From Myxococcales bacterium (GTDB lineage: Bacteria; Myxococcota_A; Polyangia; Polyangiales; JAFGIB01), in assembly GCA_028817905.1 (NCBI GenBank), contig JAPPOR010000688.1:1-33939 (forward strand): a stretch of 33,939 nucleotides of DNA. The letters are read 5' to 3'. The notes under the pieces were generated by a model. That model worked only from the letters and a program-made list of their open reading frames with translations. It did no database searches and had not been told where the DNA came from. This document shows, one piece after another, positions 1 through 33,939 of the stretch. The position numbers and the translations under genes were made by a program. Numbering within the stretch: position 1 is the stretch's first letter; every line of letters starts with the position of its first letter.

Positions 1-1357
1 TGGGCTCTTCCAGGTCTTCTGGTGTACCCCCGCGGGCAGGGCCCTGTGCGTTGGAGGGGCTCGCAGGGAGGGTGGCGTGTCCAGGATTCGTCGGTAGCTG
101 TGCTTCCTGTTCCTGCGATCGTGGCTTGTGTTCGGCAGCAATCCCTTCTGCTCGGCGTGCAGGTTCACCTTTTCCTTCAGCGGTGTCCCTTTGGCTTTGC
201 TCGGCTGCCCCCGAGCTATCGGGCTCGTGCGCTTCGCGGGCGGGCCAACTTTCGACGCCGCGGCGGTCCACCTGGGCGCGGGCAGCGGCAGCAGAACCGC
301 GGGCAGTGGCGAAGAACGTGCGTCGGCTTGCCAGCACTTGCGGGTCGTCGCTGGCTTCGAGCAGCTGCCGTGTGCGCTCCGCTTCGGTGCTCATCTCGTT
401 GGCGAAGATGCCCTGCAAGAACGCCGACAGTTGGCGTGTTCCATAGAGGGGCTGCTCCGCCATGATGAACTCGGTCAGTGCGTTTGCCATCTCGGCGGCG
501 GTCTGCCATCGGTCGTCCGGGTCGCGCTCCAGCGCCCGCATGATCACCAGCTCCAGCGCTTCCGGCGGGTCCTCGACGAGCGCCGAAGGGGGCGGCACCG
601 AAGCCTTGCTGACCATTGTGAGCGTTGCGATGTCATCCTTGCCGTCGAACAAGCGCCGCTCGGTCACCATTTCGTGGAGCAGGACCCCAACGCCGAAGAT
701 GTCGGAGCGAGCGTCGATCGGTCGGCCCTTGACCATCTCTGGACTCATGTAGCCCAGCTTCCTTTTTAGGGCGTCGACGTTCGTCTGCTGTGCGCGACCG
801 ACGGCCTTGGCGAGGCCGAAGTCGATGAGCTTGACCTCCCCCTCATAGCTCAAGATCACGTTGGCTGGGGACAGGTCCCGGTGCACGATTCCCGTCGGCT
901 GCCCGTCGTTGTCGCTTAGGTTGTGGGCGTAGTCGAGGGCTTCACATAGGCGTGCCCCGATCCACGCGGTTGCGACCGGCGGCATCGGTGTTTGGAGCCG
1001 GCCCAGCCGTCCCATGACCCGCCCGAGGTCTTTGCCCGACACGCACTCCATCGCCATGTACAGCGATTCGCCGACACGGCCGAGTTCGTAGATCGGGCAG
1101 ATGTTCCTGTGGCTGAGGCGCGCGACGGTCTTGGCTTCACGAACAAAGGTATCGATGAACTCCGGATCGCCGATCATGTGCGGCAGCAAGCGCTTGACCG
1201 CCGCGATGCGAGCGAACCCCGCCTCGCCGTGGATCTTGGCGCGGTACACCGCCGCGGTTGCGCCCGAGCTGATTCGCTCCAGCAAGAGGTACTTGCCAAA
1301 GGGGATCAGTTCATCCGCGGACCATGGCGGGTCCCCCTGTGCCGACTGGACTGTCAT
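1..1357 (-). CDS. Serine/threonine protein kinase, C-terminus cut by window edge
   Basis: Eukaryote-like (Hanks-type) protein kinase; it transfers phosphate from ATP to Ser/Thr of unknown targets. 452 residues are visible, and the frame stays open to the left edge, so the C-terminus is missing. Visible motifs are a relaxed glycine loop (ISSGATAAVYRAK, about 29-41), the ATP lysine K55 in AAVKRLLPH, the helix-C glutamate E74, the HRD loop (IVHRDLSPANVIL, D161), the DFG loop (LIDFGLAKA, D179), and SPE in place of APE. All catalytic residues are present, so it should be active. The part after about residue 290 is charged and Pro/Ala-rich; no membrane segment is seen up to the edge. The start is the ATG at 1357, just after a promoter-like sequence. 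The gene lies downstream of the lipoprotein at 1492-3330, with a 134-base gap that appears to hold its own promoter. Confidence 0.93.
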   Translation of the reverse strand, partial: MTVQSAQGDPPWSADELIPFGKYLLLERISSGATAAVYRAKIHGEAGFARIAAVKRLLPHMIGDPEFIDTFVREAKTVARLSHRNICPIYELGRVGESLYMAMECVSGKDLGRVMGRLGRLQTPMPPVATAWIGARLCEALDYAHNLSDNDGQPTGIVHRDLSPANVILSYEGEVKLIDFGLAKAVGRAQQTNVDALKRKLGYMSPEMVKGRPIDARSDIFGVGVLLHEMVTERRLFDGKDDIATLTMVSKASVPPPSALVEDPPEALELVIMRALERDPDDRWQTAAEMANALTEFIMAEQPLYGTRQLSAFLQGIFANEMSTEAERTRQLLEASDDPQVLASRRTFFATARGSAAAARAQVDRRGVESWPAREAHEPDSSGAAEQSQRDTAEGKGEPARRAEGIAAEHKPRSQEQEAQLPTNPGHATLPASPSNAQGPARGGTPEDLEEP

Positions 1358-1376
1358 AGGTGCTGCTGACTAAGCA

Positions 1377-1404
1377 ATTATCAGCGTTTGCGCAAAATCA
1401 CCAA
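1377..1404 (-). promoter_or_regulatory. Candidate sigma-70 promoter with a palindrome in the spacer, upstream of the kinase
   Basis: On the minus strand a TTGGTG (-35-like, 1404-1399) is followed after 16 bases by GATAAT (five of six -10 bases, 1382-1377), about 20 bases before the kinase ATG. The spacer holds the perfect 10-base palindrome TTTGCGCAAA (1387-1396), a possible operator half-site pair. The -35 is weak, so the call rests on the -10, the AT-richness and the position. Confidence 0.4.
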
Positions 1405-1491
1405 GTCCGGCATGGGCACGCACATGTAGGTGCGGTTTGGCTGCGTCCGGCTTTCCAGGTTTCCAAGCACAGGTCGCTGCGCGATTCTTGC

Positions 1492-3330
1492 TCACCATGC
1501 GATTGCGCTGTCTCCGCCATCGTCGAGCCAGTAGCCGGTGGCGGGGGCTGGGGCGGAAAGCGGTTGCACAGTGCAGTCTGTATCGACACCGCCGCTGTTC
1601 ACCATGATGTCCGCCACGTGCCAGCGTTCGCCGGGGGTGTCAAACTCGCTGACGGCCTCCGGGTCTCCGGTGAGCAGTGCCGGGTTGCCGCCGAAGGTCG
1701 CCTTGATTGTGCCCCCGCAGTACACATTCACGATTGGAGCGGTGGCCAATGCTACGGGGCGCTCCTCGTCCGCCGCGCTGTTGTTGAGGGTGTTGTCGTT
1801 GTGCTCCACCATCACGCGCAGGCGGTCGCCCCCTGCGGGGTTGTCGATGTTGATATTCTCGGTGATGTATTCCGCCGCGGAGACACCGTCCAGGCGGTTG
1901 TCCGCGTCGAGACGGGGGTTGGGGCAGTGGCGGACCGCGTCATTTTCGTACACCGCCGTGTTGCGGGATCCCATGCAGGCATCGAGGTCGCTGTTGCTGA
2001 AGCCCCATGGTGAGATCGCACCGGCGCAGGATTGGTGGAAGCAGTCCTGGCCAGTGCCCCAGGCCGAGGTCGTCCCGTGTCTCGCCAGATGCAGGTCCAG
2101 GTCGACCCGGCCGCCGAACGTTCCGGCCTGGGGACCGGTATTGGGCCAGCACAGCTCCACGCGCACGCCGGGCGCCTGGACAGGCATCAGCCAGTCGCAG
2201 CCGACTTTTCCTTCTGGCGTGTCTACGGTCAGGCGGACCGCATAGCGCCCGCTGAGCTCGAACCGCACGCTCGCTTGCATTTGATCGGGGTTGTGGAGCT
2301 GGTAGCTAAGTCTTCCGCTGACGCTGGTCGCGGAGGGGTCCATCGTGCTGAAGAGCGTGTCGCACGGCGAACCGGCGACTTCCCAGTGGTACGAGAGCGC
2401 GTCGTCGCCACTATAGAAGTCGTCAGCGGAGAGGGTGTAGGTCTCGAAGGGCTTGGCAACGATGATCCGCGGATCGCCGGGTTCCGGGCACATGAGCTTC
2501 GGCGCGCAGGCTAGGACCTCGTCGGTGCAGCCATTGCAGTCATTGTCGATGCCGTCGCAGACCTCCTCGCTCGGGGCGATGCCCCCCTCGCATGGGCCCC
2601 AGTACGTGAACTCTTCGCCGAGGCAAACCTGGTGTCCGTCAGCGCAGGCGCCGACGCCCCGGCGGCCCGGCGGGCCCACAAAGCAGTTGCGCACTTCGCC
2701 GCGGGCGCAGCCGCAGCCTGCGCCGGGGCCATCGACCATCCCGTCACAGTCGTTGTCGATGCCGTCGCACAGGTCGGCCTCCATGTTGAGACAGCCGCTT
2801 GGGACCTCGTCGGCAGCGGGGCACAGGTCTTCGTCGACCTCCCCGCTGTCGAGCATGTACTCGCCACCGCCGTCCACGAGTGCAGCGTCCGGACGGCTGA
2901 TGGCCACCTGGGCGTCGTGCCCACCGGCGTCTGGAGGGCCGCCGGCGATCTTCCAGGCCCGTAGCGGGTAGGCTTCCTCGACCACATCGGGAATGCCATT
3001 CTGGTTGCGGTCGATCGGTGGCGTATTCGGGTCGCTGTCCCCCGCTTCTTCGCGGTCCTCCACCCCGTCCCCATCCGAATCTCGGTCGCGATAGTCGGGG
3101 ATCCCGTCCCCATCCGTGTCCTGGTCCGGGTATCCCTCATCACCGTCGCAGATACGATCGCAGTCCGTATCGCGGCACGCCGAGCCGTCGTCGCAGCCCG
3201 CGTCGCCCGGTTGTGGGTCAGGCGAATCACAACTGGCCAGGGCGCCCCCAACCAGGAAGATCGGTAGCCAGAGATGAGACGACGTCCGGACGGCCTGAAA
3301 AGTCTTCACGATAGAAAAATCGGCAGTCAT
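1492..3330 (-). CDS. MopE-like lipoprotein with thrombospondin-3 and metal-binding motifs
   Basis: Exported lipoprotein of 612 residues, function unknown. The ATG at 3330 is chosen because it gives a signal peptide ending in the lipobox LASC (Cys34). An upstream in-frame ATG at 3405 would bury the signal, and GGTGGGAG sits just ahead of 3330. Residues 65-118 carry acidic thrombospondin type 3-like calcium repeats (DTDGDGIPDYRDRDSDGDG and a relative). Residues 188-197 and 258-267 carry CDGIDNDCDG and CDGIDNDCNG, the MopE-type putative metal-binding motif (PF11617). Cys-rich linkers lie between them. The C-terminal half has VDLDLHL and a CPNPRLDADNRLDG loop, resembling the YfaP-like beta-sandwich domain often attached to these modules. 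It probably faces outward, with calcium or another metal stabilising the stalk. It precedes the kinase on the same strand. Family assignment is by motif only. Confidence 0.85.
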   Translation of the reverse strand: MTADFSIVKTFQAVRTSSHLWLPIFLVGGALASCDSPDPQPGDAGCDDGSACRDTDCDRICDGDEGYPDQDTDGDGIPDYRDRDSDGDGVEDREEAGDSDPNTPPIDRNQNGIPDVVEEAYPLRAWKIAGGPPDAGGHDAQVAISRPDAALVDGGGEYMLDSGEVDEDLCPAADEVPSGCLNMEADLCDGIDNDCDGMVDGPGAGCGCARGEVRNCFVGPPGRRGVGACADGHQVCLGEEFTYWGPCEGGIAPSEEVCDGIDNDCNGCTDEVLACAPKLMCPEPGDPRIIVAKPFETYTLSADDFYSGDDALSYHWEVAGSPCDTLFSTMDPSATSVSGRLSYQLHNPDQMQASVRFELSGRYAVRLTVDTPEGKVGCDWLMPVQAPGVRVELCWPNTGPQAGTFGGRVDLDLHLARHGTTSAWGTGQDCFHQSCAGAISPWGFSNSDLDACMGSRNTAVYENDAVRHCPNPRLDADNRLDGVSAAEYITENINIDNPAGGDRLRVMVEHNDNTLNNSAADEERPVALATAPIVNVYCGGTIKATFGGNPALLTGDPEAVSEFDTPGERWHVADIMVNSGGVDTDCTVQPLSAPAPATGYWLDDGGDSAIAW

Positions 3331-3532
3331 GGGCTCCCACCCAAGATGTACGATTACAATACTAGCCCAACGAGTGGGCGCGGCGTCGAGCCACCGCTCG
3401 CTCAATCGAACCCTTTGGGGAATTTTGTGTGGGCTGTCGTGGGGGGGCGGGAGGCGGACGGCGAATAGCGCTCACCCGCAGGATCGAAAACGCGCTGGAC
3501 AGTGCCGACCGGTGCGGCGTACACCGCGATCT

Positions 3533-4042
3533 GTGCACGATGTGGAGAATCCCGGGGAACTGTCGCCCCATACGATTGTCGCGCGGGTGGAAGATCGCCC
3601 CGGCGTGCTGTCTCAGATCGTCGCCCGGTGGCAGGACAAGGGCTACAACATCCGGAGTTTGGCGGTCGGCGCGTCCGAGCAGGCCGGCCATTCGCGCATG
3701 ACGTTTGTCGTCGAGGCCACCGCCGACGCTGAGGAGCTGTTGCAGGACCTGCGACGGATGAAAGAGGTCGACGAGATTCGAGACATCTCCGGAAACGAGT
3801 TCGTGAGCCGCGAGCTGGCTCTGATTCGCGTGGCCGGCAAGAAGGAGATGCGCAAACGCCTGATGGAGGTCGTCGACATCTTCAAAGCGCGCATCCTCGA
3901 CGTCGCACCCGACTCGATGATTATCGAGGTCACCGGCCACGAGCAGAAGATCAATTCCCTCGTGCGCTTGTTGGCCGACTACGACGTGGTCGAGTTGGTC
4001 CGCACCGGCCGCGTCTCCATGCTGCGCGGAGCACTCTCCTAG
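3533..4042 (+). CDS. ilvN: Acetolactate synthase, small (regulatory) subunit
   Basis: Regulatory subunit of acetolactate synthase, the first step of branched-chain amino acid synthesis; in the family it binds valine and stimulates the catalytic subunit. 169 residues, within the usual 160-185. The N-terminal ACT domain is clear (HTIVARVEDRPGVLSQIV, then DKGYNIRSLAVG and SRMTFVVEA), followed by the typical C-terminal domain (FVSRELALIRV, ILDVAPDSMIIEVTG, ending VELVRTGRVSMLRG). The frame is open upstream to 3329, but homology begins near residue 13. GTG at 3533 is the most reasonable start, with GTG at 3542 as the alternative; neither has a good ribosome site. No ilvB precedes it and no ilvC follows, which is unusual. 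The upstream neighbour is divergent and the downstream one is DUF2855. Confidence 0.93.
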   Translation: MHDVENPGELSPHTIVARVEDRPGVLSQIVARWQDKGYNIRSLAVGASEQAGHSRMTFVVEATADAEELLQDLRRMKEVDEIRDISGNEFVSRELALIRVAGKKEMRKRLMEVVDIFKARILDVAPDSMIIEVTGHEQKINSLVRLLADYDVVELVRTGRVSMLRGALS

Positions 4043-4080
4043 CCCGGATTGTCGGCCGCAGAGTTCATGACGATTCGGGA
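4040..4080. repeat. Possible rearranged fragment of the intergenic repeat family
   Basis: TAGCCCGGATTG, which overlaps the ilvN stop codon, is identical to one end of the repeat at 32799-32896. It is followed 6 bases later by GCAGAGTTCATGA, which matches the same repeat's internal segment but in the opposite orientation. The order is therefore inverted relative to the complete copies. It could be a scrambled remnant or chance. Confidence 0.3.
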
Positions 4081-4106
4081 GAGCACCGGATCAAGGGAGG
4101 CAGGCC

Positions 4107-5207
4107 ATGGTTGATCGTACTCTGGATTTCCTTGTCTCCCGCTCGAACCTACGCGAGTGCAAGCTTCACGAAGATCCCGGTGTGCTGGCTCGTGGTTTGT
4201 CCGACCGTGAGGTCGTGCTGCGTGTAGATAGCTTTGGTCTGACGGCGAACAACATCACCTACGGGGTGGCCGGTGATCTGATGCATTACTGGGCCTTCTT
4301 TCCCGCTTCTGATGATTGGGGACGCGTGCCCGTCTGGGGCTTTGGTGAGGTCGCGCGTAGCGATCGTGCAGACTTGCCTGAGGGCACGCGCGTGTACGGC
4401 TATTTTCCCATGTCCACACACCTGCGAGTCCTGCCAGGGGATGTCCGGGACGGTCGCTTTGTCGACCGGGCGCCACACCGGGCCGCCCTTCCTCCCAACT
4501 ACAACAACTACCAATTGTGCCAGGCTGACCCACTCTACGAGCGTGAGCGCGAAGGCCTGATGGCGTTGTTTCGTCCTCTGTTCACCACGGGCTTTCTGCT
4601 GGACGATTACCTGGCGGACGCGGAGTTCTTCGGGGCGGACGCGATCGTGCTCACCAGCGCGTCGAGCAAGACAGCCGCAGGGCTCGCGCAGCTATTGTCT
4701 CAGCGACTGACGCGCCCGCGCATCGTCGGGCTCACGTCCGAGCGCCACCGTGCCTTCGTGGAAGGCCTCGGCTGCTATGACGAGGTTGTCGCCTACAGTC
4801 GGGTCGAAACGCTGCCCGGAGATCGGTCGGTCGTGCTCGTGGACCTGGCGGGCAACGGCGACGTGCGTGCACAGGTGCACCGACACCATGGCGAAGGGGT
4901 CAAGCACAGCGCCCTGGTCGGCATGACTCACTGGGAGGCTGGCACCGGACCCGCCGAGCCGCTGCCGGGAGTACAGCCCGAGTTCTTCTTCGCGCCGACA
5001 TACGGTCAGAAGCGGGTAGACGACTGGGGGGCGGAGGGGGTTGGCAGCCGCGTGGCTCAAGCCTGGAAGCGCTTCACCGGTGTCGCCGACGGGTGGCTTG
5101 ACATCCACACCAGCCGTGGAGCGGATGCCGTGAAGGACATCTACATGCAAACGCTCGAAGGCCAAGTTCCCCCGAACGTGGGCCACATACTGTCGCTGCA
5201 CGAATAG
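4107..5207 (+). CDS. DUF2855 family protein
   Basis: 366-residue cytoplasmic protein of the DUF2855 family, which resembles the zinc-free medium-chain dehydrogenase/reductase fold. The reaction is not known. The N-terminal part (about 1-125) looks like a GroES-like domain (VVLRVDSFGLTANNITYG, then VWGFGEVARS and GTRVYGYFPMSTHLRV). The middle and C-terminal part looks like a Rossmann domain (AIVLTSASSKTAAGLAQLL, about 190-210, then VGLTSERHRAFVEGLGCYD and VVLVDLAGNGDVRAQVHRH). The start ATG is supported by AAGGGAGG six bases upstream, the best ribosome site in this part of the window. It follows ilvN by 64 bases on the same strand and may be co-transcribed with it, though no metabolic link is evident. 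No signal peptide or membrane segment is seen. Confidence 0.85.
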   Translation: MVDRTLDFLVSRSNLRECKLHEDPGVLARGLSDREVVLRVDSFGLTANNITYGVAGDLMHYWAFFPASDDWGRVPVWGFGEVARSDRADLPEGTRVYGYFPMSTHLRVLPGDVRDGRFVDRAPHRAALPPNYNNYQLCQADPLYEREREGLMALFRPLFTTGFLLDDYLADAEFFGADAIVLTSASSKTAAGLAQLLSQRLTRPRIVGLTSERHRAFVEGLGCYDEVVAYSRVETLPGDRSVVLVDLAGNGDVRAQVHRHHGEGVKHSALVGMTHWEAGTGPAEPLPGVQPEFFFAPTYGQKRVDDWGAEGVGSRVAQAWKRFTGVADGWLDIHTSRGADAVKDIYMQTLEGQVPPNVGHILSLHE

Positions 5208-5567
5208 ACCAGCTGAGCTCGATCTCCACCGACGGCCCGGCGGCCGGAACTCTTCCCTGCGTGGCCATCGTACGGCCGCGAGATAGATGTCGGCGACGAC
5301 GGTGTTCCGTCGGCAAGCTGCAACATTCATGTAGCAAAGAGGAGGTACATGAGCAGCCAAACCGTTCCGCTCATTCGAACGGAGGCGCGGCGTTGATTTT
5401 GATGGCCGGTCTCCATCTTAACAGACGGGATCATGCCCCCTGGGACGTTACCTAGGCGGAAGGTTCACGGCGGTTCGGAGGGCTTCGTCTTGGGACTGGC
5501 GATAGTTACAGGCTCAGAGATTTGGACGCGACGCTGCTAGGAACCGCTCAGCAGGCGGCACCTTCGC
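5208..5567. other. Gene-poor interval before the TonB receptor
   Basis: 360 bases between the DUF2855 gene and the TonB receptor with no convincing gene. It is mildly AT-richer at 5310-5430 and holds a strong ribosome-site sequence (AAAGAGGAGG at 5336-5345) in front of a 15-codon frame, entered separately. No hairpin with a T-tract and no recognisable Fur box was seen, so how the receptor is switched on is not evident. Confidence 0.5.
5349..5396 (+). CDS. Possible 15-residue leader peptide
   Basis: ATG to TGA frame coding MSSQTVPLIRTEARR. Its ATG lies three bases after AAAGAGGAGG, the longest Shine-Dalgarno match in this stretch, although that spacing is tighter than ideal. It starts about 220 bases ahead of the TonB receptor, so a leader or attenuator role is conceivable. 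No amino acid is over-represented and no attenuator hairpins were seen. Chance is a real possibility. Confidence 0.2.
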   Translation: MSSQTVPLIRTEARR

Positions 5568-8237
5568 GTGTCCAAGACTCCCAGGCATATGACGCACTCC
5601 ACCGTGACCCAACCATGCTCCAGAGCATTCGCGAGCCCACAGAAGCTCCGGTTGATGCTCTATCTCGGCGCTTTGTTTCCATCTGTCGTGTCGGCGCAGA
5701 TGCCACCAAGCGAGCCTGCATCCGTAGGGGAGGCACCCACGCCCCCGAAGGACGCGCTTGAGGAGGGAGCGGCGCCATTGGAGGACGCGCCGGTTGAGGA
5801 GATCGTCGTCGTGGGCTCCCGGGTGAGCGCACGTACCGATACCGAAACACCCTCGCCGGTGGATGTGCTGAGTACCGAGGATCTGCGGAACACCGGTGCG
5901 ATCGAGCTGGGGAAGGCTCTGCGAACGCTTGCGCCATCGTTCAATTTCTCCTCCACGACGGTGAGCGATGGCACCGATCTGATCCGTCCTGCCACCCTGC
6001 GCGGACTGGGCCCCGATCAGGTGCTGGTGTTGGTCAACGGCAAGCGGCGCCATCAGATGGCCCTCGTCAACGTACAGGAGACCATCGGGAAAGGTTCCGC
6101 AGGCTATGACCTGAACGCGATCCCTATCTCCGCCATCCAGCGCGTCGAGATTCTTCGTGATGGCGCAGCCGCACAATACGGGTCCGATGCGATCGCTGGG
6201 GTGATCAACATTGTGCTGAAGGACAACAGTGGCCTGCAGGTTGCGACCCAGGCCGGGCGATACTACGAGAGCAACAACAACGTTTATGGTTCACTCGACA
6301 CGTTTGCTGCGAGCGCCCACGGTGGCTTGTCCCTCGGGCGCGGGGGGCTCAATGTAAGCCTTGAATATCGCGAGCGGGGCCTGACCGATCGTGCCGGTCT
6401 GGCCACTCTCAGCGAGACAAATGGCGAGCTGATCGGAAACTGGTATGACGAGAACGGAAACGCGGTCAAGCGCCTGCGCATCGGTGACGCGCAGGCGCGC
6501 ACCCTGAGTTTGTTTTACAACGGTGAATACTCGTTCAGCGACGCGGCTGAGCTGTATTCATTTGGAGGCGTGTCGCGGAGGACCGGCGAGTCGTCGGGTT
6601 TCTTTCGGGGTCCGGGTCACCCAAGGGTCCCCGGCGAGCTGTATCCGCAGGGCTTCCTTCCCACGCTGCTCACTCGCGCAGATGACATCTCCGCGGTTGC
6701 GGGATTGCGTATCGAGCTCGGGGAAGGCTGGAAGCTCGATGCCAGCGTGGGGTGGGGTCGCAGCGTATTCAACTTTGGTTCAGAGAACTCCGTGAACGTT
6801 AGCTGGTTTTATGAACCCGATGCCAATGGCAATCCCTTGCTGCAGAGCCCTACAGAAGCTGACGACGGTTCGCTACTTTCAGACCAGCTGACCGCGAACC
6901 TGGATCTGACCGCAGCCTACTACGGGATCTTGAGCTCCCCGCTGCTCTTCGCTGCCGGCGCGGCGGTGCGTGTAGACGGGTACGAAATTGAGCAGGGGGA
7001 CCCTGTTTCCTGGTCCTATGGTCGTCGCAACGACCCGTCGATAGCCATCCAAAACACGAGCTTGAGGGAACCCGCACCCGCCGAAGCCGGCATTCAGGGG
7101 TTTCCCGGGTTCGGTCCAAGCACCGTCGTGTCGGAGCGGCGACCAAGCGTGGCGGCATATATCGATGGTGAGACGAACCTACTCGAGGGCTGGATGGTTG
7201 GACTGGCGGGGCGTTTCGAGTCTGTCGATTTCAAGGATCACCATGGAGTGGGTAAGTTCGCCACGCGCGTGGACCCGGCGGACTTCTTCTCCCTGCGCGG
7301 CACGGTGTCCAACGGGTTTCGCGCTCCCGGTGTCCATCAGCTGTACTACAGCCAGACGCTCACCAACTTGGTCGATGGTCAGCTCGTGGACACCGGCACG
7401 GTCGCGAATGATAGTCCCGTCGCGCAGGCCTTCGGTATCAAGCCACTTGTGCCCGAGACGTCCTACGGCTTCAGTGTCGGTGCCGTATTCAAGCCAGATG
7501 CGTGGCTTGACAAGCCAACTCGAGCGGCCTCCGTGACCGTGGATGTCTTTCTGTTGAAGATCCGTGACCGGATTGTCCTTTCGGAATCCATCGACGGCGC
7601 TGTGCCTGAAGGTGGGGCCGACAATGCCCGGCGCATGCAGGCGCGTCAGCTTCTCGCTGCCAACCGGCTCGGTGCCGCCCAGTTCTTTACCAACGCGGTC
7701 GACACCAGCACGTTGGGTTGCGACATCGTGGGGACGTGGGACGCGGCCTTCGGCCGTTTCTTTGGACTGAAGCTGTCCGCAGCCCTGAGTTTTGTCCAGA
7801 CGCAGGTGGACGATGCGCACTCCCAATCGTCGCTAGTTGAGGATGAAGAACTCTTCGGTGCGACCCAGCGCTTGCGGCTGGAACGCGGCCAGCCGCGCAT
7901 GAAATCCATTCTCGCGGGCGACGTTCGCGCGGGTGACTTCATGCTGCGGTTGTCCAGCACGTACTTTGGCCCCGTAAGTGGCCAGGCGTTCACGGGTGTA
8001 CGCAAGGACTGGAGCGGCAAGTGGATCACGGATGCGTCTCTCACCTACCGCCCCCAGTTTGCGCCCGGCTTCGCTTTGACTGTGGGTGGCAACAACCTCT
8101 TTGACGTCTATCCGGACAAGTGGGAAAGCGATGCCGGTGGCGTCTTCTATGGAGCCGGCTTCACGTATGGCTGGGAGACGCTACCCTTTGGCATCAACGG
8201 GGGCTACTACTACGCGTCGCTCGCTTACACGTACTAG
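5568..8237 (+). CDS. TonB-dependent outer membrane receptor
   Basis: Outer membrane gated beta-barrel of 889 residues that imports a ligand using TonB/ExbBD energy; the substrate (siderophore, vitamin, sugar or peptide) cannot be told. The GTG start gives MSKTPRHMTHS; an in-frame ATG at 5589 is an equally good start, and both keep the signal peptide that ends near VVSAQ. Then come a Pro/Glu-rich spacer, a TonB box-like EEIVVVGSR, and a plug domain (VDVLSTEDLRNTGAIELGKA, then ATLRGLGPDQVLVLVNGKRR and VERIEILRDGAAAQYGS-like residues at about 200-215). The remainder is the barrel, with RGTVSNGFRAPGVHQLYYSQ in the usual mid-barrel motif and a carboxy-terminal aromatic strand ending in YTY, as needed for BAM recognition. 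It stands alone, with no TonB, ExbB or SusD gene nearby. The stop overlaps the convergent gene by four bases. Confidence 0.95.
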   Translation: MSKTPRHMTHSTVTQPCSRAFASPQKLRLMLYLGALFPSVVSAQMPPSEPASVGEAPTPPKDALEEGAAPLEDAPVEEIVVVGSRVSARTDTETPSPVDVLSTEDLRNTGAIELGKALRTLAPSFNFSSTTVSDGTDLIRPATLRGLGPDQVLVLVNGKRRHQMALVNVQETIGKGSAGYDLNAIPISAIQRVEILRDGAAAQYGSDAIAGVINIVLKDNSGLQVATQAGRYYESNNNVYGSLDTFAASAHGGLSLGRGGLNVSLEYRERGLTDRAGLATLSETNGELIGNWYDENGNAVKRLRIGDAQARTLSLFYNGEYSFSDAAELYSFGGVSRRTGESSGFFRGPGHPRVPGELYPQGFLPTLLTRADDISAVAGLRIELGEGWKLDASVGWGRSVFNFGSENSVNVSWFYEPDANGNPLLQSPTEADDGSLLSDQLTANLDLTAAYYGILSSPLLFAAGAAVRVDGYEIEQGDPVSWSYGRRNDPSIAIQNTSLREPAPAEAGIQGFPGFGPSTVVSERRPSVAAYIDGETNLLEGWMVGLAGRFESVDFKDHHGVGKFATRVDPADFFSLRGTVSNGFRAPGVHQLYYSQTLTNLVDGQLVDTGTVANDSPVAQAFGIKPLVPETSYGFSVGAVFKPDAWLDKPTRAASVTVDVFLLKIRDRIVLSESIDGAVPEGGADNARRMQARQLLAANRLGAAQFFTNAVDTSTLGCDIVGTWDAAFGRFFGLKLSAALSFVQTQVDDAHSQSSLVEDEELFGATQRLRLERGQPRMKSILAGDVRAGDFMLRLSSTYFGPVSGQAFTGVRKDWSGKWITDASLTYRPQFAPGFALTVGGNNLFDVYPDKWESDAGGVFYGAGFTYGWETLPFGINGGYYYASLAYTY

Positions 8238-9121
8238 CGGCGTGGGCAACCCGAGACGCCAAAGCCCATGGTGTAGCGAGCGTTAAGTTCGACTAGTGGG
8301 TGGAAGCGTGGGCGCCCGGTGCGGGGATCGCGGTAGCGGAAGGCATCGGTCCCGAACGGGCCGAAGTAGCCAGCGGTTCGAAGGGCCTCGGCCACGGTCT
8401 CCGCGGTGTGTAGCAGCGCGTCGCGTTCGGGCCGGCTGAGGTCGGGGCCGGCCGCCTGTCGACTCCCGCGCCAGATTCCGTGAGTGTCGCAGGTCTGAAG
8501 CGTGGGGGCTCCGAGCCGCAGCTGCCCATCCTGTCCGAGATAGCCGTGCTGGGCGAAGTCTGCGAGCCGTTCAACCCATGGCTCAACCACGAGGCCGAGA
8601 CCTTGGGACAGCGACGCGACGCACCAGCGGCGATCGCTGTCGTCAAGCCGGCTTCTTACCCGACGCTGCCCTCGGCCGGCATATCCGAGGGCGCGTTTGA
8701 GCACGAAGGAGCCAGCGGGTCCCGGCGTCGCCCGTTGCAGGTGCGTTTCGAGCGCGTCCATGTCGTGCAGGTACCGAGATGGCCAGGGGCCGGCATCCAC
8801 GGTCAGCGCAAACGCGCGGTCGTTGACCTGTCGCAGCACTTGCCATGGCGGCGCGTTGGGAGGGATCGCGCCTACAGCGCGTAGGCGAGCGAGGGCCCGG
8901 GGGGTTGGGCACCACGCTGCTCCGCGCTGACCTTGCAGTGCGTCCTGTCCGGTATCGGGGGGCATGTCGGAATCGACAACGATGTCGGTGGGCCCTACGA
9001 GCCCCGGGAGGCTGCGGGCGAGAGACCGCATGCGCGCCATCATGGCGTGGCCGGGTTGGTAGGGGCCCGGCGCCGCCCGCAGCTCGTCTTCAGCATCCAG
9101 ATTGAGGACCCAGACAGTCAC
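8234..9121 (-). CDS. ATP-grasp domain protein coupled to a DUF455 gene
   Basis: 295-residue protein with ATP-grasp features, likely an ATP-dependent carboxylate-amine or carboxylate-thiol ligase of unknown substrate. ATP lysine candidate K142 lies in FVLKRALGYAGRGQRRV (glycine-rich loop follows). E180 in VVEPWVERL fits the adenine hinge. D259 in GPFGTDAFRY and E278/N280 in PLVELNARYTMGF fit the magnesium site. The start is GTG at 9121, whose last bases overlap the TGA of the upstream DUF455 gene (GTGA), so the two are translationally coupled. The longer frame back to 9253 lies inside that gene and is not used. No signal peptide is seen. Fold assignment is from the spacing of conserved residues; a structure search would be needed to fix the subfamily. 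It ends four bases into the TonB receptor, tail to tail. Confidence 0.72.
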   Translation of the reverse strand: MTVWVLNLDAEDELRAAPGPYQPGHAMMARMRSLARSLPGLVGPTDIVVDSDMPPDTGQDALQGQRGAAWCPTPRALARLRAVGAIPPNAPPWQVLRQVNDRAFALTVDAGPWPSRYLHDMDALETHLQRATPGPAGSFVLKRALGYAGRGQRRVRSRLDDSDRRWCVASLSQGLGLVVEPWVERLADFAQHGYLGQDGQLRLGAPTLQTCDTHGIWRGSRQAAGPDLSRPERDALLHTAETVAEALRTAGYFGPFGTDAFRYRDPRTGRPRFHPLVELNARYTMGFGVSGCPRR

Positions 9122-10011
9122 TGTGTCGGCTGGAAGCGAAAGAGCGCTTCGGTGAACGCGCCCGACATGCCGGCCCGGGCGCGCGCTTCCCTGTCGATCG
9201 GGTTGCCACGCATGAGGATCGGCGACAGGGGCGATGGTAGCGCAGCGCGCCACGTGTCGAACGTCAATGGTGCATGGCCGAGCTTCTCAAACCAGTAGAC
9301 TCCGAAGGCAACGTGGGGGATTTCTTCTTGTCCGATGCGGCGCTGGACGTCGGCACCGCGAGCGTCACCCGCCTGATCGAAGCGCTCGGCGAACCGGGCC
9401 GTGTGGTCCAGGTTGGCGCCCTCGAAGCCAAGGCCCATGAGCGCCACGAACTGTAGGGCCGTCGTGGTCTCGGGGACGCGCCGCCAGAACCAATCATTGA
9501 CGGGAAAACCGCCAAACCGGAAGCCCAGGCGCTCGATGTGCTCGGCATACATCTCCATGTGCCTGAGTTCGTCCTGACAGATCGAAAGCAGTCCCTGTCG
9601 AAATGCGCGGGGCGCTGCGGGAAAGGCGAGCAAGGTGCGGCACATCAACTCTGCCGCCTGCAGTTCGTGATGGAGAAAGGTGTGCAGCAGTTGGGCCCGT
9701 CGCTCAGGCCGGCGTAGCGCATCGCGGCCGGGCGTGCGCGTGCCACGGCCGGCAAGCGTGAGCTCTTCCGGGCGCCCCGGGTGTGTAAGTACGAGCGGCT
9801 CGGCCGACGGATCCCATTCCTTGGGCGGCGGTGGCGGCGATAGCTTGTAGGGCAGCTCGTCGCTTGTCACGTATCGATGCGCCCACGCCTCGATGGTTCC
9901 ATCCTGGGGGGACCACATGGTGCGGACGAACGTAGCATGCCCGGTCATCGCACGCCTGTCGGATCGCTTGAAGGCAGCGGTAGAGGGGGCGGCAGAGGTG
10001 GGCGGGCGCAT
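9118..10011 (-). CDS. DUF455 ferritin-like di-metal protein
   Basis: 297-residue cytoplasmic protein of the DUF455 ferritin-like family, a four-helix bundle expected to hold a di-iron (or Mn/Fe) centre. Likely ligands are E116 or E121 in LLHTFLHHELQAAELM, E148/H151 in CQDELRHMEMYAEHIERLG, E197 in MGLGFEGANLDH, and E230/H233 in QEEIPHVAFG. The pairs E148xxH151 and E230xxH233 are the hallmark. The Pro-rich N-terminal part with PGRPEELTLAGRGTRTPGR is typical of the family. The reaction is unknown; relatives of this fold include tRNA hydroxylase MiaE and other oxygenases. ATG 10011 is used, but ATG at 9948 or 9915 would also fit because homology starts near residue 38. It is coupled to the ATP-grasp gene by a four-base overlap and is divergent from the lipase. 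Confidence 0.88.
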   Translation of the reverse strand: MRPPTSAAPSTAAFKRSDRRAMTGHATFVRTMWSPQDGTIEAWAHRYVTSDELPYKLSPPPPPKEWDPSAEPLVLTHPGRPEELTLAGRGTRTPGRDALRRPERRAQLLHTFLHHELQAAELMCRTLLAFPAAPRAFRQGLLSICQDELRHMEMYAEHIERLGFRFGGFPVNDWFWRRVPETTTALQFVALMGLGFEGANLDHTARFAERFDQAGDARGADVQRRIGQEEIPHVAFGVYWFEKLGHAPLTFDTWRAALPSPLSPILMRGNPIDREARARAGMSGAFTEALFRFQPTQ

Positions 10012-10055
10012 CGTGCGCCCTTCCCGATGATCCAGCCAACAGCTATGGTACCGGC

Positions 10056-11198
10056 ATGGCTCGGCGACATCACGTGATCCTCATATCCGGTTTTTTTGGC
10101 TTCGCGCGCATCGGCGACCTTCGGTACTTTCTTGGTGTCGAAGAGCTGCTTGGGGAGCTTCTGGGGGCTCGTGGCGTAGACGCATGCGTGCACGAGGTGG
10201 TGACCTTGCCGACTGCGTCGATTCGCCATCGCGCAGCGCGGGTCCTAGAGGTCATTGAGCAAGTCGTTGAAGATGACGGCCCGGTGCATCTCATCGGGCA
10301 TTCGACCGGAGGCCTGGACGCCCGCCTTGCCGTGGTGCCGACCGCCTCGCTTCCGACCGCGTGTGACAGTGCGCGTGCCTATGCGCGGGTCGAGAGTCTG
10401 GTGACGATCTCGGCGCCCCATTTCGGAACCCCACTCGCCAGCGTCTACAGTAGCGCCATGGGCAAGCCCTTGCTGAGGCTGATCTCGGTCGCGACGGTAT
10501 ACATTCTGCGCTATGGCAGGTTGCCACTCGGCGCGGCGCTGAAGCTCGGTGGCATCTTTGCCAAGGTCGACGATGTGCTCGGCTTCGACAACACCGTGGT
10601 GGACCAGCTCTACAACGAGCTGCTCGCCGACTTCAATGATGAGCGGCGCGCTGCGGTTATGCAGTTTCTGTCGGAGGTTCAGGACGACCAGTCGCTGGTG
10701 TTTCAGTTGACCCCCTCGGCGCTCGACCTGTTCAACGCAACGTCTGCCGATCCGAGCGAGATTCGCTATGCCAGTGTGGTCTCGCGCGCCGAGCAGCCAA
10801 AGGTTGGGCGGGCATTGCAGCATGGTGCTGACCCCTATGCCCAATCCATGTACCTGGTCTACTCGGGACTCTGGTGGCTCGCGGCCCGTTCACGTCAGGA
10901 ACACATGCCGGAACTGACAGCGGACCAGCGCGCGACTCTCACGGACGCCTACGGTGTCTTGCCTGCCGCTTCCGATAGTGACGGCATCGTTCCGACCCTT
11001 TCTCAGGTTTGGGGGCCCGTGATCCATGCTACCCGAGGCGACCACCTCGATGTGGTGGGTCACTATGGCCAAACGCGCAAGGTCGATGGCATCTACGCTG
11101 ACTGGCTACCCACCGCGAGCGGATACGATGACACCGCATTCGAGTCCCTGTGGAGTGCGGTCGCCGACTTCATCGCCGCCGGCCCGGGGGTTGGCTAG
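10056..11198 (+). CDS. Lipase/esterase-like alpha/beta hydrolase
   Basis: 380-residue alpha/beta hydrolase, predicted to cleave an ester (lipid or similar). After a short N-terminus, VILISGFFGFARIG supplies the strand and oxyanion region, and VHLIGHSTGGLDARL carries the nucleophile S83 in GHSTGG, typical of triacylglycerol lipases and PGAP1-like esterases. SAPHFGTPLASVYSS follows, as in lipases acting near membranes. The acid and base are probably the Asp in SDSDGIVPTLSQ and the His in LDVVGHYGQTRKVDG near the C-terminus. No signal peptide is evident, so it is cytoplasmic or peripheral unless export is non-classical. It is divergent from the DUF455 pair, with 44 bases between starts. Its TAG stop abuts the stop of the convergent PEGA gene within CTAGCTAG. 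Confidence 0.88.
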   Translation: MARRHHVILISGFFGFARIGDLRYFLGVEELLGELLGARGVDACVHEVVTLPTASIRHRAARVLEVIEQVVEDDGPVHLIGHSTGGLDARLAVVPTASLPTACDSARAYARVESLVTISAPHFGTPLASVYSSAMGKPLLRLISVATVYILRYGRLPLGAALKLGGIFAKVDDVLGFDNTVVDQLYNELLADFNDERRAAVMQFLSEVQDDQSLVFQLTPSALDLFNATSADPSEIRYASVVSRAEQPKVGRALQHGADPYAQSMYLVYSGLWWLAARSRQEHMPELTADQRATLTDAYGVLPAASDSDGIVPTLSQVWGPVIHATRGDHLDVVGHYGQTRKVDGIYADWLPTASGYDDTAFESLWSAVADFIAAGPGVG

Positions 11199-12392
11199 CT
11201 AGAGAGAGCCCGTTAGAACGATGCTGCCGAGACCGATCTTGGCGCGTAAACCGCTTGTGTCCGTCGTCCCTTGCGGGGAACTCGGACCTTCCATCCGCTC
11301 CGAAGGGCCGGTGGCGATCAGGGCTATGACGGCGCTCGCGGCACCTGCTGCGGTAGCGATGAAACCCACGTCTGCGACCGTTGCAAAGGTCCTGCCGTCA
11401 TCCCGGGTGGACATGAGCGACGGGTCCGTGCACCGTCCCCTGGGACAGCTCTGGTCTAGTTCGCTTTCCTTGTCGGCTGCCAGGGCGCCGAAGATCGCTC
11501 CCATGATCAGTCCTGCGCCGGCGACTCCGATGCCAACGTACGTTAGGGTCGGGATGCCCTCGTCGATGATGGGGGGTGGGGCTCGCACCGGCCCTGGGCC
11601 TTTGGCAACTGTCGGCTGTGGCTGTAGCTGCAGCTCGATACGGACATCGCGCCCGCTGCGGGCGGTCAGCTTGCGTCGCGCGGGCAGATAGCCGTCGGCG
11701 CTGGCGACGAATTCGTGCTCACCCGGGTCGAGCAGGATCCTACCCTCGGCGTCAGGCGCAAGCGGGGCTCCGTTTACCGTGACGTTGGCGTCGGCAGGCT
11801 CGACTGCCACGTGGACCCGAACCGTGAAGGCCAAGGCGCGGGTCAAGACGTCGTTGACCGACTTGCGCTGCTCTTCCGTAAGGGGTCGCCGTTGTTCCGC
11901 CAGGGCCTGTTGCAGCGCCCGTGTGGCCTGCACATAGGACCGGTTTTCGAAGGCGGACAGGCCCAGGCCTCGCAGGGCGCGGGCGTTCGGATAGACCTCG
12001 TTGGCCTTGCGGAAGAGTGTAACGGCTTCGCCCCAGTGGGCCAGCTCGAACTCGCTCACCGCTTGCTGGATGAGGGTCACGTACGTTTCCGGCAGTCCTT
12101 CGAGCGCACCCATGTCGGTGTCGTGCTGTTCGGAAGGGATCGCAGTTGCTGGGGCCTTCGTGCTCCCAGCATTTGTGTTTCCTGTCTCGTTGGCGGCGCT
12201 CTGGGACCGGGTGCCGGCCTCCGCTCCCTGCCCATGTGCGGTCGTACCCGTCAGCGCCAACACCGCCAACGCCAACACCGCCAACGCCAACACCGCCAAC
12301 ACGAAGGCCGCCACGCCGGGCAGCGGAGCGCCGATCGTGGGAGACCCCTTCAGGCTCGCAAGCCGTGACCCCGTACGCGTGCTCGAGAGCAT
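11199..12392 (-). CDS. TPR and PEGA domain membrane protein
   Basis: 397-residue envelope protein. A long n-region and a hydrophobic stretch built of LAVLA repeats (about 30-46) end in TTAHGQG, a signal peptide or N-terminal anchor. A tetratricopeptide-like part follows (VSEFELAHWGEAVTLFRKAN, ARALRGLGLSAFENRSYVQA, about 105-165). Next is a PEGA domain (VRVHVAVEPADANVTVNGAP, then LDPGEHEFVASADGYLPARR, about 195-255), a surface-layer-like beta domain common in Myxococcota. Two hydrophobic segments close the protein (TLTYVGIGVAGAGLIMGAIF and FIATAAGAASAVIALIA), so the C-terminus is membrane embedded. It is the last gene of the co-directional block, 60 bases after the FG-GAP gene, and may be co-transcribed. 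Function is not known; proteins like this usually scaffold or sense in the envelope. Confidence 0.85.
   Translation of the reverse strand: MLSSTRTGSRLASLKGSPTIGAPLPGVAAFVLAVLALAVLALAVLALTGTTAHGQGAEAGTRSQSAANETGNTNAGSTKAPATAIPSEQHDTDMGALEGLPETYVTLIQQAVSEFELAHWGEAVTLFRKANEVYPNARALRGLGLSAFENRSYVQATRALQQALAEQRRPLTEEQRKSVNDVLTRALAFTVRVHVAVEPADANVTVNGAPLAPDAEGRILLDPGEHEFVASADGYLPARRKLTARSGRDVRIELQLQPQPTVAKGPGPVRAPPPIIDEGIPTLTYVGIGVAGAGLIMGAIFGALAADKESELDQSCPRGRCTDPSLMSTRDDGRTFATVADVGFIATAAGAASAVIALIATGPSERMEGPSSPQGTTDTSGLRAKIGLGSIVLTGSL
12256..12300 (-). repeat. Three perfect 15-base tandem repeats inside a signal peptide
   Basis: The plus-strand unit GCCAACACCGCCAAC is repeated three times without mismatch. 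On the coding strand it specifies LAVLA units in the hydrophobic core of the PEGA protein's signal sequence. The repeat keeps the reading frame, so copy-number change would lengthen or shorten the hydrophobic core by five residues. Confidence 0.95.
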
Positions 12393-12452
12393 TCAGAAGC
12401 GATATCGCGGGTCGCCGGTTGTGGCAAGCGTGCGAGCATGGGCCTGTTCACA

Positions 12453-13862
12453 TCATGGCCCTTCGGCCTTGTACCAAACCAGCGCACCCGCATGGGGTAA
12501 GTCCTCGCCAGGGCTACGGAAGATCGCTGCGACCAGCAGACCGTTCCGCACTGCCCCCGGGTGCCCGTTCGCGTCCGAAACCGAGCGAGTGGGGGCGGCA
12601 TGCCACCCGAGCCAACTGTCGGGCTCCTGTCCAGTCTGCTCCATGAGCAGGCTCCGATCCGCGCCCGACCGGACCTCGAAGCGCCCCTGCCGGGCTGCGC
12701 CCGCCCAGGGGGCTCCGATCACGATGTCGTCGATCGCGTCTCCATCGATGTCCCCCGCAGGCCCGATGAAGCGTCCAAAAAGCTCACCCTCTTGCTTGCC
12801 TTCCAGGGTTTCTAGGAGGCGTCCTGTTACGGAAGAGTAGATGCGCACCTGACCGGTGAGGGGGCCATCGTCCGCCCGTATGTGGGTGGCGGAGATGGCA
12901 AGGTCCGCCACACCGTCGCCATCCACATCCGGCACCGCGGAGAGCATCTCCCCCAGCGCGGCCCCCATCCGGTCGCCGTCAAAGCGGCGCAAGTGCTCCC
13001 CCGTGCCGGTCGACAGCAGCAACGCGGCCCCGCGCTCTGGCTCGCCCTCTCCGTCGGGGCCGCGGGCCTCGGGGGCGCCGACCAACATGTCCGCAAGGCC
13101 ATCTCCGTCTAGATCCTCGATGGTGGTCACGTACCACCCGAACTGCGGGAGCTCGGGGCCTGCACGATACCGTCGCAGGATGGTCCCGTCGGCTCCATCG
13201 ACCAGCGCTACGTTGCCGCCTGAGGGGCCGATGGGGCAGCCGACCAAGACCTCGCCGACCCCATCGCCGTTGTGGTCATCGGTCGGCTCCAGGTGCCAGC
13301 CGAAGTTTTCAAACCGCTCGCCCCGGGCCGTCCACAGCTGTTTCCCGCGCGCGGGCGATTGGGCCGTGATCTCTCCTCGGGCCCCCGGCTCTGCCACCGC
13401 CTGGGGCGTGGAGACGATCAGGTCGGCCAGGTCATCGCCGTCGAGATCGGGCAGCAGCCGCACATCATGGCCAAACAGGGCGCCCTCCTCGGTGCCATTC
13501 CACCGGTGCAGGCGGGCACCGGAGGCACCCGACCAGATGCTGACGCGTCCCAGGGCTCGCCCGCCGAACTCCGCGAAGCGAGCGCCTGCTGCCACGTCCG
13601 GTACGTCGTCCCCGTCGACATCACGAGGTGAACCGAAGCGAAAGCCGACCTCACCCCATGGGACGTCCCCCTCGATCGTTCGGTGCGCATGCAACGTAAC
13701 GGGACCCGGTGTGCGCTTACCAGGGCCACGTGCGCTGCCGGAGTCGGCGTGCCGTCCGGCGTCTGGGGTGGCTTGCTCTCGCTCGACGTCGTTGCAGGCG
13801 GTGAACCACACCCATAGGGTCGCGCACAGGGCGCGTGCGGACCACGATGCGCGTGCTGTCAC
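12453..13862 (-). CDS. FG-GAP (integrin alpha-like) beta-propeller lipoprotein
   Basis: 469-residue lipoprotein predicted to form a seven-bladed calcium-binding propeller. GTG at 13862 is the start because its GTGA overlaps the stop of the upstream cytochrome gene and it gives a signal peptide ending in WFTAC (Cys23). The frame continues upstream but only inside that gene. Calcium loops of the FG-GAP type begin near residues 81 (DVDGDDVPDV), 139 (DLDGDDLADL), 197 (DHNGDGVGEV), 250 (DLDGDGLADM), 312 (DVDGDGVADL) and 371 (DIDGDAIDDI). A degenerate seventh lies near 430 (SDANGHPGAV). This fold usually binds protein or glycan partners outside the cell. Translational coupling to the tandem di-heme cytochromes suggests it is their surface partner or anchor. 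No enzymatic motif is seen. Confidence 0.88.
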   Translation of the reverse strand: MTARASWSARALCATLWVWFTACNDVEREQATPDAGRHADSGSARGPGKRTPGPVTLHAHRTIEGDVPWGEVGFRFGSPRDVDGDDVPDVAAGARFAEFGGRALGRVSIWSGASGARLHRWNGTEEGALFGHDVRLLPDLDGDDLADLIVSTPQAVAEPGARGEITAQSPARGKQLWTARGERFENFGWHLEPTDDHNGDGVGEVLVGCPIGPSGGNVALVDGADGTILRRYRAGPELPQFGWYVTTIEDLDGDGLADMLVGAPEARGPDGEGEPERGAALLLSTGTGEHLRRFDGDRMGAALGEMLSAVPDVDGDGVADLAISATHIRADDGPLTGQVRIYSSVTGRLLETLEGKQEGELFGRFIGPAGDIDGDAIDDIVIGAPWAGAARQGRFEVRSGADRSLLMEQTGQEPDSWLGWHAAPTRSVSDANGHPGAVRNGLLVAAIFRSPGEDLPHAGALVWYKAEGP

Positions 13863-15448
13863 GGGATCATCAGGCTTGCGGCCCGCCTGAGTGACAGCAG
13901 ATACACGCGCAGGGCGCCCTGGTCTTCGAAGGCCAGCCCTTCGAAGGCCTCGCTGACGCCCCTCGCTTCCCCATCGTGTCCCGCGATCGCGGTGTCGAGG
14001 TCGGGGGCCCGACCATCGTGGAGATACGGGGCCGAGTGCGCTAGCCCCCACAGTCGTCGTGTCTGGTATTCGGCGCGTGCGACGCCCCGGTGTACGTGCT
14101 GGCTGCGATTCCGGTCGCCCAGGTTGTGCCGGCGGAGGTCCGAGAACAGCCACACCGGGTAGCCACCGAGCTGCGGGTCGTATTGCAGCCGAGGGGTGGC
14201 ACCGGACCGGGCCAGATCGATCTCGACTCGCTCATGTCCGATTTGCAGCCGGTAGATCGGATCGTGCAGAAGCAACATCGGCTGATGGCAAGTTGCGCAG
14301 CCCAGTTCCGAGAAGAGCTCACGGCCCCGTGCCCAGGGTTCGCCAAACCGACGGGCGTTCGGCGGTGGCAGTGGCTCCGCAACCGGTTCCAGGGGTGGCA
14401 GCGGCTCCCAGGGTTCGACCACCGGGAGCGGCAGTGCCGCGAGGTAGGCAATCATGGAGACGAGCAATGCATCGGGCAGTTCGTCCTCGACGCCATCCTG
14501 ATCCGGATCCTCAGGCGGTCCCTTCCCAATGAGCTTCGGGTCGGTTTGTTGGCCGGCGGTGGCTAGGGCCGTCGCCTGAATGCCGAAATGCACCTGTAGA
14601 CTCTCCGCGATGAACTCCGGCAGGGTTTCGAAGTTGCCCTTCCAACCGAAGGGCCGCACGATCAGGTCGGCGTCCACGCCGGCCACGTCTTCGGTGTCGA
14701 GGGTGCCATCAGGCCGGGCTGCGAGTCGGCCGAAGGCGACACCCTTGGCGGTCAAGGAGACCTCGGTGGTCTCGCCGGTTCGCATCGCTTGGGCGCGGGC
14801 GGTCCGGCGTTGTTCGGCGAGTTCGGCGCTCATCTCGCGGGCCAGGAGTTCGACCACGGCCACGCCGTGTAGCGGCGGGGGGTTGCGAGCGTCGGCGCTT
14901 GTGATGTGTTCGCCGTCCCCCAGCAGGAACGTGTTGTCGACGATCTCACCGGCTCCGGCCAAGCCTCCGCGCCAGTGGCACGAGGTACACGAGAGGGTTT
15001 CCGGGCCCCCCGAGTCGCTCTGCACGCGGGTGAAGGGCCCTCGGCTGGTCTCGGAGGACATGCGGGCCGACTCGCCGGCAGCGAGGCCGTCGGAGTAGCT
15101 GAACTCGTGTTCGAACACGATGCGCCCCGCCTGCTGCAGGTCGGACAGGCACTGGGCGGGCGCGCCCGGGTGGGTGGTGAGGTTGCTCGCGAGCGTCTCG
15201 AGGGTGCTCCCCGGTCGCAGGGCTTCCAGCATGCGCAGTTCGTGTCGGCGCAGGTGATGGCGGTAGGCCGCGCGGGCGGCGGGTAGATCGAGACCCGTCT
15301 GCAGCATCTCATCCGGACAGCGGGCCTCGCCTACCCCGCCGTCCTGGGGCCCATCGCCTCGCTGCCGACAGCCCGCGGTGACCAGGGAAAGCGCAAGCAT
15401 CGCGCCCGCAAGGGTCCGTGGGGCGCTCATCGACCATCGGGCTTTCAT
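13859..15448 (-). CDS. Di-heme cytochrome lipoprotein, DUF1111-like oxidoreductase (second copy)
   Basis: 529-residue c-type cytochrome of the di-heme oxidoreductase type (DUF1111-like, distant from cytochrome c peroxidases). ATG 15448 overlaps the upstream stop as ATGA and yields a signal peptide ending in LVTAGC (Cys27), so it is probably a lipoprotein. Heme sites are CTSCH (154-158) and CATCH (384-388). The family core GVAFGRLAARPDG plus LIVRPFGWKG (about 236-271) and the C-terminal LWGLAHSAPYLHDGRAP are clear. An extra loop, DPDQDGVEDE (about 314-323), resembles a calcium site. It is a paralogue of the gene just upstream, sharing both heme positions, the RPFGWKG core and the YLHDGRAP tail. 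The electron donor and substrate are unknown; peroxide reduction or oxidation of an organic substrate are the options known for the wider family. Confidence 0.88.
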   Translation of the reverse strand: MKARWSMSAPRTLAGAMLALSLVTAGCRQRGDGPQDGGVGEARCPDEMLQTGLDLPAARAAYRHHLRRHELRMLEALRPGSTLETLASNLTTHPGAPAQCLSDLQQAGRIVFEHEFSYSDGLAAGESARMSSETSRGPFTRVQSDSGGPETLSCTSCHWRGGLAGAGEIVDNTFLLGDGEHITSADARNPPPLHGVAVVELLAREMSAELAEQRRTARAQAMRTGETTEVSLTAKGVAFGRLAARPDGTLDTEDVAGVDADLIVRPFGWKGNFETLPEFIAESLQVHFGIQATALATAGQQTDPKLIGKGPPEDPDQDGVEDELPDALLVSMIAYLAALPLPVVEPWEPLPPLEPVAEPLPPPNARRFGEPWARGRELFSELGCATCHQPMLLLHDPIYRLQIGHERVEIDLARSGATPRLQYDPQLGGYPVWLFSDLRRHNLGDRNRSQHVHRGVARAEYQTRRLWGLAHSAPYLHDGRAPDLDTAIAGHDGEARGVSEAFEGLAFEDQGALRVYLLSLRRAASLMIP

Positions 15449-17031
15449 GGCACGAACAGCTCCGGTTGGCGGCTCAGCGCGAGCAGGAATACGCGCAACG
15501 CGCCCTGCTCTTCCGAGGTGAGCTCCCGGTAGGCGTCGCGGGCGTCGCGGGCCTCGCCACCGTGCAACACGATCGCGTCGTGCACCGTGGGCGCGCGTCC
15601 ATCGTGTAGGTACGGGGCGGTCTCCGCCAAGCCCCACAGTGACCGCGTGAGAAAGACCGTGGGCGGGACACCACGCTGGATCGTCGGGGTCCGAAGCGCC
15701 GGACCCATGTCGTGGCGCTTTAGATCGCTGAAGAGCTCCACCTCAAAGGCTTCCTCCAGCAGGGTGCGCGCAGCCGGCTTGGGGTGCACGCCGTCGCGTG
15801 CCACATCGACGACGACCGGCTCGTCGTCCATGAAACGCGGTTGGTCCGGTCGGGTGACGAGCAGAGGGTCTTCCAACACCATGACCGGTCGATGACAGGA
15901 GGCGCAGCCGACGCGCTCGAACAGTCCGCGCCCCTGCGCAAACGCGTCGAGCAGTAGCGGCGCTTGCGGCGGTTGCACGAGCGGCACCTGCAGCTGTGCC
16001 AGGTAGACGACCATGGTCGTGACCATGCCGTCGTCGATCTCGATGATGGTGCCGTCCTTGTCGATATCGGACCACTCACCGTCACCGTACAGGTCAGGCG
16101 AGAGCAGCCCGTCGCGGACCCGCTCCTGGATGTTGGCGGACACGAGCCCCATGTGTACGCGGAAGGACTCCTCGACGATCCCGCGCAAGCTCGCCTGGTG
16201 CCCTTTCCAGCCAAAGGGGCGCACGACCAGATCCGGGTCCACCCCTTCGACCTCTGACACATCGGCCATACCGTCCGGGAGCGCGGTGATGTGCCCAAAG
16301 GCGACGCCCTTGGTTCGGAGCCGGCGCCGGACCGGCTCCCTGCGCTCGCGCGCGTCGGCGAGCGCGTCGTCGCGGGTGGCCTGCAGCTCCGCGGTCATCT
16401 CACGGGCCAGGGCGGCGACCGGACCGAGTCCCAGCACGTGGGGCGGGTTGCGCTCGTCGGCGCTCTTGGTCGAATCTCCATCTCCGCGGAAGAAGGCGTT
16501 TTGGGTGTTGGTGCCAGAACCATCTGGGCCGCCCTTGAAATGGCAGCCGGCACAGCTGAACGCGTCCGGGCCGCCGAAGTCACCGGCGTGCACGCGGCGC
16601 ATGTTGGGCATGGGCCCGTGGCCCGCCAGGTCGAACCCCGCGAGGTCATTGCCCAGGCCCTGGCCGGGCCGAAAGGCGTATTCGAACAGGTCGTCGCCCA
16701 CGGCGAACAGGGCATCGAGCCCCAGCGCGCCCTTTCGTAGCGCCTCCTGGGGCGTTTGTGCGTCTTCGAGCAGGTCGCCCGGGTACTCCGCGTCCAACTG
16801 CCGGGTGAACTCGGCGCGCACACGAAAATCCACCGCGGCCTCGATCTGTGCTAGCAGGGCCGCGTCATCCGGCAGGCGCGGATCCGAGAGCACCAGTTCG
16901 GAGACATGGCGCCTAGCCTCCGAGTTGGCTTCCGGCGCCCGCAACAGGATCGCGCATGCGAGCGCTGCCGCCATGTTGGCATGACGGGTCCGGCGAACGG
17001 CCCTTGCGGTTGGGAGTGGGAGTCCAGGCAT
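15445..17031 (-). CDS. Di-heme cytochrome, DUF1111-like oxidoreductase (first copy)
   Basis: 528-residue exported di-heme c-type cytochrome, paralogous to its downstream neighbour. ATG 17031 is preferred: an AGGGGGA lies nine bases ahead and it starts 35 bases after the Cys-rich lipoprotein gene. ATG 16974 is the alternative. The signal sequence runs through MAAALACAILLRA; no lipobox is evident, so this copy is probably soluble in the periplasm while its partner is anchored. Hemes bind at CAGCH (160-164) and CASCH (376-380). GVAFGHITALPDG, LVVRPFGWKG and LWGLAETAPYLHDGRAP match the paralogue. DIDKDGTIIEIDDG (about 322-335) looks like a calcium loop. The pair probably arose by duplication and may form a hetero-oligomer. 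The long extension back to 17232 overlaps the preceding gene and is not used. Confidence 0.88.
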   Translation of the reverse strand: MPGLPLPTARAVRRTRHANMAAALACAILLRAPEANSEARRHVSELVLSDPRLPDDAALLAQIEAAVDFRVRAEFTRQLDAEYPGDLLEDAQTPQEALRKGALGLDALFAVGDDLFEYAFRPGQGLGNDLAGFDLAGHGPMPNMRRVHAGDFGGPDAFSCAGCHFKGGPDGSGTNTQNAFFRGDGDSTKSADERNPPHVLGLGPVAALAREMTAELQATRDDALADARERREPVRRRLRTKGVAFGHITALPDGMADVSEVEGVDPDLVVRPFGWKGHQASLRGIVEESFRVHMGLVSANIQERVRDGLLSPDLYGDGEWSDIDKDGTIIEIDDGMVTTMVVYLAQLQVPLVQPPQAPLLLDAFAQGRGLFERVGCASCHRPVMVLEDPLLVTRPDQPRFMDDEPVVVDVARDGVHPKPAARTLLEEAFEVELFSDLKRHDMGPALRTPTIQRGVPPTVFLTRSLWGLAETAPYLHDGRAPTVHDAIVLHGGEARDARDAYRELTSEEQGALRVFLLALSRQPELFVP

Positions 17032-17066
17032 GCTGCGATCCCCCTGCCCCTTGCCTCCGCGAACCC

Positions 17067-18830
17067 CTAGCGGTCCACGCAGCACGGCACGTGAAAGTTG
17101 CCGCCCCCGCAGGACGTCCGTTGGAGTGGAGAAAGGGCAGCGCCGTTGTCCTGCACCAGCGTGTACTGACCCTGATGTCCCAGGTGCGCCGTGCTGTAGG
17201 ACCACGCCAGGGTATTGGCGGCGTTCATGCAACGCAAGGCCGGCGCGGCGCCGGGTTGCTCAACCCACCAGCCCGTCACAGCGCCTCCTCCCACGGCGGT
17301 CGGATTGCGTAGCTGGTTGAAATTGCGTGCCGCTCGCAACTTCGCCCAGGTGCAGACCGAACTCTGGGCGCCGAACTGCGCCCGACACTCGGCGATGCCG
17401 CCCGCCAGGCCACTGCCGCTGCCAAAGCTCCAGCTGCCATCGGTGGGACCGATGCTGCCTAGGTAGACGTTCATCCCCGTGCACGCGCCGTCCTCGCAGT
17501 CATAGCCATCGTCACAGGGGCTGTTGCAGCCTCCGCAGTGGTCTGGACTGGTTTGCTGGTTGACGCATATCCCACCGCAGCGGCTAAGCCCTGAGGAGCA
17601 CTCACAGCTGCCATCGCGACAGTCCTCGCGCGGGCCGCAGGTTCGGTCGCAGCGGCCACAGTTTCGCTCGTCGATATCCGTGTCCGTGCACTCCCCGCCG
17701 CACTCGTTGAGCCCGTCGACACATTCGCACTCGGAGTCCGAGCAGAGCCGGCGAGACCCACAGGAATTGCCACAGCGGCCGCAGTGGTCGTTGTCCGAGG
17801 CGGTGGCGACACAGCTACCGGCGCACGCGGTCTCTCCCTGGTCGCAGTCGAGGGTGCACTCTCCCGCGGTGCACACCTCGTCGTTGGCGCAGGCCCTGCC
17901 GCAACGGCCGCAGTGTGCGTGCTCCGAAGTCAAATCGACGCAGCTGCCGGCACATTCGGTTTTGGGGGCCTGGCAGTTCAGCTCACACTGGCTGCCCGAG
18001 CAAGCTTCTTCCGAGGCGCAGGCATTGCCGCAGCGGCCGCAGTGCGTGGGGTCCGAGGCGGTATTGACGCAGCTGTCGCCGCACTCCGTCAGCCCCTCAG
18101 GGCACTCGGCTTCGCACTGGCCCATCGCGCATACGGACCCGGCTTCGCAGGGTCGGTCGCAGCTGCCGCAGTGCTCGTCATGGGACTGCAGGTCCACGCA
18201 GCTGTCGTTGCATTCGTCGAGCCCGGGTTCGCAGGTGGGCAGACACTGGCCCATCTGGCACACCTCGCCGTCGTCACAGGCCTGGTCGCAGTCACCGCAA
18301 TGGGCGGGATCCGTGTGGATTCGCTTGCAGTTGCCCGAGCAAGCTTGCTCGCCGTCTGGGCAGCTGATCTGGCAGATGCCCTGGACGCACTGGTCGCCGG
18401 GGTCGCAGGGCTGGCCGCAGCCGCCACAGTGCACGGCATCGTTTTGAAAATCTGCGCAGCTCCCATCGCACGGCTCGAACCCTGCCGGGCAGCCGTCGCC
18501 GTCGCCGTCTCCGTCGCCGTCTCCGGTGTCGCCGTCGCCGTCTCCGGTGTCGCCGTCGCCGTCTCCGGTGTCGCCGTCGCCGTCGCCATCGCCATCGCCA
18601 TCGCCATCGCCATCGCCGGTGTCGCCGTCGCCATCGCCATCGCCGTCTCCGGTGTCGCCGTCGCCATCGCCGGTGCTGCCGTCCATGCCGCCGTCAGGGT
18701 TTTTGATAGGGTCTTCGCTGCTTTCCGGAAACTGAAAGCGGTCGAAGTCGAGCACAGCATTGCAGCCTGCGACGAAGCCCAGGCAGGCGATCGCCAGGAA
18801 AACGGCGTGTCGGGTTGGAGAAAACAGCAC
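17067..18830 (-). CDS. Stalked Cys-rich repeat lipoprotein
   Basis: 587-residue lipoprotein, function unknown. The signal peptide ends in FVAGC (Cys23). Residues 53-113 are an almost pure Gly-Asp tract broken by single Thr (GDGDGDT units), an extended acidic, possibly calcium-binding stalk. Residues 114-452 hold eight modules of about 42 residues, each with eight spaced cysteines. The common pattern is CPxGxxxCxxxC, about ten residues, then HCGxCxxxC, then CxxGxC, so four disulfides per module are expected. Residues 453-587 form a separate C-terminal domain with WSFGSGSGLAGG and a terminal CGGGNFHVPCCVDR. Such stalk-plus-Cys-module proteins are frequent in Polyangia. It lies 35 bases upstream of two di-heme cytochromes and may present them at the surface. 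The disulfides imply reliance on a periplasmic oxidation system. Confidence 0.88.
   Translation of the reverse strand: MLFSPTRHAVFLAIACLGFVAGCNAVLDFDRFQFPESSEDPIKNPDGGMDGSTGDGDGDTGDGDGDGDGDTGDGDGDGDGDGDGDGDTGDGDGDTGDGDGDTGDGDGDGDGDGCPAGFEPCDGSCADFQNDAVHCGGCGQPCDPGDQCVQGICQISCPDGEQACSGNCKRIHTDPAHCGDCDQACDDGEVCQMGQCLPTCEPGLDECNDSCVDLQSHDEHCGSCDRPCEAGSVCAMGQCEAECPEGLTECGDSCVNTASDPTHCGRCGNACASEEACSGSQCELNCQAPKTECAGSCVDLTSEHAHCGRCGRACANDEVCTAGECTLDCDQGETACAGSCVATASDNDHCGRCGNSCGSRRLCSDSECECVDGLNECGGECTDTDIDERNCGRCDRTCGPREDCRDGSCECSSGLSRCGGICVNQQTSPDHCGGCNSPCDDGYDCEDGACTGMNVYLGSIGPTDGSWSFGSGSGLAGGIAECRAQFGAQSSVCTWAKLRAARNFNQLRNPTAVGGGAVTGWWVEQPGAAPALRCMNAANTLAWSYSTAHLGHQGQYTLVQDNGAALSPLQRTSCGGGNFHVPCCVDR
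18492..18674 (-). repeat. Low-complexity GDGD-coding tract
   Basis: About 180 bases of near-perfect triplet and 21-base tandem repeat. The plus-strand unit GTCGCCGTCGCCGTCTCCGG plus T recurs, and a GTCGCCATC subtype lies in the middle. It encodes the Gly-Asp stalk of the lipoprotein at 17067-18830. Mixed synonymous codons show several rounds of expansion. Length is likely to vary between strains. Confidence 0.93.
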
Positions 18831-18980
18831 ACGGGCCCCCGGAGCTTAGGACGCCCGGACTATACCAATCGAAATAGGGTGCGCAAACCGCGCGAACCGG
18901 GTAGCCAACCGCCCTCGAGCCTCGCCGGGAGGGCCGCAAGCGCGCAATTTCGACACCTTGCGGCCCGCGCCCAGGGACGG

Positions 18981-21038
18981 CTACCGGACCGTGAACTCCA
19001 GCTCGGCGGTCCCCACATTGTGGCGAGCGTCCACCGCCCGCACGGAGACCACGTGCACTCCCGGTGGCAGGGTGGGCAGTGGGATGCTGAAGCGCTCCAC
19101 AGCGGTGTCCAACATGTCGTCCTCGGGGTAGGCCGGGCGCCAGTGGTCCTGATCGATGCGGTAGCGCAGCTCCCGCAGGGGCCCCATGCTGTCGACGGCG
19201 CGACCGACGAGCTTGCCTTCCACCACGCGCAGGTCGCGCACCTGGGGGGCATGGTTGTCGATCAACACGGGCTCGGACAACCGGTGGTGCGTTTCGTGAC
19301 GTCCGGCAGGGTTGTCGAGTTCGTCGCTCGCATCGAGCGACACGACGTAAAACCCGTCGGGCACGTTTTCCGTGTCCCATTCGAACGTGGACTTGGTCAG
19401 AATCTCGTACTCGCGCAGCAGCGGCCGAAGGCGGGTTGCCTTCTCAGGCCGGTAGGCGAGTCGGTAGCGTAGCGCGTCCCCATCCGCGTTCGCGACCTTC
19501 CAAGAGACAGTGTACTTCGTAGTCGGGCTTGGCTCGGCCTTGGACTTGCCTTTTTTCTTGGTCCGCTTGGGTGCGACCGACAGTGTCGCGATGATCGGCG
19601 CCTGGTTGCGAGGCAGGTAGTGGGCCGTGATCGCGAACAGGCGGGCGTTCGTACCGAGCTGTGCACGCAGTTGAAGGAAGCGTGCGGCGGCGCTGCGAAT
19701 CGGTCCGGCCTTCGTCACGGGTGAAGACCACTCGCTCCAGGTGTCATCTGGCTTTTCCGTGTTGCCGGAGCGGGTCTGGACTCGGATAGGCCCTGCTCCG
19801 CGGAAGGAAAGCTGCCCCCAGCGAGCGTGGAAGCTTGCGTCCAGCGGCTTGCTGATCCAGTAGCCGTCGTTGCCGGTGCCGGCGCGCACCTGGTAGATGG
19901 CGGCGCCGTCTCCTGTCACGAAGCGAGGGTACTTGCCGGCAAGAGCGAGACCCAGGACCTGACGCTCGTCGACGTCGATCCACAGGGCATGGGAGCCATC
20001 CGTGCGCACGCGGTAGACCTGCCCGTCCTTGCCCGTGGCGGCGAAGATCGTATCGTCGGTGTTCCAGCTGACCGCGGTGATGTGCCCCTTGGTCGCGTCG
20101 AAGATTCGTGTGGCGCGGCCGTTCGCTTCGATGTGCCAAAGCTGCCCTTTTCCCGGCTTGGGCCGTGTCGGAAGCGCCGTCTTCTTGTTGTTCCGGTTGC
20201 TACCGGACTTCTCCTGATCGTCCTTGCCGTTGGTCTTCTTCTTGGCCTTCTTCTTCGAAGAGGGCGCCTTGGGAAAGAGGTTGGCTGCGACCGCTAGAGC
20301 CCCATCGCGGATCGCGATCGAGGTGATTTCATTGCCCTCGAAGTCGTACACGACCTCCGACTTGCCGCGGCTCCGAACGCGCAGGAGCAGGGCATCATTG
20401 CTCGTTCCGGCATAGAGCGTGCCCCGCTCGTCCAGCGCGAGCGTCATGATGTGCTCGGCTTCGGTGTCGAGGTGTTCTGTCGCGTTTCCGCGGGCATCGA
20501 TCTGGAAGATCTTGCCGTTCGGCCCCGTGCCCGCGTACAGGGCCTGCTTGCGGCTGTCGTACGCCAGCGCCCAGACGTAGTCCGCGTCTTCCAGGCTTGC
20601 GAACTCGGTTGCCTTGCCCTTGGCGTCAACGCGCAGGATCTTGCCTCCCGGCAGGGTTGCGGCGAGCAATGCGCCCCCGGGTCCCCGTGTCAACGCGGTT
20701 ACCATGAGCGCTTCGGTTTCTGCGAACAGCGAGGCGGTCTTTCCATCGAAGCGATAGATCTTGCCTTCCTTTGCGGTTCCCACGAAGCTGATGCCGCGTT
20801 CATCGGTCAGGATGCAGCTGGCGACGCTTGCGTCCGGCAGGGCGGTGCGCGTCGTGTCAACACCGCGCACTACGATGCCCGTCGAGTCTACGGCGGCGCC
20901 TTCGAGTTCACCTTCCGATAGCGATTCGGCGCTGTCGAGGACAAAGCTGCGGGTGCCCACGGCCCGTGCCTGGCTTGACGCGAGACAAAGACAACAGGTC
21001 GCGAATGGGATCGTCCAAGTGGACTGGCTTCGCATCAT
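18981..21038 (-). CDS. Secreted beta-propeller protein coupled to an S55 peptidase gene
   Basis: 685-residue exported protein of unknown function. A signal peptide (TIPFATCCLCLASSQARA) is followed by propeller-like repeats at about 75-250 and 299-385 (GKIYRFDGK, GKILRVDAKGKATEFASL, GKIFQIDARGNATEHLDT, GQVYRVRTDG), each a strand-turn unit as in NHL or SMP-30-like propellers. A Lys-rich, probably disordered insert at 256-298 (SSKKKAKKKTNGKDDQEK and more) splits the propeller. The C-terminal third has fibronectin-like beta domains (YTVSWKVANADGDALRYRLA, then FYVVSLDASDELDNPAG) and a last domain with GVHVVSVRAVDARHNVG. The start ATG overlaps the stop of the upstream S55 peptidase gene as ATGA, so the two are made together. 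The propeller may be its substrate, chaperone or sensor. The gap to the next gene is 150 bases. Confidence 0.82.
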   Translation of the reverse strand: MMRSQSTWTIPFATCCLCLASSQARAVGTRSFVLDSAESLSEGELEGAAVDSTGIVVRGVDTTRTALPDASVASCILTDERGISFVGTAKEGKIYRFDGKTASLFAETEALMVTALTRGPGGALLAATLPGGKILRVDAKGKATEFASLEDADYVWALAYDSRKQALYAGTGPNGKIFQIDARGNATEHLDTEAEHIMTLALDERGTLYAGTSNDALLLRVRSRGKSEVVYDFEGNEITSIAIRDGALAVAANLFPKAPSSKKKAKKKTNGKDDQEKSGSNRNNKKTALPTRPKPGKGQLWHIEANGRATRIFDATKGHITAVSWNTDDTIFAATGKDGQVYRVRTDGSHALWIDVDERQVLGLALAGKYPRFVTGDGAAIYQVRAGTGNDGYWISKPLDASFHARWGQLSFRGAGPIRVQTRSGNTEKPDDTWSEWSSPVTKAGPIRSAAARFLQLRAQLGTNARLFAITAHYLPRNQAPIIATLSVAPKRTKKKGKSKAEPSPTTKYTVSWKVANADGDALRYRLAYRPEKATRLRPLLREYEILTKSTFEWDTENVPDGFYVVSLDASDELDNPAGRHETHHRLSEPVLIDNHAPQVRDLRVVEGKLVGRAVDSMGPLRELRYRIDQDHWRPAYPEDDMLDTAVERFSIPLPTLPPGVHVVSVRAVDARHNVGTAELEFTVR

Positions 21039-22951
21039 CGACGTGGTTCTTCTCTCACTTCGAGTTTCAACTTCGCCTGGCCGTACACCACGCGGCCGAG
21101 CGGAACTTCCTTGTGCTGCTTCGTGGAGAACATCATGGGTTTGTCGCTATCGGACTGCCCCTGCAGTGCGTCCAGCACGGAACCTGGCAAACGGCGTACC
21201 ACGTGGCCGCGGGTCCGCAGACCTTTGGAAGGCAGTTTGGTCGAGAGGATCAACGAGGTGGCCGGGTACTCTTCTTTCAACCCTGCCAATAGGTCGTCGA
21301 GGTTGCGAGGCTTCGGGCGTTCGATCCGAACCTGCTCGCCGGAGGCGATTTCGATCTCGAGCTTGCCGCCGGCGGCACTGTATGGGATGGCTAGCGGTAT
21401 CCGCTTGACCTCTTCGGCGCCATCGTAGCGGCGCAGGGTGACGTACACATCGACCTGCTTGCCGGGCTCTACCTCCTGGTGAGCTACGGCGGCATCGACG
21501 ATCAACGCTACGTCATCTCGATTGGCAACGTTGAGGGTGATGTCGACACCATCGATGCGTGCGCGCTCGAAAGGGTTGCCGTAGGCCGCCTCGATCGCGC
21601 TGAACACGCGCATGCGCGCCAGGACCGAGGCGCCAGCAGCACCCCCAGGGAGGTGGCCCTCGTCGACGAAGCCGACCTTCCCGTGGCCTGGAATGCTCAC
21701 GCTCGACGCTGCCCGGAAGAATACGTCGCTGCTACCAGCGGTGGTGGCCTGTAGTGCGTTCAGCAGGCCAGTAAACACCAGCGCTGGCGTGAGGGTGCGC
21801 CCGCTTGCAACCTCGAGGTTCCACTCGGTGCGGGGCGCTCCCGAGGCGCCTTCGACCTTCAGATGCACGGGAATCGTTTGTGCGCGCATCTGGGAATCGA
21901 CCACAATGGCTGATTGTCGGTCGTGCACCATCGCGCCGCGGGGTGACAGTGGGCGCGCCATTTTGAAGGACCGCCGCAGGCTGCTCAGAACGTGAATCAC
22001 TTCGGCGGTCGTGGTCGGCATGGCTGTCTGCCCCACGTTCATCATCGGGTGACCGAAGCCGATCAGCCTTTGGCCGGCCACATGGGTGACTGTGCCGACC
22101 GCAGTCGCGTTGATATCGCCGCGCATCAGCTGGACGCCGATCGCACCACCGTCTACATAGCTCGCGTGTGTCGTGGCGCCCTTTGCCCGGGGGCCGCCGC
22201 CCCCGGCTTGCAGCGGCAATAGGGAATAGGGTGCTAGGGCCCGGCGGAGCACGTCCGTTGCGGTCGCGTCGAACCCAGCTAGCATCAGGGGCGTTTGCGC
22301 GCGTGTCAGGTGAGTATCTTCCGGTGGCGGGGGCGCGGCCTGCCGCAGGGCCCACAGCGCATCACGCCGCTTCCTACCCAGGTAGGGAGACAGGACCGCC
22401 TGATGCGCTAAACGTCGCGTACGGCGCGTGTGGGCGGTGCGGCGCGAGCGGCCGGGGAACGTTCCGAGAATGTCCCAGATCTCCGGGTCGAGGGGCCGGC
22501 GTAGCTCCCTGAGCATGTTCTTGATCGGGGTCACACCTGCCACCGGGTCGGCCTCGAAGGCCCACCCGTAGGCGTAGGCACCGGCCAGGCGACCTTCGAG
22601 ATAGATCGGGCTTCCGCTCATGCCGGCCACGACCTTTGCCCGGTCCAGAAGTGGGTGATCCGTACGCACGAGGATCATGTCCTGGCTGGGTTTGAAGTTG
22701 TGGATGACATCGATGACCTCGACGGCGAATCTCTCGGGCTGCGTGCCACGAAAGACCGTCAGGCCGAAACCCTTCATGCCCGGTTGGATCTTGCTGACGT
22801 CGATGGTCGTGGGGCCACCCTGGCTGAGGGCGAGACCGTTCTGGCCGGCGCCGGCCAGGAGCATGCAGGCACCACCCATCAGAAGGAGCGACCACAGCCG
22901 TGCGCCTCGGAAGGCAGGGGGTTTCGCGTGACGAACTGGAGTCTTAAGCAA
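21035..22951 (-). CDS. SpoIVB-like (S55) peptidase domain protein
   Basis: 638-residue exported protein with S55 serine peptidase features. An N-terminal hydrophobic segment (SLLLMGGACMLLAGAG) is a signal peptide or anchor. A PGMKGFGLTVFRGTQPERF region (57-75) is family-typical. The segment VRTDHPLLDRAKVVAGMSGS (95-114) then matches the catalytic Asp-Ser region of Bacillus SpoIVB, giving D98 and S112 as candidates. RLIGFGHPMMNVGQ (about 295-308, H301) matches the SpoIVB histidine region, but here it comes after the serine instead of before it. The C-terminal half is beta-rich and unassigned (VTLRRYDGAEEVKRIPLAIP). In SpoIVB the protease cuts a signalling protein in the envelope; the target here is unknown. 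It heads the coupled pair with the propeller gene and has 168 bases of upstream sequence. Confidence 0.82.
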   Translation of the reverse strand: MLKTPVRHAKPPAFRGARLWSLLLMGGACMLLAGAGQNGLALSQGGPTTIDVSKIQPGMKGFGLTVFRGTQPERFAVEVIDVIHNFKPSQDMILVRTDHPLLDRAKVVAGMSGSPIYLEGRLAGAYAYGWAFEADPVAGVTPIKNMLRELRRPLDPEIWDILGTFPGRSRRTAHTRRTRRLAHQAVLSPYLGRKRRDALWALRQAAPPPPEDTHLTRAQTPLMLAGFDATATDVLRRALAPYSLLPLQAGGGGPRAKGATTHASYVDGGAIGVQLMRGDINATAVGTVTHVAGQRLIGFGHPMMNVGQTAMPTTTAEVIHVLSSLRRSFKMARPLSPRGAMVHDRQSAIVVDSQMRAQTIPVHLKVEGASGAPRTEWNLEVASGRTLTPALVFTGLLNALQATTAGSSDVFFRAASSVSIPGHGKVGFVDEGHLPGGAAGASVLARMRVFSAIEAAYGNPFERARIDGVDITLNVANRDDVALIVDAAVAHQEVEPGKQVDVYVTLRRYDGAEEVKRIPLAIPYSAAGGKLEIEIASGEQVRIERPKPRNLDDLLAGLKEEYPATSLILSTKLPSKGLRTRGHVVRRLPGSVLDALQGQSDSDKPMMFSTKQHKEVPLGRVVYGQAKLKLEVREEPRR

Positions 22952-23119
22952 GGGGGTACCGGGTCAATGGCAGCGCCAGCCGGTGGTGAGGCGCGAAGCC
23001 GAGGGTCCGCGTGTGCCGCCGGGAAGCGCTAGCGTACCAGACTCCACCATGTAGGGGCCACGTGAGCGCGCCTCTTGGCCGCGGTCACTGCTTGGGCTGG
23101 CTCGGGCCGCGGGGCAGGC

Positions 23120-23539
23120 CTACGCTACGGCAGCGTCGATATCGACCAGGTCCTGCATGCGAGCTGGCCTGCGAATCCACTTGATGTCGGGCATCCCGTC
23201 GGCCCAGCGCGCGGCTGGCTTGCCGTCGCTCATGATCAGGAACCGCATCTTCGGAAACGCCTGGGCCAACTCGGCGACCTTGCGCCCTGCTTCGTCGTCG
23301 ATACTCTCGTCGGCCAGCAGCATCAGGTCCACCGGAAAACGCCGCAGCAGGGCGCGGGCCGCGTGTAGGGAGGCGCTGCCGATCACCCGATAGCCCTGTA
23401 CCGTAAACATTCGGGCGAGTTTCCACTGCTGATCGGGTAGCGGCTCGACAATCATCACCGCCGGCCCGCCCGGCGACCGTGCCGCGGCGGGTCCTTCTAC
23501 TGGCGAGATGCTGTCTTGAGCCAACGTCATATCCCCCAA
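23120..23539 (-). CDS. Stand-alone degenerate receiver (REC) domain protein
   Basis: 139-residue protein matching a response regulator receiver fold with no output domain. The first strand is VMIVEPLPDQ (28-37). The segment VDLMLLADESIDDE (70-83) corresponds to the phospho-acceptor strand, but the acceptor position reads Ala76 with Asp77 next to it. RFLIMSDG (99-106) is strand 4. IKWIRRPARMQDL replaces the usual Lys-Pro with Arg-Pro. It is therefore likely a pseudo-receiver that does not take phosphate in the normal way, acting as an adaptor. ATG 23539 is used; ATG 23530 is possible. The 20-residue lead is flexible. It is upstream of, and co-directional with, the S55 peptidase gene, with a gap of 168 bases. 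Remote similarity only, so moderate confidence in the fold. Confidence 0.68.
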   Translation of the reverse strand: MGDMTLAQDSISPVEGPAAARSPGGPAVMIVEPLPDQQWKLARMFTVQGYRVIGSASLHAARALLRRFPVDLMLLADESIDDEAGRKVAELAQAFPKMRFLIMSDGKPAARWADGMPDIKWIRRPARMQDLVDIDAAVA

Positions 23540-23551
23540 ATTTAGCCCACT

Positions 23552-23755
23552 TCAGTAAGCCGGCGGGCAACGCCAGAAGGTGTCACAAACGGCCTCGGAA
23601 TACAATGTCCGATACAGGAATACATGGAAACCATGAATAACTATCGACCAACTGTTTAGCATGTCCTCTGGATCTAGCAGAATCTCGGTATCCGTGACCC
23701 AGCTCACCGTCTTGACCCTGAACCCGTTGGCCGGGGATTTTCTTCCGAATTTCAT
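23552..23755 (-). CDS. Possible small protein in an AT-richer patch
   Basis: 67-codon ATG frame upstream of the receiver gene. The product has aromatic and aliphatic runs (SIVIHGFHVFLYRTLYSEAV), acidic EILLDPEDML, and two cysteines near the end. I recognise no family. The DNA is visibly less GC-rich than the flanks, so the frame could be a foreign remnant, a small membrane-associated protein or a chance opening. The ATG has no clear ribosome site. Confidence 0.3.
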   Translation of the reverse strand: MKFGRKSPANGFRVKTVSWVTDTEILLDPEDMLNSWSIVIHGFHVFLYRTLYSEAVCDTFWRCPPAY

Positions 23756-23823
23756 GTGGGGCTTGCCAGTCCCCGGACTCCCGTCCTATTGAGCGCAGCT
23801 CACCCCCCTGACCATTCCGCGAT

Positions 23824-24390
23824 ATGCGTTGGATCATCTTTGTTGCGGTCGTTCTGACCATGCCGACTGGGGCGTGCCGGCCCGCGTCCCGGGCGGACCG
23901 CGTCTGGACTCCCGAGGACCACGGGCATCCCCCAACCCCGAGTGAAGACCAGCAGGCGCCGCCACCCGCGGCAGAGCGGGGCACGGAGGCCCGGGCCGCG
24001 CGAGCGCTGTGGAATGTGTCCTGTGCCAGTTGTCACGGTGCCACCGGGCGTGGCGACGGCCGCCAAAAGCCGCCAGGCGCGCAGGTGCCGGACCTGTCCT
24101 CCCCTGCGCTTCAGTCAGAGCGCACGGATGACCAGCTCGCCGAGGTGATCCGGGCCGGACGCGGCATGATGCCGGCTTTTGGTGACCAGCTGAATCAGGA
24201 AGGCATCCGCGTGTTGGTCGCATACGTCCGCCGCTTGGGCAGCGCTGCACAGCCCTCTGCTTCACCGTCCAAACGCGCCGATGGTACCGGGCCGGGCTCG
24301 GGTGCAGCAGGCCCCGGTGCGCCAGTTCCACCCGGCAACAGTCCTGGCAGGCCCCCGTCCAGGGAAGGCGCGGCGTCGGAAGGCCGGTGA
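23824..24390 (+). CDS. Cytochrome c lipoprotein
   Basis: 188-residue mono-heme class I cytochrome c, predicted electron carrier on the periplasmic face of a membrane. The signal peptide (WIIFVAVVLTMPTGAC) ends in a lipobox with Cys18. A Pro-rich linker follows, then the heme site CASCH (67-71) and the axial Met in RAGRGMMPAFGDQL (M115 or M116). The closing helix is IRVLVAYVRRLG. The segment after about residue 135 is Pro/Gly/Ser-rich and low complexity, probably disordered. The start ATG is the only one that keeps the signal peptide. It is followed 78 bases later by repeat copy A and then by the beta-barrel gene on the same strand. The partner oxidase or reductase is not identifiable; the di-heme enzymes at 13859-17031 are candidates by proximity only. 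Confidence 0.9.
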   Translation: MRWIIFVAVVLTMPTGACRPASRADRVWTPEDHGHPPTPSEDQQAPPPAAERGTEARAARALWNVSCASCHGATGRGDGRQKPPGAQVPDLSSPALQSERTDDQLAEVIRAGRGMMPAFGDQLNQEGIRVLVAYVRRLGSAAQPSASPSKRADGTGPGSGAAGPGAPVPPGNSPGRPPSREGAASEGR

Positions 24391-24468
24391 GCACGACGGA
24401 CTGTGTGCTCTGGTCCACCGGAGCTGGCGAGCTAGCCTGTTCTTCCACGTCACACCGCCTTCGACGCC

Positions 24469-24567
24469 CTAGAAAATTACGGAGAGGATTCCCGGCCGTC
24501 GCCGAAAAGCCGTGTGAAGCCGAATCCCTGCGCGATCCGGCGCAGAGTTCACGAATGAACCAGGCTA
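24469..24567 (+). repeat. Intergenic structured repeat, copy A
   Basis: 99 bases matching copy B (32799-32896, read on the minus strand) along nearly the whole length. Shared blocks include CTAGAAAAT, TCGCCGAAAAGCCGTGTGAA followed by GCCGAATCCC, GCGATCCG, CGCAGAGTTCA and a terminal GGCTA. A hairpin TGCGC-GATCCG-GCGCA lies at about 24530-24545. It is located between the cytochrome c gene and the beta-barrel gene, in the direction of transcription of both. Its last 13 bases include the first possible ATG of the beta-barrel gene. Confidence 0.88.
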
Positions 24568-25613
24568 GACTCGCGCCGATGGGCCTGTCTCCCATGCGCT
24601 GCTCGCCAGGTGCTGTGACGTTCCTTTCGTGCGTGCTGCTGGTTTGCGCGAGACTCTCCGGGGCCTCTGCCCAGCCGGTGCCAGACGCGGCCCCAGAGGA
24701 TTCCCGTGACCTGGCGCTGATCGAAACCGAGACCCGCGGTGTCGATCCGGTGGTGGGGCGCTTTTTCAATCAGCGTATCAAACGCTTTGCTGCCGCCCTT
24801 GGGTACCGCGTCCGAGCGCCGCAGGACGCCCGGGAGGCGATGACGCGCTTCGGGTTGGGGTATCCGCCGTCGCCATCTGAGCTTTGGACATTGATGCACG
24901 CTCTGTCGGCAAAACGGGTCGTGTTTGCGACCGTTTGGATTTCAGGGGGGCAATACGCATTTCGGCTCCAGGTCGGCAGCGCTGATGGCGCGGGCCCATA
25001 CTTCAGTGAGGCGACAGTCACTCCCGCTGACCTGCTATCGCGTCTTGAGGAGACGTTGACCGAAGTACTGCCACCACCGGGGATGCGCTTTGAGGTTCCT
25101 GGTGCCAGTGCCGCGCTAGCGCAGGATGCCGCGGAAGGTGCGCTCTACTTTGACACGGCGGGGCCGCCGCCAGTGCCCGTCCCGAGGCATCGGCCATGGC
25201 GACTGGCCATGCACGGCGACACTGCGTTCGGCTTTTCGTCCGATGGATTCCGCAATCACACGCTAGGGGCTCGCCTGGACTACCGCTTTGACCGGGAACT
25301 GGCCCTTGGCGCCTACGTTGGCTATGCGAACCTTGCGGGCCGTGATGGACGGGTTGCCAGCCTTTTGGCCTATCTCCAGTTCGAAGATCGCGTTCCCATC
25401 AATCGGCGCGGCACGCTTCATGTGCCGCTGCGTTTGGGTCTCGGGTACCTTGCCAAGAACGGGCCGGTCATGCGTCTGGCGGCTGGGTTCGGGTTTAACA
25501 TGGGGGACCAAGCGGAGGCCACGTTGGAACTGTTGGCGCCCACGTTTTGGCTGACTCAGGAAACGTTGCTGTTCTCTCTCGACCTGGGCGTTGAGGTCGG
25601 CTTCAAGCTCTGA
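24555..25613 (+). CDS. Outer membrane beta-barrel-like protein, unknown function
   Basis: 352 residues from this ATG. The N-terminus has a signal peptide (AVTFLSCVLLVCARLSGASA, cut near AQPVPD). A soluble region of about 190 residues follows (RFFNQRIKRFAAALGYRVRA and AKRVVFATVWISGGQYAFRL). It resembles domains that compute a per-gene sum in other Myxococcota outer membrane proteins, but I recognise no family. The last 150 residues alternate polar and hydrophobic positions with short turns (WRLAMHGDTAFGFSSDGFRN, LGARLDYRFDRELALGAYVG, and the final LDLGVEVGFKL), typical of an eight-stranded barrel. ATG 24555 lies inside repeat copy A, so ATG 24579 or 24594 may be the true start; all three keep the signal. 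The stop overlaps the convergent tag gene by 11 bases. Confidence 0.8.
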   Translation: MNQARLAPMGLSPMRCSPGAVTFLSCVLLVCARLSGASAQPVPDAAPEDSRDLALIETETRGVDPVVGRFFNQRIKRFAAALGYRVRAPQDAREAMTRFGLGYPPSPSELWTLMHALSAKRVVFATVWISGGQYAFRLQVGSADGAGPYFSEATVTPADLLSRLEETLTEVLPPPGMRFEVPGASAALAQDAAEGALYFDTAGPPPVPVPRHRPWRLAMHGDTAFGFSSDGFRNHTLGARLDYRFDRELALGAYVGYANLAGRDGRVASLLAYLQFEDRVPINRRGTLHVPLRLGLGYLAKNGPVMRLAAGFGFNMGDQAEATLELLAPTFWLTQETLLFSLDLGVEVGFKL

Positions 25614-26229
25614 GCCGCTCGGCGAGCGGTCGGATGACGCAACCTTCCAGGTGATCGTTGACGAGTCCCATGGCCTGCATGAACGCATAGCAGGTCGTCG
25701 GACCTACGAATGCAAAGCCGTGTTGCTTGAGGTCTTTGCTCAGCCTGCTCGAAGTGGCCGTTTTGGGCATCGCAAGCAGCGCTGCATGGGTTAGGCGTTT
25801 GGGTCGCTCCTTGGCCTCGGGCACGAAACGCCAAAAGTACTCGCTGAGGCTGCCATGCTGTTCGACCAGTACGATGGCGCGCCGGGCGTTGTTGACCGTG
25901 GCCTCGATCTTGCCCCGGTGGCGTACGATGCCCGGATCTGCCAAGAGCTGCTTGATCCTTCGTTGATCGAAACGTGCCACCTTTTCATAGTCGAAACCGG
26001 CAAACGCCCTACGGAAGTTTTCGCGCTTGCGGAGGATTGTGAGCCAGCTCAGCCCTGCCTGGAAACCTTCCAGGCAAATCTTCTCGAATAGGCGGTGGTC
26101 GTCGCGCACCGGGAAGCCCCACTCGCTGTCATGATAGTGCTCGTAGTCGCTGGGCTCCGCTCCCCAGAAACAGCGCGGGCGCCCGTCGCTTCCCAGCTTG
26201 ATGCCTGCCTTGAGCCGGCTACTCGGCAC
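25603..26229 (-). CDS. tag: DNA-3-methyladenine glycosylase I
   Basis: 208-residue base-excision repair enzyme that removes 3-methyladenine from alkylated DNA. The family zinc site is complete: C20 in PRCFWGAE, H33 in HYHDSEWGFP, and H193 and C197 in GLVNDHLEGCVIRP. The helix-hairpin region FEKICLEGFQAGLSWLTILR (about 49-68) and AFVGPTTCYAFMQAMGLVND are diagnostic. Length and motif order match the E. coli Tag family. The start ATG lies 11 bases inside the end of the M1 aminopeptidase gene, so the two are on one transcript although the functions are unrelated. The end overlaps the convergent beta-barrel gene. Confidence 0.96.
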   Translation of the reverse strand: MPSSRLKAGIKLGSDGRPRCFWGAEPSDYEHYHDSEWGFPVRDDHRLFEKICLEGFQAGLSWLTILRKRENFRRAFAGFDYEKVARFDQRRIKQLLADPGIVRHRGKIEATVNNARRAIVLVEQHGSLSEYFWRFVPEAKERPKRLTHAALLAMPKTATSSRLSKDLKQHGFAFVGPTTCYAFMQAMGLVNDHLEGCVIRPLAERLRA

Positions 26230-28945
26230 TTCTTAGCCTATCGAGCAGTGATTCTTTTTCGGTCTGCAGGAATTTCACGCGCGCGTCGCACAGCGCGAGT
26301 GTCTCAAGCGTTTGGTCCAGATGGCGTGGCCCCCCGTCCATGGCCTCGATCCTGCCCGAAAAGAGATCCCGTACCCGTTTACCGTAGGCCTTGCTGCAGA
26401 ACGGATCTGCCAGATGGGTCAAATGGGCCATCCCGCGAGAGGAGAGGCGCTGCGCGATGGCATCGAAGTGCGCCACGAACCAGTTCCAGGCTGCGCTCCG
26501 GGTCCGATGGTCGCCTACCTGACTACGAAGGGGGATCGTGACTTCGTTCACGCGCAGGTTCTCATCAAGTACCAGCGCAAGGGCTCGCTCACTGCGACCA
26601 TCGCGCACCGACGAGAGCCCTGAAAGGAGGACGTAGCGGATGCTTGCATCGTCGCTGGCAACAAAGTGTCGGTAGGCGCGATCGAACAGCGCCTCGTCGC
26701 CTTCCTCCAGCGCGACCCTGACGGCGAGCTGGGTCAGGTCTTCATCGACGGCGTCTGGGTGCAACTCTTCGTCATTGCCCAGGTACGCCCCGCCGAGCTC
26801 CGCGAGTCGCTTGCGCACGAGGGGGTCTCTGCCGGTGTTCGCCAGGAAACCCAGGACACGGCTTCGCAGTAGTTTGGTCTCGCCGCTATCGTCGTCCAGC
26901 GCTTTGAAGCCCAAGCGCTGATGCCAAGGCGTATACAGTTTGCGCGCGTAGGCCTCGAGCGTTGCCTTTTCTCCGCCCACCAGGATGTATTCATGCACGA
27001 AGCTCAGCAGCGGCATGGGTGCAGCGACCACTGGACGTGCCTTGCCACGGGCCAGTCTCGATAGCGCAGGAAGTGTGTCTGCGACCCCCATCGTGCCGGC
27101 CTCAAGACCCGCCCTGACTGCGCGGGCCAGCGACATGCGCTCCTGGGTCGATAGGGCTTCAAAGCCTTCTGTCACGAGCGTGGCTAGCTCCCTCGGGGGA
27201 AGCGACCATAGGTAGTAGCCGGCCGCGTCCGCGTTGGGCATCACCCAGGTAGGGCATCCGGACGGAAACGGTAGCTCGCCCGTGGGTTCTGTTAGGAGCG
27301 TGCAAAGGCTCCCGTCGCCCCCGCTTTTGTTGCCGTAGTGAACGCAGACCGGGACCTGCCAGCGTCTGGAACGGGAGCCGCGCGAGCCGATTGGTAGGAA
27401 GCGTTCCTGGGACAACGTCAGCTTCGCCGCCGTGTTGGTGCAGTGCATCTGGGCGCGTATGATCGGAACCCCAGCCTGCTCCAGAAACGTATTGAACGGT
27501 GTGGTCAGGTCTTTGCCACTGACGTCGGACAGCGTCTGCAGCAGATCCGTCGCAGTCGCGCTTCCGAAGGGACGGGCCCTCAGGTATTTGCCGATGCCTT
27601 CCCGAAATCGCTCAGCGCCCACATATCGCTCGAACATCGCTAGCACGCCGCCGCCCTTGTCATACGTGATCGAGTCGAACGCGCTGCTGATGTCATGGGT
27701 GGTCTTGATCGGCTGGCGAATCATACGCGCTGATACAAGGCTGTCTTCCTGCATTGCATGATGTACCGATCCGAGCAGGTCTAGGCCGGCATTGTGTTCA
27801 GGCCAAACCTGCTGGACCACTCGGTGTCCCATCCACGTGGCAAAGGCCTCGTTGAGCCATATGTCGTCCCACCAGGGCATCGTTACCAAATTGCCGAACC
27901 ACTGGTGGGCCAGCTCATGGGCCATCACGTATGCGAACGAACGTTCCTGTCCGCGCGTGGCCTGCTCTTCGTCCACTAGCAGTAGCCACTCACGGAAGGT
28001 GATCGCGCCCGCGTTCTCCATGGCCCCGGCGGCGAAGTCGGGTACGGCGATCACATCCAATTTGTCGTAGGGATAGGGGATTCCGAAATAGCGCTCCAGC
28101 GCCTCGAGTAGTGTGGGGGTGCGTTGTAGCGCGTAGGCAAGGTGTTTTCCTTTGCCGCGTGCCGCGATGCCTCGCAGCGGGATCGGTCTCGGGCGGATCT
28201 CGGTGGGTGGCAGGTCCGGCGCTTCCACCACGTCCAGCGGTCCGACTGCCAGCGCGATCAAGTAAGTGGGAAGTGGCTGGGTCCGCTTGAAGCGAATCCG
28301 CTCGAACTTGTCATCGATGGGTTGTCGTTCCTGCTCCGGGCCATTGGTGACTGCGACCTGGCCCTTGCGAACCGTTATCCAGACATCGAAGGGGGTCTTG
28401 AAGACCGGCTCGTCGAAACTCGGGAACGCCGCCCGCGCCGCGTAGGGTTCGAACTGGGTGAACGCGTAGTGGTTGCCCCCTTCGTCGACGCGGTACAGTC
28501 CGTTGAGTTTGCGATCAAACTGCGCCTCGTAGTCGAATGCGAGAACGGCCCTGCCAATCGGAAGCTCAACCGGTAGGTCCAACGCCGCGAGCCCCTGCGC
28601 GTTGACCTGGGAGAATTCACCGACGATCGTTTGACCGCCGACTGCGACGGTGGCGGACTTTATCGTCAGGTTGAGCCCGTGCAGCCAGATTCGCCTTGTC
28701 TGCTCCTTGACCTCCGCCACGATCTGCGTGCGGCCGCTGAACGTGGCGCGTTCTGGCAGGATGGTAAACTCGAGGGTGTATGCGAGCGGGACGACCGATC
28801 GCGGGAGCTGCCCCACCGGTGTCTGGCCTGCGTTCGACGCTCCGGCTCCCTCCTCGGCGTGTCCCGTGCTCGGCCGCTCGGGTGCAGGGACATGGGTGCA
28901 GCCTACCACCAGGCCGACCACGACGCTCGACAGTGCTCTGAACAC
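26219..28945 (-). CDS. M1 family aminopeptidase lipoprotein
   Basis: 908-residue zinc metallopeptidase that removes N-terminal residues from peptides. GTG 28945 is the start, with GAGG six bases ahead. The signal peptide ends in VVGC (Cys16), so it is probably a lipoprotein, unlike cytoplasmic PepN. The N-terminal beta domain (about 45-240) is followed by the GAMEN exopeptidase motif (307-311), the zinc motif HELAH (343-347) and the third ligand E366 in WLNEAFATW. The catalytic Glu is E344. The C-terminal part (about 560-900) is helical and ERAP1-like. Everything needed for activity is present. Its role may be nutrient peptide processing at the cell surface. It overlaps tag by 11 bases. No transporter gene is nearby. 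Confidence 0.95.
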   Translation of the reverse strand: MFRALSSVVVGLVVGCTHVPAPERPSTGHAEEGAGASNAGQTPVGQLPRSVVPLAYTLEFTILPERATFSGRTQIVAEVKEQTRRIWLHGLNLTIKSATVAVGGQTIVGEFSQVNAQGLAALDLPVELPIGRAVLAFDYEAQFDRKLNGLYRVDEGGNHYAFTQFEPYAARAAFPSFDEPVFKTPFDVWITVRKGQVAVTNGPEQERQPIDDKFERIRFKRTQPLPTYLIALAVGPLDVVEAPDLPPTEIRPRPIPLRGIAARGKGKHLAYALQRTPTLLEALERYFGIPYPYDKLDVIAVPDFAAGAMENAGAITFREWLLLVDEEQATRGQERSFAYVMAHELAHQWFGNLVTMPWWDDIWLNEAFATWMGHRVVQQVWPEHNAGLDLLGSVHHAMQEDSLVSARMIRQPIKTTHDISSAFDSITYDKGGGVLAMFERYVGAERFREGIGKYLRARPFGSATATDLLQTLSDVSGKDLTTPFNTFLEQAGVPIIRAQMHCTNTAAKLTLSQERFLPIGSRGSRSRRWQVPVCVHYGNKSGGDGSLCTLLTEPTGELPFPSGCPTWVMPNADAAGYYLWSLPPRELATLVTEGFEALSTQERMSLARAVRAGLEAGTMGVADTLPALSRLARGKARPVVAAPMPLLSFVHEYILVGGEKATLEAYARKLYTPWHQRLGFKALDDDSGETKLLRSRVLGFLANTGRDPLVRKRLAELGGAYLGNDEELHPDAVDEDLTQLAVRVALEEGDEALFDRAYRHFVASDDASIRYVLLSGLSSVRDGRSERALALVLDENLRVNEVTIPLRSQVGDHRTRSAAWNWFVAHFDAIAQRLSSRGMAHLTHLADPFCSKAYGKRVRDLFSGRIEAMDGGPRHLDQTLETLALCDARVKFLQTEKESLLDRLRSAE

Positions 28946-29387
28946 GGATGACCTCGTTTCGCTGCAGGCCGCATCATAGGCACCGCGGCTGCCAGCGCAA
29001 TGGGCCGCGGTTGTCGGTGTGGGGTGGTGGTGACCACATCCCAGTGGGGTGGCCGGGATGCTGCTTGACTTCGGCCTGCAGCCGGAACAATCTAGTCGGG
29101 TCTACCGCTGGAAGGAGGTCCTGATGCATGAGCAAGTCACCCATTGTCGCGTCGGGACCCGTGCGCCATTCGGCCTGCAACGAGGCTGAGATCGCCCCTC
29201 GCTGATTGGCGAGCCGCCGATTGCCTTCCGTTGGCGAGTCATCTCGCTGGCTGACGGGGCAATCCGGTGAGGGCTTGCTGCTACGCACCTGGTTCCGACG
29301 CCCATCCACCGTGGGAGCGCGCCATGCCTGCACACGTCTGCATGCGCCTGCTGCCTATCTGCACTTTGGACTGGATTTGGAGCCGAA
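28946..29387. other. Gene-poor interval between M1 aminopeptidase and rsgA
   Basis: 442 bases between divergent genes, without a convincing gene. It holds a perfect AAGGAGGT at 29112-29119 with a short frame after it (entered separately). An inverted pair, ACCGCGG/CCGCGGT, lies at about 28980-29012 with a 16-base loop and no T-tract. Frames are open on the minus strand (28974-29333) but with unremarkable, Arg/Pro-rich products. Promoters for both flanking genes must lie here; no clear -35/-10 pair was found. Confidence 0.5.
29124..29189 (+). CDS. Possible 21-residue peptide with a perfect ribosome site
   Basis: Frame MHEQVTHCRVGTRAPFGLQR plus Gly, then TGA. AAGGAGGT ends four bases before the ATG, a full match to the anti-Shine-Dalgarno sequence. 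It lies about 200 bases ahead of rsgA on the same strand. Content is unremarkable, so this may be chance, or a leader peptide for rsgA. Confidence 0.25.
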   Translation: MHEQVTHCRVGTRAPFGLQRG

Positions 29388-30473
29388 ATGAAACTCGAAG
29401 ACCTGGGCTGGGCGGAGCCCTTTGTATCCGCTCTCGCTGAACTACCGATCGCTTCACCAACGCCTGGGCGCGTCACATCTGCCCATCGCAACCACTACAC
29501 ACTCCTGACGGTTCGGGCGGGCCAGCCCGTGGACATCTTGGTGCGGCTCGGGGGCAGGCTCCGCCACCTGGTCGACGATGCTTTCGACCTGCCGACCGTT
29601 GGCGATTGGGTGGCGGCCCGGATACCGGACGACGGCGAAGGCGTGATCGAGGCGGTGCTGCCACGTCGCAGTGCGCTTGTGCGCAGCCGTCCTGCTGGAG
29701 GCGGGCAGCCGCAACTGATCGCGGCCAACCTCGACTCGGTTTTCGTGGTCTGCTCCCTCAACGAGGACTTCAGCCCGCGGCGACTCGAGCGCTATCTGAG
29801 CCTTGTTTGGGAAAGTGGCGCCCGGCCCGTGATACTGCTGAGCAAGCTCGACCTCTGTCGAGACCTTCCCCATCATCTAGACCGTACCCGAGAGGTGGCG
29901 GTGGGGGTCCCGGTCCATGCCCTGAGCAGCTTGACGGCTGAAGGGGTGGACGAGCTCACGCCGTATCTCGCACCGGGCCAAGCGGTAGCACTTGTGGGGT
30001 CATCGGGTGTTGGCAAGTCCACGCTTGTCAACGCGTTGCTTGGCGACAAACGTGTGGAGACCGGCGCCATCCGCACGTCCGACGGGCGCGGTCGCCACAC
30101 GACTTCTCGACGCGAGCTACATGTGCTGCCGTCGGGAGCGCTCCTGATCGACACGCCCGGTATGCGCGAGGTGGGGCTCTGGAGTGACAGTGACCAGGGG
30201 TTGCGTTCGGCCTTTGATGATGTCCAAGCGCTCGCCGACGCTTGCCGTTTTCACGACTGCGGTCATCAGGGCGAGCCCGGCTGCGAAATCGCAGCCGCGG
30301 TCGAGCGCGGTCAGCTGACGGAAGCCCGCTTTCGGAGCTTTCAGAAACTGCAGCGCGAGCTTGCGTTCCTTCACCGCCAGCAGGACGATCGCGCCCGTCG
30401 CGAACACGATCAGCGCATGAAGCGAGTCTGGAAGGTCCGTTCGCGGGCCTTTCGCCAGAACCCGAAGCGTTAG
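29388..30473 (+). CDS. rsgA: Ribosome small subunit-dependent GTPase A
   Basis: 361-residue circularly permuted GTPase that helps mature the 30S subunit late in assembly. An OB-fold N-terminal domain covers about 25-100. The G motifs occur in permuted order: LSKLDLC (G4, about 152), then GSSGVGKST (G1, from about 204), RGRHTTSRRE (G2) and DTPGMREVGLW (G3). The C-terminal zinc finger has C286, C291, H293 and C299 (CRFHDCGHQGEPGC). All features of an active enzyme are present. The tail is long and basic. The start ATG has GGAG six bases ahead. A strong hairpin begins on the stop codon. Confidence 0.97.
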   Translation: MKLEDLGWAEPFVSALAELPIASPTPGRVTSAHRNHYTLLTVRAGQPVDILVRLGGRLRHLVDDAFDLPTVGDWVAARIPDDGEGVIEAVLPRRSALVRSRPAGGGQPQLIAANLDSVFVVCSLNEDFSPRRLERYLSLVWESGARPVILLSKLDLCRDLPHHLDRTREVAVGVPVHALSSLTAEGVDELTPYLAPGQAVALVGSSGVGKSTLVNALLGDKRVETGAIRTSDGRGRHTTSRRELHVLPSGALLIDTPGMREVGLWSDSDQGLRSAFDDVQALADACRFHDCGHQGEPGCEIAAAVERGQLTEARFRSFQKLQRELAFLHRQQDDRARREHDQRMKRVWKVRSRAFRQNPKR

Positions 30474-30497
30474 AAATGCCGCGAAAGCGGCATTTCT
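30472..30497. terminator. Hairpin terminator overlapping the rsgA stop codon
   Basis: AGAAATGCCGC, GAAA loop, GCGGCATTTCT: a perfect 11-base-pair stem with a GNRA tetraloop, starting at the second base of the rsgA TAG. It is near symmetrical, so it could act on both strands. The 3' side ends TTTCT and lacks a long T-run, so the call is intrinsic terminator or mRNA 3' protector. Confidence 0.7.
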
Positions 30498-30511
30498 GAG
30501 TGCGAACTAGC

Positions 30512-30602
30512 TAGCCGGGATTCATGAACTAGCATCGCCTTGCTGGCTCCTTGACTTCACACGAGCTTTCGGCGCCGTACCATTCTCGCGAGGAAATCTC
30601 TA
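30512..30602 (-). repeat. Intergenic structured repeat, copy C (divergent)
   Basis: 91 bases on the minus strand, more diverged than copies A and B but collinear. It begins TAGAGATTTCC at the stop codon of the preceding gene, contains CGCCGAAAGCTCGTGTGAAG and ends AGTTCATGAATCCCGGCTA. Where A and B have TGCGC/GCGCA and TGCG/CGCA stems, C has AGCA-AGGCGA-TGCT, so pairing is kept with different bases. Between rsgA and the unknown gene, tail to tail. Confidence 0.72.
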
Positions 30603-31946
30603 ACAACCGCAGCCGTGGAACTCGCGGGACCAGGATGCGAGGCGTTCCTCACCTCTGATCACGGACACGTCGCCGAAGGCGCCCTCCTCGATGAGGTAGT
30701 CGAGCTCAGTACCGTCTCCACCGAGCACGAGCAGCACGCGGTCAGGCACGGCCCGGCTGGACACGGTAATCGCCTCTGGGCGGCCAGCGCCTTCGGCGGG
30801 CACCCGAAAGACCGCCCACATGCCCCAGTCTGGGCCGCCGCATGGAATCCAAGGAATGGTCACCGAAACGAGAGCACTCTGTTCTCCGTCAAAGGAGAAT
30901 GCCTGCACCACCACCTCCCGTTCTTGCTCGTCCCAGCGAGGCGCGCCGGGCAACCTATCGGTGTCTGCATGCCCCATCACATGTGCGTACTCGGCTTGCG
31001 TCTCCAGGTAGGCTGGCAGGGAGCGAAATGCATGCAGGACCTCGGCGCGTCGCGGGACAGCCGTCAAGGGGCGCGCGATCCGTGCGGGTGTCCGGGACGC
31101 TTGCCGAACATAGAGCGGCTCACCGAGGCACGCTCGCCGGTCGTCGAACCGCAGCCTCGCGGTGACAGTTCGTGTCGTGGCTGCTTCCCAAATGGCCGCG
31201 GCCCGGGCGGCTCCGCGCAGCGGGTGCAGTTGCTCTTCCGGGTCCTCCGAGTGGCCATTCCAGCGCAGTTCCTCTTCGTAATCCGGGACCAGGTCCACGC
31301 GATAGTGAAAGGAACGGACGGTGGCGTCGCAGCGTGCTCCTTGATCGGTCACCACCTCTACTCTTCGAGCGCGCCAGGGGTGTGCGTAGGGCGGGAGATC
31401 GTGGTTCGAGATCGCAGCGTGCACGATATGATCATTGCGATCGAACAGCCGCGGCCGGGCGTGAAGCAGGTCGCTGTCTTCCGTGACACCGACAACGGCG
31501 TGCGCACCGCCACCACGGGCCATCAGAGCGAAGCCTGTCGTCCAGCCCCCGTGGGCGGGCGTGGCCGGCGGTTTGGTGGCTTGCTGACGGCTCGCTGCGA
31601 TATCGGCCACCTTCTCGTGTCCCGTTTCTGCCACCGGCACGGTTTGCACCGGGGGCTCCACCGTGCGCCCGCCAGATCGAGCACTCCCAGTCGCTTGAGT
31701 GGACGAAGCTCCCTGGCTCGGCGGCCTTGAACGGCTACCCTGACCGGCTGGCGTGGCCTGTTCTACCTGCTCGGTGTGGGTGGAGCCGCCGTCATCGCGT
31801 CCGCCGTCATCGCGTCCACCTGAAACGCCCAACGGGAGGCTGCACGCGCACATCACGCTCAAACAAACCGCTCGCTCGATGGCCTTTCGGGCGAGATGAA
31901 GGCGCGCTCCAAGCCGGGTGAAAGCCGCGCTTCGGGGCGACTTCAT
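30600..31946 (-). CDS. Unknown exported protein, probable lipoprotein
   Basis: 448 residues from ATG 31946; the frame is open to 32123 but only this start gives a signal (IERAVCLSVMCACSLPLGVS, lipobox-like CAC). A low-complexity linker follows (GGRDDGGRDDGG, then Pro/Thr/Ser-rich to about residue 130). After it is a folded region with no family I recognise (FALMARGGGAHAVVGVTEDS, WRARRVEVVTDQGARCDATV, WIPCGGPDWGMWAVFRVPAE). Repeated beta-strand segments suggest a beta-sandwich. The C-terminus is FHGCGC, and its cysteines may pair. The stop codon TAG is the first element of repeat copy C. Probably surface or periplasmic; role unknown. Confidence 0.7.
   Translation of the reverse strand: MKSPRSAAFTRLGARLHLARKAIERAVCLSVMCACSLPLGVSGGRDDGGRDDGGSTHTEQVEQATPAGQGSRSRPPSQGASSTQATGSARSGGRTVEPPVQTVPVAETGHEKVADIAASRQQATKPPATPAHGGWTTGFALMARGGGAHAVVGVTEDSDLLHARPRLFDRNDHIVHAAISNHDLPPYAHPWRARRVEVVTDQGARCDATVRSFHYRVDLVPDYEEELRWNGHSEDPEEQLHPLRGAARAAAIWEAATTRTVTARLRFDDRRACLGEPLYVRQASRTPARIARPLTAVPRRAEVLHAFRSLPAYLETQAEYAHVMGHADTDRLPGAPRWDEQEREVVVQAFSFDGEQSALVSVTIPWIPCGGPDWGMWAVFRVPAEGAGRPEAITVSSRAVPDRVLLVLGGDGTELDYLIEEGAFGDVSVIRGEERLASWSREFHGCGC
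31786..31815 (-). repeat. Two perfect 15-base tandem repeats in a linker
   Basis: The plus-strand unit CCGCCGTCATCGCGT occurs twice in a row without mismatch. It codes GGRDD units just after the signal peptide of the unknown protein at 30600-31946. Confidence 0.93.
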
Positions 31947-32119
31947 CGCGCTGGAGGTACGGATACGGGGACTTGCGATGCTGATCATGCACGACGTCTG
32001 AGCAATGGTCGTGCCACGCTCAACGCCGTCGTCCAAGTGGTTGCCAGCGCAGGGTATTTTGCCCAGGGCGACGGGCCCCGCCCGCGCCTTCCCGACAGGG
32101 ATCAAAGACGCAATTCGTA

Positions 32120-32131
32120 GCATCGCGATGC
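32120..32131. other. Perfect 12-base palindrome
   Basis: GCATCGCGATGC is a perfect palindrome between the FxsA gene and the unknown gene's start (about 170 bases upstream of the latter). It may be an operator, but there is no second copy in the window that I could find. Confidence 0.3.
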
Positions 32132-32221
32132 GAAATCAATTGCGGCCGCCCCTTCCAGGTCGCGGAATCTTCTTCGGGGCAACGCGCCCCCGCCCCGGCC
32201 CAGCAAGTCGCGGGCTTGGCG

Positions 32222-32788
32222 CTACTTGTCGACGACGGTGGCTTCGACGTCGATGACCTCCCGATACTCGGGTACGCCGTCGGGTCTGCGCCGGTAGTGG
32301 CCTTCGTTTGCTGCTCGCCTGTCGATGACTTCCGGGGCTGCGCTGACCCCTGCGCTGACCCCTGCGCTGACCCCTGCGCTGACCCCTGCGCTGACCCAGG
32401 TGTTCCGAACCACGTGGACCTGTCCACGCGCGATGGCGGTCTCCAGGCGCCGCGTGATCAATCGGGCGATCAGACGGCGTGATGTTGGCACGAGTAGCGA
32501 CAGGCCCAGGGCGTCGGTCATGACCCCAGGGGTCACAAGCAGCACGCCCCCAACCAGAACAAGCAGGCCGCTGATCACCCCGTCCTCCGGCACGCGCCCC
32601 GCCGCCAGCGCCGTTTGCCACTGGCCAAACACCCGTAAACCTTCAGCTTTGGCGAGCATTGCGCCGACCGCGCCGGTCGTCAGTACGAGAGCAATGGTCG
32701 CGACTAGCCCGAGCCACTCCGACATCCGGAAGAGCAGAAAGAACTCGAACAGCGGCACGGCCGTGAACAGCAGGAGCAACTTGCCCAT
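32222..32788 (-). CDS. fxsA: FxsA family membrane protein
   Basis: 188-residue inner membrane protein of the FxsA family. E. coli FxsA, when overproduced, relieves F plasmid exclusion of phage T7; its normal role is not known. Three hydrophobic segments are seen: LLLLFTAVPLFEFFLLFRM (about 4-22), LGLVATIALVLTTGAVGAML, and GVISGLLVLVGGVLLVTPGV. The family motif LVTPGVMTDALGLSLLVP follows, then a basic cytoplasmic tail. The tail carries five VSAG units encoded by a 12-base tandem repeat and ends YREVIDVEATVVDK. The start ATG is the only one that begins the first hydrophobic segment. Repeat copy B starts just ahead. Confidence 0.93.
   Translation of the reverse strand: MGKLLLLFTAVPLFEFFLLFRMSEWLGLVATIALVLTTGAVGAMLAKAEGLRVFGQWQTALAAGRVPEDGVISGLLVLVGGVLLVTPGVMTDALGLSLLVPTSRRLIARLITRRLETAIARGQVHVVRNTWVSAGVSAGVSAGVSAGVSAAPEVIDRRAANEGHYRRRPDGVPEYREVIDVEATVVDK
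32339..32397 (-). repeat. 12-base tandem repeat in the fxsA tail
   Basis: The plus-strand unit TGCGCTGACCCC is repeated four full times plus 11 of 12 bases of a fifth, without mismatch. It codes the VSAG repeat of the cytoplasmic tail. The absence of any silent differences suggests recent expansion. Confidence 0.95.
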
Positions 32789-32798
32789 GCGGTCAGCT

Positions 32799-32896
32799 TA
32801 GCCCGGATTGCTCATGAACTCTGCGTCGGATCGCATGGGGATTCGGCTTCACACGGCTTTTCGGCGACCGACAGGAATACTCTCCGCATTTTCTAG
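32799..32896 (-). repeat. Intergenic structured repeat, copy B
   Basis: 98 bases between the fxsA start and the PNPOx-GNAT stop, reading in the same direction as both genes. It begins CTAGAAAATGCGGAGAG, where TAG is the stop codon of the PNPOx-GNAT gene, and ends CAATCCGGGCTA. It matches copy A closely. It has the hairpin TGCG-ATCCGA-CGCA. The terminal TAGCCCGGATTGCTCATGAA (read on the plus strand) resembles a transposon end, but no inverted copy is at the other side. Confidence 0.88.
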
Positions 32897-33930
32897 ACCC
32901 TATCCACTGGGCCTTGGGGTCTGGCACGGCGCATCTCGGTGTAGCGGTGGGCGAAAGGTCGAAAGCCGAATGGGGCATAGAAACTGTGGGCATCGCGCGT
33001 GACGAGGTTGATCTTGGTGCATTCTCGGAGTCGCGGGTGGTCGAGCATCAGCGCCAGCATTGCTTTGCCGACGCCCCGTCCACGGTGCGCTGGGTGCACG
33101 GCCACGTCGTAGATGTGCGCGTGTTTGCTGCCGTCCGAGATCGCCCGGGAGGTTGCGACGAGCTGCCCCTGTGCATTGCGAGCGCCGACCCAAGCGGTTG
33201 CACCCTTGTGAGCGGCCCGGATCCGTGTGTCTTCGGTGTCGTCGTTCCAGTACGCATCCCGCACCAGGGCCACGGCGGCGTCCAGGTCGTCTGGTCCCGG
33301 ATGCACGCACAGCTGGATCCCCGGCGGACCCTGTAGGAACGCTGGAGTGGGCTTGCCGGGGTGCTCGGCGCGCACCCATTCCAGTGCTTGCAGGTCGCCC
33401 GGCCGGCCGCGGCGCCAGAGTCCACCGAGCACCTTGTCGATCTGCTGGGTGGGGCGGTTTTGGCCCAGCTTGCGTTTGCCCACCATGGTTGTCGGGCGCA
33501 TGCGTACGATGACAATCGCATCGACCGCCTTGCGGTAGAGGGCATGATCGGCGGCGATCGGTGTATAGCCACCCTCGGCCTGAAAACGTGCCATCAGCGC
33601 GGCCAGCGCCCGCGCTTTTTCGGGCGGGTCATCGACGCGCTCGAGCGTTCCCTGGGCCTGGCAGCTGACATAGTACGTCGTTGCCGGGCACGCGCGTTGG
33701 GGGTCGATGAAGTAGCTCGGGATCTCCGCGATGGTTTGCTCACACTGCATGACCGCGGGTCGTCCCAGGCAAGCGAGCTTCTCGCCGCTGTCGCCTCCGT
33801 GAAAGGTGATCGCACCGTCGATCACGACTCCGTGGACCGTGCGCAGCACGGGTTCCCCGGACGGCAACGTGCTGGCAAACCGCACCACCGGCGCCTGTCT
33901 CCATGTGTCCCAAACCTCTTCCGTCGTCAT
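32893..33930 (-). CDS. PNPOx-like flavin split-barrel fused to GNAT acetyltransferase
   Basis: 345 residues in two domains. The N-terminal 165 residues look like a pyridoxamine 5'-phosphate oxidase-related FMN split barrel (VVRFASTLPSGEPVLRTVHG, TYYVSCQAQGTLERVDD, VIVRMRPTTMVGKRKLGQNR). After a linker, the C-terminal 140 residues are a GNAT acetyltransferase with the acetyl-CoA loop VAVHPAHRGRGVGKAMLALM and INLVTRDAHSFYAPFGFRPF. The barrel could bind flavin or heme, or be a catalytically idle sensor. The acyl acceptor is unknown. The start is 33930, near the right window edge but complete. The stop is the first bases of repeat copy B. Both domain calls are from motifs. Confidence 0.85.
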   Translation of the reverse strand: MTTEEVWDTWRQAPVVRFASTLPSGEPVLRTVHGVVIDGAITFHGGDSGEKLACLGRPAVMQCEQTIAEIPSYFIDPQRACPATTYYVSCQAQGTLERVDDPPEKARALAALMARFQAEGGYTPIAADHALYRKAVDAIVIVRMRPTTMVGKRKLGQNRPTQQIDKVLGGLWRRGRPGDLQALEWVRAEHPGKPTPAFLQGPPGIQLCVHPGPDDLDAAVALVRDAYWNDDTEDTRIRAAHKGATAWVGARNAQGQLVATSRAISDGSKHAHIYDVAVHPAHRGRGVGKAMLALMLDHPRLRECTKINLVTRDAHSFYAPFGFRPFAHRYTEMRRARPQGPVDRV

Positions 33931-33939
33931 CTCGTAGGC

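Follow-up and report, generated by a model that had tools for sequence, protein, structure and literature searches.

A di-heme cytochrome pair kept together with a probable C-type-lectin-like domain in Myxococcota, and a tyrosine of that domain that follows the pair

We have identified a four-gene operon (12453-18830, minus strand) in a 33,939-nucleotide contig from a Myxococcales bacterium, the whole of which is referred to here as the window. The operon exemplifies a conserved surface module, in which a pair of di-heme cytochromes, A and B, accompanies a stalked protein with a C-type-lectin-like domain (CTLD) and often a propeller lipoprotein. The link between the di-heme pair and the CTLD is well supported by the genomes compared below. 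More tentatively, with a probability of about 0.4, we propose that the pair oxidises, or exchanges electrons with, a surface tyrosine of the partner CTLD, Tyr94, a chemistry that we infer by analogy with known di-heme enzymes. No description of this arrangement was found in the open-access literature searched.

Read along the minus strand, the four genes run from a stalked Cys-rich lipoprotein (17067..18830, GTG start) through cytochrome A (15445..17031) and its paralogue cytochrome B (13859..15448) to an FG-GAP (integrin-type) propeller lipoprotein (12453..13859). Their positions and spacings are confirmed as first given in a preliminary description of this DNA, which had called the genes coupled: a 35-base gap separates the stop of the Cys-rich gene from cytochrome A, and the next two junctions, A/B and B/FG-GAP, are ATGA and GTGA overlaps. 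Lipobox-like starts can be read in the Cys-rich protein (FVAGC), in cytochrome B (VTAGC) and, more weakly, in the FG-GAP protein (FTAC), and the N-terminus of cytochrome A resembles an ordinary signal peptide. After its lipobox, the Cys-rich protein carries an acidic stalk (GDGDGDT), Cys modules that score above the cut-offs of Stig1 (142.8 bits against 24.1 in Pfam) and of the MXAN_6577-like family (NF041328; 273.9 bits against a curated 100), and the C-terminal CTLD. The propeller protein matches FG-GAP (PF01839) in 5 stretches with 88.6 bits, above the gathering score of 22.1. In the genome that the window comes from (11.1 Mb in 1110 contigs), neither the cytochrome pair nor the FG-GAP gene was found to have a close second copy, and MXAN_6577-type Cys-rich stretches occur at many further places.

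The CTLD (17070..17474), which the preliminary description had missed, is the part of the Cys-rich protein that is conserved across loci. The genes upstream of cytochrome A looked different by locus, and at the C-terminus of most of them lies this domain of about 135 residues, which ends in CC and is common to all partner proteins. Its six Cys are invariant, and Trp, Cys and Tyr columns of the alignment are invariant or nearly so. A C-type-lectin-like fold is probable from the predicted structure (pLDDT 82): the structural matches listed are mostly CTLD, endostatin or Link folds and include the tips of Bdellovibrio Bd2740 and Legionella Lcl, the scores being moderate (best Z 7.1, endostatin). 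No CTLD family of Pfam recognised the domain (13 members run), and Foldseek returned no match to the model at E 0.001. Stalks differ between loci (STIG1, DUF4215-type, coiled-coil, collagen-like, MAT-like) while the CTLD remains. The STIG1 modules were rejected as the conserved element, given this variation and the many members of the family that the genome has without cytochromes. The partner protein of one locus (L055) reached 31.3 bits with the MAT chimeric fibre model (NF053851), under its cut-off of 60, and the Cys-rich protein of the window gave no match to that model. The earlier view of the Cys-module protein and the propeller as scaffolds for binding holds in that such a partner is regular, but the conserved part is the CTLD and not the STIG1 stalk.

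Each cytochrome contains exactly two CxxCH motifs, for heme 1 and heme 2 respectively: CAGCH (16540..16554) and CASCH (15892..15906) in A, and CTSCH (14975..14989) and CATCH (14285..14299) in B. Both proteins exceed the gathering score of the DHOR family (PF06537; A 50.9 and B 43.3 bits against 22) and fall below those of CCP_MauG (PF03150; 16.7 and 20.5 bits against 25.6) and of the RoxB rubber oxygenase (NF050034; 13.8 and 12 bits against a curated 900). With MbnH (TIGR04039), A scores 12.9 bits, the curated cut-off being 362.85. The model of cytochrome A, made without heme (pLDDT 89), has the overall di-heme fold of the CCP/MauG superfamily and resembles MauG, hydrazine synthase gamma, MbnH and bacterial CCPs with Z about 14-16. 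No RoxA entry is among the structural matches listed for it, an absence that proves nothing. In the profile alignment, His490 of cytochrome A (codon 15562..15564), 14 residues past the PYxHDG motif, falls on the position of the distal Met ligand of CCP, so heme 2 is predicted to be bis-His, with His380 and His490 as its ligands by alignment; heme 1 is presumed to be open. At the position of the distal heme 2 ligand, which is Met in CCP and Tyr in MauG, the aligned residue in A and B is His (51/51 of A and 98% of B), a predicted ligand.

That the fold is the one seen in bacterial CCPs, and that DHOR is named a putative peroxidase family, would suit plain peroxide defence or respiration, with A and B as surface peroxidases and the CTLD protein and propeller as their anchor. 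We consider this quite improbable, since such peroxidases need no dedicated lectin-like partner, and the co-occurrence and the tyrosine pattern described below would be left unexplained.

A tree of 122 cytochromes separates 51 A from 51 B proteins in two mutually exclusive clades, each requiring one change (as low a value arose in 0 of 500 shuffles), and the branching within the two is largely mirrored; relatives that occur singly, from Chloroflexota and Acidobacteriota, belong to neither clade. A precedes B at every locus. This pattern points to one old duplication, whose products have long been kept as a pair with A first. Both enzymes look competent, because A and B alike conserve the heme motifs, His490 and further near-invariant residues, and the same heme and ligand columns give no support to the idea of one inactive twin. 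A collagen-like stretch follows the lipobox in 7/51 B proteins, so that in these lineages B itself seems to carry a stalk.

Loci of this kind are widespread. From 84,980 species genomes scanned, 75 named loci were obtained, which include Polyangium, Minicystis, Paraliomyxa, Byssovorax, Kofleriaceae, Acidobacteria bacterium Mor1, one Candidatus Binatia MAG and many further MAGs, those outside Myxococcota being single loci in Acidobacteriota and in the Binatia MAG. The CTLD lies within 4 kb of the pair at 38 of the 56 pair loci (36 by profile, L107 and L117 by eye), and at 28 of the 35 with both flanks of at least 1.5 kb. It was not found at seven pair loci with good flanks (L114, L137, L140, L142, L146, L150, L163); three of these, L137, L140 and L146, were judged to belong to genomes G164, G260 and G121, each of which has a CTLD elsewhere.

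The propeller is the more variable component. The FG-GAP gene is present at 10 loci, the window included, and among the 284 Myxococcota genomes introduced below, strong orthologues occur only in three (G000, G252, G077), all with the pair. At 13 other loci, B is followed, mostly with a 4-base ATGA-type overlap, by a BNR-like lipoprotein unrelated to FG-GAP, which we call a putative propeller and no more firmly, because its similarity in Pfam is weak (15.7 bits). The FG-GAP propeller had been presented as a part of the module; this is so in the window's clade, to which it is confined, but another clade has the different propeller family and a third has a TSP3-repeat lipoprotein as recurrent neighbour, and FG-GAP was therefore rejected as a universal part. 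At L113, L115 and L119, the CTLD and FG-GAP genes converge as one unit that faces the pair. In G121 and G164, a BNR-like gene still follows the CTLD gene, which is not linked to the pair there, and a chance match of these CTLDs was ruled out with an improved profile.

The association was also followed across whole genomes. When 284 Myxococcota genomes were searched with cytochrome A and the loci of close relatives retrieved, these relatives proved to be adjacent pairs, the pair being constant and the FG-GAP gene variable. A first CTLD profile, made from the linked domains of 8 genomes, was run on the same 284 genomes. The CTLD was present in 14/14 pair genomes, a count that is partly circular in that 8 of them were the profile sources; the six outside the profile (G247, G184, G204, G260, G121, G164) have the gene unlinked. 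G204, with a single unfused relative of A, is counted here as a pair genome, and the fused protein of G257 is left out. Among genomes without the pair, the first profile gave weak matches in four, and a wider profile gave strong matches in 4/270 (G100, G038, G068, G108) and weak ones in five more. Fisher tests of pair against CTLD, which ignore kinship, gave 2e-20 for all 14 genomes and 4e-10 when restricted to the six unlinked ones. The pair occurred in 12 of 95 additional genomes and the CTLD in 12/12 of these, which is a replication of the rule and not a blind test, as some of the 12 overlap with records behind the wider profile; those without the pair gave two strong and two weak matches. 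The CTLD was thus found in all 26 Myxococcota genomes with the pair, in a collection where many genomes are incomplete MAGs and genes outside the window were called by a simple script.

These results support the earlier proposal of an exported, coupled module, the di-heme genes being regularly accompanied by a binding-type partner and often by a propeller. The preliminary description had asked whether the cytochromes regularly occur without the other three genes: some clades do have them unlinked, but the CTLD is then elsewhere in the genomes that were searched whole. It is extremely improbable that these are neighbouring lipoprotein genes of no joint function, brought together by chance or horizontal transfer, even though MXAN_6577-type Cys-rich proteins are numerous in the genome and the CTLD is absent beside the pair in some clades. 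We prefer a joint function because unlinked genomes still keep the CTLD, because the trees of A and B mirror each other, and because of the tyrosine pattern.

When CTLDs of pair genomes are set against those of no-pair genomes, the strongly conserved columns are the same apart from Tyr94 (codon 17196..17198), in the motif C-x-x-W-x-Y; the Thr/Ser two places further on also differs, less sharply. In the first comparison, Tyr occupied position 94 in 48/52 CTLDs with the pair and in 0/7 without it. A forward test on six new no-pair CTLDs found none with Tyr, the residues being Phe (G327), Leu (G343), Ser (G370 and G378), Thr (G030) and Asp (G271). Overall, Tyr94 is present in 55/62 CTLDs with the pair versus 0/13 without (p 6e-10, with kinship ignored and the no-pair set comprising 13 domains only, several of them distant relatives). 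Seven CTLDs of pair genomes are without Tyr94: one, with His (L106), adjoins the pair, and the rest are extra copies in G164, G306, G260 and G321, the last on a contig that ends, so that no Tyr copy is visible there. G306, with the pair, has a Tyr copy and an Asn copy, and G100, of the same genus and without the pair, has the Asp form only. As a Phe clade (G108, G068, G038, G327) and G343 (Leu) are nested in Tyr-bearing clades of the domain tree, genomes without the pair have lost the Tyr on more than one occasion. Tyr94 is situated in the lowest-confidence loop of the CTLD model (residues 89-98), a region where CTLDs usually bind.

The near-invariant Trp71 (codon 17265..17267) behaves differently. 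It is conserved in 7/7 CTLDs from genomes without the pair, for which reason it is probably structural, and in the model it occupies core strand beta2, where CTLDs have their signature Trp; the six Cys are likewise conserved in both sets. The behaviour of Trp71 bears on a maturation of the MopE/CorA type, in which Trp71 would be converted to kynurenine and form a copper site. CorA and MopE contain kynurenine, and their genes are co-transcribed with those of di-heme CCP-like proteins (PMC3912023); an almost invariant Trp would suit such a role. However, a residue that is equally conserved in the absence of the enzymes does not track them, which weakens this reading; we regard it as very improbable, and it is not our leading idea.

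Because Tyr, not Trp, follows the enzymes, A and B are proposed to act through Tyr94, by oxidation, crosslinking or electron exchange. A and B would use peroxide or oxygen at the N-terminal heme, and the C-terminal heme, predicted to be bis-His, would relay electrons; the partner CTLD would be oxidised at or through Tyr94, by which the tip would be matured or redox-switched, and the propeller and stalk would position the parts outside the cell. We infer a physical complex, an oxidant, a role of the Tyr as substrate or as point of electron entry, and a ligand of the matured tip. Tyr94 could instead be an interface or ligand residue and not a target. It is distinctly unlikely that a di-heme heterodimer installs a Tyr-derived cofactor or crosslink on the tip of a lectin-like surface fibre, giving a redox-active head for binding or catalysis, with the propeller in place of the propeller subunit of a tryptophylquinone amine dehydrogenase.

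The main rival to oxidation through Tyr94 is that an external substrate (a polymer, a lipid or a prey surface) is captured by the CTLD and propeller and converted by A and B in succession, as oxygenase and then isomerase/peroxidase, with the Tyr helping a ligand or the enzyme to dock. This is possible, if rather unlikely. PA2078-PA2077 of Pseudomonas aeruginosa are tandem paralogous di-heme enzymes that catalyse successive steps (PMC4496055), RoxA is an extracellular di-heme oxygenase with a bis-His C-terminal heme (PMC6311187), and the CTLD is the binding tip in Bd2740 and Lcl. However, ligand binding alone leaves unexplained why the loss of the Tyr coincides exactly with the absence of the pair, neither cytochrome matches the RoxB profile, and the spacing of the His ligand is of the CCP type, unlike that of PA2077. 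The tyrosine pattern favours a role of Tyr94 in the chemistry of the pair over capture of an external substrate.

If the role proposed for Tyr94 is true, the module would represent a family found widely in Myxococcota, and at single loci in Acidobacteriota and a Binatia MAG, that combines twin enzymes with an adhesin-type target whose Tyr site can be named to the codon; the known di-heme modifying enzymes have few partner proteins, and their targets are Trp. It would also provide a function for DHOR-type di-heme proteins, the substrates of which are mostly unknown. A direct test is possible in cultured strains of Polyangium, Minicystis and Paraliomyxa.

The components of the module can each be compared with known systems. 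The MAT fibre protein Bd2740 of Bdellovibrio and Lcl of Legionella are likewise stalked surface proteins tipped by a CTLD, and one clade of partner proteins here matches the MAT N-terminal model weakly. Reports on these two, in the portions available, mention no di-heme enzymes with them; the Lcl-CTD is free of disulfides, whereas the CTLD here has six conserved Cys. PA2078-PA2077 (FadCcp) are likewise two adjacent paralogous di-heme genes, and FadCcp and RoxA have a bis-His C-terminal heme, which here is predicted from the alignment. The distal His of PA2077 lies 58 residues past its PYFH motif, against 14 here (PMC4496055), and the accessible parts of the sources on PA2078-PA2077 and RoxA report no CTLD partner.

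The comparison with SACCP/MopE made in the preliminary description was of the right kind. In SACCP/MopE and CorB/CorA of methanotrophs, a di-heme CCP-like gene is co-transcribed with a surface protein, and oxidation of the partner protein by SACCP/CorB was inferred by the authors (PMC3912023). The partner in those systems is a kynurenine-containing copper protein, whereas here it is a CTLD, the conserved Trp of which does not track the enzymes. MauG, with pre-methylamine dehydrogenase, is a di-heme enzyme of the same fold that acts on a partner protein; it differs in being a single enzyme with a His-Tyr heme 2 and a Trp target, in place of two paralogues with a predicted bis-His heme 2 and a CTLD with Tyr. 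The partner complex of MauG includes a propeller subunit and a small Cys-rich subunit. MbnH, a di-heme enzyme that oxidises its partner protein, is MauG-like and has in MbnP a dedicated partner; the model of cytochrome A matches 6e1c with Z 14.9, but its TIGR04039 score sets it apart from MbnH. For MauG, MbnH and SACCP/CorB, the known or presumed target is Trp and not Tyr. The present system shares the logic of all three, with a dedicated partner that stays in the genome even where the genes are separated.

The next gene upstream in the window (18981-21038) is predicted to encode another propeller, weakly resembling ScyE or a Vgb lyase, and it lies outside the families that recur next to other pairs. 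Two loci without a propeller, L150 (9828-11438) and L168 (3893-5164), have a 4-base overlap between the end of the pair and a gene for a protein with several Cys-His heme-like motifs. In the di-heme lipoproteins encoded by the B genes of L047, L051 and L053-L056, the lipobox is followed by a collagen-like segment (GPAGPAG).

Proteins of ~950-1000 aa with four CxxCH motifs, several of them from Planctomycetota, resemble fused twins (L162, L167, L169, L175, L177 and L061); no C-type-lectin-like domain (CTLD) was seen adjoining these genes. Unpaired single relatives were found in Chloroflexota (Caldilineaceae, SAR202 and Dehalococcoidia; L164-L166, L170-L174, L176, L178 and L179), and these fall outside the twin clades. 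The window's own genome holds a distant, single di-heme paralogue of the CLECHS type (L062, contig G000:C933, 13781-15358), and genomes G202 and G022 have similar singles. Also widespread in Myxococcota is a family of ~800-aa frames in which the C-terminal peroxidase-like motif is present in two copies ~1 kb apart (e.g. L028-L034).

In genome G077 the FG-GAP orthologue is unlinked, and the gene after it encodes a large protein (L202, 2400-5243) that has two CxxCH motifs and a part that looks, by eye, like a glucose/sorbosone dehydrogenase. In genome G068, two octaheme cytochromes adjoin a pair-less CTLD gene of the Phe form (L199, 9993-13344) and are perhaps another redox partner.

Follow-up and report, generated by a model that had tools for sequence, protein, structure and literature searches.

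Copies of a short repeat lie close to the stop codons of genes in a 33,939-nt stretch of a Myxococcales draft genome (hereafter the window), which raises the question of how such a repeat comes to be placed there, and whether it has any part in ending translation. The first-pass annotation of this DNA had reported that two copies, here termed B and C, begin exactly at the stop codon of the preceding gene. The features that bear on this question are as follows.

32893–33930, minus strand: PNPOx (Pyridox_ox_2)–GNAT fusion gene, with its stop at 32893–32895
32802–32896, minus strand: copy C, a one-armed version of the putative MITE described below, comprising the right arm (profile positions 66–160)
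32893–32896, minus strand: CTAG at which copy C has its inner end and which also contains the TAG stop (32893–32895) of the PNPOx–GNAT gene
32798–32801, no strand assigned: TTAG (CTAA on the minus strand), the outer target-site copy of C, one base off the CTAG of the stop
30600–32123, minus strand: gene without a Pfam match, with a TAG stop in a TTAG context, some 20 nt from copy B
~30515–30582, plus strand: copy B, a diverged left arm of the putative MITE
24432–24568, plus strand: copy A, the putative MITE without ~28 bp of its left end, not at a stop
11195–11202, no strand assigned: tandem CTAGCTAG without an element, at the two halves of which two convergent genes end
4043–4079, no strand assigned: degenerate mini-copy with both ends and almost no middle, which the profile search did not list

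Both TAG codons named in the first-pass annotation, at 32893–32895 and 30600–30602, are present as it gave them, but only one of the two copies begins where it was said to. For copy C, which has its inverted-repeat end at 32802 and the internal CTAG of the element (32893–32896) as its inner end, homology to the family does indeed reach the stop, and the inner 30 nt match the family better than 5000 of 5000 shuffles. For copy B, on the other hand, homology ends at ~30582, which leaves approximately 20 nt between it and the stop codon at 30600–30602, and the 30 nt adjoining this TAG match the family no better than shuffles (p = 0.31). Copy B scores 59 as a left arm versus 42 as a right arm, and is preceded by a tandem CTAGCTAG at 30507–30514. 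The right end of copy A is followed by CTAG at 24565–24568. The mini-copy at 4043–4079, which was missed by the first-pass annotation, is located directly after CTAG 4039–4042, the TAG stop of a gene ending at 4042.

With regard to the neighbouring genes, matches to the PNPOx–GNAT protein occur in 64 of the 144 genomes searched, its own included, and in 22 other genomes at E <1e-70. These 22 orthologues, a comparison that the first-pass annotation had itself recommended, end 0 to 39 residues beyond the aligned part, and the window gene ends within this range. The gene at 30600–32123 has weak matches only, in four other genomes. Elsewhere in the window, a perfect 11-bp hairpin, AGAAATGCCGC-GAAA-GCGGCATTTCT, spans 30471–30497 and starts within the TAG that ends the RsgA gene; a short tandem repeat of about 12 bp, GCTGACCCCTGC, resides at 32336–32396 within a gene of the FxsA family (minus strand); and a single palindromic CTAG at 8234–8237 serves as the stop of two convergent genes (5655–8237, plus strand, and 8234–9121, minus strand).

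Structure, target and mobility of the repeat

Full copies of the repeat are 160 bp in length and palindromic, with two inverted arms, the ends CCCGGATTATTCATGAA, 17-bp terminal inverted repeats and no transposase gene inside; they occur as palindromic pairs of ends flanked by CTAG, and one subtype of them has a further CTAG inside the element, at position 66. The end itself is present 357 times (≤2 mismatches) in the genome from which the window derives (hereafter its own genome, an 11.1-Mb draft of 1110 contigs), with none for a reversed-pattern control. The repeat is very probably a high-copy non-autonomous DNA transposon, or MITE, most likely of the IS1380 type. Amongst 14 distinct 160-bp copies, the two arms co-vary within a copy at positions 8/153 and 19/142, with T–A, G–C and C–G pairings at both, A–T in addition at 19/142, and few exceptions; this may reflect template-switch correction or pairing within a hairpin.

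Comparison of 73 distinct element pairs, from its own genome and from loci of other genomes, reveals flanks that are mostly CTAG. In four of the 73 pairs the same tetramer other than CTAG appears on both sides, namely CTAA (L064 and L158), TTAA (L084) and CTAT (L172), whilst in some pairs, for example L013 and L035, the two flanks differ. Because these four pairs carry equal tetramers on either side, the sequences point to a target-site duplication of 4 bp, YTAR or near it and nearly always CTAG, which lies within the 4–5 bp expected of an IS1380-derived MITE. The dinucleotide TA had been considered as the duplicated target, and was dropped after the pairs with matching CTAA, TTAA and CTAT.

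Beyond its own genome, the distribution of the end is scattered. A 21-nt end (≤1 mismatch) is found in five of 193 genomes searched, its own included, and the exact 22-nt end in at least 80 stretches of MAGs from many phyla, which, among the matches listed, include Planctomycetota, Acidobacteriota, Nitrospira, Gammaproteobacteria, Myxococcota and others. Such a pattern across phyla would suit a mobile element. The signs of transposition in the sequence are indirect, comprising the many copies, the target duplications and the candidate footprints described below.

As to which transposase moves the repeat, the IS1380 transposase domain (PF13701) is not matched anywhere in the 1110 contigs of the draft, from which a collapsed copy may be missing. 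It does match in 16 of 33 genomes (5 of 14 and 11 of 19), these being its own and 32 reached via loci carrying the end. An examination of IS1380 ends, for which 42 loci were fetched and 27 entered, yielded 28 testable ends, all in other genomes; CCCGGATTATTCATGAA is present with ≤3 mismatches, in the right place and orientation, at six of these, with no match at the other 22. None of 168 controls matched with ≤3 mismatches, nor any with fewer than 5. In L212 and L208 the end precedes the matched start of the transposase by approximately 130 bp, and in L193 it lies behind the C-terminal part of the transposase; it adjoins TTAA in L195 and CTAG in L177, with CTAG or TTAA also beside that of L212. 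A complete IS1380 element with exactly CCCGGATTATTCATGAA at both sides was not seen among the tested loci, the complete IS1380 of L175 having CTAG alongside but different ends, CCTGGATTTCTCACCG. End pairs in the complete Acidobacteriota genome G193 were likewise checked for an insertion sequence, and a 2-kb pair there holds no recognisable transposase. Since CCCGGATTATTCATGAA-like ends bound some PF13701 transposases in other genomes, an IS1380-family transposase is, as far as sequence comparison allows, the best assignment for the mover, with its partner in this genome presumed only.

The repeat resembles the IS1380 family (PF13701, DDE_Tnp_1_4) and its derived MITEs in that some of their ends are like CCCGGATTATTCATGAA (≤3 mismatches) with CTAG/TTAA-type flanks, and differs from IS1380 elements in having no transposase gene. 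A MITE of the IS5 type, which targets YTAR, would be alike in its target, but DDE_Tnp_1 (PF01609), the IS5-type transposase domain, has no match in the own genome. Both IS5 and IS711 are described, in PMC5493358 and PMC2266754, as targeting YTAR, with CTAG the commonest site for IS5; IS711 is reported to duplicate only TA, in contrast to the 4 bp of this repeat. Within the IS1380 family, IS1247 is listed with a 5-bp duplication in PMC3281130, versus 4 bp here. MITEPsy1 of Pseudomonas syringae, a 100-nt MITE with 18-nt inverted ends, duplicates CTAG or YTAA, although its ends, GGAAGGTCTGAAAAAGCC, differ from those of this repeat, and its source is given as ISPsy2 (PMC3189936). The eukaryotic piggyBac elements, for which IS1380 forms the outgroup in phylogenetic trees, duplicate a 4-bp TTAA, and their ends often begin CCC (PMC10813416). 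TTAA is a YTAR sequence, as is the target of this repeat.

Placement at stop codons

The position of copies relative to genes was assessed in a sample of its own genome comprising 803,005 bp, merged from 110 stretches, many of which were chosen for holding copies, so that the copy sample leans towards high-scoring, first-listed examples. This sample contains 147 distinct copies (E ≤1e-3), 33 of which were counted as full copies with >300 bp of flank on both sides; genes were called with a simple codon-usage script, not a standard gene finder. In 17 of these 33 the duplicated CTAG terminates a called gene, in 16 it is intergenic, and in none does it lie within a gene. The background, 846 CTAG sites free of the element and away from copies and stretch ends, divides into 483 coding, 263 intergenic and 100 stops. 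The share at stops is thus far higher for full copies than for CTAG sites as a whole (p = 3e-8), and the placement is real and not random; the first-pass annotation had held that coincidence would follow if most copies lay away from stops, and 17 of the 33 lie at one. When only non-coding CTAG sites are considered the excess becomes modest (17/33 versus 100/363, Fisher p = 0.008), and aiming at stops beyond the effects of selection is weakly supported. Coding insertions are lacking, with 0/33 versus 483/846 (p = 7e-13).

A frame test that makes no use of gene calls gives a similar picture. At least 150 open codons lie in frame with the TAG at 42 of 139 ends, with 9 and 10 for the other two frames, whereas the background for its own genome is 14.1, 21.6 and 10.5 %. 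For MAGs from other phyla that carry this end, the corresponding counts are 41, 24 and 8 of 110, on a background of 20.9, 18.3 and 11.5 %.

The 17 stop-sited full copies are abutted by 19 genes, which are mutually distinct except for one weakly similar pair. Ten abutting proteins, nine of them encoded by these 19 genes and the tenth adjoining a different copy (L041), were scanned with Pfam, and seven retain all or nearly all of their last domain: Acyl-CoA_dh_1 (ACAD, 150/150), Ala_racemase_C (127/127), EndoU (128/129), a luciferase-like domain (313/314), PSD2 (74/74), ParB_C (47/50) and 4HBT_3C (139/140). The remaining three are uninformative: one has a DnaJ match below the cut-off, one is a glycosyltransferase, and the third matches YdjM only within its N-terminal half. 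What the analysis shows directly is the element family with its ends and its duplicated target, its enrichment at stops, its absence from genes and, for most of the stops scanned, proteins with complete ends.

These observations can be accounted for by the target itself. As YTAR contains TAR (TAG or TAA), the stop codon of a gene could itself serve as the site; an insertion at this point would duplicate the stop and leave the protein unchanged, and so be tolerated, whilst insertions at coding CTAG sites would be lost. Many copies sit at gene ends because the target CTAG contains TAG, and their placement follows from the landing site and not from a special role in ending translation. Selection rather than aiming probably causes most of the bias towards stops. 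Copy C may be read in the same terms, as the remnant of an insertion at the PNPOx–GNAT stop, with the stop-proximal (left) arm deleted between the CTAG of the stop and the internal CTAG of the element; the remnant would start at the stop because the deletion ran from one CTAG to the other. We infer this route from a single locus, where the flanking tetramers are unequal (CTAG versus CTAA), together with a similar one-armed copy on C365 (L017) that starts within a few bases of the internal CTAG.

Two mechanisms had been offered in the first-pass annotation, and whilst the link to stops on which both were founded is real, and the note in that sense partly supported, neither fits best. The proposal that the element supplies the stop, by inserting near the 3′ end of a gene and truncating it with its own TAG, appears improbable. 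It draws some encouragement from C365 (L017), where an open frame apparently ends in the internal CTAG of the element after element-like bases, and from two copies in which a gene reads 16 nt into the left arm. The TAG, however, sits within the pre-existing 4-bp target that insertion duplicates, and was thus in frame beforehand, and neither the complete last domains of seven of the ten scanned proteins nor the normal end of the PNPOx–GNAT protein speaks of truncation. Somewhat less probable still is a 3′ untranslated RNA element, be it a terminator or an mRNA stabiliser, kept at gene ends for its function. Full copies are long palindromes, and copy A folds better than its shuffled counterparts (z −4.08); copies C and B do not (z −0.09 and −0.51), neither B nor C has a terminator-like site (a stable hairpin with a run of T behind it, downstream of the stop), and Rfam returns no match above gathering score within the window. 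Moreover, 16 of the 33 full copies lie off stops, and the stop-sited copies look younger, with 15 of 23 high-scoring copies at stops versus two of 10 low-scoring ones (Mann–Whitney p = 0.010), which suits recent insertion over long retention.

Of the two readings that remain, both very unlikely, one takes the repeats to be REP/BIME-type palindromes moved by a RAYT (Y1) transposase. High copy number, palindromic form and extragenic position would all agree with this, as would the one Y1_Tnp (PF01797) match in its own genome, which is located at the end of contig C60 and, at 22.6 bits, falls below the curated cut-off; a 160-bp element with 17-bp terminal inverted repeats, a 4-bp duplication and ends that match those of some IS1380 elements would not. 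The other reading is that CTAG simply occurs at many stops of a TAG-rich genome, so that the association is pure coincidence. Targets are certainly plentiful, since TAG ends 269 of 535 called genes in its own sample, whereas the figures for two relatives belonging to the same family are 18 of 123 and 13 of 96, yet stops make up only 100 of the 846 element-free CTAG sites as opposed to 17 of the 33 full copies. Coincidence is refuted by the frame test and by the p-values of these counts, unless the gene calls are badly biased.

The repeat is thus a MITE of an ordinary kind with an uncommon habit, in that around half of its full copies reside on native stops. An open-licence literature search found no report of MITE insertion at stop codons; a 2024 review of MITEs (PMC10969869) has no mention of IS1380, stop codon or CTAG, and the accessible text of PMC3189936 makes none of stop-codon placement for MITEPsy1. 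A related case is QMITE2 of Coxiella, a MITE at the 3′ end of enhC that touches the stop, although there, according to PMC5896051, insertion changes the C terminus, whereas for the present repeat the stop is part of the target that is duplicated. When a target of four letters includes a stop, a mobile element gains a gene-safe niche without a dedicated targeting factor, and one that is measurable by simple counting. The case also cautions against taking every repeat next to a stop codon for a termination signal.

CTAG arrays and stop codon usage

No tandem tetramer is more over-represented in the sample from its own genome than CTAGCTAG, which occurs 46 times versus 1.55 expected once copies are masked, and which is absent from the samples of two relatives. 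Similarly, CTAGCTAGCTAG occurs 87 times in its own genome, and zero or one times in each of 37 relatives. Arrays of two or more CTAG units away from copies number 29, the example at 11195–11202 included, and lie at stops in 23 cases, in intergenic regions in five and in coding sequence in one. Single CTAGs (n = 870), by comparison, are distributed over 85 stops, 284 intergenic and 501 coding positions (p = 2e-17 versus arrays). These arrays look like footprints that departed elements may have left, and the tandem CTAGCTAG at 11195–11202 is a candidate excision footprint. Each visit would add one CTAG, which would be tolerated after a stop and not within a reading frame. If the ladders are indeed excision footprints, they constitute a record of past visits from which excision could be studied by sequence alone. 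The piggyBac elements, in contrast to such candidate CTAG footprints, can excise without leaving one (PMC12732532). Loci in other genomes that carry these ends contain no CTAGCTAG (0.08 expected), so that ladders do not generally accompany this family of ends.

The density of CTAG is 1.42 per kb in the sample from its own genome versus 0.41 and 0.43 in the two relatives of the same family. It is conceivable, if doubtful, that host stops are the regular landing site of this transposon, with harmless visits and departures building (CTAG)n ladders, and that TAG usage and CTAG richness have co-evolved with it; were this true, the choice of stop codon in this lineage would be tied to the targeting of the transposon. 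That elements are the whole cause of the TAG-rich stops is not supported, as the share of TAG is still 0.45 at the 294 stops followed by unique sequence.

Other repeat families in this genome also start directly at CTAG, namely CCCGCATCCATCACC (39 ends), CGACCTTGTCCAGACG (18), CGACCTTGAGTCAGCG (15, of which eight are at stops) and GTCGCGCTGGCGCGC (10).
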